Part shown: piece by piece, positions 1 through 34,694 of the stretch
How positions within the stretch are numbered: the stretch's first letter is position 1
Layout of the letters: every line of letters begins with the position of its first letter
Virus record (IMG/VR): IMGVR_UViG_3300030118_000584
Span: 1-34,694 of that record
Direction: 5' to 3' (one strand)
Source: a virus
DNA: 34,694 bases
The notes under the pieces: generated by a model
The model's database searches: none
What the model saw: only the letters and a program-made list of their open reading frames with translations
Told to the model about the DNA's origin: nothing
Position numbers and translations under genes: made by a program

Positions 1-429
1 TACACTGTATTTGATTACGCTAACTTGGTTGGCCTGGGAACTATGGGAATTGGTCTTATTGGTAAGTCAGCTGGTAAGCAGTTAACCAAAGTAGGATTTA
101 AGGAAGCACTAAAAAGAATAGTTATGTCTAAGCCTGATGCATCTGACCTTGCCATGATTGCAGAAGGTGCAACATATGCTGGAGGATTTGCAACTGGTAG
201 AGAAATACAAACTGTACGTGCTGGTAAGAAAGATGAGGTAGATGTAGGAAACATTGCTACACAAACAGCAGTAGGTGGAACTATAGGCCCTGTACTAAGT
301 AGAACAGGCCAGGTTGCTATGGAAGGTGGTAGACGTGTTGTTAACAAAATATCAGATGCAATATCGCCATCAGCTGAGAGCGTTGCTGCTAGAAACGTAG
401 ACCAGGTTATTGATGATACAACTGGCGTT
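1..429. repeat. left homology block, matches 33051-33479
   Basis: Bases 1-429 align without gaps to 33051-33479. There are only a few differences in the first ~230 bases, and divergence rises toward position 429, where similarity stops abruptly. With the second block (2065-2328 matching 34431-34694), the window ends overlap as they would in a circular genome read past its start, but with strain differences rather than identity. The offset is 33050 for this block and 32366 for the second, because the variable region between them is 684 bases shorter in the right-hand copy. Confidence 0.9.
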
Positions 430-2109
430 GCCCCTAATGAAACTACTACAGTAGAAACAAATGAATTTACACCAGCTATAGTTAAACCAGTAAAACGTAG
501 ACCTGGTGATAGCGGTGAATACGTTGGCGCACCTAAATCTATAACTAGTCAGCAAAAACTTGGAGCATACAGAAAGAACTTATTGAAACTGGCTGAAGCT
601 GGTGCAGAAGGACGTTTCTGGTATGAGCGTTCAGGTAATGCAATATTAGATTTAGTAGATGGTAATGTAGATGAAGCTGATAAGATTGCACAAGCTATAG
701 CTATAACAAGTGCAGGATCTACTCCTGTGTTAGCTAATTTCCAATTTGCTATACAAGCATATAATCAACACAAAGCTGGCAAAGAAATACTTACAGGTAA
801 ATTTCCTACAGCAATGAGTGCTAGGTTAAAAAAATTATTTGAAGGTGAAGATTGGGCAGGCAGAAAAACAAATACTTTCTATAACAATCTAATGGCAGTC
901 GCAGATCCTAGCAGAGCGCAAGGCGTAACTGTTGATATTCATATGTTAAGAATATTTGGATTTGATAAAAAGAATGAAATGCCAACAGACCAACAATATA
1001 CATTTGTAGAGAACGAGGTGAACAGAATTGCTAACAAGCTAGGTTGGACACCATACCAGGTTCAAGCTGCTATGTGGGTAAAACAAAAAGCAGACAGAGA
1101 AGGTAAACCTGTATCACAAATGAAATTTGATTACTCTGATGCGTTAAAAAGAAACTTAGGTCAAATATCTTCAGAAACAAAACCATCAAAAGCAAGTGGA
1201 CATTTTCCAGAACTATTTGATGCAGAGATGAAAGAGCAAGCTGATTTTCATTTTAGAATGTCAAAAGCATTAACAGGTGATGACGGTTCAGATTTATTAG
1301 CTAAAGAGGTTAATCTACTTACACCAGGTAGTTTTGATGCACCAGGTGTTTACAAAGGTGTTTTAAGTCCAGGCACACAAACATATGCATTGATGCCTAT
1401 GAAATACAAAGGCCAGCCTGGTGAGGTGGATGAAGCTACATTAGAACTTGTTAAAGTATACGCTGTAGCAAAAGGCATATTGTTAAAACAAGATAGTGTA
1501 GGAGCGCATAGAGTTTTCTTTAAACAAGGTTTAGCTAAAGACAGAGATGCTGTTGTTGTTGATATTGGTAGACGTTTCACTGATGAGGAAATGACAACAT
1601 TAGATAAGCTACTAACAGAAGAATTTGGTACAGCTGACTTTTCTCCAGCTGCTACAGAACTAGGTGTAAATATTGTTCACTGGATGGGTGAGCGTGGAAA
1701 GATGGATTTCCGTGACTTTCAGAACAGAGTTAGGAAAGTATTGAATATGCTAGAGATATCTGATATAAATACGCCTAGTGGAAAGTTAGAAGCTACAACA
1801 TCAGCGTCACAAAAAATCTATGTGACTAATGACAAGTACAATGATGACTATTCACAATTATTAAGCAATTGGAAAGAGGCTACAAATGGAGAAAATTATC
1901 TGGAAGGAACCTTCCCAGGACGACAGGATCTACAAGACAGGGTTCGTAGTATCGTCACCAAATTTGCAGACAGGGTTGAAGCAGTCGAAGATGAAATCGT
2001 CAGAGATTATGGATGGACAAAACTCGACTACAACTCAGCCTACAGAGGAAAACCAAAAGACGGAGGAGTAGATACGACTATACCTCCTAACAATGAGGGA
2101 GGTGAATAG
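1..2109 (+). CDS. internal virion protein with HhH/DUF7178-like domain, allele 1 (5' truncated)
   Basis: The reading frame is open from base 1, so the true start lies outside the window; the full-length relative is at 32505-34475. The first ~140 residues are nearly identical to that copy, then the two diverge. Residues ~190-370 here carry the pattern I associate with DUF7178-like phage domains: a WYERSGN helix, a G-x-K-T-N-x-F turn, then VTVDIHML, then LGWTPYQVQAAMW. The G-x-K turn followed about 23 residues later by VD-x-H resembles the helix-hairpin-helix and catalytic Asp of HhH-GPD DNA glycosylases; that is inference. About 300 further residues, absent from the other allele, follow before a conserved tail (GVDTT...NEGGE). 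It sits where T7 has internal core proteins, so it is probably packaged and ejected with the DNA. The TAG stop overlaps the GTG of the next gene. Confidence 0.75.
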   Translation, partial: YTVFDYANLVGLGTMGIGLIGKSAGKQLTKVGFKEALKRIVMSKPDASDLAMIAEGATYAGGFATGREIQTVRAGKKDEVDVGNIATQTAVGGTIGPVLSRTGQVAMEGGRRVVNKISDAISPSAESVAARNVDQVIDDTTGVAPNETTTVETNEFTPAIVKPVKRRPGDSGEYVGAPKSITSQQKLGAYRKNLLKLAEAGAEGRFWYERSGNAILDLVDGNVDEADKIAQAIAITSAGSTPVLANFQFAIQAYNQHKAGKEILTGKFPTAMSARLKKLFEGEDWAGRKTNTFYNNLMAVADPSRAQGVTVDIHMLRIFGFDKKNEMPTDQQYTFVENEVNRIANKLGWTPYQVQAAMWVKQKADREGKPVSQMKFDYSDALKRNLGQISSETKPSKASGHFPELFDAEMKEQADFHFRMSKALTGDDGSDLLAKEVNLLTPGSFDAPGVYKGVLSPGTQTYALMPMKYKGQPGEVDEATLELVKVYAVAKGILLKQDSVGAHRVFFKQGLAKDRDAVVVDIGRRFTDEEMTTLDKLLTEEFGTADFSPAATELGVNIVHWMGERGKMDFRDFQNRVRKVLNMLEISDINTPSGKLEATTSASQKIYVTNDKYNDDYSQLLSNWKEATNGENYLEGTFPGRQDLQDRVRSIVTKFADRVEAVEDEIVRDYGWTKLDYNSAYRGKPKDGGVDTTIPPNNEGGE

Positions 2110-2328
2110 TGTCTATACCTAAAGACGAACTTGATAAACTATCATCTGTATCTGTAAATCCTACATATGCAGATAACGATACCCTTACAGAAAAAGTTAT
2201 TGATGGTACTGGTAAACCAGCTGACGAAGAGTTTATAAACCCAGTACAGACTGAGTACCCTGATGGGGAACCAGTACAATACGCACAAGCTAACATTACT
2301 AAAAAGATTACTGGTGTTGTAACAGACG
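2065..2328. repeat. second homology block, matches 34431-34694
   Basis: The last ~45 bases of allele 1 and the first ~220 bases of the 1099-aa gene align without gaps to the final 264 bases of the window, with scattered substitutions. This is the right flank of the allelic region. It shows that the same downstream gene follows both versions of the internal virion protein. Confidence 0.88.
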
Positions 2329-5300
2329 CAGTAGAAAGTGCTGTTGATGCCTATTCAAATAAAATGGGTGCTGGTGATGCTATAAGAAGCCCATCACAAA
2401 AGAAAAAGAAAAAAGAAAAAATAAACATTACAGGTGAAAACCCTGTAGCTACTACTGACACTAGCGGTAACGTATTGATACGTTCTATGTCGCTAGAAGA
2501 ATTAAATGAAGTCAGAAGTTTTATGAAGAGCGAGGTAGACTTTGATGTTGTTCTTCCAAACTTAAGTAAAATAGATAGTAAACTTTCTGGTGATACAGCT
2601 GACGTTCAGTTTAAAAAACTGATTGCAGCAATGTATGATCATTACAAAAAACAAGCAGGGCCAGACGGCAAACCTTTACTACAAAAAGGTGAAAGAGGTT
2701 TTGACCAGATTATAGCTGATGCTAACAAAATTGGTTCTACAGATATTATGTTGCAGTTACTAGAGCGTAAGCCTGGTGAAAGATTATTTAGTGATGCACA
2801 GTTACTAGCTGCTAGACGTACTGTGTTGTCATTTGAAATATTAGCACAGAAAGCATTGCGTAAGTATGAGAAGAGCGGTGAAGCTGTAGATATGGCAAAG
2901 GCCCTACAGGCTCTTAACATAAGTGCATATGCACAAATACAGTTAGTAGGCGCACAGGAAGATATTGCTAGAGCATTAGTATCTAATAAGATTATTGCTT
3001 CACCAGGCAAAAGCCGTATCAATGCATTACGATCCTGGATGGATACAAACACTGTATCTGATTTTACATCTGTTATTAATGATAAAAATGTACATCAATT
3101 CCTAGAAGCTAATGGTGGAGAAGATGCTGTAAGGACAATGTTGGTTGCTTATAAGTATCTACCTAACGATAAGACTAGAAACAAATTCTTGCGTAACACT
3201 TTCTTAGAAACAGCTAAGATGACACCAAGAATGATTATGGAGATATACCAGACAGCATTGCTATCTTCTGGTGTAACTCATGCATACAACGCAGCTGGTA
3301 CAGCTGTGATGATGGAACTGCAAATGATAGAGCGGTTCTTTATGGGTGAGTTTGGTGAAAGCTGGCAGATGCTAAAAGCACACGCTACTTACTTTCCTCA
3401 GGCCCTCATGGCTATGTCACACGCACTTATACATGAAAAGTCACTGACAGAGAATGTTTCTAAATTAGACGTAAGTGGTAGGTCAATCACTAGACACGCA
3501 TTTGGATTGCGTAACCGATTGATGGGTGAAGGTGGGGGAAACATTGAAAGCGCAGCTGCTCTATCTATAGATGGCTTTGGTATTCTTATGAGAGCAATGG
3601 GCTATCGTCCTATGATAGCTATTGATGAGTTTTTTAAAACTATGGGCAGAGGTATGCAAATGGATGCCCTGGCTCATAACGCAGCTAGTTTGGCAGCAAA
3701 AAACAAACGTGAGCAGCTAATTAAAGAAGGTGTACTATCTACTAAAGAAATAAATAAACAAGCACAACAAGTGTACAAATCTACTTTTTACAAAACTCAA
3801 GGAAGCCAAGGTACATTTGATGAGGCATCTGAGTTTGCTAGAATGATTACCTTCCAGGATGATTTGCCTGGAACACTTGGTAAAGCTAGTGGCTTCTTTA
3901 ACAATCCTATAATTAAAATATGGGTGCCTTTCTATAAAACACCTACACAGATTGTAAGACGTGTATCTGAGCGTACACCTCTAGCATTGATGATGCCTAG
4001 TGTTGTTAGAGATAAACTTATTAATGGTAACGCCAGGGAGAAAAAAGAAGCACTAGTAAGAATGACAACAGGTGCAGCATTGTTTAGTACAACAATGTAT
4101 CTGTCATCTGGTGGGTATGATGAAGATTTTGTTATTACAGGTTATGGGCCTAGAGATAAGAAACAAAGGTCACGTTGGTTAGAAAACAACGAACCATATT
4201 CTATTGGTATAAGAAACCCAGAAACAAATGAATGGACGTTTATAAGTTATGCAAGGTATGACCCAATAGCTGGTGTACTAGCTATGGCAGCTGATGGTAC
4301 AGACATACTGTATAACCTGGACAACGATGATACTGCACTAGATATTATTCTTGGTGGCGGTACTGCTACTATGAAATACACAGCTACTGCTCTACCTATG
4401 ACACAGTTTATAGGTGAGATGGTAGATCTGGCTGGTTCTAAGTTTGAGAGCCATGAAAGTAAAACAGAAAGATTAGTACAGCTATTAGCTAAACAATCAT
4501 TTATGGCAGGCGGTATTGTCAAAGAACACGTTATGTCAGGTGGCTTTGGTGGTGTACAAATCAAAGGTAGCATAGAGCGTTCTGGCCTAGGTGAAGGTGC
4601 TAAGTTTGGTGATATGACACTGGGCAGTGAGTATGGCTCAAGCATTATACCAGCTGAACAATACCAGGATTTAGATATACCTTTCTGGGATAGACCAGTA
4701 GGTTTGTATCCTATTACTAGAGCATACTACGAAATGATAAATAGTATCTGTTCTAAGACATCTGGTTGTTCAAGTGACTTGCCTGTTAAAACAAATAGAT
4801 GGAATGAGCCGTTGCCTCAAACTAGAGGTACTGGATGGGAACTAATACAGCCATGGCGTGTTATAAAAAAGCCTGGTGCAAATGAAATAAACAAGGAACT
4901 AGAAAAGCTACAGTTTGCTTTTCCATATCTATCACAGACTATGGGTGAGCCACAGATAAGGCTAAACGCTGAACAATATGCAAGATATGTAGAACTGTAC
5001 AATGACCCTTCTAAATCACCATATGCTACAGAATATTTTAAAACACAAATCTATAGCGGTGGTGAAAGCCTAATGCCTAAGAACGTGGTAGAAACATTAA
5101 AAGAAACTATTAAGGGTGATGCTTATAAAAATATGATGATACAAAGCACATCTAACATAGGTGCTGTAACAGAGCCAGCATCCAGGGCGCATCGTATCGA
5201 TATCCTAAAAGGTATTGATAACGAATATAAATCATATGCAAAAGACTTAATGATTTATGAATTTCCTGAATTAGCTGCATTGATACAACAAAGAGATAGC

Positions 5301-5408
5301 TTCAAACAAGAGATGGGAACTAACCCTAGATTGTTAATAAAACCATCGCTAGGAGAAACAGAAGCAGCAGCTGAACAGAACATAAGGGAATTGTTTGGAG
5401 TAAGATAA
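2109..5408 (+). CDS. large internal virion / DNA-ejection protein
   Basis: 1099 aa, starting at a GTG that overlaps the previous stop, with a strong GGGAGGTG ribosome site 5 bases upstream. A charged, low-complexity N-terminus (KKKKKEK at ~residues 98-104) leads into a long alpha-helical protein. Two motifs recur in very large phage ejection and polyvalent proteins: LLSSGVTHAYN near residue 385, and a later PFYKTPTQIVRRVSERTPLA stretch near residue 615. A short hydrophobic stretch follows (AALFSTTMYLSS, ~660-675). The position after the gp14/gp15-like genes and before the tail fibre matches T7 gp16, the largest ejectosome protein. I see no lytic transglycosylase motif. The role is inferred from size, motifs and order; the exact function is unknown. 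Confidence 0.75.
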   Translation: MSIPKDELDKLSSVSVNPTYADNDTLTEKVIDGTGKPADEEFINPVQTEYPDGEPVQYAQANITKKITGVVTDAVESAVDAYSNKMGAGDAIRSPSQKKKKKEKINITGENPVATTDTSGNVLIRSMSLEELNEVRSFMKSEVDFDVVLPNLSKIDSKLSGDTADVQFKKLIAAMYDHYKKQAGPDGKPLLQKGERGFDQIIADANKIGSTDIMLQLLERKPGERLFSDAQLLAARRTVLSFEILAQKALRKYEKSGEAVDMAKALQALNISAYAQIQLVGAQEDIARALVSNKIIASPGKSRINALRSWMDTNTVSDFTSVINDKNVHQFLEANGGEDAVRTMLVAYKYLPNDKTRNKFLRNTFLETAKMTPRMIMEIYQTALLSSGVTHAYNAAGTAVMMELQMIERFFMGEFGESWQMLKAHATYFPQALMAMSHALIHEKSLTENVSKLDVSGRSITRHAFGLRNRLMGEGGGNIESAAALSIDGFGILMRAMGYRPMIAIDEFFKTMGRGMQMDALAHNAASLAAKNKREQLIKEGVLSTKEINKQAQQVYKSTFYKTQGSQGTFDEASEFARMITFQDDLPGTLGKASGFFNNPIIKIWVPFYKTPTQIVRRVSERTPLALMMPSVVRDKLINGNAREKKEALVRMTTGAALFSTTMYLSSGGYDEDFVITGYGPRDKKQRSRWLENNEPYSIGIRNPETNEWTFISYARYDPIAGVLAMAADGTDILYNLDNDDTALDIILGGGTATMKYTATALPMTQFIGEMVDLAGSKFESHESKTERLVQLLAKQSFMAGGIVKEHVMSGGFGGVQIKGSIERSGLGEGAKFGDMTLGSEYGSSIIPAEQYQDLDIPFWDRPVGLYPITRAYYEMINSICSKTSGCSSDLPVKTNRWNEPLPQTRGTGWELIQPWRVIKKPGANEINKELEKLQFAFPYLSQTMGEPQIRLNAEQYARYVELYNDPSKSPYATEYFKTQIYSGGESLMPKNVVETLKETIKGDAYKNMMIQSTSNIGAVTEPASRAHRIDILKGIDNEYKSYAKDLMIYEFPELAALIQQRDSFKQEMGTNPRLLIKPSLGETEAAAEQNIRELFGVR

Positions 5409-5465
5409 TGATGTTCTCAGATGACAAAATAGTAAATTTGGTATATACATTAGATGAGGTATGCT

Positions 5466-7226
5466 ATGGCTACATTTGATGTTAACAGTAATACAAGAAA
5501 GGTATCAGCCGTTGCTAATGGGTCTACTACAGAATTTCCTTTTAGCTTCCAGGTTAACGCTACCTCTGACATTGAAGTATTTGTAGATAACGTCAAGAAA
5601 ACAGAAAGCGTACACTACTCTATAAAAGATAGCAGCAACGCTGCTGGTCTAAATGCTAATGGTACTGGTAAGGTTGTTTTTATCACTACCCCTACAGACT
5701 ACACACCAACAAACAATCAAACAGTAGCTGTTAAATCTAACGTACCTAAATCAAGAACAAGCGTATATACAGCTGGCGGTAATATTACAGCGTCTGCTTT
5801 AGAGGGTGATTTTGATACAATCACCATGCAGCTTGGTGACAACAGAGAAGAATTAAATAGGTCTATTAAAGCACCAGTAGGTGATCCAGATACTATTGAT
5901 ATGACTATGCCTGTAAAGGCAAGCAGATTAGGAACTGTACTAGGTTTCAATGCAACAACTGGTAACCCAGAAGCTGGGCCTAAGATTGCTGACGTGTCAA
6001 CCCTGGCTGCTATAACAGCTGACATTGCTACCTTGGCAGACATAGAAGATGGCACAGATGCAACAGATGCTATTCAAAATGTAAACGCAATACGAACTCA
6101 AGTGCAGGCCGTTGGAAATAATTCAAATAATATATCAACAGTTTCAGCTAACATAAATTCAGTTAACACCGTGGCAACTAACATTGCAGACGTAGTGACT
6201 GTAGCCAATGATCTTAACGAAGCTATATCTGAAATAGATACTGTTGCCCAGGACTTACAAGAAACAACATCTGAGATAGACACAGTAGCTAATAATATTG
6301 CCAATGTTAACAACGTAGGTAACAATATTGGTAACGTAAACACCATTGGTGGCAATGCTACTAACTTAGCAAACGTCAACACAGTAGGTGCTAATCTATC
6401 TGGAGCCAACACTATTGGAACAGTAGCTGGTTTAAATAGCCAGGTAACCGCACTAGGCGCAATATCAGGTGACATAACAACAGCTGCTAACAACGTAACA
6501 GATATTACAAACTTTGCGGATGTTTACCTTGGTGGGTACTCATCCGCACCAACTACCAGAAATGACGGTTCAGCTTTACAGATAGGTGACCTTTATTTCC
6601 ATACTCAAGCTGGTCAACAAGCACTTAAAGTTTTCGCCTCAGGTGGATTTATTACAGCTGCCAGCGCAATCAATGGAACCGCAAATCGCTTCCAGTATGC
6701 AGTAACTAGCAGCACCACAACAATCACAGGGGCTGATGCTAACGGAAATGTTTTAGCCTACGATGCAGGCTTTGTAGACTGTTATTTGAACGGCATAAAA
6801 ATGGTAAATGGCGTAGACGTAACAGTAACTAATGGTACGTCAGTAGTATTTGCTAGTGCTATAGGTATTAGCGGTACAGACCGTGTAGACATCATTGCTT
6901 ATGGTACATTTACTCTAGCTAACTTTTCTATAAATGATGCTAACGATGTTCAGACTACAGGTGTTGCTGATGGCGATGCTTTAATCTTCAATCAATCAAG
7001 CGGTAAGTTTCAACCAGGCGCAGCAAGTAGCGCAGAGGTTTATGGGTTCGTCCTATCCGATACGAATAGTGATAGCATAGCAGATAAGCTACAAGTCACT
7101 ACGACTAACGGTGGGGCAGATAATATAACAAGCAGTACATATGCAACATTTAACGATGTTGTGTACGCAGCAACAGGTTTCACTTGGTCACTCAATGCTA
7201 GTGGTCATTTGATAGCAACGATATAA
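5466..7226 (+). CDS. tail fibre protein, T7 gp17-type N-terminus
   Basis: 586 aa. I chose ATG 5466 (MATFDVNS...) because GAGGT lies 5 bases upstream; an ATG 12 bases earlier contains that site. Residues 1-150 match the T7 tail-fibre N-terminal domain that docks on the tail (NTRKVSAVANGSTTEFPFSF, then the SIKAPVGD region). Residues ~180-350 are an Asn/Thr/Val-rich repeat (NIANVNNVGNNIGNVNTI and similar), typical of a trimeric fibrous shaft. The last ~65 residues (VYGFVLSDTNSD...TTTNGGAD) form a module that recurs in the 109-aa protein at 8477-8806. It probably anchors the adhesins encoded downstream; that is inference from the shared module. Confidence 0.9.
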   Translation: MATFDVNSNTRKVSAVANGSTTEFPFSFQVNATSDIEVFVDNVKKTESVHYSIKDSSNAAGLNANGTGKVVFITTPTDYTPTNNQTVAVKSNVPKSRTSVYTAGGNITASALEGDFDTITMQLGDNREELNRSIKAPVGDPDTIDMTMPVKASRLGTVLGFNATTGNPEAGPKIADVSTLAAITADIATLADIEDGTDATDAIQNVNAIRTQVQAVGNNSNNISTVSANINSVNTVATNIADVVTVANDLNEAISEIDTVAQDLQETTSEIDTVANNIANVNNVGNNIGNVNTIGGNATNLANVNTVGANLSGANTIGTVAGLNSQVTALGAISGDITTAANNVTDITNFADVYLGGYSSAPTTRNDGSALQIGDLYFHTQAGQQALKVFASGGFITAASAINGTANRFQYAVTSSTTTITGADANGNVLAYDAGFVDCYLNGIKMVNGVDVTVTNGTSVVFASAIGISGTDRVDIIAYGTFTLANFSINDANDVQTTGVADGDALIFNQSSGKFQPGAASSAEVYGFVLSDTNSDSIADKLQVTTTNGGADNITSSTYATFNDVVYAATGFTWSLNASGHLIATI

Positions 7227-7236
7227 GGAGGTAACA

Positions 7237-8199
7237 GTGGCTACAGTAGATTTAGGGAAAATTTCTTTTGTAAATAAAGGTACCTATGATGCAAGTACTA
7301 CATACGAAGAAAGGGATGTTGTTCAATTCACAGATGGCGCACTGTCATCATATGTTTATATAAACGCAACACCAGCGTCAGGACAAACACCATCAACTGG
7401 CGGTTCTGTAAATTCTTCTCACTGGAATGTTTTTGCTGGTGGTGTTTCTTTGGCGGTAGGTAATAATAAAATAGTTATTACAGATGGTAGTGGTAGTGTT
7501 TCATCTGTAGCAATCGGTAGCGCAGGCACAGCCCTCAAGGTAAACTCTTCTGCAAATGGATTTGAGTTTGGCGAAACTGGTGGTGGACTTCAATCTATAC
7601 AAACTTTTACATCATCTGGTACTTACACAAAACCAAGTGGTATAAATAAAGTTAAAGTTATTGTTACTGCTGGTGGTGGTGGTGGAGGAGGAGGTTCCTC
7701 AAATTATAATGGTGGCTCTGGTGGTGGTGCTGGAGGTACAGCAATAGAATTAATAGATGTTTCCTCTTTATCTTCTACTGTAGCAGTTACTGTTGGCGGT
7801 GGTGGCAATGGTGTTGGTAGCAATGGTACTGGTGGTACTGGAGGTACTTCATCATTTGGTTCATACTGTTCTGCTACTGGTGGAAATGGTGGTGGTGGTG
7901 CTGATCAAGCAACTATTGCTGATGGTGGCTCTGCTACTGGTGGAGATTTAAATATTCTTGGTGGAGATGGACATACTGGAGGTGGAGGCGGTAGTGTTGA
8001 TGACACCTCTGGTGGAGATGGTGGAATATCCTTTTGGGGTGGTGGTGGAAGTAAAACCAAAGTAAATAATAATAGAGCAAATGCTAGGGCTGGACAAGCA
8101 TATGGATCTGGTGGTGGTGGTGGAAACCACATAGATGGTTCTAATTATCAAGGCGGAAATGGTAGTGATGGTGTAGTTTACATAGAGGAGTACAAATAA
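7237..8199 (+). CDS. receptor-binding adhesin 1, glycine-rich tip
   Basis: 320 aa from GTG 7237, behind a strong AAGGAGGT site. Residues 1-115 form an N-terminal module with a carbohydrate-binding-like pattern (Y-x-x-x-D-V-V-Q-F-T-D-G, then P-S-T-G-G and H-W-N) followed by a linker ending FEFGE. The same module starts the protein at 8806. From ~residue 130 comes the well-known phage glycine-rich fold opening (FTSSGTYTKPSGINKVKVIVTAGGGG), then long Gly-rich runs to the end. Gly-rich tips of this kind form polyglycine-II-type sandwiches in phage adhesins such as T-even gp38. Host-surface recognition is the likely role. Its TAA overlaps the ATG of the next gene. Confidence 0.8.
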   Translation: MATVDLGKISFVNKGTYDASTTYEERDVVQFTDGALSSYVYINATPASGQTPSTGGSVNSSHWNVFAGGVSLAVGNNKIVITDGSGSVSSVAIGSAGTALKVNSSANGFEFGETGGGLQSIQTFTSSGTYTKPSGINKVKVIVTAGGGGGGGGSSNYNGGSGGGAGGTAIELIDVSSLSSTVAVTVGGGGNGVGSNGTGGTGGTSSFGSYCSATGGNGGGGADQATIADGGSATGGDLNILGGDGHTGGGGGSVDDTSGGDGGISFWGGGGSKTKVNNNRANARAGQAYGSGGGGGNHIDGSNYQGGNGSDGVVYIEEYK

Positions 8200-8477
8200 T
8201 GAAAGCATTAATATTTAATAATAAAGTCGTAGATATTAAAGAAACTGAATTTGAAGTACACTCATCAATGACTTGGGTTGATTGTGATAACACAGTTAAA
8301 CAAGGCTTTACTTATGAGGATGGAAATTTTGTTTCTAATCTACCGACTGATGAAGAAATTGCAGAGGCTGAAGCACAACGACAGGCTAAAGAAGATTTAA
8401 AAGCTAGTGCTAAAGCAAAACTTATAGCTGGAGAAAAATTAACTGAAGATGAAGCTAACATAATGGTGGGATTATAA
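8199..8477 (+). CDS. small tail-fibre assembly/chaperone-like protein
   Basis: 92 aa, coupled by TAATG overlaps to the adhesin before it and the gene after it. The N-terminal half is beta-rich (MKALIFNNKVVDIKETEFEVH). The C-terminal half is a highly charged helix (EEIAEAEAQRQAKEDLKASAKAKL). That layout, directly behind an adhesin, is typical of phage tail-fibre assembly chaperones and their fused C-terminal helices. I do not recognise a specific family, so the role rests on size, composition and position. Confidence 0.55.
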   Translation: MKALIFNNKVVDIKETEFEVHSSMTWVDCDNTVKQGFTYEDGNFVSNLPTDEEIAEAEAQRQAKEDLKASAKAKLIAGEKLTEDEANIMVGL

Positions 8478-8806
8478 TGGCGACTAAAGCAAGGATTATA
8501 GCAGATATAGTAAGTGACATGGCTAACAACCAGGAGAAAGCTATTGTTGTAAATACTGCTGGTAATGACCTTGTTTACGGAGATGCAGGCACAAGTGAAT
8601 TTTATGGTTTCAAATTTGTTGACACTAATAGTGATGGAGTAAACGAGGACTTACAGGTAACGACTACTAACGGAGGAGCAGATGACATAGCTATATCTAA
8701 TGCTGACAACTCTGCTACAGATTTATTCGATGAAAGTTTCTTTGCTAGTAGGAACCTAACATTCACTATTAATCAAACAACAGGAAACTTGGAGGTAACA
8801 GTATAA
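8477..8806 (+). CDS. tail-fibre connector module (duplicate of fibre C-terminus)
   Basis: 109 aa. After a short N-terminal helix (ARIIADIVSDMANNQEKAIVV), residues ~40-109 repeat the end of the main tail fibre: YGFKFVDTNSDGVNEDLQ and TTTNGGAD here match YGFVLSDTNSDSIADKLQ and TTTNGGAD there. It is therefore a free-standing copy of the adaptor module, placed directly before the second adhesin just as the fibre C-terminus stands before the first. Coupled by TAATG to both neighbours. It probably attaches adhesin 2 to the tail. Confidence 0.7.
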   Translation: MATKARIIADIVSDMANNQEKAIVVNTAGNDLVYGDAGTSEFYGFKFVDTNSDGVNEDLQVTTTNGGADDIAISNADNSATDLFDESFFASRNLTFTINQTTGNLEVTV

Positions 8807-9663
8807 TGGCAACTATAAATTTAGGACGTGTTAAATTAGTAAATCGTGGAACCTGGTCATCAGCAAACACTTATGCAATCGATGACTTTGTGCAATTCAC
8901 AGACAATGGTGTTGTATCAACTTACATTGCAGTAGCTGCATCAACTAACCAGACACCATCTACATCTGGAACAGAGAATAGTAACTTTTGGAAATTCTTA
9001 GCCAAGGGAGTATCGATAGCTGTTGGTAATAATAAGATCGTTACATCCGATGCCTCTGGTAATTTACAAGGAACCTCTATTGGTTCAGCTGGACAATTCT
9101 TGCGTACCAACTCAGGAGCAAACGGATTTGAGTTTGGAGATGTTACTAGTGCAATTAGAAAAATAACAATGTTTAATGACGCAACTTACAACATTAGTAT
9201 TAGTAGTACCAGTAGCGCAACATACCCAATTAGTTTTGATTTTGTAAAGGCCCAAGCAGATAGTGATTTATTTATCCAAGGATGGACACCAGCGTCTGAA
9301 CAATCATCTTTTAGGGTTGGAGAAAGAATGAAAGTAACAAAAGTATCAGGCGGTGCTGAAGATAGTGGTGCTGATACAGAGGTGTTTGGAGGTAACAACT
9401 GGCTTTCACCAGAGGCTGGTGCAAACAGTGATGGGATAAAAGGAATGATGATGTGGTCAAGAAGGGTGGACACCTCAAGTGAAACTTTTTTTAATAGTGC
9501 TGAAACCTATAGAGTACACCTTGGTTATCATGGCCGTAACAGTAATGCAACAAGACCTGGCGTAAAATGGAACCCACAAAACACATCATCTAGAGATAGA
9601 CAGTCAACAACTAACGTATGGGTGTGGGAACTAGACCCATCAACAACAGCATTTGTTACATAG
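8806..9663 (+). CDS. receptor-binding adhesin 2
   Basis: 285 aa. Residues 1-115 are a diverged copy of the N-terminal module of adhesin 1 (ATINLGRVKLVNRGTW, NQTPSTSG, VGNNKIV and GANGFEFGD all align). The remaining ~170 residues are unrelated to the glycine-rich tip: a mixed beta protein rich in Ser, Asn and Trp, ending VWVWELDPSTTAFVT. A conserved docking domain with an exchanged tip is the usual signature of receptor-binding protein swapping. The downstream XkdW-like gene is its probable partner. Confidence 0.75.
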   Translation: MATINLGRVKLVNRGTWSSANTYAIDDFVQFTDNGVVSTYIAVAASTNQTPSTSGTENSNFWKFLAKGVSIAVGNNKIVTSDASGNLQGTSIGSAGQFLRTNSGANGFEFGDVTSAIRKITMFNDATYNISISSTSSATYPISFDFVKAQADSDLFIQGWTPASEQSSFRVGERMKVTKVSGGAEDSGADTEVFGGNNWLSPEAGANSDGIKGMMMWSRRVDTSSETFFNSAETYRVHLGYHGRNSNATRPGVKWNPQNTSSRDRQSTTNVWVWELDPSTTAFVT

Positions 9664-9676
9664 GAGGAGGTGAATA

Positions 9677-10006
9677 ATGGCGACAGATATAGCATGGGTG
9701 CTTAATCATAATCCAAAGTACGAGGGTTGTGTTTGGTTCATTAGTGGTGAACAAAAACTAAAAGATTTGAACTGGGGTTCAATGAAGGATGTAGAAGATA
9801 ATGAAATTGCAAAACCAACTCAAAAAGAACTAGACGATTATTTTAAAGCAAACAAGGCTGCATATGACAGTGAAGTGAATGTTAGTAATAGAAAGTATCC
9901 GCTAATTGCAGAGCAACTAGATATGTTGTATTGGGATAAAGTAAACGGAACTACAACATGGCAAGATGCTATTGCAAAGGTAAAATCAGATAATCCAAAA
10001 GAGTAA
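9677..10006 (+). CDS. XkdW-like tail-associated protein
   Basis: 109 aa behind an AGGAGGAGG site. The C-terminal half has the XkdW-family pattern YPLIAEQLDMLYWD, followed by W-Q-D-A-I-x-x-V-K and a Pro-Lys end. XkdW-type domains sit next to or within tail-fibre genes of many phages. Here the gene closes the second adhesin cassette, parallel to the 92-aa gene closing the first. The mechanism of the family is unknown to me; an assembly role is inferred. Confidence 0.65.
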   Translation: MATDIAWVLNHNPKYEGCVWFISGEQKLKDLNWGSMKDVEDNEIAKPTQKELDDYFKANKAAYDSEVNVSNRKYPLIAEQLDMLYWDKVNGTTTWQDAIAKVKSDNPKE

Positions 10007-10030
10007 ATGATGAGGAGGTGGATTAGAAAA

Positions 10031-10153
10031 ATGGTTGTGAGTTTATTAAAACTGAACCCACACTTAGCCAAGGATAAGAAGGTAGAGAAGAAACCTACTG
10101 AAGATAAACCTAAAGCTAAGAAGAGGGGCAGACCTAAGAAGGTTAAAAAATAG
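10031..10153 (+). CDS. 40-aa basic protein with AT-hook-like motif
   Basis: A short ORF of 40 codons, ATG 10031 to TAG 10153, with AGGAGGTG ten bases upstream. An in-frame ATG at 10007 would place that site inside the gene. Composition is strongly basic in the second half, and KKRGRPKK near the C-terminus contains the RGRP core of AT-hook minor-groove binders. Small proteins of this kind occur in late regions of marine phages. DNA binding or condensation is plausible but rests on the motif only. Confidence 0.55.
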   Translation: MVVSLLKLNPHLAKDKKVEKKPTEDKPKAKKRGRPKKVKK

Positions 10154-10163
10154 GGGATGATGA

Positions 10164-10634
10164 TTGCTAGAGTATGTTGCAGCAGCCAATGCTGCTTATT
10201 CGGTTATAAAACAATTTGTCAACAATGGCAGGGAACTCAGTGACTGTGCTTCTCACATTGCTAAATTCGTTGATAGTAAAGATGCCGTGGCAGCTGCTCA
10301 CAATAAAAGAAAGAACAGTATCTGGTCAACATTTACTGGGAAGGAAGAAAACGATTTAGAAACATTTATGCATCTTGAAAGCCTCAGACAAAAAGAAGAA
10401 GAACTAAAACAGTTAATGATTTATTTGGGGCGACCAGGATTGCATCAGGATTATGTAAGGTTTTGTGTTGAAGCAAGAAAGAAAAGACAACAGGATGCCA
10501 AGGACAGAGCAAGAAAGATTGAAGAGTTAAAAGAAAACATAGGCGTAGCTGCTCTATGGTTTTTAGGATTTGCTGCATTAGCATTCGTTGTATTCGTAGT
10601 GGTATACGGAATGCAAAGAAGAGGAATGCTATGA
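10164..10634 (+). CDS. conserved phage protein with C-terminal membrane helix
   Basis: 156 aa. It starts at TTG 10164 (MLEYVAAANAAYSVIKQ), with AGGGGATG just upstream; no ATG fits better. A helical N-terminus is followed by a charged coiled-coil-like middle (~residues 70-125) containing the conserved-looking KQLMIYLGRPGLHQD. A single membrane helix follows at ~130-150 (AALWFLGFAALAFVVFVVVYGM) with a short basic tail. The sequence resembles a recurring protein of marine podo- and myophages located between tail and lysis genes. Function is unknown. The stop overlaps the next ATG. Confidence 0.7.
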   Translation: MLEYVAAANAAYSVIKQFVNNGRELSDCASHIAKFVDSKDAVAAAHNKRKNSIWSTFTGKEENDLETFMHLESLRQKEEELKQLMIYLGRPGLHQDYVRFCVEARKKRQQDAKDRARKIEELKENIGVAALWFLGFAALAFVVFVVVYGMQRRGML

Positions 10635-10876
10635 TGGTAGGTAAGATATTAGAAGCATCAAAGAAACACCAGGTGCTTCCTAGGGCCATGATGATAATTA
10701 TGACTTATCAATATTTCGTGGTGACTAATTGGTTCATGTCATTAGAAAACCCTAGCAACAGCCAGGCTGCTCTTGTCAGTGTAGTGACAGGTGCAATGAC
10801 TGGTGCCTTTGGATTATGGCTAGGGGCAGAAGGAAAGCACACTATTACTGATGTCAAAACCAACACGACTAAATGA
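10631..10876 (+). CDS. small two-helix membrane protein, holin-like
   Basis: 81 aa from ATG 10631 (ATGA overlap with the previous stop). Two hydrophobic segments, MMIIMTYQYFVVTNWFM (~20-36) and AALVSVVTGAMTGAFGLWLG (~46-65), flank a short polar loop; the tail is hydrophilic. Size, topology and position shortly before the 3-TM holin and endolysin suggest a second holin, antiholin or accessory lysis protein, but no family is recognised with certainty. Confidence 0.55.
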   Translation: MMVGKILEASKKHQVLPRAMMIIMTYQYFVVTNWFMSLENPSNSQAALVSVVTGAMTGAFGLWLGAEGKHTITDVKTNTTK

Positions 10877-11270
10877 GAACTCAGAGGTTGCGCTTCCTCT
10901 TAGGAACATAATCACTATGGTAGCAGCTGCTAGTGTAGCGACCTGGGCATACTTTGGTATCGTAGAGAAACTTAATCAACACGGCACTACTCTACAGTTA
11001 ATGCAGTCAGACCTAGAAAAAAATTCAGAGTTTCGTATTAAGTGGCCTAGAGGTGCGCTGGGTTCTTTGCCTGCTGATAGTGAGCAATTCATGATGATCG
11101 AGGATCTATATAAGCAAGTAGAAAAACTAAACAAACATATCGATAATATGGCTTTGAATAAAGTTAACATTGAGTTTCTAAGAACACAGATGGATAAAGC
11201 AATAATGGATATTGAAAAACTAAAAGATGCAAACAGGGAGATAAAGTATACCAATGGGAACGGTAACTAA
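10851..11270 (+). CDS. membrane-anchored coiled-coil protein
   Basis: 139 aa overlapping the previous gene by 26 bases. A polar start (TRLNENSEVALPLRN) precedes a membrane helix at ~18-38 (IITMVAAASVATWAYFGIV). The rest is a helical, charged region with heptad-like spacing (EDLYKQVEKLNKHIDNM, then LRTQMDKAIMDIEKLKD). An N-in anchor with a long extracytoplasmic coiled coil resembles inner-membrane spanins, but no partner outer-membrane lipoprotein is obvious. The N-terminus resembles a recurring marine-phage protein. Role unknown, probably in lysis or envelope. Confidence 0.6.
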   Translation: MSKPTRLNENSEVALPLRNIITMVAAASVATWAYFGIVEKLNQHGTTLQLMQSDLEKNSEFRIKWPRGALGSLPADSEQFMMIEDLYKQVEKLNKHIDNMALNKVNIEFLRTQMDKAIMDIEKLKDANREIKYTNGNGN

Positions 11271-11496
11271 AATCGTTGTAGCATTATGTATGTTTACATC
11301 TCAGTCAGGAGATATGCCTGAGGAACATCTACTAGTAGAGGAAGGTTTTGGTAAATGCCTGGAGATGAAGCGCAAGGCAGAGCGCAATGTAAACCCAGAA
11401 AGAATTAGATTTGTTTGTGATAAATACGAAGCAGTTATTGAGGTAGACCAAACAGGTAAGGAACATATAAATAAAATAATCATGGATAAAACCTAG
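11254..11496 (+). CDS. small possibly exported protein
   Basis: 80 aa overlapping the previous gene by 17 bases. A short weakly hydrophobic start (TKIVVALCMFTSQ) could be a signal segment. Two cysteines lie further on, in GKCLEM and RFVCDKY, and could pair in the periplasm. The layout of a hydrophobic start, a conserved Cys pair and a short acidic body recurs in small proteins between tail and lysis genes of marine phages. No function recognised. Confidence 0.5.
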   Translation: MGTVTKIVVALCMFTSQSGDMPEEHLLVEEGFGKCLEMKRKAERNVNPERIRFVCDKYEAVIEVDQTGKEHINKIIMDKT

Positions 11497-11527
11497 ATTA
11501 TTGATAAGGTTAAGTAGGAGGTAAACT

Positions 11528-11920
11528 ATGTTAAGTATGTTAGGAAATCTAGTAGGCCCAGTAACTGGTTTGCTTGATAAGTTTATAGAAGATAAAGACC
11601 AAAAGAATAAGCTGGCCCATGAGATTGCAACCATGGCAGAGAAGCAAGCGCATGAACTAGCCCTGGCTCAGATAGATGTATTGAAAGCTGATGCAAAAGG
11701 TAACTGGTTTCAGTCATCGTGGAGGCCCCTCATCGGTTGGATTTCAGGCCTATCCCTAGGTATAAATTATATGGTGGCACCTATCTGTGCTGGCTTTGGT
11801 GTTATGATACCACAAGCTGATATGTCAGTGATGATGCCATTGATGTTTGGAATGTTAGGCATTGGAGGAATGCGTAGCTTTGACAAGGCAAAGAAAACAG
11901 ATACTAAAAAAATAAAATGA
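11528..11920 (+). CDS. holin, 3-TM family (GTA_holin_3TM type)
   Basis: 130 aa behind TAGGAGGT. An amphipathic N-terminal half (LLDKFIEDKDQKNKLAHEIATMAEKQAHELALAQIDVLKADAKG) is followed by NWFQSSWRPLIGW and hydrophobic helices at ~68-90 and ~98-115, ending with a basic tail. The charged helix, then W-x-x-x-W-R-P, then membrane segments is the pattern of the 3-TM holin family, also found in gene transfer agents of alphaproteobacteria. It forms the inner-membrane lesion that releases the endolysin encoded 0.8 kb downstream. Confidence 0.85.
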   Translation: MLSMLGNLVGPVTGLLDKFIEDKDQKNKLAHEIATMAEKQAHELALAQIDVLKADAKGNWFQSSWRPLIGWISGLSLGINYMVAPICAGFGVMIPQADMSVMMPLMFGMLGIGGMRSFDKAKKTDTKKIK

Positions 11921-12117
11921 TAGCACTGCAACCACAAGAGAAAGTACCTACACCAGCACAGCAATCAGCTATGTATGCAGAGGTATGTCAAAGAGATGCA
12001 AGGGTGCTGGCTAATCATTATAAAAGATTGTGCATAGAAACTAACATGACTTGGCCTGGTTACCAGGATGATTGTTACACAGCTGCACTGACAGAGGTGG
12101 AGGCCAGGTATGAGTAG
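11917..12117 (+). CDS. hypothetical protein, two cysteine pairs
   Basis: 66 aa, ATGA-coupled to the holin. No membrane segment. Three cysteines (EVCQRDA, RLCIETN, DDCYTAA) in a short helical protein. Not recognised. Tight coupling to the holin and the next gene supports real translation. Confidence 0.55.
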   Translation: MIALQPQEKVPTPAQQSAMYAEVCQRDARVLANHYKRLCIETNMTWPGYQDDCYTAALTEVEARYE

Positions 12118-12295
12118 ATTTAAAAAAGTTAAGAAGGATGACCAGTATAAAGATATCCCTGCTAAGTATCTTGCTGGTGCAAAGAAAAAGTCTAAACGTG
12201 CAAAAGAGATAAGGCGTACTAGACGATTATATAAAATGTCAAAGCTGTCACCAGCTGATTACGACAGAATTAGCAGAGAAAGGGCAAAGGGATAA
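12110..12295 (+). CDS. small highly basic protein
   Basis: 61 aa overlapping the previous gene by 8 bases. About a third of the residues are Lys or Arg (KKKSKRAKEIRRTRRLYK). There is no recognisable fold beyond helical propensity. It may bind nucleic acid; function unknown. Confidence 0.55.
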   Translation: MSRFKKVKKDDQYKDIPAKYLAGAKKKSKRAKEIRRTRRLYKMSKLSPADYDRISRERAKG

Positions 12296-12501
12296 TGGCA
12301 GCACCAGAGAAATATAAAAAAATGTTTGGGGCTGATAGAGCAAACAAAATTTATAAGAGAGGTTTGGGGGCGTATTATTCCAGCGGTTCGAGGCCCAAGG
12401 TATCTGCTCATCAGTGGGCTGTTGCTAGATTGAAGGCTCATGCCAAAGGTAAAGCAACAGTGAAGAAAGCAGACGGTGATTTATTTAGGAGGAAAACATA
12501 A
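12295..12501 (+). CDS. DUF5824-like small phage protein
   Basis: 68 aa, TAATG-coupled on both sides. The central GAYYSSGSRPKVSAHQWAVARL is a pattern I associate with small phage proteins of the DUF5824 type, where A-Y-x-S-S-G-S-R-P is followed by W-A-x-A-R. Basic C-terminus. No known biochemical role. The family label is from memory and only moderately sure. Confidence 0.6.
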   Translation: MAAPEKYKKMFGADRANKIYKRGLGAYYSSGSRPKVSAHQWAVARLKAHAKGKATVKKADGDLFRRKT

Positions 12502-12719
12502 TGGCAGTGAGAGATGACCAGGCCTTTGCTCAAGCATTGGCATTTATGTTCAAGCCATCAGCAGCTGGAGCGCAGCAGATGCGTGGGATCATGGAGAAAA
12601 ATAAAAAGACAATAGCTGATAGACGTAAAAGAACTATGACTGGCATGGCTATGTCAAATGGATTGGCAACAATGAATGGAGGAGATAATGTTCAAACTTT
12701 CAGAACGAAGTATGGCTAG
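12501..12719 (+). CDS. hypothetical protein
   Basis: 72 aa, coupled by TAATG to the previous gene and preceded by TTAGGAGG. Helical and basic in the middle (MEKNKKTIADRRKRTMTG), Met-rich. Its last 32 bases overlap the endolysin start in another frame. Not recognised. Confidence 0.5.
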   Translation: MAVRDDQAFAQALAFMFKPSAAGAQQMRGIMEKNKKTIADRRKRTMTGMAMSNGLATMNGGDNVQTFRTKYG

Positions 12720-13137
12720 ACTAAATGGTGTCGATGATGCCATGAGAGCCGTAACAGAACTAGCTATTGAATATACAAAGATTGATTTTGGTGTAACGTG
12801 TGGGCTGCGTACTGTTGAAGAGCAACGTGCATTGGTAGATGCTGGTGCATCACAGACAATGAACAGCTTACATATCACAGGACAAGCTGTAGATGTTGTT
12901 GCTTATGTTGGGCCTAGAATATCTTGGGAGGTAAACCTATACGATGACATTGCTGAAGCATTCAAGATTGCTGGCATTGAACTTGGTACAGGTATTCGTT
13001 GGGGTGCAGCCTGGACGGTTCCAGATATCAGGGATTGGGATGGTACAATGGAAGAGGCTATGAACTCATACATTGATATCAGAAGGAAGGAAGGGAAGCG
13101 ACCATTTATAGACGCTCCCCACTTTGAACTTATATAA
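12688..13137 (+). CDS. endolysin, M15-family D-Ala-D-Ala carboxypeptidase type
   Basis: 149 aa. I chose ATG 12688 because GGAGGAG lies just upstream; the ATG at 12676 contains that site. It has the zinc-peptidase M15 signature: S60-L-H62-x-x-G-Q-A-V-D69 and, near the end, D-A-P-H145-F-E, giving the His/Asp/His zinc ligands. A CGLRTVEEQ segment before the first motif is also family-typical. It would cut the peptide cross-links of peptidoglycan once the holin opens the membrane. No signal peptide is visible, so it is holin-dependent. It ends in an 8-base convergent overlap with the minus-strand LexA-like gene. Confidence 0.9.
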   Translation: MFKLSERSMARLNGVDDAMRAVTELAIEYTKIDFGVTCGLRTVEEQRALVDAGASQTMNSLHITGQAVDVVAYVGPRISWEVNLYDDIAEAFKIAGIELGTGIRWGAAWTVPDIRDWDGTMEEAMNSYIDIRRKEGKRPFIDAPHFELI

Positions 13138-13378
13138 CAGCTATACCTCTTGGACTATTAATCTCTTTGAGAATATAACCTTTCCTGGCAAGGCAGTTTA
13201 ATATTCTATGAACATTAGATTGCGCTGCCATCTTTGGCATTGCTTGCTTGCCATCTATTTTACCTTTGCATATCTCTCTGACTGTTGGATAAACTCCAGA
13301 ACTTTTTTGATAGGCTACCAGGAAAGCTAGTACCTGTTGTTGTCTAGGTGTTAAACCTATTCTTTGTTTACTATCCAT
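13130..13378 (-). CDS. LexA-type DNA-binding domain without protease
   Basis: 82 aa. The whole protein matches only the N-terminal winged helix of LexA: LTPRQQQVLAFLVAYQKSSG, then YPTVREI, then NCLARKGYILKE and a closing RGIAVI. In LexA this is where the DNA-binding domain ends and the hinge, Ala-Gly cleavage site and Ser/Lys protease begin; here the gene stops. It should bind DNA but cannot be inactivated by RecA-stimulated self-cleavage. It is the last gene of the minus-strand recombination operon, overlapping recT by 8 bases. The GTTC-N7-GTTC box at 16901-16915 is its obvious candidate target. Confidence 0.85.
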   Translation of the reverse strand: MDSKQRIGLTPRQQQVLAFLVAYQKSSGVYPTVREICKGKIDGKQAMPKMAAQSNVHRILNCLARKGYILKEINSPRGIAVI

Positions 13379-14363
13379 CTGGGTTCTCCCTTGCCATAAT
13401 ACTTAGGCTCTTGTTCCATTCAAGCCTTTTGGTTTCCAACTCTTCAGCCAGCTGCTTGTCATCAAAGTTAGCCAGGACATCTTTGTTCATTTCTTTTAAC
13501 TCTTTCATCTTGGTTCTTTTAACTTGTGGTGTCAGAGATGAATGTGTTGAACGATACATTGCCAGCAGCAACTCATGGTATCTATTGGCCCAGTCTTGCT
13601 CGACATTGTAGTACTCAACCTTGGCATCATCATCACCATTTGGAATATGCAATGGCATTCCTGGTATGTCCTCCTGCTGTTCCTGCTGTTCAGCCTGGAA
13701 ATCATTAACCGCATCTTGATGTGCCTCTTCCTGGCTCATAGAAGCCTTCTCAAGGGCCTCTGTCAGCTGCGTGGTAGATTGTACATTAGACAGCTTTGGT
13801 GCCTGTTCTACGCCATCCTGAGGGGTTATATCTTTTTCAGGTGGGTAATCCATAGCTTCTTCTGCTGTAATCAAACCTTTGATAGCATCAGGGAAAGCAT
13901 CACGGATAGCAAAGCCTCTTGCTCTTAGCTGCATCATACGTTTTGGATACTGCCTCCATGGCCCTTGCTTATTTAACAAGCCTGCCTTCTGTGCATCAGC
14001 CTCACTAAACTGTGCAAGCGTTGCTTCCACCTCTCCATTGTTCAGCATTCTTTTTATTTCACAGAAAGCAATCGTGCCTTCCATCCATTCTCTGCATCCA
14101 GCAAAATTCTTATGCTGTTTTACCAGAGCAAGTAAACTATCTCCCCACAGAGATGGCCTACCATTTATGACTGCAATGTTTTGTAGGGCCTGCATTGGTG
14201 CAAGGCCTATCTCATATCCCCATTGCACAGCTACTAGTATGTTCGCTGGTTTACCTTGGAAATCTTTTGGAACCAGGCCAGACTTTGATAATGTTGTTGC
14301 AAACTCTTGTGCCTCTTTTAAATTTGTTGGCTCAAGTATCTGCCTCTTAATTATATTACTCAT
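13371..14363 (-). CDS. recT: RecT-family single-strand annealing protein
   Basis: 330 aa. Residues ~25-180 match RecT: LVPKDFQGKPANILVAVQWGYEIGLAPMQALQNIAVINGRPSLWGD, then PKRMMQLRARGFAIRDAFPDA. This is the DNA-binding annealing core. The C-terminal ~140 residues are acidic and Gln-rich, probably flexible. With the adjacent YqaJ exonuclease it forms a Red/RecET-type two-component pair that resects and anneals DNA ends, useful in replication without a phage polymerase and in gene exchange. It overlaps the YqaJ gene by 8 bases. Confidence 0.92.
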   Translation of the reverse strand: MSNIIKRQILEPTNLKEAQEFATTLSKSGLVPKDFQGKPANILVAVQWGYEIGLAPMQALQNIAVINGRPSLWGDSLLALVKQHKNFAGCREWMEGTIAFCEIKRMLNNGEVEATLAQFSEADAQKAGLLNKQGPWRQYPKRMMQLRARGFAIRDAFPDAIKGLITAEEAMDYPPEKDITPQDGVEQAPKLSNVQSTTQLTEALEKASMSQEEAHQDAVNDFQAEQQEQQEDIPGMPLHIPNGDDDAKVEYYNVEQDWANRYHELLLAMYRSTHSSLTPQVKRTKMKELKEMNKDVLANFDDKQLAEELETKRLEWNKSLSIMARENPDG

Positions 14364-15300
14364 TGGTAACCTCCTTGATTGAGAACGATGTACTATCTAT
14401 AAATTGACCAGGTACATCCACCATCGTTCTCTTAGGTTTCTGTGTTGTAACTGATTTGATTTGATAGCTGCCTACGTTCATCACGTCAGCACCTATACTA
14501 TCCATGTGTAACTCAAGTATCTGTTGATTATCTTTTGCAATCTTTGACCAGTGCTTGCTCTCAGCTTTTGCTTTCATGCAGTCAGTAGCAACTACCTCCA
14601 GGTCAAGGTTATCACCTTGCTTACCTTCAACAGTCACAACCTTTAGCTTCTCTTCTTTAGCTGGTGCAGCTGGTGGATAATCTTTATCCTTTTCCAACAG
14701 ATCCCAGAACTCCCTTGCTGCCTGGAGTATTTGATTACAAAGTTTCATGTCACGTTTGAATGCGTAAGTTACCAGCTTGCCTTGCTGCGTCATCACCAGG
14801 ACAACAGCCCATGGTAAATCTGCACACATCATTTGCTGGTGTACTTGTATCATCCAGTCTGGTTTACATTTACCAGTGTGGTAGAAATCTGTCTTGACCT
14901 CCAGAACACCTTTACCTTTTACAACAATGTCATTGATAACTAACTCACACTTGGCTGGTACCTTCAGTATCCTATCCAATGTTGCACCTAGCTTTTCTTC
15001 TTCTAACCTAAATGCTTTTTCAGGTTCTGTTGCCTGGCATTCCATGCCATCTTCCTTCAGTGTTTCTAGCCACCAGGGAACAATGGCGTGTTCAAGATAC
15101 GTACCTCGCAGCAGCGCATTCTTGTTAAATGCTTTCTGGTCTATCACCTCGACACCAGCAACTGCACGTTTGTGTTCATCCAGTTTATCTTGCCTGGTAT
15201 TTCCATATGCATCTTTGTGCAGCAATACAGCTGGCATTTCAGATGCACCTAACTCTTTTCCTGTGATAGTTTTTTTACCTGTTACTTTAACGTCTGGCAT
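14356..15300 (-). CDS. YqaJ-like phage exonuclease
   Basis: 314 aa. The N-terminus TITGKELGASEMPAVLLHKDAYG is the typical YqaJ/lambda-exonuclease opening. Residues ~70-150 contain GTYLEHAIVPWW, then VKGKGVLEVKTDFY, a PD-(D/E)XK-type E-V-K active site, then WMIQVHQQMMCADLPWAVV. The C-terminal ~90 residues are helical and less conserved. It would produce 3' single strands for RecT. The ATG overlaps the end of the small membrane protein upstream. Confidence 0.9.
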   Translation of the reverse strand: MPDVKVTGKKTITGKELGASEMPAVLLHKDAYGNTRQDKLDEHKRAVAGVEVIDQKAFNKNALLRGTYLEHAIVPWWLETLKEDGMECQATEPEKAFRLEEEKLGATLDRILKVPAKCELVINDIVVKGKGVLEVKTDFYHTGKCKPDWMIQVHQQMMCADLPWAVVLVMTQQGKLVTYAFKRDMKLCNQILQAAREFWDLLEKDKDYPPAAPAKEEKLKVVTVEGKQGDNLDLEVVATDCMKAKAESKHWSKIAKDNQQILELHMDSIGADVMNVGSYQIKSVTTQKPKRTMVDVPGQFIDSTSFSIKEVTNE

Positions 15301-15461
15301 ATCGGATCTCCCATTGTGTTATCGCAATAGCATTTATCATTCAGCGCACAACCTACCCAGATTGCTGCCCAGATAAATACAACAACTACCCCAGCTGCAA
15401 TCAGCTGGAGTATAAAAGACAGCCAGTCTTTGGCTGTCCAATCTTTAATTAAATCAATCAT
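15282..15461 (-). CDS. 59-aa membrane protein
   Basis: ATG at 15461 (coordinates descending), overlapping the TGA of the recombinase as ATGA; stop at 15284-15282, inside the first codons of the YqaJ gene. One hydrophobic segment, FILQLIAAGVVVVFIWAAIWVG (~16-37), is followed by a Cys-rich tail with four cysteines (VGCALNDKCYCD, DPIC). Coupling on both sides supports expression. Function unknown; a superinfection or envelope role is possible. Confidence 0.6.
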   Translation of the reverse strand: MIDLIKDWTAKDWLSFILQLIAAGVVVVFIWAAIWVGCALNDKCYCDNTMGDPICQTLK

Positions 15462-16150
15462 GCTGCCCTCCTCAGTGCATTTGATACTGTTGATGCATAC
15501 CAGTCACCGCCTCTTGCAGTCTGATATCCTTCCTGATTAAGATAAGCTGCAACCTCTTTCATAGTTTTACCCTGGCCCAGCTGGTCTTTGATTACTGGTA
15601 GGATTTTGTTTGCAAACTTATCTGCTCTTGCTTTGATAGATGCATTGCCTGCATCTGATGCAGCCTGGTTTGGATTACCCAAGCTGTATACTTTCTTGCC
15701 TGCCCTGGAGATAAAGTAACCTTGCTCTTTTATCTCAGCCTTTTGCCTGTCATGTGCTGCCTTGGTACGCTGGCTTATCTTGATACGTTCCATCTGTTGT
15801 ATGGTGAAATGTATACCAGCTGTTTCAGGTTCTAAGTTTGGCTGGTCTAATGCAATCATCTGCACCTGGCCTGACATTACATTGTCACGGTACCAGGTAG
15901 ATATCTCAGCCAGGTCACGTCCAAACCTGGACAGGTTCGCAGCTACTAAAGGGATGTTAAGTTTCTTTGATAACTTTGTGGCCCTGATAAACTCAGGACG
16001 TTCTGCGTTTGGTGTCTTACCTGATACACCTTCTTCTATGAACCAGTGAACCTTTGCACCAGGAAATGCTTTCTCAATCTGATGCTTTTGGTTTTCAACT
16101 GATTGCTCAGTAGTCGATACTCTGAGGCTTGCTACTATCTCTTTATGCAT
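15458..16150 (-). CDS. small serine recombinase (resolvase/invertase family)
   Basis: 230 aa. I chose ATG 16150 because GGAGGG lies 6 bases upstream; a longer start would run into the previous gene. Ser12 in R-V-S-T-T-E-Q is the catalytic nucleophile, and R75 and R78 in NLSRFGRDL are the conserved active-site arginines. Residues ~95-140 look like the long E-helix, and the C-terminus (GKTMKEVAAYLNQEGYQTARGGDWYASTVSNAL) is the helix-turn-helix-like DNA-binding part. It could resolve genome multimers, invert or swap segments, or integrate the phage. No integrase or attachment core is visible, so I leave its reaction open. Confidence 0.88.
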   Translation of the reverse strand: MHKEIVASLRVSTTEQSVENQKHQIEKAFPGAKVHWFIEEGVSGKTPNAERPEFIRATKLSKKLNIPLVAANLSRFGRDLAEISTWYRDNVMSGQVQMIALDQPNLEPETAGIHFTIQQMERIKISQRTKAAHDRQKAEIKEQGYFISRAGKKVYSLGNPNQAASDAGNASIKARADKFANKILPVIKDQLGQGKTMKEVAAYLNQEGYQTARGGDWYASTVSNALRRAA

Positions 16151-16310
16151 TGTCTGCCCTCCATTCTTGTAATACAAAACCTTCACCGCCAAAGTCTTTC
16201 CAGGTTATTGGCTGCCAGCTTTTATCTTGCTGTACAAAAAGAGATTGGCCCTTCCATTTACACAATGCTTCCTTGCCATTGCGACCTTTAATAATTACAA
16301 AATGTTCCAT
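16143..16310 (-). CDS. 55-aa hypothetical protein, first gene of recombination operon
   Basis: ATG at 16310, TAA at 16145-16143, with AGGGAG upstream. It is a compact beta-looking protein with four Trp (CKWKGQSLFVQQDKSWQPITWKDFGGEG). It overlaps the recombinase start by 8 bases. The promoter at 16344-16371 lies directly before it, so it opens the transcript that runs to the LexA-like gene. Not recognised. Confidence 0.6.
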   Translation of the reverse strand: MEHFVIIKGRNGKEALCKWKGQSLFVQQDKSWQPITWKDFGGEGFVLQEWRADNA

Positions 16311-16324
16311 TTTGTTTTCTCCCT

Positions 16325-16371
16325 GTTCGTGTCATTTACTTTTAATATACTTATTTAATCTGGTTTTGCAA
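16325..16371 (-). promoter_or_regulatory. sigma70-type promoter P2 with degenerate LexA box
   Basis: On the minus strand, TTGCAA (16371-16366), a 16-base spacer and TATATT (16349-16344) form a reasonable promoter in the 69-base gap before the 55-aa gene. Just downstream, at 16339-16325, lies GTAA-ATGACAC-GAAC. Its last 11 bases are identical to the perfect box in P1, but the upstream half-site has changed from GAAC to GTAA. The same element, at the same place relative to -10, at two promoters argues against chance. Regulation here would be weaker. Confidence 0.6.
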
Positions 16372-16379
16372 ATCATAAT

Positions 16380-16883
16380 TTATTTGTTCACGTCCTCTTT
16401 GATTTGCTCCAGTGTCTGCTTTGTCCAGGCCCTTTCCTCTGCATCAGGCTGCCTATCTCTTACAGCTACCCATTGCAATAAACCTCTATCATGTTCAGGC
16501 TGGCCCTTTACCCACCTAGCTTTCTGTAACCAGAAGCCAGAAGCCTTGAGGCTTGCGCCACATTCATTAGCTTTTGTGTAAGTTATGATTACTCTGTAGC
16601 CCATTGCGAAGCAGGCATCCTTTACCTTGCCTATCAAAAAACTAGCAGTATTTTTTTTGGCATCAGGTCTGATGCACAACCTTCTCAATTCAACGTGGTC
16701 ATATCTTTTAGACCAGGCACTGCTGCATCGATCTACTGTAGCAACACCAAGCAGCTTTCCTCCCCAGCCTTGATGAGAAGAAACACCTATTGAAAACATA
16801 TGCCTCTTGAGTGGTGGACTGTGACGGTGGAATGCCTCAATAAATTCCTGGGCCTCCCTTAATTTTAACGCTGTGTGATACAT
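16380..16883 (-). CDS. Mom / XF1762-like GNAT protein
   Basis: 167 aa. The sequence follows the XF1762 family, related to phage Mu Mom: FHRHSPPLKRHMFSIGV (~18-34), LLGVATVDRC (45-53), then the acyl-CoA-binding-type stretch ELRRLCIRPDAKKNTASFLIGKV (65-87) and a terminal ASLKASGFW. Mom modifies adenines in phage DNA to methylcarbamoyl-adenine and protects it from host restriction enzymes. XF1762 proteins share the GNAT fold, but I do not know that this one modifies DNA. It is the only gene between promoters P1 and P2. P1 carries a LexA box, so induction with the SOS response is likely. Confidence 0.75.
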   Translation of the reverse strand: MYHTALKLREAQEFIEAFHRHSPPLKRHMFSIGVSSHQGWGGKLLGVATVDRCSSAWSKRYDHVELRRLCIRPDAKKNTASFLIGKVKDACFAMGYRVIITYTKANECGASLKASGFWLQKARWVKGQPEHDRGLLQWVAVRDRQPDAEERAWTKQTLEQIKEDVNK

Positions 16884-16900
16884 ACTATTTCCCTTTTATT

Positions 16901-16915
16901 GTTCGTGTCATGTTC
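16901..16915. promoter_or_regulatory. LexA/SOS box, GTTC-N7-GTTC
   Basis: GTTC-GTGTCAT-GTTC is a perfect match to the SOS operator of Alphaproteobacteria (GTTC-N7-GTTC). It starts 6 bases after the -10 element of P1 and so covers the expected transcription start, the best place for repression. It could be read by host LexA, by the phage LexA-like protein, or by both. Confidence 0.75.
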
Positions 16916-16921
16916 TGTATT

Positions 16922-16951
16922 GTTATATGGGAATGAATAATATATTGTCAA
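16922..16951 (-). promoter_or_regulatory. sigma70-type promoter P1 for the Mom-like gene
   Basis: On the minus strand, TTGACA (16951-16946, perfect -35), an 18-base spacer and TATAAC (16927-16922, 5 of 6 of the -10 consensus). The expected start near 16915 lies inside the LexA box and ~32 bases from the ATG of the Mom-like gene, which has AGGG before it. An ATG at 16911 opens an 8-codon frame (MTRTIKGK) that ends one base before that ATG; it may be chance. The plus-strand promoter for the opposite operon must also lie in 16916-16985, but I see no good hexamer pair. Confidence 0.7.
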
Positions 16952-16985
16952 GATATTTGCTAAATATTTTCAATGGAGGTAAGAA

Positions 16986-17165
16986 TTGCAACAGAAAAAG
17001 GTAAAGCCTGAACCCAATAATCAGGATGACCTGGTGCCAATGTATGTAAAGATATCGCCTGAGGTTAAACAGCTGGTAGAGGATAAGGCCAGGATGGAAA
17101 GGCGTACCTTGGCATCCATGGTAGAGGTCATACTACGTGAAAGCTGTGAGGCTAAACGTGCATAG
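16986..17165 (+). CDS. ribbon-helix-helix regulator, TTG start
   Basis: 59 aa starting at TTG 16986, with GGAGGT 4-9 bases upstream; no ATG fits better. After a polar start, residues 19-52 read MYVKISPEVKQLVEDKARMERRTLASMVEVILRES: a beta strand, helix, turn (R-R-T-L-A-S-M-V), helix pattern typical of Arc/MetJ/CopG-type ribbon-helix-helix proteins. First gene of the rightward operon and next to the divergent promoter region, so it probably regulates it. It overlaps the next gene by 8 bases. Confidence 0.7.
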   Translation: MQQKKVKPEPNNQDDLVPMYVKISPEVKQLVEDKARMERRTLASMVEVILRESCEAKRA

Positions 17166-17574
17166 GCCAAGTAAGTTTGGAAATAAAAAACACCAGCTGG
17201 ACGGTATCAACTTTGTGAGTAAAGCAGAAGCTGCTTACTACTGGTTTTATATCAAGCCAAAGCATGACGCTGGTGAAATAAACAATCTGGTATTCCAGCC
17301 CAGGATTAGATGCCAGGTAGGTGAGGTAAAAATCTGTGACTACGTAGCAGACTTTAGTTACTTTGATAGGAATGAAACAGGGCAGCATGAACAACAGGGC
17401 TGCCAAGTTATTATTGAGGTGAAGGGATACAAGACAGACGTATACAAACTAAAAAAGAAACTAGTCCATGCGCTGTACCCTGGCCTGAAGATTATAGAAA
17501 TACCATCAAAAGAACTGAGGAAAGAGATTGCCCAGCTGCCAGTGCAGGAAGGCAAGCAGTGTGAAAAAGACTAA
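17158..17574 (+). CDS. DUF1064 PD-(D/E)XK nuclease
   Basis: 138 aa from GTG 17158 (GAGG 6 bases upstream; short overlap with the previous gene). A GTG at 17137 with its own GAGGT would add 7 residues and is also possible. The DUF1064 pattern is clear: KFGNKKHQLDGINFVSKAEAAYYW, then LVFQPRIRC, Y-V-A-D-F-S-Y and V-I-I-E-V-K-G-Y-K-T, giving the D...E-x-K nuclease core. The family is phage-encoded and resembles Holliday-junction or branch nucleases. It probably trims replication or recombination intermediates alongside the recombination genes. Confidence 0.85.
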   Translation: MHRPSKFGNKKHQLDGINFVSKAEAAYYWFYIKPKHDAGEINNLVFQPRIRCQVGEVKICDYVADFSYFDRNETGQHEQQGCQVIIEVKGYKTDVYKLKKKLVHALYPGLKIIEIPSKELRKEIAQLPVQEGKQCEKD

Positions 17575-18706
17575 GTTAACACCAGATCCAGTCAGAGATC
17601 CACCAGCTAAGTCTGGCGGTACGTATCAATGTCCTGGGCCACATATGATTATGCCTGCCAGGGCATATGGTGATAATAGATTTAATCAGTATCCAATGAC
17701 ATTCAGGGCCTTTGCTATTTGTTGCAGCCATGCCAACAGCTGGACAGGTGTGTTCTTTCCAAACCAGCTATACATTGCCAAGGTATTACAATGCAGTCAG
17801 CAGGCAGTGTCACAGCATATGCGTAAACTACTAGACTATGGATATATTGAGAAGCTGCGGAACGCTGATGTCAGGAGGCAGTACGGTAAACGTGGTGCAT
17901 TGTGGCGTGTAATCTATGACCCAACAAAGACCCTGGAGGATTGCATAACAGGGCAGCCTGCTCAAGACCGTGACCCTGAGATGGAAGCTGAGATTGCCAA
18001 GCATACATTGAACGTAGCAAAAACTGGGGCTAGACGTAAGAGTATAAAAGCTGTGGATAAAGATAAGGTAAACAAGCTGGGGATTGTACAAGATACAGCT
18101 AGTAAGAGTAATGGTATAGATACAAATAACAAGCCTGAGGTTGTACTAGATAACAAGGCACAGCTAGTAAATAACTCTATTAAATTAACTAATATAAATA
18201 CTATAGGGGAAATTAAAGAAATAGATTGTAGGAAGCTGTGCAACGGTTATGCGGAGATACTGCAAGCTAAGTATCATAAACCATGGCAGTATGACATGAG
18301 GCAGATGCAGATAGCCAAAGAGTTACTGCAATCAGGATATACAATAGAAACATTCCTGGAAGATGCAGCTGGTGTTATCAAGTGGAAGCATAACAAGAAC
18401 CAACAACCACCGTATTCCTTGCAATACTTTATGAGCAGGAAGGTATCACAGCAAAGAGCAAAGACTGGTAAACAAGATGAGGTTACCAAAGTGATACATA
18501 ACCCAAAGGAACCTTTAGGATTTGTAATACCCAGAAATATCATAGGGGGTATAACAAAAATGCCTGCATTTAATGCTGTAAAATGTAGGTATATCAACGG
18601 TTACAGCAGAAAATCGACCCTTAGGGGGCTGCCCCATGTCGTATACGTAGGGGGGTTTCCCAAAAATATTTTGGGGTTTTCAAAAAAAAGAAAGGACAAG
18701 CTATGA
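17561..18706 (+). CDS. winged-helix replication-initiator-like protein
   Basis: 381 aa from GTG 17561, with AGGAAGG ~9 bases upstream and a 14-base overlap with the nuclease gene. Residues ~35-115 contain a helix-turn-helix/winged helix: AYGDNRFNQYPMTFRAFAICCSHANSWTG, then LYIAKVLQCSQQAVSQHMRKLLDYGYIEKL. The middle is a variable linker, and ~240-310 is a second helical domain (GYAEILQAKYHKPWQYDMRQMQIAKELL). This layout occurs in phage and plasmid initiators and replisome-loading proteins. It is the best candidate for a phage replication gene here. The last ~35 codons run through a G-run and palindrome cluster (18621-18680) and look little constrained as protein. Confidence 0.6.
   Translation: MKKTKLTPDPVRDPPAKSGGTYQCPGPHMIMPARAYGDNRFNQYPMTFRAFAICCSHANSWTGVFFPNQLYIAKVLQCSQQAVSQHMRKLLDYGYIEKLRNADVRRQYGKRGALWRVIYDPTKTLEDCITGQPAQDRDPEMEAEIAKHTLNVAKTGARRKSIKAVDKDKVNKLGIVQDTASKSNGIDTNNKPEVVLDNKAQLVNNSIKLTNINTIGEIKEIDCRKLCNGYAEILQAKYHKPWQYDMRQMQIAKELLQSGYTIETFLEDAAGVIKWKHNKNQQPPYSLQYFMSRKVSQQRAKTGKQDEVTKVIHNPKEPLGFVIPRNIIGGITKMPAFNAVKCRYINGYSRKSTLRGLPHVVYVGGFPKNILGFSKKRKDKL
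18621..18680. repeat. cluster of G-run repeats and palindromes (candidate ori/cos)
   Basis: Two imperfect direct repeats, TTAGGGGGCTGCCCCA (18621-18636) and GTAGGGGGGTTTCCCA (18647-18662), share 12 of 16 positions. The palindrome CGTATACG (18640-18647) lies between them, and a perfect hairpin CCCAAAA-ATA-TTTTGGG (18659-18675) follows, then GTTTTC and an A-run. All of it lies inside the 3' end of the replication-type gene and upstream of the terminase small subunit. Candidate roles are replication origin, packaging site or an intragenic terminator; the sequence does not decide. Confidence 0.45.
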
Positions 18707-18951
18707 AAGTAGATAAACTATTTGACGTAGTACAGCCAAAAGAAACAGACAAGCTAGACGATGATGGCAAGCCTGTAACTAGATGGCAGAACCTGGGGAT
18801 TGCTTTCTACAAGGAAGGCAAAATCACAGGAATAAAACTTGAAGCCTTACCTCTTCCTGATAAAAACGGAGAAGTATGGATAAGGTTATTCGAGAAAAAA
18901 GAAAAGCCTGGCATGAGTAACCCAGGAGATAGCGGAGGTAACCCATGGTAA
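18703..18951 (+). CDS. small conserved hypothetical protein
   Basis: 82 aa, ATGA-coupled to the previous gene. The core T-R-W-Q-N-L-G-I-A-F-Y-K-E-G-K-I-T-G-I-K-L with L-P-L-P and W-I-R-L-F resembles small plasmid and phage proteins with a beta-barrel-like pattern, some of which bind single-stranded DNA, but the match is too weak to name. The Gly/Ser-rich C-terminus looks disordered. Confidence 0.5.
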   Translation: MKVDKLFDVVQPKETDKLDDDGKPVTRWQNLGIAFYKEGKITGIKLEALPLPDKNGEVWIRLFEKKEKPGMSNPGDSGGNPW

Positions 18952-19208
18952 TGACTAAGATGGTCAAGAAACTCTGGCAGGGCAAGTATGTATCTGTCAG
19001 GGATTATGAGGTTAAGCAGGCAATAGCCAAAGGCGGTATGCGTATCGAACACGGTAAAGATATCATGCAGCTGGATGTTGCACAATTACAACAACTCAAA
19101 CCGACTGGTGCTACGCTGCAAAGTAAGTATGGTGGAACGTATAGGCTGGTGGATATCACGTTTAAACCACTGACCGAACACCCAGATCAAATGAAGATGT
19201 TTGTATAA
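18945..19208 (+). CDS. hypothetical protein upstream of terminase
   Basis: 87 aa. I chose ATG 18945, 5 bases after GGAGGT; the next ATG (18951) would be too far. No recognised domain: a helical start (KLWQGKYVSVRDYEVKQAIAKGG) and a beta-rich end (GGTYRLVDITFKPL). Its TAA overlaps the ATG of the terminase small subunit. Confidence 0.5.
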   Translation: MVMTKMVKKLWQGKYVSVRDYEVKQAIAKGGMRIEHGKDIMQLDVAQLQQLKPTGATLQSKYGGTYRLVDITFKPLTEHPDQMKMFV

Positions 19209-19621
19209 TGGGTAAGAGGGTAGTGCCACCTGTTGGTAGATTTGGAGGTGTGGGCGAAATTCGTAAAAGGCTGCGAGGCTCACAGATAATCTACGACAAT
19301 CGTGATGGCCTGGCGACTGAGATGCTAGGTATAGCAAAGGCAAAAGTAACTGATATTTTTGATTGGAATGGTAAGAAGCTAGAACTGAAGGATGCTAAAG
19401 ATATCCCAGATCATGCGCTGGCTGCTATCAAGAAGATTAAGATTACACCTACCCAGGGCGGTGATGACATCATTGAGGTGGAATTGCTGGATAAAGTAAG
19501 AATGTTTCAGCTGCTGGCTAAGTCTGCTGGTCTGTTAGATACAGAGAAAGATGCGGATAAGCCAGCGGTTGTTGATATACAAATGGTAATGCCAGGGGAG
19601 GACGAAGATGATAAAAAATAA
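19208..19621 (+). CDS. terS: terminase small subunit
   Basis: 137 aa. The C-terminal half has the terminase small-subunit pattern: DHALAAIKKIKIT, then I-E-V-E-L-L-D-K-V-R-M-F-Q-L-L-A-K-S-A-G-L-L. In this family that segment follows the DNA-binding domain and builds the ring that recognises the packaging site. The N-terminal half is shorter than a classical helix-turn-helix. The acidic end (GEDEDDKK) overlaps the start of the PP-loop gene by 14 bases. The position upstream of the large subunit supports the call. Confidence 0.75.
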   Translation: MGKRVVPPVGRFGGVGEIRKRLRGSQIIYDNRDGLATEMLGIAKAKVTDIFDWNGKKLELKDAKDIPDHALAAIKKIKITPTQGGDDIIEVELLDKVRMFQLLAKSAGLLDTEKDADKPAVVDIQMVMPGEDEDDKK

Positions 19622-20444
19622 ACTCAGGGTGTTGTCATTAGGTGCTGGTGTTCAATCAAGCACACTAGCATTTATGATAGAAAAGGGAGAGGTGCCTATG
19701 GTTGACTGTGCAATATTTGCAGACACAGGCGCAGAACCTAAACAAGTTTATGAGTGGTTAGATTACATCAAAAAAAATGTAAGTTATCCTATTCATATAG
19801 TGCAAGAAAGAAATCTTGAGGATGATGTTCTTGATGCAGCAAACGGAGAATACAATAGATTTACTATTCCGTTTTATACGTTGAACCCAACAACAGGAAA
19901 GAAAGGTTTTTTGCGTAGACAATGCACAGGCGATTATAAAATCAAACCTATTATCAAAGAAATTAGAAGATTACTGGGTTACTCAAAAGGCGAAAGAGTA
20001 CCCTACGGAGAAACTAAAGTAGAAATGCTGATGGGTATATCTGTAGATGAAATGATTAGAATGAGGAATAACGAACTAAAATATATTGAGAACCAGTATC
20101 CTTTAATTAATGATTTTAGAATGAAAAGGCATGATTGTATTGCCTGGATGGAGGCCAATAAATATCCGCTGCCTCAAAAGAGTGCTTGTTATTTTTGTCC
20201 TTTTCACAGTCATTCTACCTGGAAAGATTTAAAAAAGAAACATCCAGAAGAATATAAAAAAGCAGTAGAGATGGATAAGAAAATTAGAAACACTGAAAAA
20301 TTTAAAGGACGTGATGAGTTTGATGAATTTTTTTTACACGCCAGCTGCAAGCCTTTAGACGAGGCAGTAGCTGATGATAAACAACAAGATTTATTTTTAG
20401 ATGAATTTAACAACGTGTGTGACGAAGGTATGTGCGGTGTTTAA
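19608..20444 (+). CDS. PP-loop ATP pyrophosphatase (PAPS-reductase-like), inserted between terminase genes
   Basis: 278 aa with GGGGAGG upstream. Residues 9-18 (LSLGAGVQSS) are the PP-loop variant seen in phage PAPS-reductase/alpha-hydrolase proteins; ADTGAEP (39-44) and RRQCTGDYKIKP (103-114) are the other nucleotide-site motifs. C194-x2-C197 and C271-x4-C276 could hold zinc or an iron-sulfur cluster. Relatives activate substrates by adenylation: sulfate reduction, tRNA thiolation and DndC in DNA phosphorothioation. The substrate here is unknown. It is more AT-rich than its neighbour (one sampled line 17/60 G+C against 28/60 in terS) and splits terS from terL, which suggests a later insertion. 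Confidence 0.8.
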   Translation: MIKNKLRVLSLGAGVQSSTLAFMIEKGEVPMVDCAIFADTGAEPKQVYEWLDYIKKNVSYPIHIVQERNLEDDVLDAANGEYNRFTIPFYTLNPTTGKKGFLRRQCTGDYKIKPIIKEIRRLLGYSKGERVPYGETKVEMLMGISVDEMIRMRNNELKYIENQYPLINDFRMKRHDCIAWMEANKYPLPQKSACYFCPFHSHSTWKDLKKKHPEEYKKAVEMDKKIRNTEKFKGRDEFDEFFLHASCKPLDEAVADDKQQDLFLDEFNNVCDEGMCGV

Positions 20445-20458
20445 TGAAAGGAGGGAAA

Positions 20459-20590
20459 ATGAAGAAAAGTAAATATGAATATCTTTTATGGAATGCATAT
20501 CATACAGTTATAGTTATTTTATTAGCTGGATTATTGATTGTGGAAGTAGCTGAATATTTTAAACATATTAAATTTGGAGTGTGCATCTAA
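20459..20590 (+). CDS. 43-aa single-pass membrane protein
   Basis: ATG 20459 to TAA 20590, with a strong AAAGGAGGG site. After a basic start (MKKSKYEY), residues ~13-30 form a membrane helix (AYHTVIVILLAGLLIVEV), ending FKHIKFGVCI. The TAA overlaps the terL ATG. It is AT-rich like the PP-loop gene before it, so the two may have entered together. Function unknown. Confidence 0.6.
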   Translation: MKKSKYEYLLWNAYHTVIVILLAGLLIVEVAEYFKHIKFGVCI

Positions 20591-22116
20591 TGGAAGGAAA
20601 TGCTGTAACCAAATTAGACTTTAGTGGCAGCCCTACTGTTGCAAAGTTTATGAAATCAAAAGGTTTCGTGAGAGGGCTGCTAGGGCCTGTAGGTAGTGGC
20701 AAGTCCTATGCGTGTTGTGCTGAACTGTGGAGGAGAGCGGTTCAGCAAAAGCCCTCTCCCAGAGATGGTATCAAGTATTCAAGATTTGCGATAGTAAGAA
20801 ATACACATCCGATGTTAAGAACGACAACTTTAAAAACTTGGTTGGAACTTATGCCAGAACATATCTGGGGTAATGTTAAATATGCACCGCCAATAACACA
20901 TCATATAAAATTACCAAGTAAAGGAGATGCAGCAGGGATAGACTGCGAGGTTATTTTTTTAGCCCTGGATGACCCAAAGGATGTCCGTAAATTGCTTTCG
21001 TTGGAACTTACAGGGGCATGGGTCAATGAATGCAGAGAACTGCCTAAAGCCGTTATAGACGGCCTTACGCATCGTGTTGGTAGATATCCAACTAAGAATG
21101 ATGGTGGGCCAAGCTGGCATGGTGTTATCCTGGACACTAACCCCTGTGACACCGATCATTGGTATTATCATTTAGCAGAAGGCAAAGATAGACCCAAAGG
21201 TAAATATGCCTGGGAGTTTTTTAAGCAGCCTCCTGGTGTACTGGAAGTAGATAACGATGAGGTACCTGAAGAAATGCCAGAAGCAAATGGCTTCTTGCAA
21301 TCAGCTGGTAAATGGTGGCGCACAAATCCCAAAGCAGAAAATTTAAAAAATTTGCCAACAGGATACTACGAGCAGTTACTTGGTGGTAAGCAACTTGATT
21401 GGATTAAGTGTTATGCAAAAGGCGATTATACATACGTCCAAGAAGGAATGCCAATCTGGCCTGAGTATGATGATACTACAATGGCCAGAGAACTTGAACC
21501 TGAAACAGGTATCCCTGTTCAGGTTGGTATCGACTTTGGATTAACGCCAGCTGCAATCTTTGCACAGCGAATGCAAAACGGAGTATGGCACGTTCTACAT
21601 GAACTTGTAACTTTTGACATGGGCCTTAACAGATTTGTTTCTATGCTCAAAGAAGAAATGGGTATCTACTTTCCTGGAAATACTTTTATGGTCTGGGGTG
21701 ACCCAGCTGGTCAACAGCGTGACCAGATTTATGAAACAACTGCATTCGATCATATGCGAACCCTAGACATTCATGCCAGGCCCTGTGCAACAAACGATTT
21801 CAAAGTTAGACGTGAAGCACTTGCTATTCCCATGCAGAGATTGATTGAAGGTAAGCCAGGATTTTTAATTAACAAGAAATGCGAGAGGCTGCGTAAATCA
21901 CTTGCTGGAGGGTATCATTTTAGAAGGGTATCGATGGGAACAGGCCAGGAGCGTTACAGATCCACACCAAACAAGAATGAACATTCACACGTTGGTGATG
22001 CAGCTGGTTATTGTTTACTTGGAGGAGGAGAGCATAAGGATATGATTACTAAAAAAGGCGGTGTTGCAAAATTGCAACAAACTGTGAAAGTGTTGGATTT
22101 CGATGTTTTCTCCTGA
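20590..22116 (+). CDS. terL: terminase large subunit
   Basis: 508 aa. I chose ATG 20590 (TAATG with the previous gene) over an upstream GTG lying inside that gene. Walker A GPVGSGKS is at 32-39 and a Walker B-like VIFLALDD at 121-128. The C-terminal nuclease shows G-I-D-F-G-L-T-P-A-A (Asp near 315), WGDPAGQQR, and H-V-G-D-A-A-G-Y near the end, giving the RNase-H-type acidic residues. It pumps DNA into the prohead through the portal and cuts it. Length and motifs are those of podovirus terminases. It overlaps the next gene by 14 bases. Confidence 0.95.
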   Translation: MEGNAVTKLDFSGSPTVAKFMKSKGFVRGLLGPVGSGKSYACCAELWRRAVQQKPSPRDGIKYSRFAIVRNTHPMLRTTTLKTWLELMPEHIWGNVKYAPPITHHIKLPSKGDAAGIDCEVIFLALDDPKDVRKLLSLELTGAWVNECRELPKAVIDGLTHRVGRYPTKNDGGPSWHGVILDTNPCDTDHWYYHLAEGKDRPKGKYAWEFFKQPPGVLEVDNDEVPEEMPEANGFLQSAGKWWRTNPKAENLKNLPTGYYEQLLGGKQLDWIKCYAKGDYTYVQEGMPIWPEYDDTTMARELEPETGIPVQVGIDFGLTPAAIFAQRMQNGVWHVLHELVTFDMGLNRFVSMLKEEMGIYFPGNTFMVWGDPAGQQRDQIYETTAFDHMRTLDIHARPCATNDFKVRREALAIPMQRLIEGKPGFLINKKCERLRKSLAGGYHFRRVSMGTGQERYRSTPNKNEHSHVGDAAGYCLLGGGEHKDMITKKGGVAKLQQTVKVLDFDVFS

Positions 22117-22591
22117 GGAACTTACTCAAGAAATGAGATTGAACTGGCCTGAACAAAAGATTGTAGACTGGCATCCCATGCATTTACAGATGATAGAACT
22201 AAATCAGTTTGATGCCCAAAATGAACAGATGTTTGAAAACTATACTCAGTACCTTTCAAGTTTTGTTACAAAAGGTTACAGCTTTACTGCAATGCAAGAA
22301 AAAATATATGCCATGTTTGGTATATGGAAATTATGGGATGGCGTTTATGAAGCCTGGCTTATTCCAAGCAATGATATTAGTCGTAAAGCATTTAGAATGC
22401 ATCGTGCATCAAAGTTATTTTTTGAGTACGCTGCGAACAAGCTAGAAATGAAACGATTACAAATCACGGTTTGTTCTCGAAATATCCCTGCTTACAAATG
22501 GGCCAAAGTATGTTACTTTGAAAATGAGGGTATACTACGAAAGTATGGGCCTCAAGGAGATGATTATTATATGATGTCGAGGGTGTTTTAA
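22103..22591 (+). CDS. GNAT-fold protein, T7 gp13 / internal virion protein A-like
   Basis: 162 aa. The pattern is that of an acetyltransferase-like fold: W-H-P-M-H-L-Q-M-I-E-L near the start, a central W-K-L-W-D-G-V-Y-E-A-W strand pair, a helix FRMHRASKLFFEYAA, then L-Q-I-T-V-C-S-R-N-I-P-A-Y-K-W-A-K-V-C-Y-F-E-N-E-G. The last part is the GNAT motif in which a helix follows the beta4/beta5 strands. T7 gp13 and similar genes beside podovirus head genes have this fold. Here it lies between terL and portal. Catalysis is not established; a virion or assembly role is inferred. Confidence 0.65.
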   Translation: MFSPEELTQEMRLNWPEQKIVDWHPMHLQMIELNQFDAQNEQMFENYTQYLSSFVTKGYSFTAMQEKIYAMFGIWKLWDGVYEAWLIPSNDISRKAFRMHRASKLFFEYAANKLEMKRLQITVCSRNIPAYKWAKVCYFENEGILRKYGPQGDDYYMMSRVF

Positions 22592-22592
22592 T

Positions 22593-22841
22593 ATGGGCGG
22601 TATATTTTCAAGTCCTTCACCTCCACCACCACCTCCTGTTTCAGAAGAGGAAACTCGTAGGGAGCAGCAGCTGGATGCAGAGGAGAAGAGAGAAAGAAAG
22701 ACTATTGCATCAAGACGTAAGTCAAGACGTGGTAGATCTGCAAGATTGTTGATGTCTGTTGTTAGGGCTGCACCAGAGGTTACTGGTCAGGTTCAACAAA
22801 TGGCTACCAAACTAGGCGGTACTAGAAACCCAAGAGGTTAA
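22593..22841 (+). CDS. proline-rich small protein (MGGIFS type)
   Basis: 82 aa. It opens MGGIFSSPSPPPPPPVSEEE, an arrangement common in small genes near phage portals. The centre is charged (REQQLDAEEKRERKTIASRRKSRRGRS), and the rest may be helical. Function unknown; probably a minor virion or assembly protein. Confidence 0.6.
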   Translation: MGGIFSSPSPPPPPPVSEEETRREQQLDAEEKRERKTIASRRKSRRGRSARLLMSVVRAAPEVTGQVQQMATKLGGTRNPRG

Positions 22842-22842
22842 G

Positions 22843-22998
22843 ATGTCTGACAAGGTTTGGATAAGAAACCCAAGGCATCGAAAGTACAAACCTGGAGAGG
22901 AGGCTGATGATGTACGGAAACATGACGAAGAAGAAGCCAATGGCGAAAAAGAAACCGATGGCGAAGAAAGCCAGCGGTCTGAAGAAAGCGATGGCTAA
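22843..22998 (+). CDS. acidic 51-aa ORF overlapping the next gene out of frame
   Basis: ATG 22843, with AGAGGTT before it and two bases from the previous stop. It starts MSDKVWIRNPRHRKYKPGEE and ends in an Asp/Glu-rich tail (EEEANGEKETDGEESQRSEESDG). From 22907 the same DNA also encodes the basic 39-aa protein in another frame. The first 20 codons look like a genuine start. The acidic tail may be only the other frame of Lys codons. Confidence 0.4.
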   Translation: MSDKVWIRNPRHRKYKPGEEADDVRKHDEEEANGEKETDGEESQRSEESDG

Positions 22999-23026
22999 GA
23001 AATATGGTAAACCTAAAAAAGGTTAG
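22907..23026 (+). CDS. basic 39-aa Lys/Ala/Met-rich protein
   Basis: ATG 22907 with GGAGAGGAGG just upstream. MMYGNMTKKKPMAKKKPMAKKASGLKKAMAKKYG is a repeat-like basic peptide of a kind often found next to the DUF6321-type gene in phage head modules. The strong ribosome site and recurrence in other phages support it. It may bind DNA; role unknown. Confidence 0.6.
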   Translation: MMYGNMTKKKPMAKKKPMAKKASGLKKAMAKKYGKPKKG

Positions 23027-23029
23027 TCA

Positions 23030-23302
23030 ATGGTTGCTAAGAGGTTTCAGAACCCCAGCGGTGGTCTTAATGAAGCTGGAAGAAAGCATTTTAAAAAGAC
23101 AGAGGGTGCTAACCTCAAGAGGCCTCAGAAGTCTGGCACTGATAGTAGGCGTGTTAGTTTTGCTGCTCGTTTTGCTGGGATGAAAGGGCCAATGAAGGAC
23201 GAGAAGGGTAGACCAACTCGTAAGGCATTGGCATTAAAAGCATGGGGCTTTGGCAGTGTAGCAGCTGCTAGGAACTTTGCTAACCGTCACAAGAAAGCGT
23301 AG
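23030..23302 (+). CDS. DUF6321-like conserved phage protein
   Basis: 90 aa. It has the typical run F-x-N-P-S-G-G-L-N-E-A-G-R-K-H-F-K-K-T-E-G-A-N-L, then R-R-V-S-F-A-A-R-F-A-G-M-K-G-P-M-K-D-E-K-G-R-P-T-R-K-A-L-A-L. This family is widespread beside terminase and portal genes of tailed phages; its function is not known to me. Very basic. Confidence 0.75.
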   Translation: MVAKRFQNPSGGLNEAGRKHFKKTEGANLKRPQKSGTDSRRVSFAARFAGMKGPMKDEKGRPTRKALALKAWGFGSVAAARNFANRHKKA

Positions 23303-23303
23303 T

Positions 23304-24908
23304 ATGTCTGCATTAGAAACAAAACAATTAAAGAAAAGATACAAAGGTTGTCAAACCAGAAAAGAACAATGGAGGGCGATCTACGAAGAGGCATACGAAT
23401 ACTGCTTACCTATGCGTAACCTGTATGATGGTTACTATGAACAGGATACTCCTGGGCAAAATAAAATGAAACGTGTGTTTGATAGTACAGCTATCCATAG
23501 CACAGCAAGATTTGCAAACAGAATACAATCAGCTTTATTTCCTCCGCAACAGCAATGGTGTCGATTGCGTCCAGGTTCTGAGGTTCCACCTGAAAGAAGC
23601 ATCGAAGCACAACAAGTGTTGGATATGTACAATCAAAAAATGTTTAGCGTTATGCGCCAATCAGGTTTTGATTTAGCTATCGGAGAATTTCTATTAGACC
23701 TGGCTGTCGGCACAGCTGTTATGTTAATTCAAAAAGGAGATGAAAGTCAGCCTATCAGGTATACAGCTATACCTATGTATCAAATTACTTTTGATGAAGG
23801 GCCTGATGGTAAACCTAATTTTGTATTTAGAAAATTTAAAAGACCGTTTGAGGTAGTCGAACAAGAGTTTCCTGGTGTTGAATTTCCAGAAGAGGTTTTG
23901 TCTAAGTATAGAGAAAAACCTATGGAGTACATCGAACTACTTGAAGCAACTTATCCAGATAAAGAAACAGGTAAGACCAACTATTGTCTTATGACAATGG
24001 AAGGTGACTATAAGATTTTACACAAGCATTTAAAATCTTCACCATGGGTTATTAGTAGGTTTATGGTAGCACCTGGTGAGATTATGGGAAGAGGCCCATG
24101 TCTTTATGCATTGCCTGATATTAAAACTTTAAACAAGGTTATAGAATTAAATCTGAAGAACGCTTCTCTTTCTATAGGGGGTGTATTCACTGCGGTGGAT
24201 GACGGAGTGCTAAACCCTCAGGCTATTCAGATAGTGCCAGGTGCAATCATTGGTGTGTCATCCAATGGTGGGCCTAGAGGGCCTAGCCTGGCACCGCTCC
24301 CCAGGTCTGGTGATACAAACTTATCACAGCTGATTGCTAATGATTTACGAATGAATATTAAAAAAACTTTGTACGATGAAAGTTTACCGCCTGACAATAT
24401 GTCAGCTAGGTCAGCTACAGAAATCGTAGAAAGAATGAAAGAACTCTCTCAAAACTTAGGGGCTGCGTTTGGACGATTGATTACAGAAACAATGTACCCA
24501 ATCGTCAGACGCTCATTAGAGTTAATGGATGAAGAAGGTATGGTTGACTTGCCATTGAAAGTAAATGGACTGCAAGTAACTATAGAACCACAATCACCAT
24601 TAGCTATGGCAGCTAACATGGAGAAAGTACAAAACGTATTACAGTTTATGCAGATTGCATCTTCCTTCCAAGGAGGAGCAGGCTTGACGTTAGTGAACCC
24701 AGAGAAGGTTGGTGACTACATCTTAGACCATATGAATATAGATGCATCACTTAGAACTACGCCAGCTGAGAGGCAGGCAATCATACAACAGGCTCAACAA
24801 ATGCAAATGCAAATGATGCAGCAGCAAGCAGCCCAGGCAGGCCAGCAACCACCAGCTGACCAAGCAGGGGCTGCACCACCACCAGAAGGTGAGGTAACAG
24901 GTGGCTAA
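23304..24908 (+). CDS. portal / head-to-tail connector protein
   Basis: 534 aa. I chose ATG 23304 (MSALETKQLKKRYKGCQ), directly after the preceding stop. The N-terminus (RKEQWRAIYEEAYEYCLPMRNLYDG, then VFDSTAIHSTARFANRIQSALFPPQQQW) is that of the T7 gp8-type connector family, as are GRGPCLYALPDIKTLNKVIE and the later NMSARSATEIVERMKEL. The C-terminal ~60 residues are Gln/Met/Pro-rich. A dodecamer of it forms the vertex through which DNA enters and leaves. The next gene's GTG lies within its last codons. Confidence 0.95.
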   Translation: MSALETKQLKKRYKGCQTRKEQWRAIYEEAYEYCLPMRNLYDGYYEQDTPGQNKMKRVFDSTAIHSTARFANRIQSALFPPQQQWCRLRPGSEVPPERSIEAQQVLDMYNQKMFSVMRQSGFDLAIGEFLLDLAVGTAVMLIQKGDESQPIRYTAIPMYQITFDEGPDGKPNFVFRKFKRPFEVVEQEFPGVEFPEEVLSKYREKPMEYIELLEATYPDKETGKTNYCLMTMEGDYKILHKHLKSSPWVISRFMVAPGEIMGRGPCLYALPDIKTLNKVIELNLKNASLSIGGVFTAVDDGVLNPQAIQIVPGAIIGVSSNGGPRGPSLAPLPRSGDTNLSQLIANDLRMNIKKTLYDESLPPDNMSARSATEIVERMKELSQNLGAAFGRLITETMYPIVRRSLELMDEEGMVDLPLKVNGLQVTIEPQSPLAMAANMEKVQNVLQFMQIASSFQGGAGLTLVNPEKVGDYILDHMNIDASLRTTPAERQAIIQQAQQMQMQMMQQQAAQAGQQPPADQAGAAPPPEGEVTGG

Positions 24909-25206
24909 TAACGCAGACAAGATTAGAGATATTAACTCTGTAGGATGGGATGGCTTAGATGCCAATGTACATCAACTACGGATTAATGATATCAATGAAC
25001 AGCAGAAGCTGGACATTGCATATAGTAAATGTTTCCAAACTAATGAAGGCAGGGCAGTATTGGAACATCTTATTCAAATAACTCTCGACCAGCCTTGCTG
25101 GGTACCTGGCGCAGATAGTAGTTATGGCTACGCTAGGGAAGGTCAGAACTCAATCATTCGAGAGATACAACAACGTATAAGGAGAGCAAATGAGCCAAGC
25201 GAATGA
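24901..25206 (+). CDS. Bbp19-like small protein
   Basis: 101 aa from GTG 24901, with GAGGT five bases upstream. K-L-D-I-A-Y-S-K-C-F-Q-T-N-E-G-R-A-V-L-E-H-L, then Y-A-R-E-G-Q-N-S-I-I-R-E-I-Q-Q-R-I, resembles Bbp19 of Bordetella phage BPP-1 and relatives, which lie between portal and scaffold genes. The position fits. Role unknown. Confidence 0.65.
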   Translation: MANNADKIRDINSVGWDGLDANVHQLRINDINEQQKLDIAYSKCFQTNEGRAVLEHLIQITLDQPCWVPGADSSYGYAREGQNSIIREIQQRIRRANEPSE

Positions 25207-26020
25207 GGCACTGGCTGCTGACGATACTGTAAAAACAGAAGAGCAGCAACAACCTGAACCTCAAGGTTTAATGGACGAAGCTAGACAGAACGAACCTGTC
25301 AGTGAAGAAACAAACGAACAACCTGGAGATATTCCACATCTTGAACCTCAAGAGGATGAAGATGATGGAGGGCCATACGATAGGCCTGACTGGTTTCCAG
25401 AAAAGTTTTGGGATGATGATGGCCCTAACTTAGAAAACATGGCTAAGAGCATCAAGCACTTAGAGGGGATGGTTTCAAAAGGTAAACACAAAGCACCAGA
25501 AGATGGAAAGTATAATACAGAGTTTCTTGGAGATAGCGTTCCCCAGGACGACCAACTATTAACTTTTTTTTCAGGATGGGCAAAAGACAATGGTATATCA
25601 CAAGGAGCGTTTGAAGATTTGGCAGGCAAGGTTATGGAGATGGGCGGTGCCAATGCGGAAGCGGAAACATTATCTATTGCTCAAGAGAAACAAATGCTAG
25701 GTGAGAATGCAGATGAGATTATTAAATCAAACATGACCTGGGCCGATGGTTTAAAAGGTAAAGGTATTATATCTCAAGATGAGTTAGATGAAATAGATAT
25801 ATGGGGTGGTACAGCTATTGGTGCCAGGCTGTTGCAAAAAGTTAGAGCAATGACTGGTGAGAATGTAAACATACCAACAACAACCGCTTATCAAGCTGGT
25901 AAAGAAAGTCGTGACGATTTCATGGCAAGAATGAACCAGAAGATGGCAGACCCTAAATATGGATCTGATGCAGCATATACTCGAAGCATTGAGAAGGAGT
26001 TTGAGGATTACTATAAATAA
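25190..26020 (+). CDS. scaffolding protein
   Basis: 276 aa from ATG 25190 (GGAGAG upstream). The acidic, Gln/Pro-rich N-terminus is followed by RPDWFPEKFWDDDGPNLENMAKSIKHLEGM, the short motif common to podovirus scaffold proteins. The rest is helical, with a short basic/aromatic C-terminus that in relatives contacts the capsid. It lies directly before the capsid gene, as gp9 before gp10 in T7. It would direct procapsid assembly and leave before packaging. Confidence 0.85.
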   Translation: MSQANEALAADDTVKTEEQQQPEPQGLMDEARQNEPVSEETNEQPGDIPHLEPQEDEDDGGPYDRPDWFPEKFWDDDGPNLENMAKSIKHLEGMVSKGKHKAPEDGKYNTEFLGDSVPQDDQLLTFFSGWAKDNGISQGAFEDLAGKVMEMGGANAEAETLSIAQEKQMLGENADEIIKSNMTWADGLKGKGIISQDELDEIDIWGGTAIGARLLQKVRAMTGENVNIPTTTAYQAGKESRDDFMARMNQKMADPKYGSDAAYTRSIEKEFEDYYK

Positions 26021-26196
26021 CTTTACAAGATGGGTCTTGTAAGGTATATCTTATACTGAACGATAACTGTAACCACAGCCGTTCTGGCAGCTGAGAAATC
26101 AGTCGCTGCGGAGGCGTACTCCGTAGGTTACAGCCCAGGCTTTCTGGATAACTGTTGCGAACTTTGTAAACGTAACTTTATGCTAGGAGGCATATT
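26021..26196 (+). ncRNA. structured leader RNA upstream of capsid gene
   Basis: A 176-base gap in a genome with almost none. Hairpin 1: 26021-26030 with 26035-26044 (10 bp, loop TGGG). Hairpin 2: 26045-26048 with 26052-26055. A closing stem CTGTAACC/GGTTACAG joins 26067-26074 with 26126-26133. Inside it lie a hairpin with a GAAA tetraloop (CTGA 26091-26094, TCAG 26099-26102, extended by GCAG/CTGC at 26087-26090 and 26106-26109) and a GGAG/CTCC hairpin (26110-26122). A last hairpin is CCAG/CTGG (26135-26147). GATAACTGT occurs twice (26062, 26147). The RNA ends just before the AGGAGG of the capsid gene. No tRNA features. Probably stabilises or regulates capsid mRNA. Confidence 0.6.
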
Positions 26197-27057
26197 ATGA
26201 CAACAAGAGCAAACTTGTCGCCAGCGTTTACGCAGCTGTTTGAAGCAGAGGTACATCAAGCGTACCAAGGAGCAGCGGTACTTACTGGCGCAGCAAGAAC
26301 CAGAACTGGAGTAGTCGGTTCAACGGTTAACTTTCCCAAGGTAGGGAAAGGACAAGCTAGTGTTAGAACACCAGGTACAGACGTGGTGCCACTAAACACT
26401 AGTTTCTCAAGTGTGTCCTGTACACTTACAGATTTTTCTGCAAGTGAATACAGTGACATCTTCCTGCAAAATAAAATCAACTTTGATGAGCGAAGAGAGC
26501 TTGCACAGGTTGTTGGTTCAGCTATTGGACGTAGACAAGACCAAATTATCTTGGATGCGTTGGCAGCTGCATCAGCTGGTAGCACAGTGGCAAACACTGT
26601 TGTTACAACTGGTAGTGCAACAGCATCTGACCTCAACGTAGGTAAGATTATTGCAGCGAAGAAAGCAATGGACGCTAAGAATGTTCCAACTCAAAATCGT
26701 CACATGATTATTCATGCGAACAATTTGGCTGGACTACTTGGCGATGAAAGAGCAATTAGCGGAGATTTCCAGAATATTAGAGCATTAGTATCTGGAGAAT
26801 TGAATACCATGATGGGTTTCCAATTCCACATTCTTGGTGACAGGGATGAGGGTGGATTATCTATTGATGGTTCAAATGACCGTACTTGTTTTGCGTTTCA
26901 TCAATCCGCACTAGGTGTAGCAGTAGGGATGCCTGCTTCTACAGAAATCAACTATATAGCAGAGAAAACATCTTTCTTGGTGACAGCCAAGCTATCTATG
27001 GGAAGTATCGCAATCGATACTGACGGTATTGTAGATGTTGTCTGTAGGGAGGCTTAA
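26197..27057 (+). CDS. major capsid protein
   Basis: 286 aa behind AGGAGG. The sequence shows a coat-protein pattern of HK97-fold podoviruses: FTQLFEAEVHQAYQG, VNFPKVGKG, FLQNKINFDERRELAQVVGSAIGRRQDQIILDAL, then an Ala/Thr/Ser-rich loop, RHMIIHANNLAGLL, MMGFQFHIL and a closing IDTDGIVDVVCREA. The position after scaffold, and the dedicated leader, fit the most abundant virion protein. Its fold is inferred from family resemblance. Confidence 0.92.
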   Translation: MTTRANLSPAFTQLFEAEVHQAYQGAAVLTGAARTRTGVVGSTVNFPKVGKGQASVRTPGTDVVPLNTSFSSVSCTLTDFSASEYSDIFLQNKINFDERRELAQVVGSAIGRRQDQIILDALAAASAGSTVANTVVTTGSATASDLNVGKIIAAKKAMDAKNVPTQNRHMIIHANNLAGLLGDERAISGDFQNIRALVSGELNTMMGFQFHILGDRDEGGLSIDGSNDRTCFAFHQSALGVAVGMPASTEINYIAEKTSFLVTAKLSMGSIAIDTDGIVDVVCREA

Positions 27058-27059
27058 TC

Positions 27060-27341
27060 ATGGCGTTTAACAGAGATGGGTGGAACCCAATCGGTGGACA
27101 GTCTAAAAAAGGTTCTGCTCCACAGATATTTGCTTATACGACAACGGATGCTATCGCTGATGTTAACACTGAAGGTTACTTTAATTCAGTAGCCCAAGAG
27201 GTTGGTGTTGGTGATATGATTTTCGTAAACTCAAGTACTGGCGGTACGCTAGTAGCAACTTTAGTTTATGTCCTATCAAACACAGGAACTGTGGTGGACG
27301 TGAACGATGGTACTACACTAGCGAACACAGATACTGACTAA
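27060..27341 (+). CDS. capsid decoration-type protein
   Basis: 93 aa, two bases after the capsid stop. MAFNRDGWNPIGGQSKKGSAPQIFAYTTTDAIADVNTEGYFNSV matches a common small phage family encoded immediately after the capsid gene. The rest is beta-rich (VGDMIFVNSS, LVYVLSN). It probably sits on the capsid surface or stabilises it; the exact role is not established. Confidence 0.75.
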   Translation: MAFNRDGWNPIGGQSKKGSAPQIFAYTTTDAIADVNTEGYFNSVAQEVGVGDMIFVNSSTGGTLVATLVYVLSNTGTVVDVNDGTTLANTDTD

Positions 27342-27381
27342 AGTAATATGGTGGGGGCCTGCAAAGGCCCCTACTACTTTA
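27339..27381 (+). terminator. long hairpin after the capsid genes
   Basis: Inner stem GGGGCCT (27354-27360), loop GCAA, AGGCCCC (27365-27371), extended to 27351-27374. After a 5-base bulge (27346-27350) an outer stem follows, TAAAGTA (27339-27345) with TACTTTA (27375-27381). The stop codon of the decoration gene lies in the outer stem. There is no clean U-run, only TACTACTTT, so it may be a leaky terminator or a 3' stabiliser that keeps capsid transcripts more abundant than tail ones. Confidence 0.7.
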
Positions 27382-27393
27382 AGGAGGGTATAA

Positions 27394-28023
27394 ATGGCAG
27401 CAGGCGATACTGATGTAAAGATTTGTAACAAAGCGTTACTACTACTTGGGGCAGAAGCTATTACTAGTTTTTCTGATGGTTCCCCAGCTGCACAGGCCTG
27501 CGATACTATTTACAAAGAAGTTAAGTTTTCTACTCTAGGAATGTATAAATGGTCTTTCACTATTGCAAAGGCTCAACTAACCAGAGATACCAATACACCA
27601 CAAAACGAATGGACATATCAATATCTGTTTCCTAACGATATGCTTATTGGTGTACCTGAAGCTGTAAGAACAAGCACAGCAGCTGGCGCACCATTGTTTA
27701 AAGATTGGGAGGTAGGACAAGCTGCAAACGGTACAGCTGTTCTAAGAACAGACGCAACAGAAATACATATAGATTATCAAAAGGCAATAGGCGAAGGGTC
27801 TATGCCTACTTACTTTGTTACACTGCTTGCATATCAAATGGCATGGCATCTTGCAGAAGTTATTACAGATCAAACAACTAAATCAGATTATTGGAAACAA
27901 ATAGCTTTAGGAACTGTAGCTGAAAATTTTAGAGGAGGTTTTTTTAGACAGGCTGCATCTATTGACAGTGGAGGGCAGACACCATCTGTAGTGGGTGATT
28001 ATCTGCTTACAGATATTAGATGA
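27394..28023 (+). CDS. tail tubular protein A (T7 gp11-like)
   Basis: 209 aa behind AAGGAGGG. The opening D-V-K-I-C-N-K-A-L-L-L-L-G-A-E-A-I-T-S-F-S-D-G-S-P-A-A-Q-A-C is the gp11 signature, followed by L-G-M-Y-K-W-S-F-T-I-A-K-A-Q-L and W-T-Y-Q-Y-L-F-P-N-D. It forms the ring that joins portal and nozzle. It overlaps the next gene by four bases. Confidence 0.92.
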   Translation: MAAGDTDVKICNKALLLLGAEAITSFSDGSPAAQACDTIYKEVKFSTLGMYKWSFTIAKAQLTRDTNTPQNEWTYQYLFPNDMLIGVPEAVRTSTAAGAPLFKDWEVGQAANGTAVLRTDATEIHIDYQKAIGEGSMPTYFVTLLAYQMAWHLAEVITDQTTKSDYWKQIALGTVAENFRGGFFRQAASIDSGGQTPSVVGDYLLTDIR

Positions 28024-30068
28024 GCAGAGTACAGCAATACCAGGCATCGTTCAGTATTGGTGAGATAGATCCATTACTATATGGACGATTAGACCTACAA
28101 CAATATTATCAGAGTGTATCATCTGCAAAGAATGTTATCTTTGAACCTCAAGGAGGTTTTAGCAGACGACCTGGATTAAAGTTTCTTTTAGATTTAACAC
28201 CGCATGGTGCAGCTAATAGTCATCACCTGGTGCCGTTTGAGTTTTCATCAACACAATCTTTTATGATTGCGATGACTGCTTTAAACAATCAAACAACAAT
28301 TCGTATGCATTTTTTTCAACAAGGAACTTTGCTTACAAACATAAATGGTTCAGGTAACAACTACATAGATTTTAGTGTTGGAACTTTATACGCAACATCT
28401 ACTTTTGATTTAGCTAAATTAAGTTTTACACAATCAGCTGATACTTTGATTTGTGTTCATCCTAACTTTGTACCTTTTAAAGTAGTACGAGGAGGAACTA
28501 ATACTACCTGGACAGCAACCAGTCTTGCATCAGAATTGACTGTACCTAAACACGCATTCAATCTTTCTACATCTAGCCCAGCTGGAACTATTACTCCAAG
28601 TGGAGTAGATGGCACAGTAACTATCACTGCATCTAACAATATATTTAGTAGTGGTAACGTAGACCAGTTTATAGAAATTGATAATGGTTTTGGTAGAGCA
28701 AGAATAACCAGGTTCAATTCAGCAACAGAGGTAGAAGCAATGGTAGAGATACCGTTCTTTGATACTGATGCTACAAGTAATTTTATTTTAGAAACAGGTT
28801 ACGAAGATGCCTGGTCAAACTCAAGAGGCTGGCCCTTTACAGCTACCTTCCATGAAGGACGTTTATACTTTGGTGGTAGTGCATCTTTACCTTCATCTTT
28901 GTTTGGTTCAAAGGTTGGTGACTTTTTTAATTTTAAAGCAGCTGAAGGATTAGACGATGATGCTATTAAAATCACGTTATCTACTGATAGCGTTAATACT
29001 GTTACTGGCTTACGTTCTGGTAGAGATTTACAAATCTTCACCACAGGGGCTGAGTTTTTTATTCCACAGGGTGACCTAGATCCAATAACACCAGCTAATG
29101 TTGTTGCTAAGTCTAGTACAAAACGTGGAGCAAAACCTTTTATAAAACCACAAGCTGCTGAAGGTGGTACGTTATTTATACAGCGTTCAGGTAAAGCTAT
29201 AAGAGAACTATTGTTTAGTGACGTAGAACTTTCTTATGTAGCTAACAACATATCATTGCTTGCATCTCATTTACTTGTAGACCCACAGAAGATGGCTTTG
29301 CGTTCAGCAACAGACACTACAGAAGGTGACTTGTTTCTTATAGTTAATGGTGAAGATACTCTTGGTTACAGAGCAGCTAGTTTACAACACGCTGGTCAGA
29401 TAGCAGCATTTATGTTGAACAAAGGACAAAACATTGTAGCACCATCACATTTAGTAACAGACGGTGTATTTAAAGACATAGCCGTTGATATTGATGACAT
29501 CTACACCATTGTTAAAAGAACTATAGGTGGAGCAACTAAATTTTATTTAGAACTGTTTGATGAAGATTTTACAACAGACAGCGCAGTACAAACCTTAACA
29601 GGTTTCTCAGGTAATACTTATGGAGGTCATTCGCATATAAATGGAAAGACTGTAAAGATCATTCGTGATGATATCGTAGACCCTGATCAAACTGTTTCCA
29701 GTGGCAATGTTACAGCTGGTGGACAACCAACAACTTATTTAGAAGCTGGATTAGATTATGCGGTAGAGGTTAAGACTAATCCTGTAGAACTTAGATTGCC
29801 TAGCGGCGTAGTAGCTGGGCAAAGAAAAAGAATACTAGAGGTTACTCCTAATATGTATCTATCACAGAACCTAGCCTTAAATGGTCACGTCCTTCCTTTG
29901 CAGACTATAGCGTTATCAGGAGCAGGGGGCGTTCCAGCATTTACAGGAAAGAAAAAAACACCTGGGTTCCTTGGATATTCTAGGGATGCACAGATAACAA
30001 TAACTCAAACTCAACCAGTGTTCTTTACGCTATTGAGTTTAGATTACAAAGTGAGTGTAGGACAATGA
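28020..30068 (+). CDS. tail tubular protein B / nozzle (T7 gp12-like)
   Basis: 682 aa. The opening YQASFSIGEIDPLLYGRLDLQQYYQSVSSAKNVIFEPQGGFSRRPGLKFL is typical of podovirus nozzle proteins, as are the later WPFTATFHEGRLYFGGSASLPSSLFGSKVGDFFNF and VYLELFDED-like segments (here FYLELFDEDFTTD). It is mostly beta (propeller-like). It builds the tail tip to which fibres attach. The ATGA overlaps on both sides suggest coupled translation. Confidence 0.92.
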   Translation: MSRVQQYQASFSIGEIDPLLYGRLDLQQYYQSVSSAKNVIFEPQGGFSRRPGLKFLLDLTPHGAANSHHLVPFEFSSTQSFMIAMTALNNQTTIRMHFFQQGTLLTNINGSGNNYIDFSVGTLYATSTFDLAKLSFTQSADTLICVHPNFVPFKVVRGGTNTTWTATSLASELTVPKHAFNLSTSSPAGTITPSGVDGTVTITASNNIFSSGNVDQFIEIDNGFGRARITRFNSATEVEAMVEIPFFDTDATSNFILETGYEDAWSNSRGWPFTATFHEGRLYFGGSASLPSSLFGSKVGDFFNFKAAEGLDDDAIKITLSTDSVNTVTGLRSGRDLQIFTTGAEFFIPQGDLDPITPANVVAKSSTKRGAKPFIKPQAAEGGTLFIQRSGKAIRELLFSDVELSYVANNISLLASHLLVDPQKMALRSATDTTEGDLFLIVNGEDTLGYRAASLQHAGQIAAFMLNKGQNIVAPSHLVTDGVFKDIAVDIDDIYTIVKRTIGGATKFYLELFDEDFTTDSAVQTLTGFSGNTYGGHSHINGKTVKIIRDDIVDPDQTVSSGNVTAGGQPTTYLEAGLDYAVEVKTNPVELRLPSGVVAGQRKRILEVTPNMYLSQNLALNGHVLPLQTIALSGAGGVPAFTGKKKTPGFLGYSRDAQITITQTQPVFFTLLSLDYKVSVGQ

Positions 30069-30640
30069 GTGGCCCAACTTTAGCAGTAGTAGCGATTGCA
30101 TCAGCAGCATTATCTGGATACGCAGCTATCCAGGGAGCAAAAGCACAAAAGAAAATGTATGAACGTCAAGCCGATATAACTGAAAGGCAAGGACGATTAG
30201 ATGCCTTAAATTATAAACAGCAAGGTGTAAACGCTATCAAAAAAATGAACAGGGTTATGGCAGCAAATGCAGCAAGAGCAGCAGCTGGTAACCTAGACCC
30301 ATACGCTTCTTATGATAGTGCTGACGTTATTGGCACATACAATCTAAGGATGGGAGTAAACGATTTTACTATAGCAAGAGATAACGCAAGTATAGCTAAG
30401 AAGATGGCTAAGTATCAAGCAGACAATTATAGATATGCAGGCCAGGTAGCGGTTAAGAATGCACAGCGTATGGCTGTTATTAATCTTGGTCAATCATTCG
30501 TAACAGCTGGCATGGTATACGGAACACCAGGTTTAACTAATATGTTTGCGTCTAACACAGCTGCTACAACAGCAACAACAACATCATCAGCACTGCCATT
30601 GGATGGTAGTGTTAGTGGTTATAATTATGCGATAGGTTAA
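30065..30640 (+). CDS. internal virion protein, T7 gp14-like
   Basis: 191 aa. A short hydrophobic N-terminus (LAVVAIASAALSGYAAIQG) is followed by a long helical, Ala/Gln-rich body (KAQKKMYERQADITERQGRLDALNYKQQG) and a region with G-N-L-D-P-Y-A-S-Y-D-S-A-D-V. This matches the small core protein gp14 of podoviruses, which forms the outer-membrane part of the ejection channel. It sits right after the nozzle gene. Confidence 0.8.
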   Translation: MSGPTLAVVAIASAALSGYAAIQGAKAQKKMYERQADITERQGRLDALNYKQQGVNAIKKMNRVMAANAARAAAGNLDPYASYDSADVIGTYNLRMGVNDFTIARDNASIAKKMAKYQADNYRYAGQVAVKNAQRMAVINLGQSFVTAGMVYGTPGLTNMFASNTAATTATTTSSALPLDGSVSGYNYAIG

Positions 30641-30642
30641 TT

Positions 30643-32505
30643 ATGGCAGAGCAACTTAGATATGAGCAAACACTACAAAGGCTAAATATGCCTAATGTAG
30701 ATTTTGCTGCTGAGAAAGAGATAGCAAGGGGATACAATCAAATCTCTGCCAAGCTAGACCAGATGTCTAGTTTCTTTATGAAACAAGCCGAAGGTCAGGC
30801 TAAGATAGAAGGTGCAGAGTATGGCGCAGAGAATGCTCCAACAGCACAACAAATAGAAGATGCTAAATCTTCTGGTAAAGAATTAGAACTACCTGGTGAT
30901 AAGTTTAGTGTATACGGAACAGCTGCACGTTCAGCTGCTCTTACCGCTGTGTATGATGACATTACGTTAGCTACAAAGAGAAGCATACTACAAGATTTAA
31001 CTGATTACGAAAAACAAAACCTAGACCCAGCTATGCTGCAAGATAAGTTTAATACTTTGATTGATGGTTATGCTGCTACCTTTGATAATACATCACCAGC
31101 CCTGGCACGTAAGTTTAGAGCAGAAATGGGTATCTATGCTTACGGTAAGGTAAGCACAGAAAGCAGCGCATATATTAAACGTGAGAGAGATGAGCGTATA
31201 GCAACATACGCAGCTGGTGCAGAATTGTTTTTAGATGATACCAATGGTGGTCTAAGGGCATTGATACTTGGTTCTGTAAATGAAAGTGTTACTTCTGATG
31301 TTGGTGATGTTACAGAAACTAGAACAAGCGGTGAGGTTCTTGCTGATTTAATACAAGAAGAAAAAAAGAAAATGCTCACTGGTGCTATAGCGGTAGGTAT
31401 GAGTGAGAGCCAGGTAACTAAACTTGCTAATGCATTTGATACAAGAGTTTTACAAATACAATCTAATATTGTCTTGGAAGAGATGTATAAGCAAGGCTCT
31501 GACCAAAGAGGTGTGTTCTATGCCAGGGTAAAGCAAGCAGTAGAGCAAGGGCCTAAGAGCAAGGTAGCACTTGAGTTACCACCAAGTGTAAGGGCTGCAA
31601 TCTTTTCTACAAAGGCTGATGACAGAAATACTATTGTTAACAATCTGCGTACAGGTTGGAACAATATTATGGATGATACAGAAAAAGAGATTGGTTTTAA
31701 TAATACAGTAAGAGAAGATAAGGTTGAAAAATCAGGTATAAGTTTCAACCAACAACTCATCATTTACAATGACAGCGCAAACGAAGCTGTAAAGTCTGCT
31801 GCTTTGGTTGCTATGGAAACGTCACTGGCTATTCTTAAAAAGAATGACCCAGAAAAATATTTAGAATTTAAAAGAGCCTATGACCTACATACAAAAAAAG
31901 GTGATGGGGATATGAGTTTTGCTTTGCAGAATGATGTTAATACAGAAGCATTGTTTGAAATGGATATCGTAAAAGTAAATCCAATATACGATATGACAGA
32001 TGTTGTTAAGGCTTTGAACAACAAAAAGATTACTTTTGAGTATTACAAAACGATGGTGCAGAAATACAGCAATCTATATGACGATGATTTCAAAGCTGCG
32101 ATTGTTCGTATGAAAAACGAATTAGGTGTTCCGTCAGATATGTATTTAGATAAACAATGGCTAACCAGTCAGCAAGCTAACGTATTGTCAGCTGCCATAG
32201 CAGCTATGAATAATGCAAGACGTGCTGATACAGATGGTTCATTTAATGCTGATCAATGGGTAACTGATAACTTGCCTAGAATAATGACAGAACAAATACC
32301 AGGTCAGTCAGGCCAAGACGCTGGATTGGTTCAGAGAATGAAGGGATACACAAGAAGGCAAGTATTAGATTTTATTGACAAAGCAAATGAAGCTGGTGAC
32401 CAAGAAAGATTACAGAAGTGGGAAGGTCTACTTAGAGAAACAGACTTACTATTCTCAAGCCCTAACTTTGACCAAACTAAATTACCAATGTGGAGCCTAG
32501 ACTAA
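30643..32505 (+). CDS. internal virion protein, gp15-like
   Basis: 620 aa, almost all helical. It begins MAEQLRYEQTLQRLNMPNVDFAAEKEIARGYNQISAKLDQMSSFFMKQAEGQA, as in several podovirus core proteins, with GAEYGAENAPTAQQIEDA following. No enzymatic motif is seen. Its place between the gp14-like and the large gp16-like genes suggests the periplasmic tube of the ejectosome. The TAA overlaps the next ATG. Confidence 0.75.
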   Translation: MAEQLRYEQTLQRLNMPNVDFAAEKEIARGYNQISAKLDQMSSFFMKQAEGQAKIEGAEYGAENAPTAQQIEDAKSSGKELELPGDKFSVYGTAARSAALTAVYDDITLATKRSILQDLTDYEKQNLDPAMLQDKFNTLIDGYAATFDNTSPALARKFRAEMGIYAYGKVSTESSAYIKRERDERIATYAAGAELFLDDTNGGLRALILGSVNESVTSDVGDVTETRTSGEVLADLIQEEKKKMLTGAIAVGMSESQVTKLANAFDTRVLQIQSNIVLEEMYKQGSDQRGVFYARVKQAVEQGPKSKVALELPPSVRAAIFSTKADDRNTIVNNLRTGWNNIMDDTEKEIGFNNTVREDKVEKSGISFNQQLIIYNDSANEAVKSAALVAMETSLAILKKNDPEKYLEFKRAYDLHTKKGDGDMSFALQNDVNTEALFEMDIVKVNPIYDMTDVVKALNNKKITFEYYKTMVQKYSNLYDDDFKAAIVRMKNELGVPSDMYLDKQWLTSQQANVLSAAIAAMNNARRADTDGSFNADQWVTDNLPRIMTEQIPGQSGQDAGLVQRMKGYTRRQVLDFIDKANEAGDQERLQKWEGLLRETDLLFSSPNFDQTKLPMWSLD

Positions 32506-34475
32506 TGGATATCTTCACTAAACAATTCAATAAAGATTATTTTGGTAGCGGTAGCAGCGAGGGTTCTAGTGATGAGTATTCAATCTACTACGACCCAAAT
32601 ACAGGTGAGCAAAAATATTATCCTGGTGAGTTGCCTTTGAAAACAGGTCTGCCTCCTGAGATTGAGGAAGGCACACCACAAGCTATGGAGTATAAGAAAA
32701 AACAGATTGAGGTCTATGGTTTTCCATATGAAATGATTTCTGATAGCGAAATAGAAAGAGTTAAAAAGCTACGACAAGAAACAGTAGTCGATGATCCTAA
32801 TTGGGCTAGAGCATCTAAAATGCTTAGAGCATTTATGCAGCCTGGTGCAGAAGAGTTTAAGACAGATAAAGAATATGCAGAGTGGGGCATAGACTTTATG
32901 TCTAGTTTTGAGAATAACTTTACTAACATGGTTATTGATGTTGTTAAGTTAGAGAGTGCGCCACCTCAAGCTATGCACGCTATGTACTATCTAATGGAAA
33001 CAGCAGACAGAGAAGGCGTATTAGCGGAGAACTTTTGGCGTGGTGCCTATTACACTGTATTTGATTACGCTAACTTGGTTGGCCTGGGAACTATGGGAAT
33101 TGGTCTTATTGGTAAGTCAGCTGGTAAACAGTTAACCAAAGTAGGATTTAAGGAAGCACTAAAAAGAATTGTTATGTCTAAGCCTGATGCATCTGACCTT
33201 GCCATGATTGCAGAAGGTGCAACGTATGCTGGAGGATTTGCAACTGGTAGAGAAATACAAACTGTTCGTGCTGGTAAGAAAGATGAGGTAGATTTAGGAA
33301 ATATTGCTACATCAACAGCAATAGGTGGAACTATAGGCCCTGCATTAAGCAGAACAGGTCAGGTTGCTATGGAAGGTGGTAAACGTGTTGCTGGTAAAAT
33401 ATCAGATGCAATATCACCATCAGCTGAAAGCGTTGCTGCTAGAAATGTAGACCAGGTTATTGATGATACAACTGGTGTTCTTGAAGAAAGTTTTAACAAA
33501 GGCAAACAAACAGAAGAGCCTAAACCAAAACCATTTCCTGTTCCTGACAATCCATTTGCAGGTAAAAATACAAAACCATTTTCTTTAGCAACATCAAAAG
33601 AAGAATTGATTGAAGGTGCAAAAATAGCAGAGGATGCTAGAACCTGGTACACAAAACATAATGAAACTATTGGAGAATTGTTTGGCGAAGATGCACAACT
33701 ATTTAAAGAACTAATTGGTGTTACATCTCAACAAGCATCAGTAGATGAAAACATAGCTAGAGCCATGATGGCCTATGACTATTTAAAAATACATGGAACT
33801 TTTGCAAAACTAAAAGCAAAAGATAAAAATGTAAAAAATCCTACTGTGCATCATCTACCATTACTATCAGGTGTTATAGGTAATCTTAGAAGGTTAGAAG
33901 GAGTAGACCCATCTGCTACTGGTAAACTTGCTACCCAAAAGGGTATCAGGGAAAGAATGGGTATGGAGCCAACAGAAACTACCTTTGGTATCAAAACATA
34001 TCTAGGAGGTAACAAAGTGCCTGATTTTGTAGAGGCTATGTTTGAAGGAACAGACGAGGTAGTCACTATGGACAGGCATATGATACAGATTTTGTTTGGT
34101 CAAAAAGCACAAGTAAATAATAGCAGTATGGCTGAAGGTAAGCGAATTGTTACTGAAATAGCTAACGAATTAGGGTGGACACCTAAGGAAACACAGGCTG
34201 CAATTTGGAGCTTTAATCAAATCAAAGATAGTGATATAGTAAAAAGAAAAAAGGTAGATTTAACTGATGTCAGAGATTACAAAAAAGCAATCGAAGAAAG
34301 AAGAGATGCCATCCTCGAACTCGTCACAAAGTTTCGTGACCCTGAAGGACAGAGCAAGAGCGTTCAATCTGGGAGCAATACTGTTGGAAAAGATACAGGA
34401 ACGTCAACTCAAGGCAACACAACAAACAAAGGAGTAGATACAACAGATCCTCCTGGTAACGAGGGAGGTGAATAG
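32505..34475 (+). CDS. internal virion protein with HhH/DUF7178-like domain, allele 2
   Basis: 656 aa from ATG 32505 (TAATG with the previous stop). The first ~185 residues lie left of the window's repeat; 183-325 match allele 1; then the sequence differs. Residues ~365-570 carry the same domain type in a divergent version: DARTWYTKHN, FKELIGVTSQQASVDENIARA, G-N-K-V-P-D-F-V-E-A-M-F, VVTMDRHMIQILFG, ANELGWTPKETQAAIW. Lys to Asp spacing is 19, close to that in endonuclease III. The ~300-residue extra region of allele 1 is missing. The tail is GVDTTDPPGNEGGE. Probably ejected into the host; enzymatic activity unproven. Confidence 0.78.
   Translation: MDIFTKQFNKDYFGSGSSEGSSDEYSIYYDPNTGEQKYYPGELPLKTGLPPEIEEGTPQAMEYKKKQIEVYGFPYEMISDSEIERVKKLRQETVVDDPNWARASKMLRAFMQPGAEEFKTDKEYAEWGIDFMSSFENNFTNMVIDVVKLESAPPQAMHAMYYLMETADREGVLAENFWRGAYYTVFDYANLVGLGTMGIGLIGKSAGKQLTKVGFKEALKRIVMSKPDASDLAMIAEGATYAGGFATGREIQTVRAGKKDEVDLGNIATSTAIGGTIGPALSRTGQVAMEGGKRVAGKISDAISPSAESVAARNVDQVIDDTTGVLEESFNKGKQTEEPKPKPFPVPDNPFAGKNTKPFSLATSKEELIEGAKIAEDARTWYTKHNETIGELFGEDAQLFKELIGVTSQQASVDENIARAMMAYDYLKIHGTFAKLKAKDKNVKNPTVHHLPLLSGVIGNLRRLEGVDPSATGKLATQKGIRERMGMEPTETTFGIKTYLGGNKVPDFVEAMFEGTDEVVTMDRHMIQILFGQKAQVNNSSMAEGKRIVTEIANELGWTPKETQAAIWSFNQIKDSDIVKRKKVDLTDVRDYKKAIEERRDAILELVTKFRDPEGQSKSVQSGSNTVGKDTGTSTQGNTTNKGVDTTDPPGNEGGE
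33051..33479. repeat. right copy of homology block 1-429
   Basis: Partner of 1-429, at offset 33050. Differences increase from left to right (for example GATGTAGGAA against GATTTAGGAA), and similarity ends within a Thr-Gly-Val codon run, where the two alleles start to differ. Confidence 0.9.
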
Positions 34476-34694
34476 TGTCTATACCTAAAGACGAACTAGA
34501 TAAATTATCGTCTGTATCTACAAACCCTACATATGCAGATAACGATACTGTCACAGAAAAAGTTATTGATGGTACTGGTAAACCAGCTGATGAAGAGTTT
34601 ATAAAGCCAGTACAGACTGAGTACCCTGATGGGGAACCAGTACAATACGCACAAGCTAACATTACTAAAAAGATTACTGGTGTTGTAACAGACG
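34431..34694. repeat. right copy of homology block 2065-2328
   Basis: Partner of 2065-2328, at offset 32366. It includes the end of allele 2 and the first 73 codons of the large ejection-protein gene, with scattered mostly silent differences. Confidence 0.88.
34475..34694 (+). CDS. large internal virion protein, N-terminal fragment (cut by window end)
   Basis: GTG 34475 overlaps the preceding stop exactly as at 2109. The frame stays open to the window end and encodes the same start as the 1099-aa protein (SIPKDELDKLSSVSTNPTYADNDTVTEKVIDGTG), with a few substitutions (S-V-N to S-T-N, T-L-T to T-V-T, I-N-P to I-K-P). It is the same gene from a second variant or the second copy of a repeat. Confidence 0.88.
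   Translation, partial: MSIPKDELDKLSSVSTNPTYADNDTVTEKVIDGTGKPADEEFIKPVQTEYPDGEPVQYAQANITKKITGVVTD

Follow-up and report, generated by a model that had tools for sequence, protein, structure and literature searches.

A conserved promoter and direct-repeat operator head the leftward operon of a podovirus-like phage and may be read by the phage's own LexA-type protein

The leftward operon of the virus catalogued as IMG/VR record IMGVR_UViG_3300030118_000584 begins with what we regard as a real, conserved control switch, formed by a near-consensus promoter (P1) and a direct repeat, GAAC-ATGACAC-GAAC, placed immediately downstream of it. The whole record, 34,694 nucleotides in length, was analysed and is referred to here as the window. 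The pattern of conservation assigns the operator to the whole early operon and not to the Mom-like gene that lies directly behind it. The switch is more likely to be read by a miniature LexA-type protein of the phage than by the SOS repressor of the host, and we put it at slightly better than even that this 82-aa protein, encoded at the far end of the operon, acts through the operator to turn off the early genes, its own included.

The window carries podovirus-type terminase, portal, head and tail genes. Its control region is divergent, with a gene for an Arc-like ribbon-helix-helix (RHH) protein transcribed rightward and the operon leftward (Table 1). The leftward genes encode, in order, the Mom-like protein, a 55-aa open reading frame (ORF) for which a profile search returned no convincing family, a serine recombinase, a 59-aa protein, a RecE/YqaJ-like nuclease, a RecT-like protein and the 82-aa LexA-type protein; this order is kept among relatives, with the LexA-type gene last. 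The recombinase likely starts at an internal ATG, its relatives beginning at MHK. Two strong terminator-like hairpins lie on the minus strand within the 59-aa ORF, at the recombinase/YqaJ-like junction (window 15387-15439), and could possibly attenuate the operon. Elsewhere, a phosphoadenosine phosphosulfate reductase-like gene (phrog_424; window 19608-20444) is situated close to the terminase gene. The window ends (1-2328 and 33051-34694) are imperfect mutual repeats (1-429 against 33051-33479, 95%; 2064-2328 against 34430-34694, 93%) that look as if two strain variants had been assembled together or an end region duplicated, and the genes within them are probably pieces of one gene.

Table 1. 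Features of the leftward operon and its control region, in window coordinates
Feature	Coordinates	Strand	Basis or remark
Divergent Arc-like RHH protein, 59 aa	16986..17165	+	phrog_3431, E 9e-5; adjoins P1 in relatives too
P1 promoter	16922..16951	-	TTGACA 16951-16946, 18-nt spacer, TATAAC 16927-16922; read directly and kept in relatives
Operator, direct repeat GAAC-ATGACAC-GAAC	16901..16915	-	sequence reading; half-site invariance; 11-bp repeat spacing shared with further clades
Mom-like GNAT-fold protein, 167 aa, first cassette after P1	16380..16883	-	phrog_1384; AlphaFold model
P2 promoter (TTGCAA / TATATT) with half-degenerate operator	16325..16371	-	conserved ahead of the recombinase gene in relatives
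55-aa ORF, P2-recombinase interval	16143..16310	-	missing from relative L002
Small serine recombinase	15458..16192	-	PF00239 and partial PF07508
59-aa operon protein, function unassigned	15282..15461	-	conserved in relatives
RecE/YqaJ-like exonuclease	14356..15300	-	phrog_434, E 1.3e-23
RecT-like single-strand annealing protein	13371..14363	-	phrog_561, E 8.8e-52
Stand-alone LexA-type DNA-binding protein, 82 aa, last operon gene	13130..13378	-	PF01726, E 2.1e-10

The promoter and the repeat were confirmed on the minus strand as a preliminary description of this DNA had given them, with six nucleotides (AATACA) between the TATAAC element and the operator. That description wrote the repeat as GTTC-N7-GTTC, which is the plus-strand reading of the same duplex; the minus strand, on which the promoter was given, reads GAAC-N7-GAAC, and the mixing of strands is immaterial for a duplex operator. 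P1 is near consensus with the exception of the final base of its -10 element, and because the simple promoter scan demands T at that position, P1 is absent from the scan list. If transcription starts about 7 nt past the -10 element, the operator would cover about +1 to +15, so the earlier placement of the repeat over the start holds for the predicted transcript and not for the Mom-like start codon, which lies at 16883-16881. By itself the 15-mer motif is not above chance: counting both strands, 0.68 copies are expected in a window, and 48 of 100 shuffles contain one or more. What makes it convincing as more than a chance occurrence is that it sits just past a near-consensus promoter and has been conserved among relatives.

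Relatives with the same layout were collected by RecT-based and pattern searches. In an alignment of 12 records, of which the window is one, the spacer varies and none of the eight half-site bases does. P1 and GAAC-N7-GAAC occupy the same place in L006/L008, L010/L018/L019, L014/L020, L016 and L154, where the spacer reads ATGACAC, ATGGCAC or ATGAACA, and in L012/L013 the repeat (GAAC-CTAATGA-GAAC) has been retained despite a decayed promoter. When the sequences are reduced to five distinct blocks, 8/8 half-site columns are invariant against 7/18 of the others (Fisher p 0.004, with no correction for relatedness). Other GAAC-N7-GAAC sites examined in the relatives fall in recombination genes or elsewhere, with no recognised promoter, at about the level of chance.

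A second promoter-like element, P2 (16371-16344), begins beside the mom stop codon, which bears out the earlier statement that the Mom-like gene is the only one before the next promoter. It is followed by a copy of the operator with a single good half-site (GTAA-ATGACAC-GAAC, 16339-16325), and such a half-degenerate copy is also present at P2 of the relatives examined. No terminator-like site was found on the minus strand between P1 and P2, and therefore transcription from P1 probably reads through past P2. Just upstream of the P2 -35 element (window about 16377-16393) the sequence GAACAAATNAATT is conserved even where the preceding genes differ, and it is possibly the site of another regulator.

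That a Mom-family gene stands directly behind P1, as had been proposed, is upheld by several observations. The 167-aa protein matches phrog_1384 (E 1.2e-22). In the PDB, its AlphaFold model (pLDDT 91) is closest to the S124A structure of Mu Mom (8bv8), by a narrow margin over other GNAT enzymes. Ser81 of the window protein, invariant in 30 homologues, is aligned with Mu Ser124, which is altered in the inactive Mu mutant. The Pfam Mom score is 22.6 bits, under that family's cut-off of 27.1, and solved structures gave no match by sequence. Membership in a wider Mom-like family is well supported by profile and model, and the gene may have a role in DNA modification.

The preliminary description had further taken the operator to be there for Mom, and this claim does not survive. 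The gene behind the switch changes among relatives, the slot between P1 and P2 holding the Mom-like gene in the window, a 306-aa ArdC-like protein in six relatives (L006, L008, L014, L016, L020 and L154; that of L006 matches phrog_7245, 'anti-restriction protein', at E 3e-76) and two small proteins in L010/L018/L019. In the 250 bp upstream of 80 Mom-like relatives there are no GTTC/GAAC-N7 repeats, against 0.81 expected. A Mom gene 96% identical to that of the window occurs in record L002, where another gene stands directly upstream, in unrelated DNA with no promoter; the contig ends 400 bp upstream of this Mom gene, which could nonetheless be part of the same operon. A Mom-specific element was ruled out on these three grounds, and for the same reasons the operator is assigned to the operon. 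Separately, L083/L263 carry a different Mom-like gene (39%) in a rightward replication operon, and because of this Mom is considered not to be tied to the leftward operon. The interval behind P1 is best described, from its gene content, as an exchangeable anti-restriction slot (Mom-like or ArdC-like), and an operon head that swaps unrelated genes of this kind would be a place to seek new anti-defence genes in marine phages.

More distant phages, with LexA-type proteins of about 48% identity or lower, keep the layout and carry other repeats at the operator position: GTAC-AAAGTGT-GTAC in L086/L173, GTAC-AAACTGT-GTAC in L084/L088, GAAC-N7-GAAC-N7-GAAC in L093 and L266, GAAC-N7-AAAC in L083/L174, and weaker repeats in L090/L175, L087 and L096. 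In a motif-free measure that took one sequence per clade, left out the window clade and used dinucleotide-preserving shuffles, the -10 elements in the distant phages being assigned by eye, runs of matches at a lag of 11 stood out and no other lag did (p = 0.0002). Both the half-site and the recognition helix of the LexA-type protein differ between sister clades, and the 11-bp repeat persists; constant spacing with paired change of half-sites is, in our reading of these alignments, the trace expected of a regulator co-evolving with its operator. The distant promoters also contain a second 11-bp direct repeat within the -35/-10 spacer (0/5000 shuffles), which reads GATA-N7-GATA or GCTA-N7-GCTA, both halves changing together (L173, L174, L175, L177, L266 and L093). 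This second repeat is not recognisable in the P1 spacer of the window itself; in the distant relatives it is likely a site for the RHH protein.

The candidate reader encoded by the last gene of the operon had been recognised earlier as a LexA-type protein, and this identification is borne out. The AlphaFold model of the 82-aa chain (pLDDT 89.6) finds its best PDB matches in the LexA-DNA complexes 3jso/3jsp, at an rmsd of about 1 A, so that both PF01726 and the fold match point to a winged-helix LexA DNA-binding domain. The chain ends after this domain, and the S24 autopeptidase/dimerisation domain is absent. Its recognition helix reads A-Q-S-N-V-H-R-I, of which the His-Arg is common to 23/23 readable alphaproteobacterial LexA sequences, most with S-K-S-G-I-H-R-L. 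Binding by the 82-aa protein, repression, the transcription start, early timing and any anti-restriction activity are inferred. Upon entry of the phage DNA, host RNA polymerase would initiate at P1 and produce a transcript with the anti-restriction cassette first, the recombination genes next and the 82-aa protein last. That protein would then bind GAAC-N7-GAAC at the transcript start and the weaker copy at P2, occluding both promoters, and the resulting shutdown would act as delayed negative feedback that confines early expression to a pulse. Because the protein has no dimerisation domain, binding as cooperating monomers on one face of the DNA would make sense, and half-sites set head to tail at a distance of one helical turn would suit it; as the peptidase domain is missing too, RecA-stimulated cleavage would not be expected to release the operator. 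The invariant half-sites beside a variable spacer, their survival in L012/L013, the P2 copy, the conserved gene order with the LexA-type gene at its end, the LexA domain itself, the His-Arg helix, the joint change of half-site and helix in sister clades and the exchangeable first gene were counted in favour of this model. Against it were counted the missing dimerisation domain, the single good half-site at P2 and L175, in which a similar His-Arg helix is paired with poorly matching half-sites.

If instead host LexA is the reader, it would repress P1 from what is then an alphaproteobacterial SOS box, and damage to the DNA, or induction, would free the Mom-like and recombination genes. This was the preliminary reading, which saw a perfect box, and we consider it unlikely. 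The GTTC-N7-GTTC core at the promoter is indeed the published alphaproteobacterial LexA motif (PMC3323433), and of 23 alphaproteobacterial lexA genes examined, 16 are preceded by a box of this kind, which in 15 has the GAAC orientation found at P1. The spacer, however, does not fit: a model of the YAAACTA preference, built from boxes of alphaproteobacterial lexA promoters only, most of which score 5 to 9 leave-one-out, gives the window spacer -4.8, a value reached by 38% of random spacers. Measured against the same boxes, the P1 spacers of active phage promoters are no better than random. In sister clades, moreover, this position is occupied by GTAC or other half-sites, and the phage has a candidate reader of its own at the end of the operon, so that host SOS control is left unsupported. 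The small serine recombinase is the only integrase-type gene recognised in the window, and a lysogenic state is not evident.

No near relative was found in the phage collection, and the closest isolate by terminase (65%) is Methylophilales phage MEP301, which infects OM43 bacteria and so speaks against the host-LexA reading. The window holds no tRNA genes that could give a host clue; a single-protein terminase scan of genome contigs returned no match, and an alignment scan returned only distant matches in metagenome-assembled genomes (MAGs) of mixed phyla. A related prophage within a Hyphomicrobiales contig favours the host-LexA reading. It comprises L271 and L307-L309, on a 186-kb contig of a Hyphomicrobiales MAG, with 61-62% terminase identity and seemingly integrated in the chromosome; its neighbours are IspD-like, TatD-like and GlmS-like by eye, with an integrase-like ORF on the flank. 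The wider phage family may accordingly include prophages of Alphaproteobacteria, and if the host of the window phage is alphaproteobacterial, its LexA might also bind the operator.

Arc/Mnt-type repressors control transcription in both directions. The RHH protein of the window could in like manner bind the 11-bp repeat and govern both sides, the LexA-type protein acting elsewhere, an explanation to which we also give a low probability. Its gene lies right beside the control region and is kept there in relatives, and the DNA-facing strands are similar in the GAAC clades (VPMYVK in the window, VPLYLR in L093/L266), set against VVLFCR in the GTAC clade. The RHH protein thus varies with the half-sites too, so that covariation is no argument for the LexA-type protein in particular; choosing between the two by half-site covariation was dropped, since both vary. 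Against the RHH protein stand the second 11-bp repeat in the distant promoter spacers, which is an equally good RHH site and leaves the downstream repeat for the other regulator, and the GAAC/GTTC core with N7 direct spacing, both of which are LexA features. It is very improbable that no regulator is involved and that the repeat arose by chance or belongs to the structure of the initially transcribed region, as the expected number of matches per window and the close relatedness of the window-clade sequences might suggest; half-sites invariant beside a changing spacer, survival in L012/L013, the P2 copy and the 11-bp architecture elsewhere weigh against it.

If repression by the 82-aa protein is the correct reading, it shows how a LexA DNA-binding domain that has no cleavage domain can turn off a phage early operon by acting on direct repeats. 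The natural regulator-operator pairs (GAAC, GTAC and others) would allow the specificity of LexA-type recognition helices to be tested, as well as the direct-repeat mode of alphaproteobacterial LexA. A more speculative extension, which we think rather improbable, is that a family of marine phages evolved a minimal LexA-type repressor, without dimerisation domain and with operators of head-to-tail repeats spaced by one helical turn, and that in the window clade, where the operator coincides with the alphaproteobacterial SOS box, host LexA competes with the phage protein for this early promoter. Such competition, if true, would tie anti-restriction and recombination genes to the DNA-damage state of the host.

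Several known systems can be set beside this switch. Control of Mu mom involves Dam, C and Com. The Mom-family fold and the S124-equivalent residue are common to Mu and the window, whereas no Com-like overlapping gene is seen beside the window Mom-like gene, which lies in a leftward early operon with recombination genes and not behind a late promoter. The Mu mom promoter depends on activation by C (PMC4461284), whereas P1 is near consensus. MEP301 (PMC8024684) has a similar order of recombinase, YqaJ and annealing-protein genes, but neither the operator motif nor PF01726, both present in the window, is matched in it. With alphaproteobacterial LexA and its SOS box (PMC3323433) the phage shares the half-sites, the N7 direct spacing, the polarity relative to the gene and the His-Arg helix; it differs in the peptidase/dimerisation domain, absent from the phage protein, and in the YAAACTA spacer of the lexA boxes. 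Closest is gp6 of the Bacillus thuringiensis tectivirus GIL01, a truncated phage LexA homologue that works with host LexA and gp7 (PMC6182141). Like the 82-aa protein it is a stand-alone LexA DNA-binding domain encoded by a phage, and it stands among the early genes and regulates the phage's own promoters, as is proposed here. However, the site of gp6 is a palindrome, GaCACA-nn-TGTGaC, that overlaps the -35 element of a late promoter, which gp6 activates (PMC6182141), whereas the window has a direct repeat, placed beyond the -10 element of the protein's own operon; as this nearest known truncated phage LexA is an activator, it was counted against repression by the 82-aa protein. No precedent for a LexA domain that stands alone and has direct-repeat operators at the early operon encoding it turned up in the open-access literature searched. 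The stand-alone phage LexA domain is thus known from GIL01 gp6, and direct-repeat operators at the protein's own early operon would be the new part.
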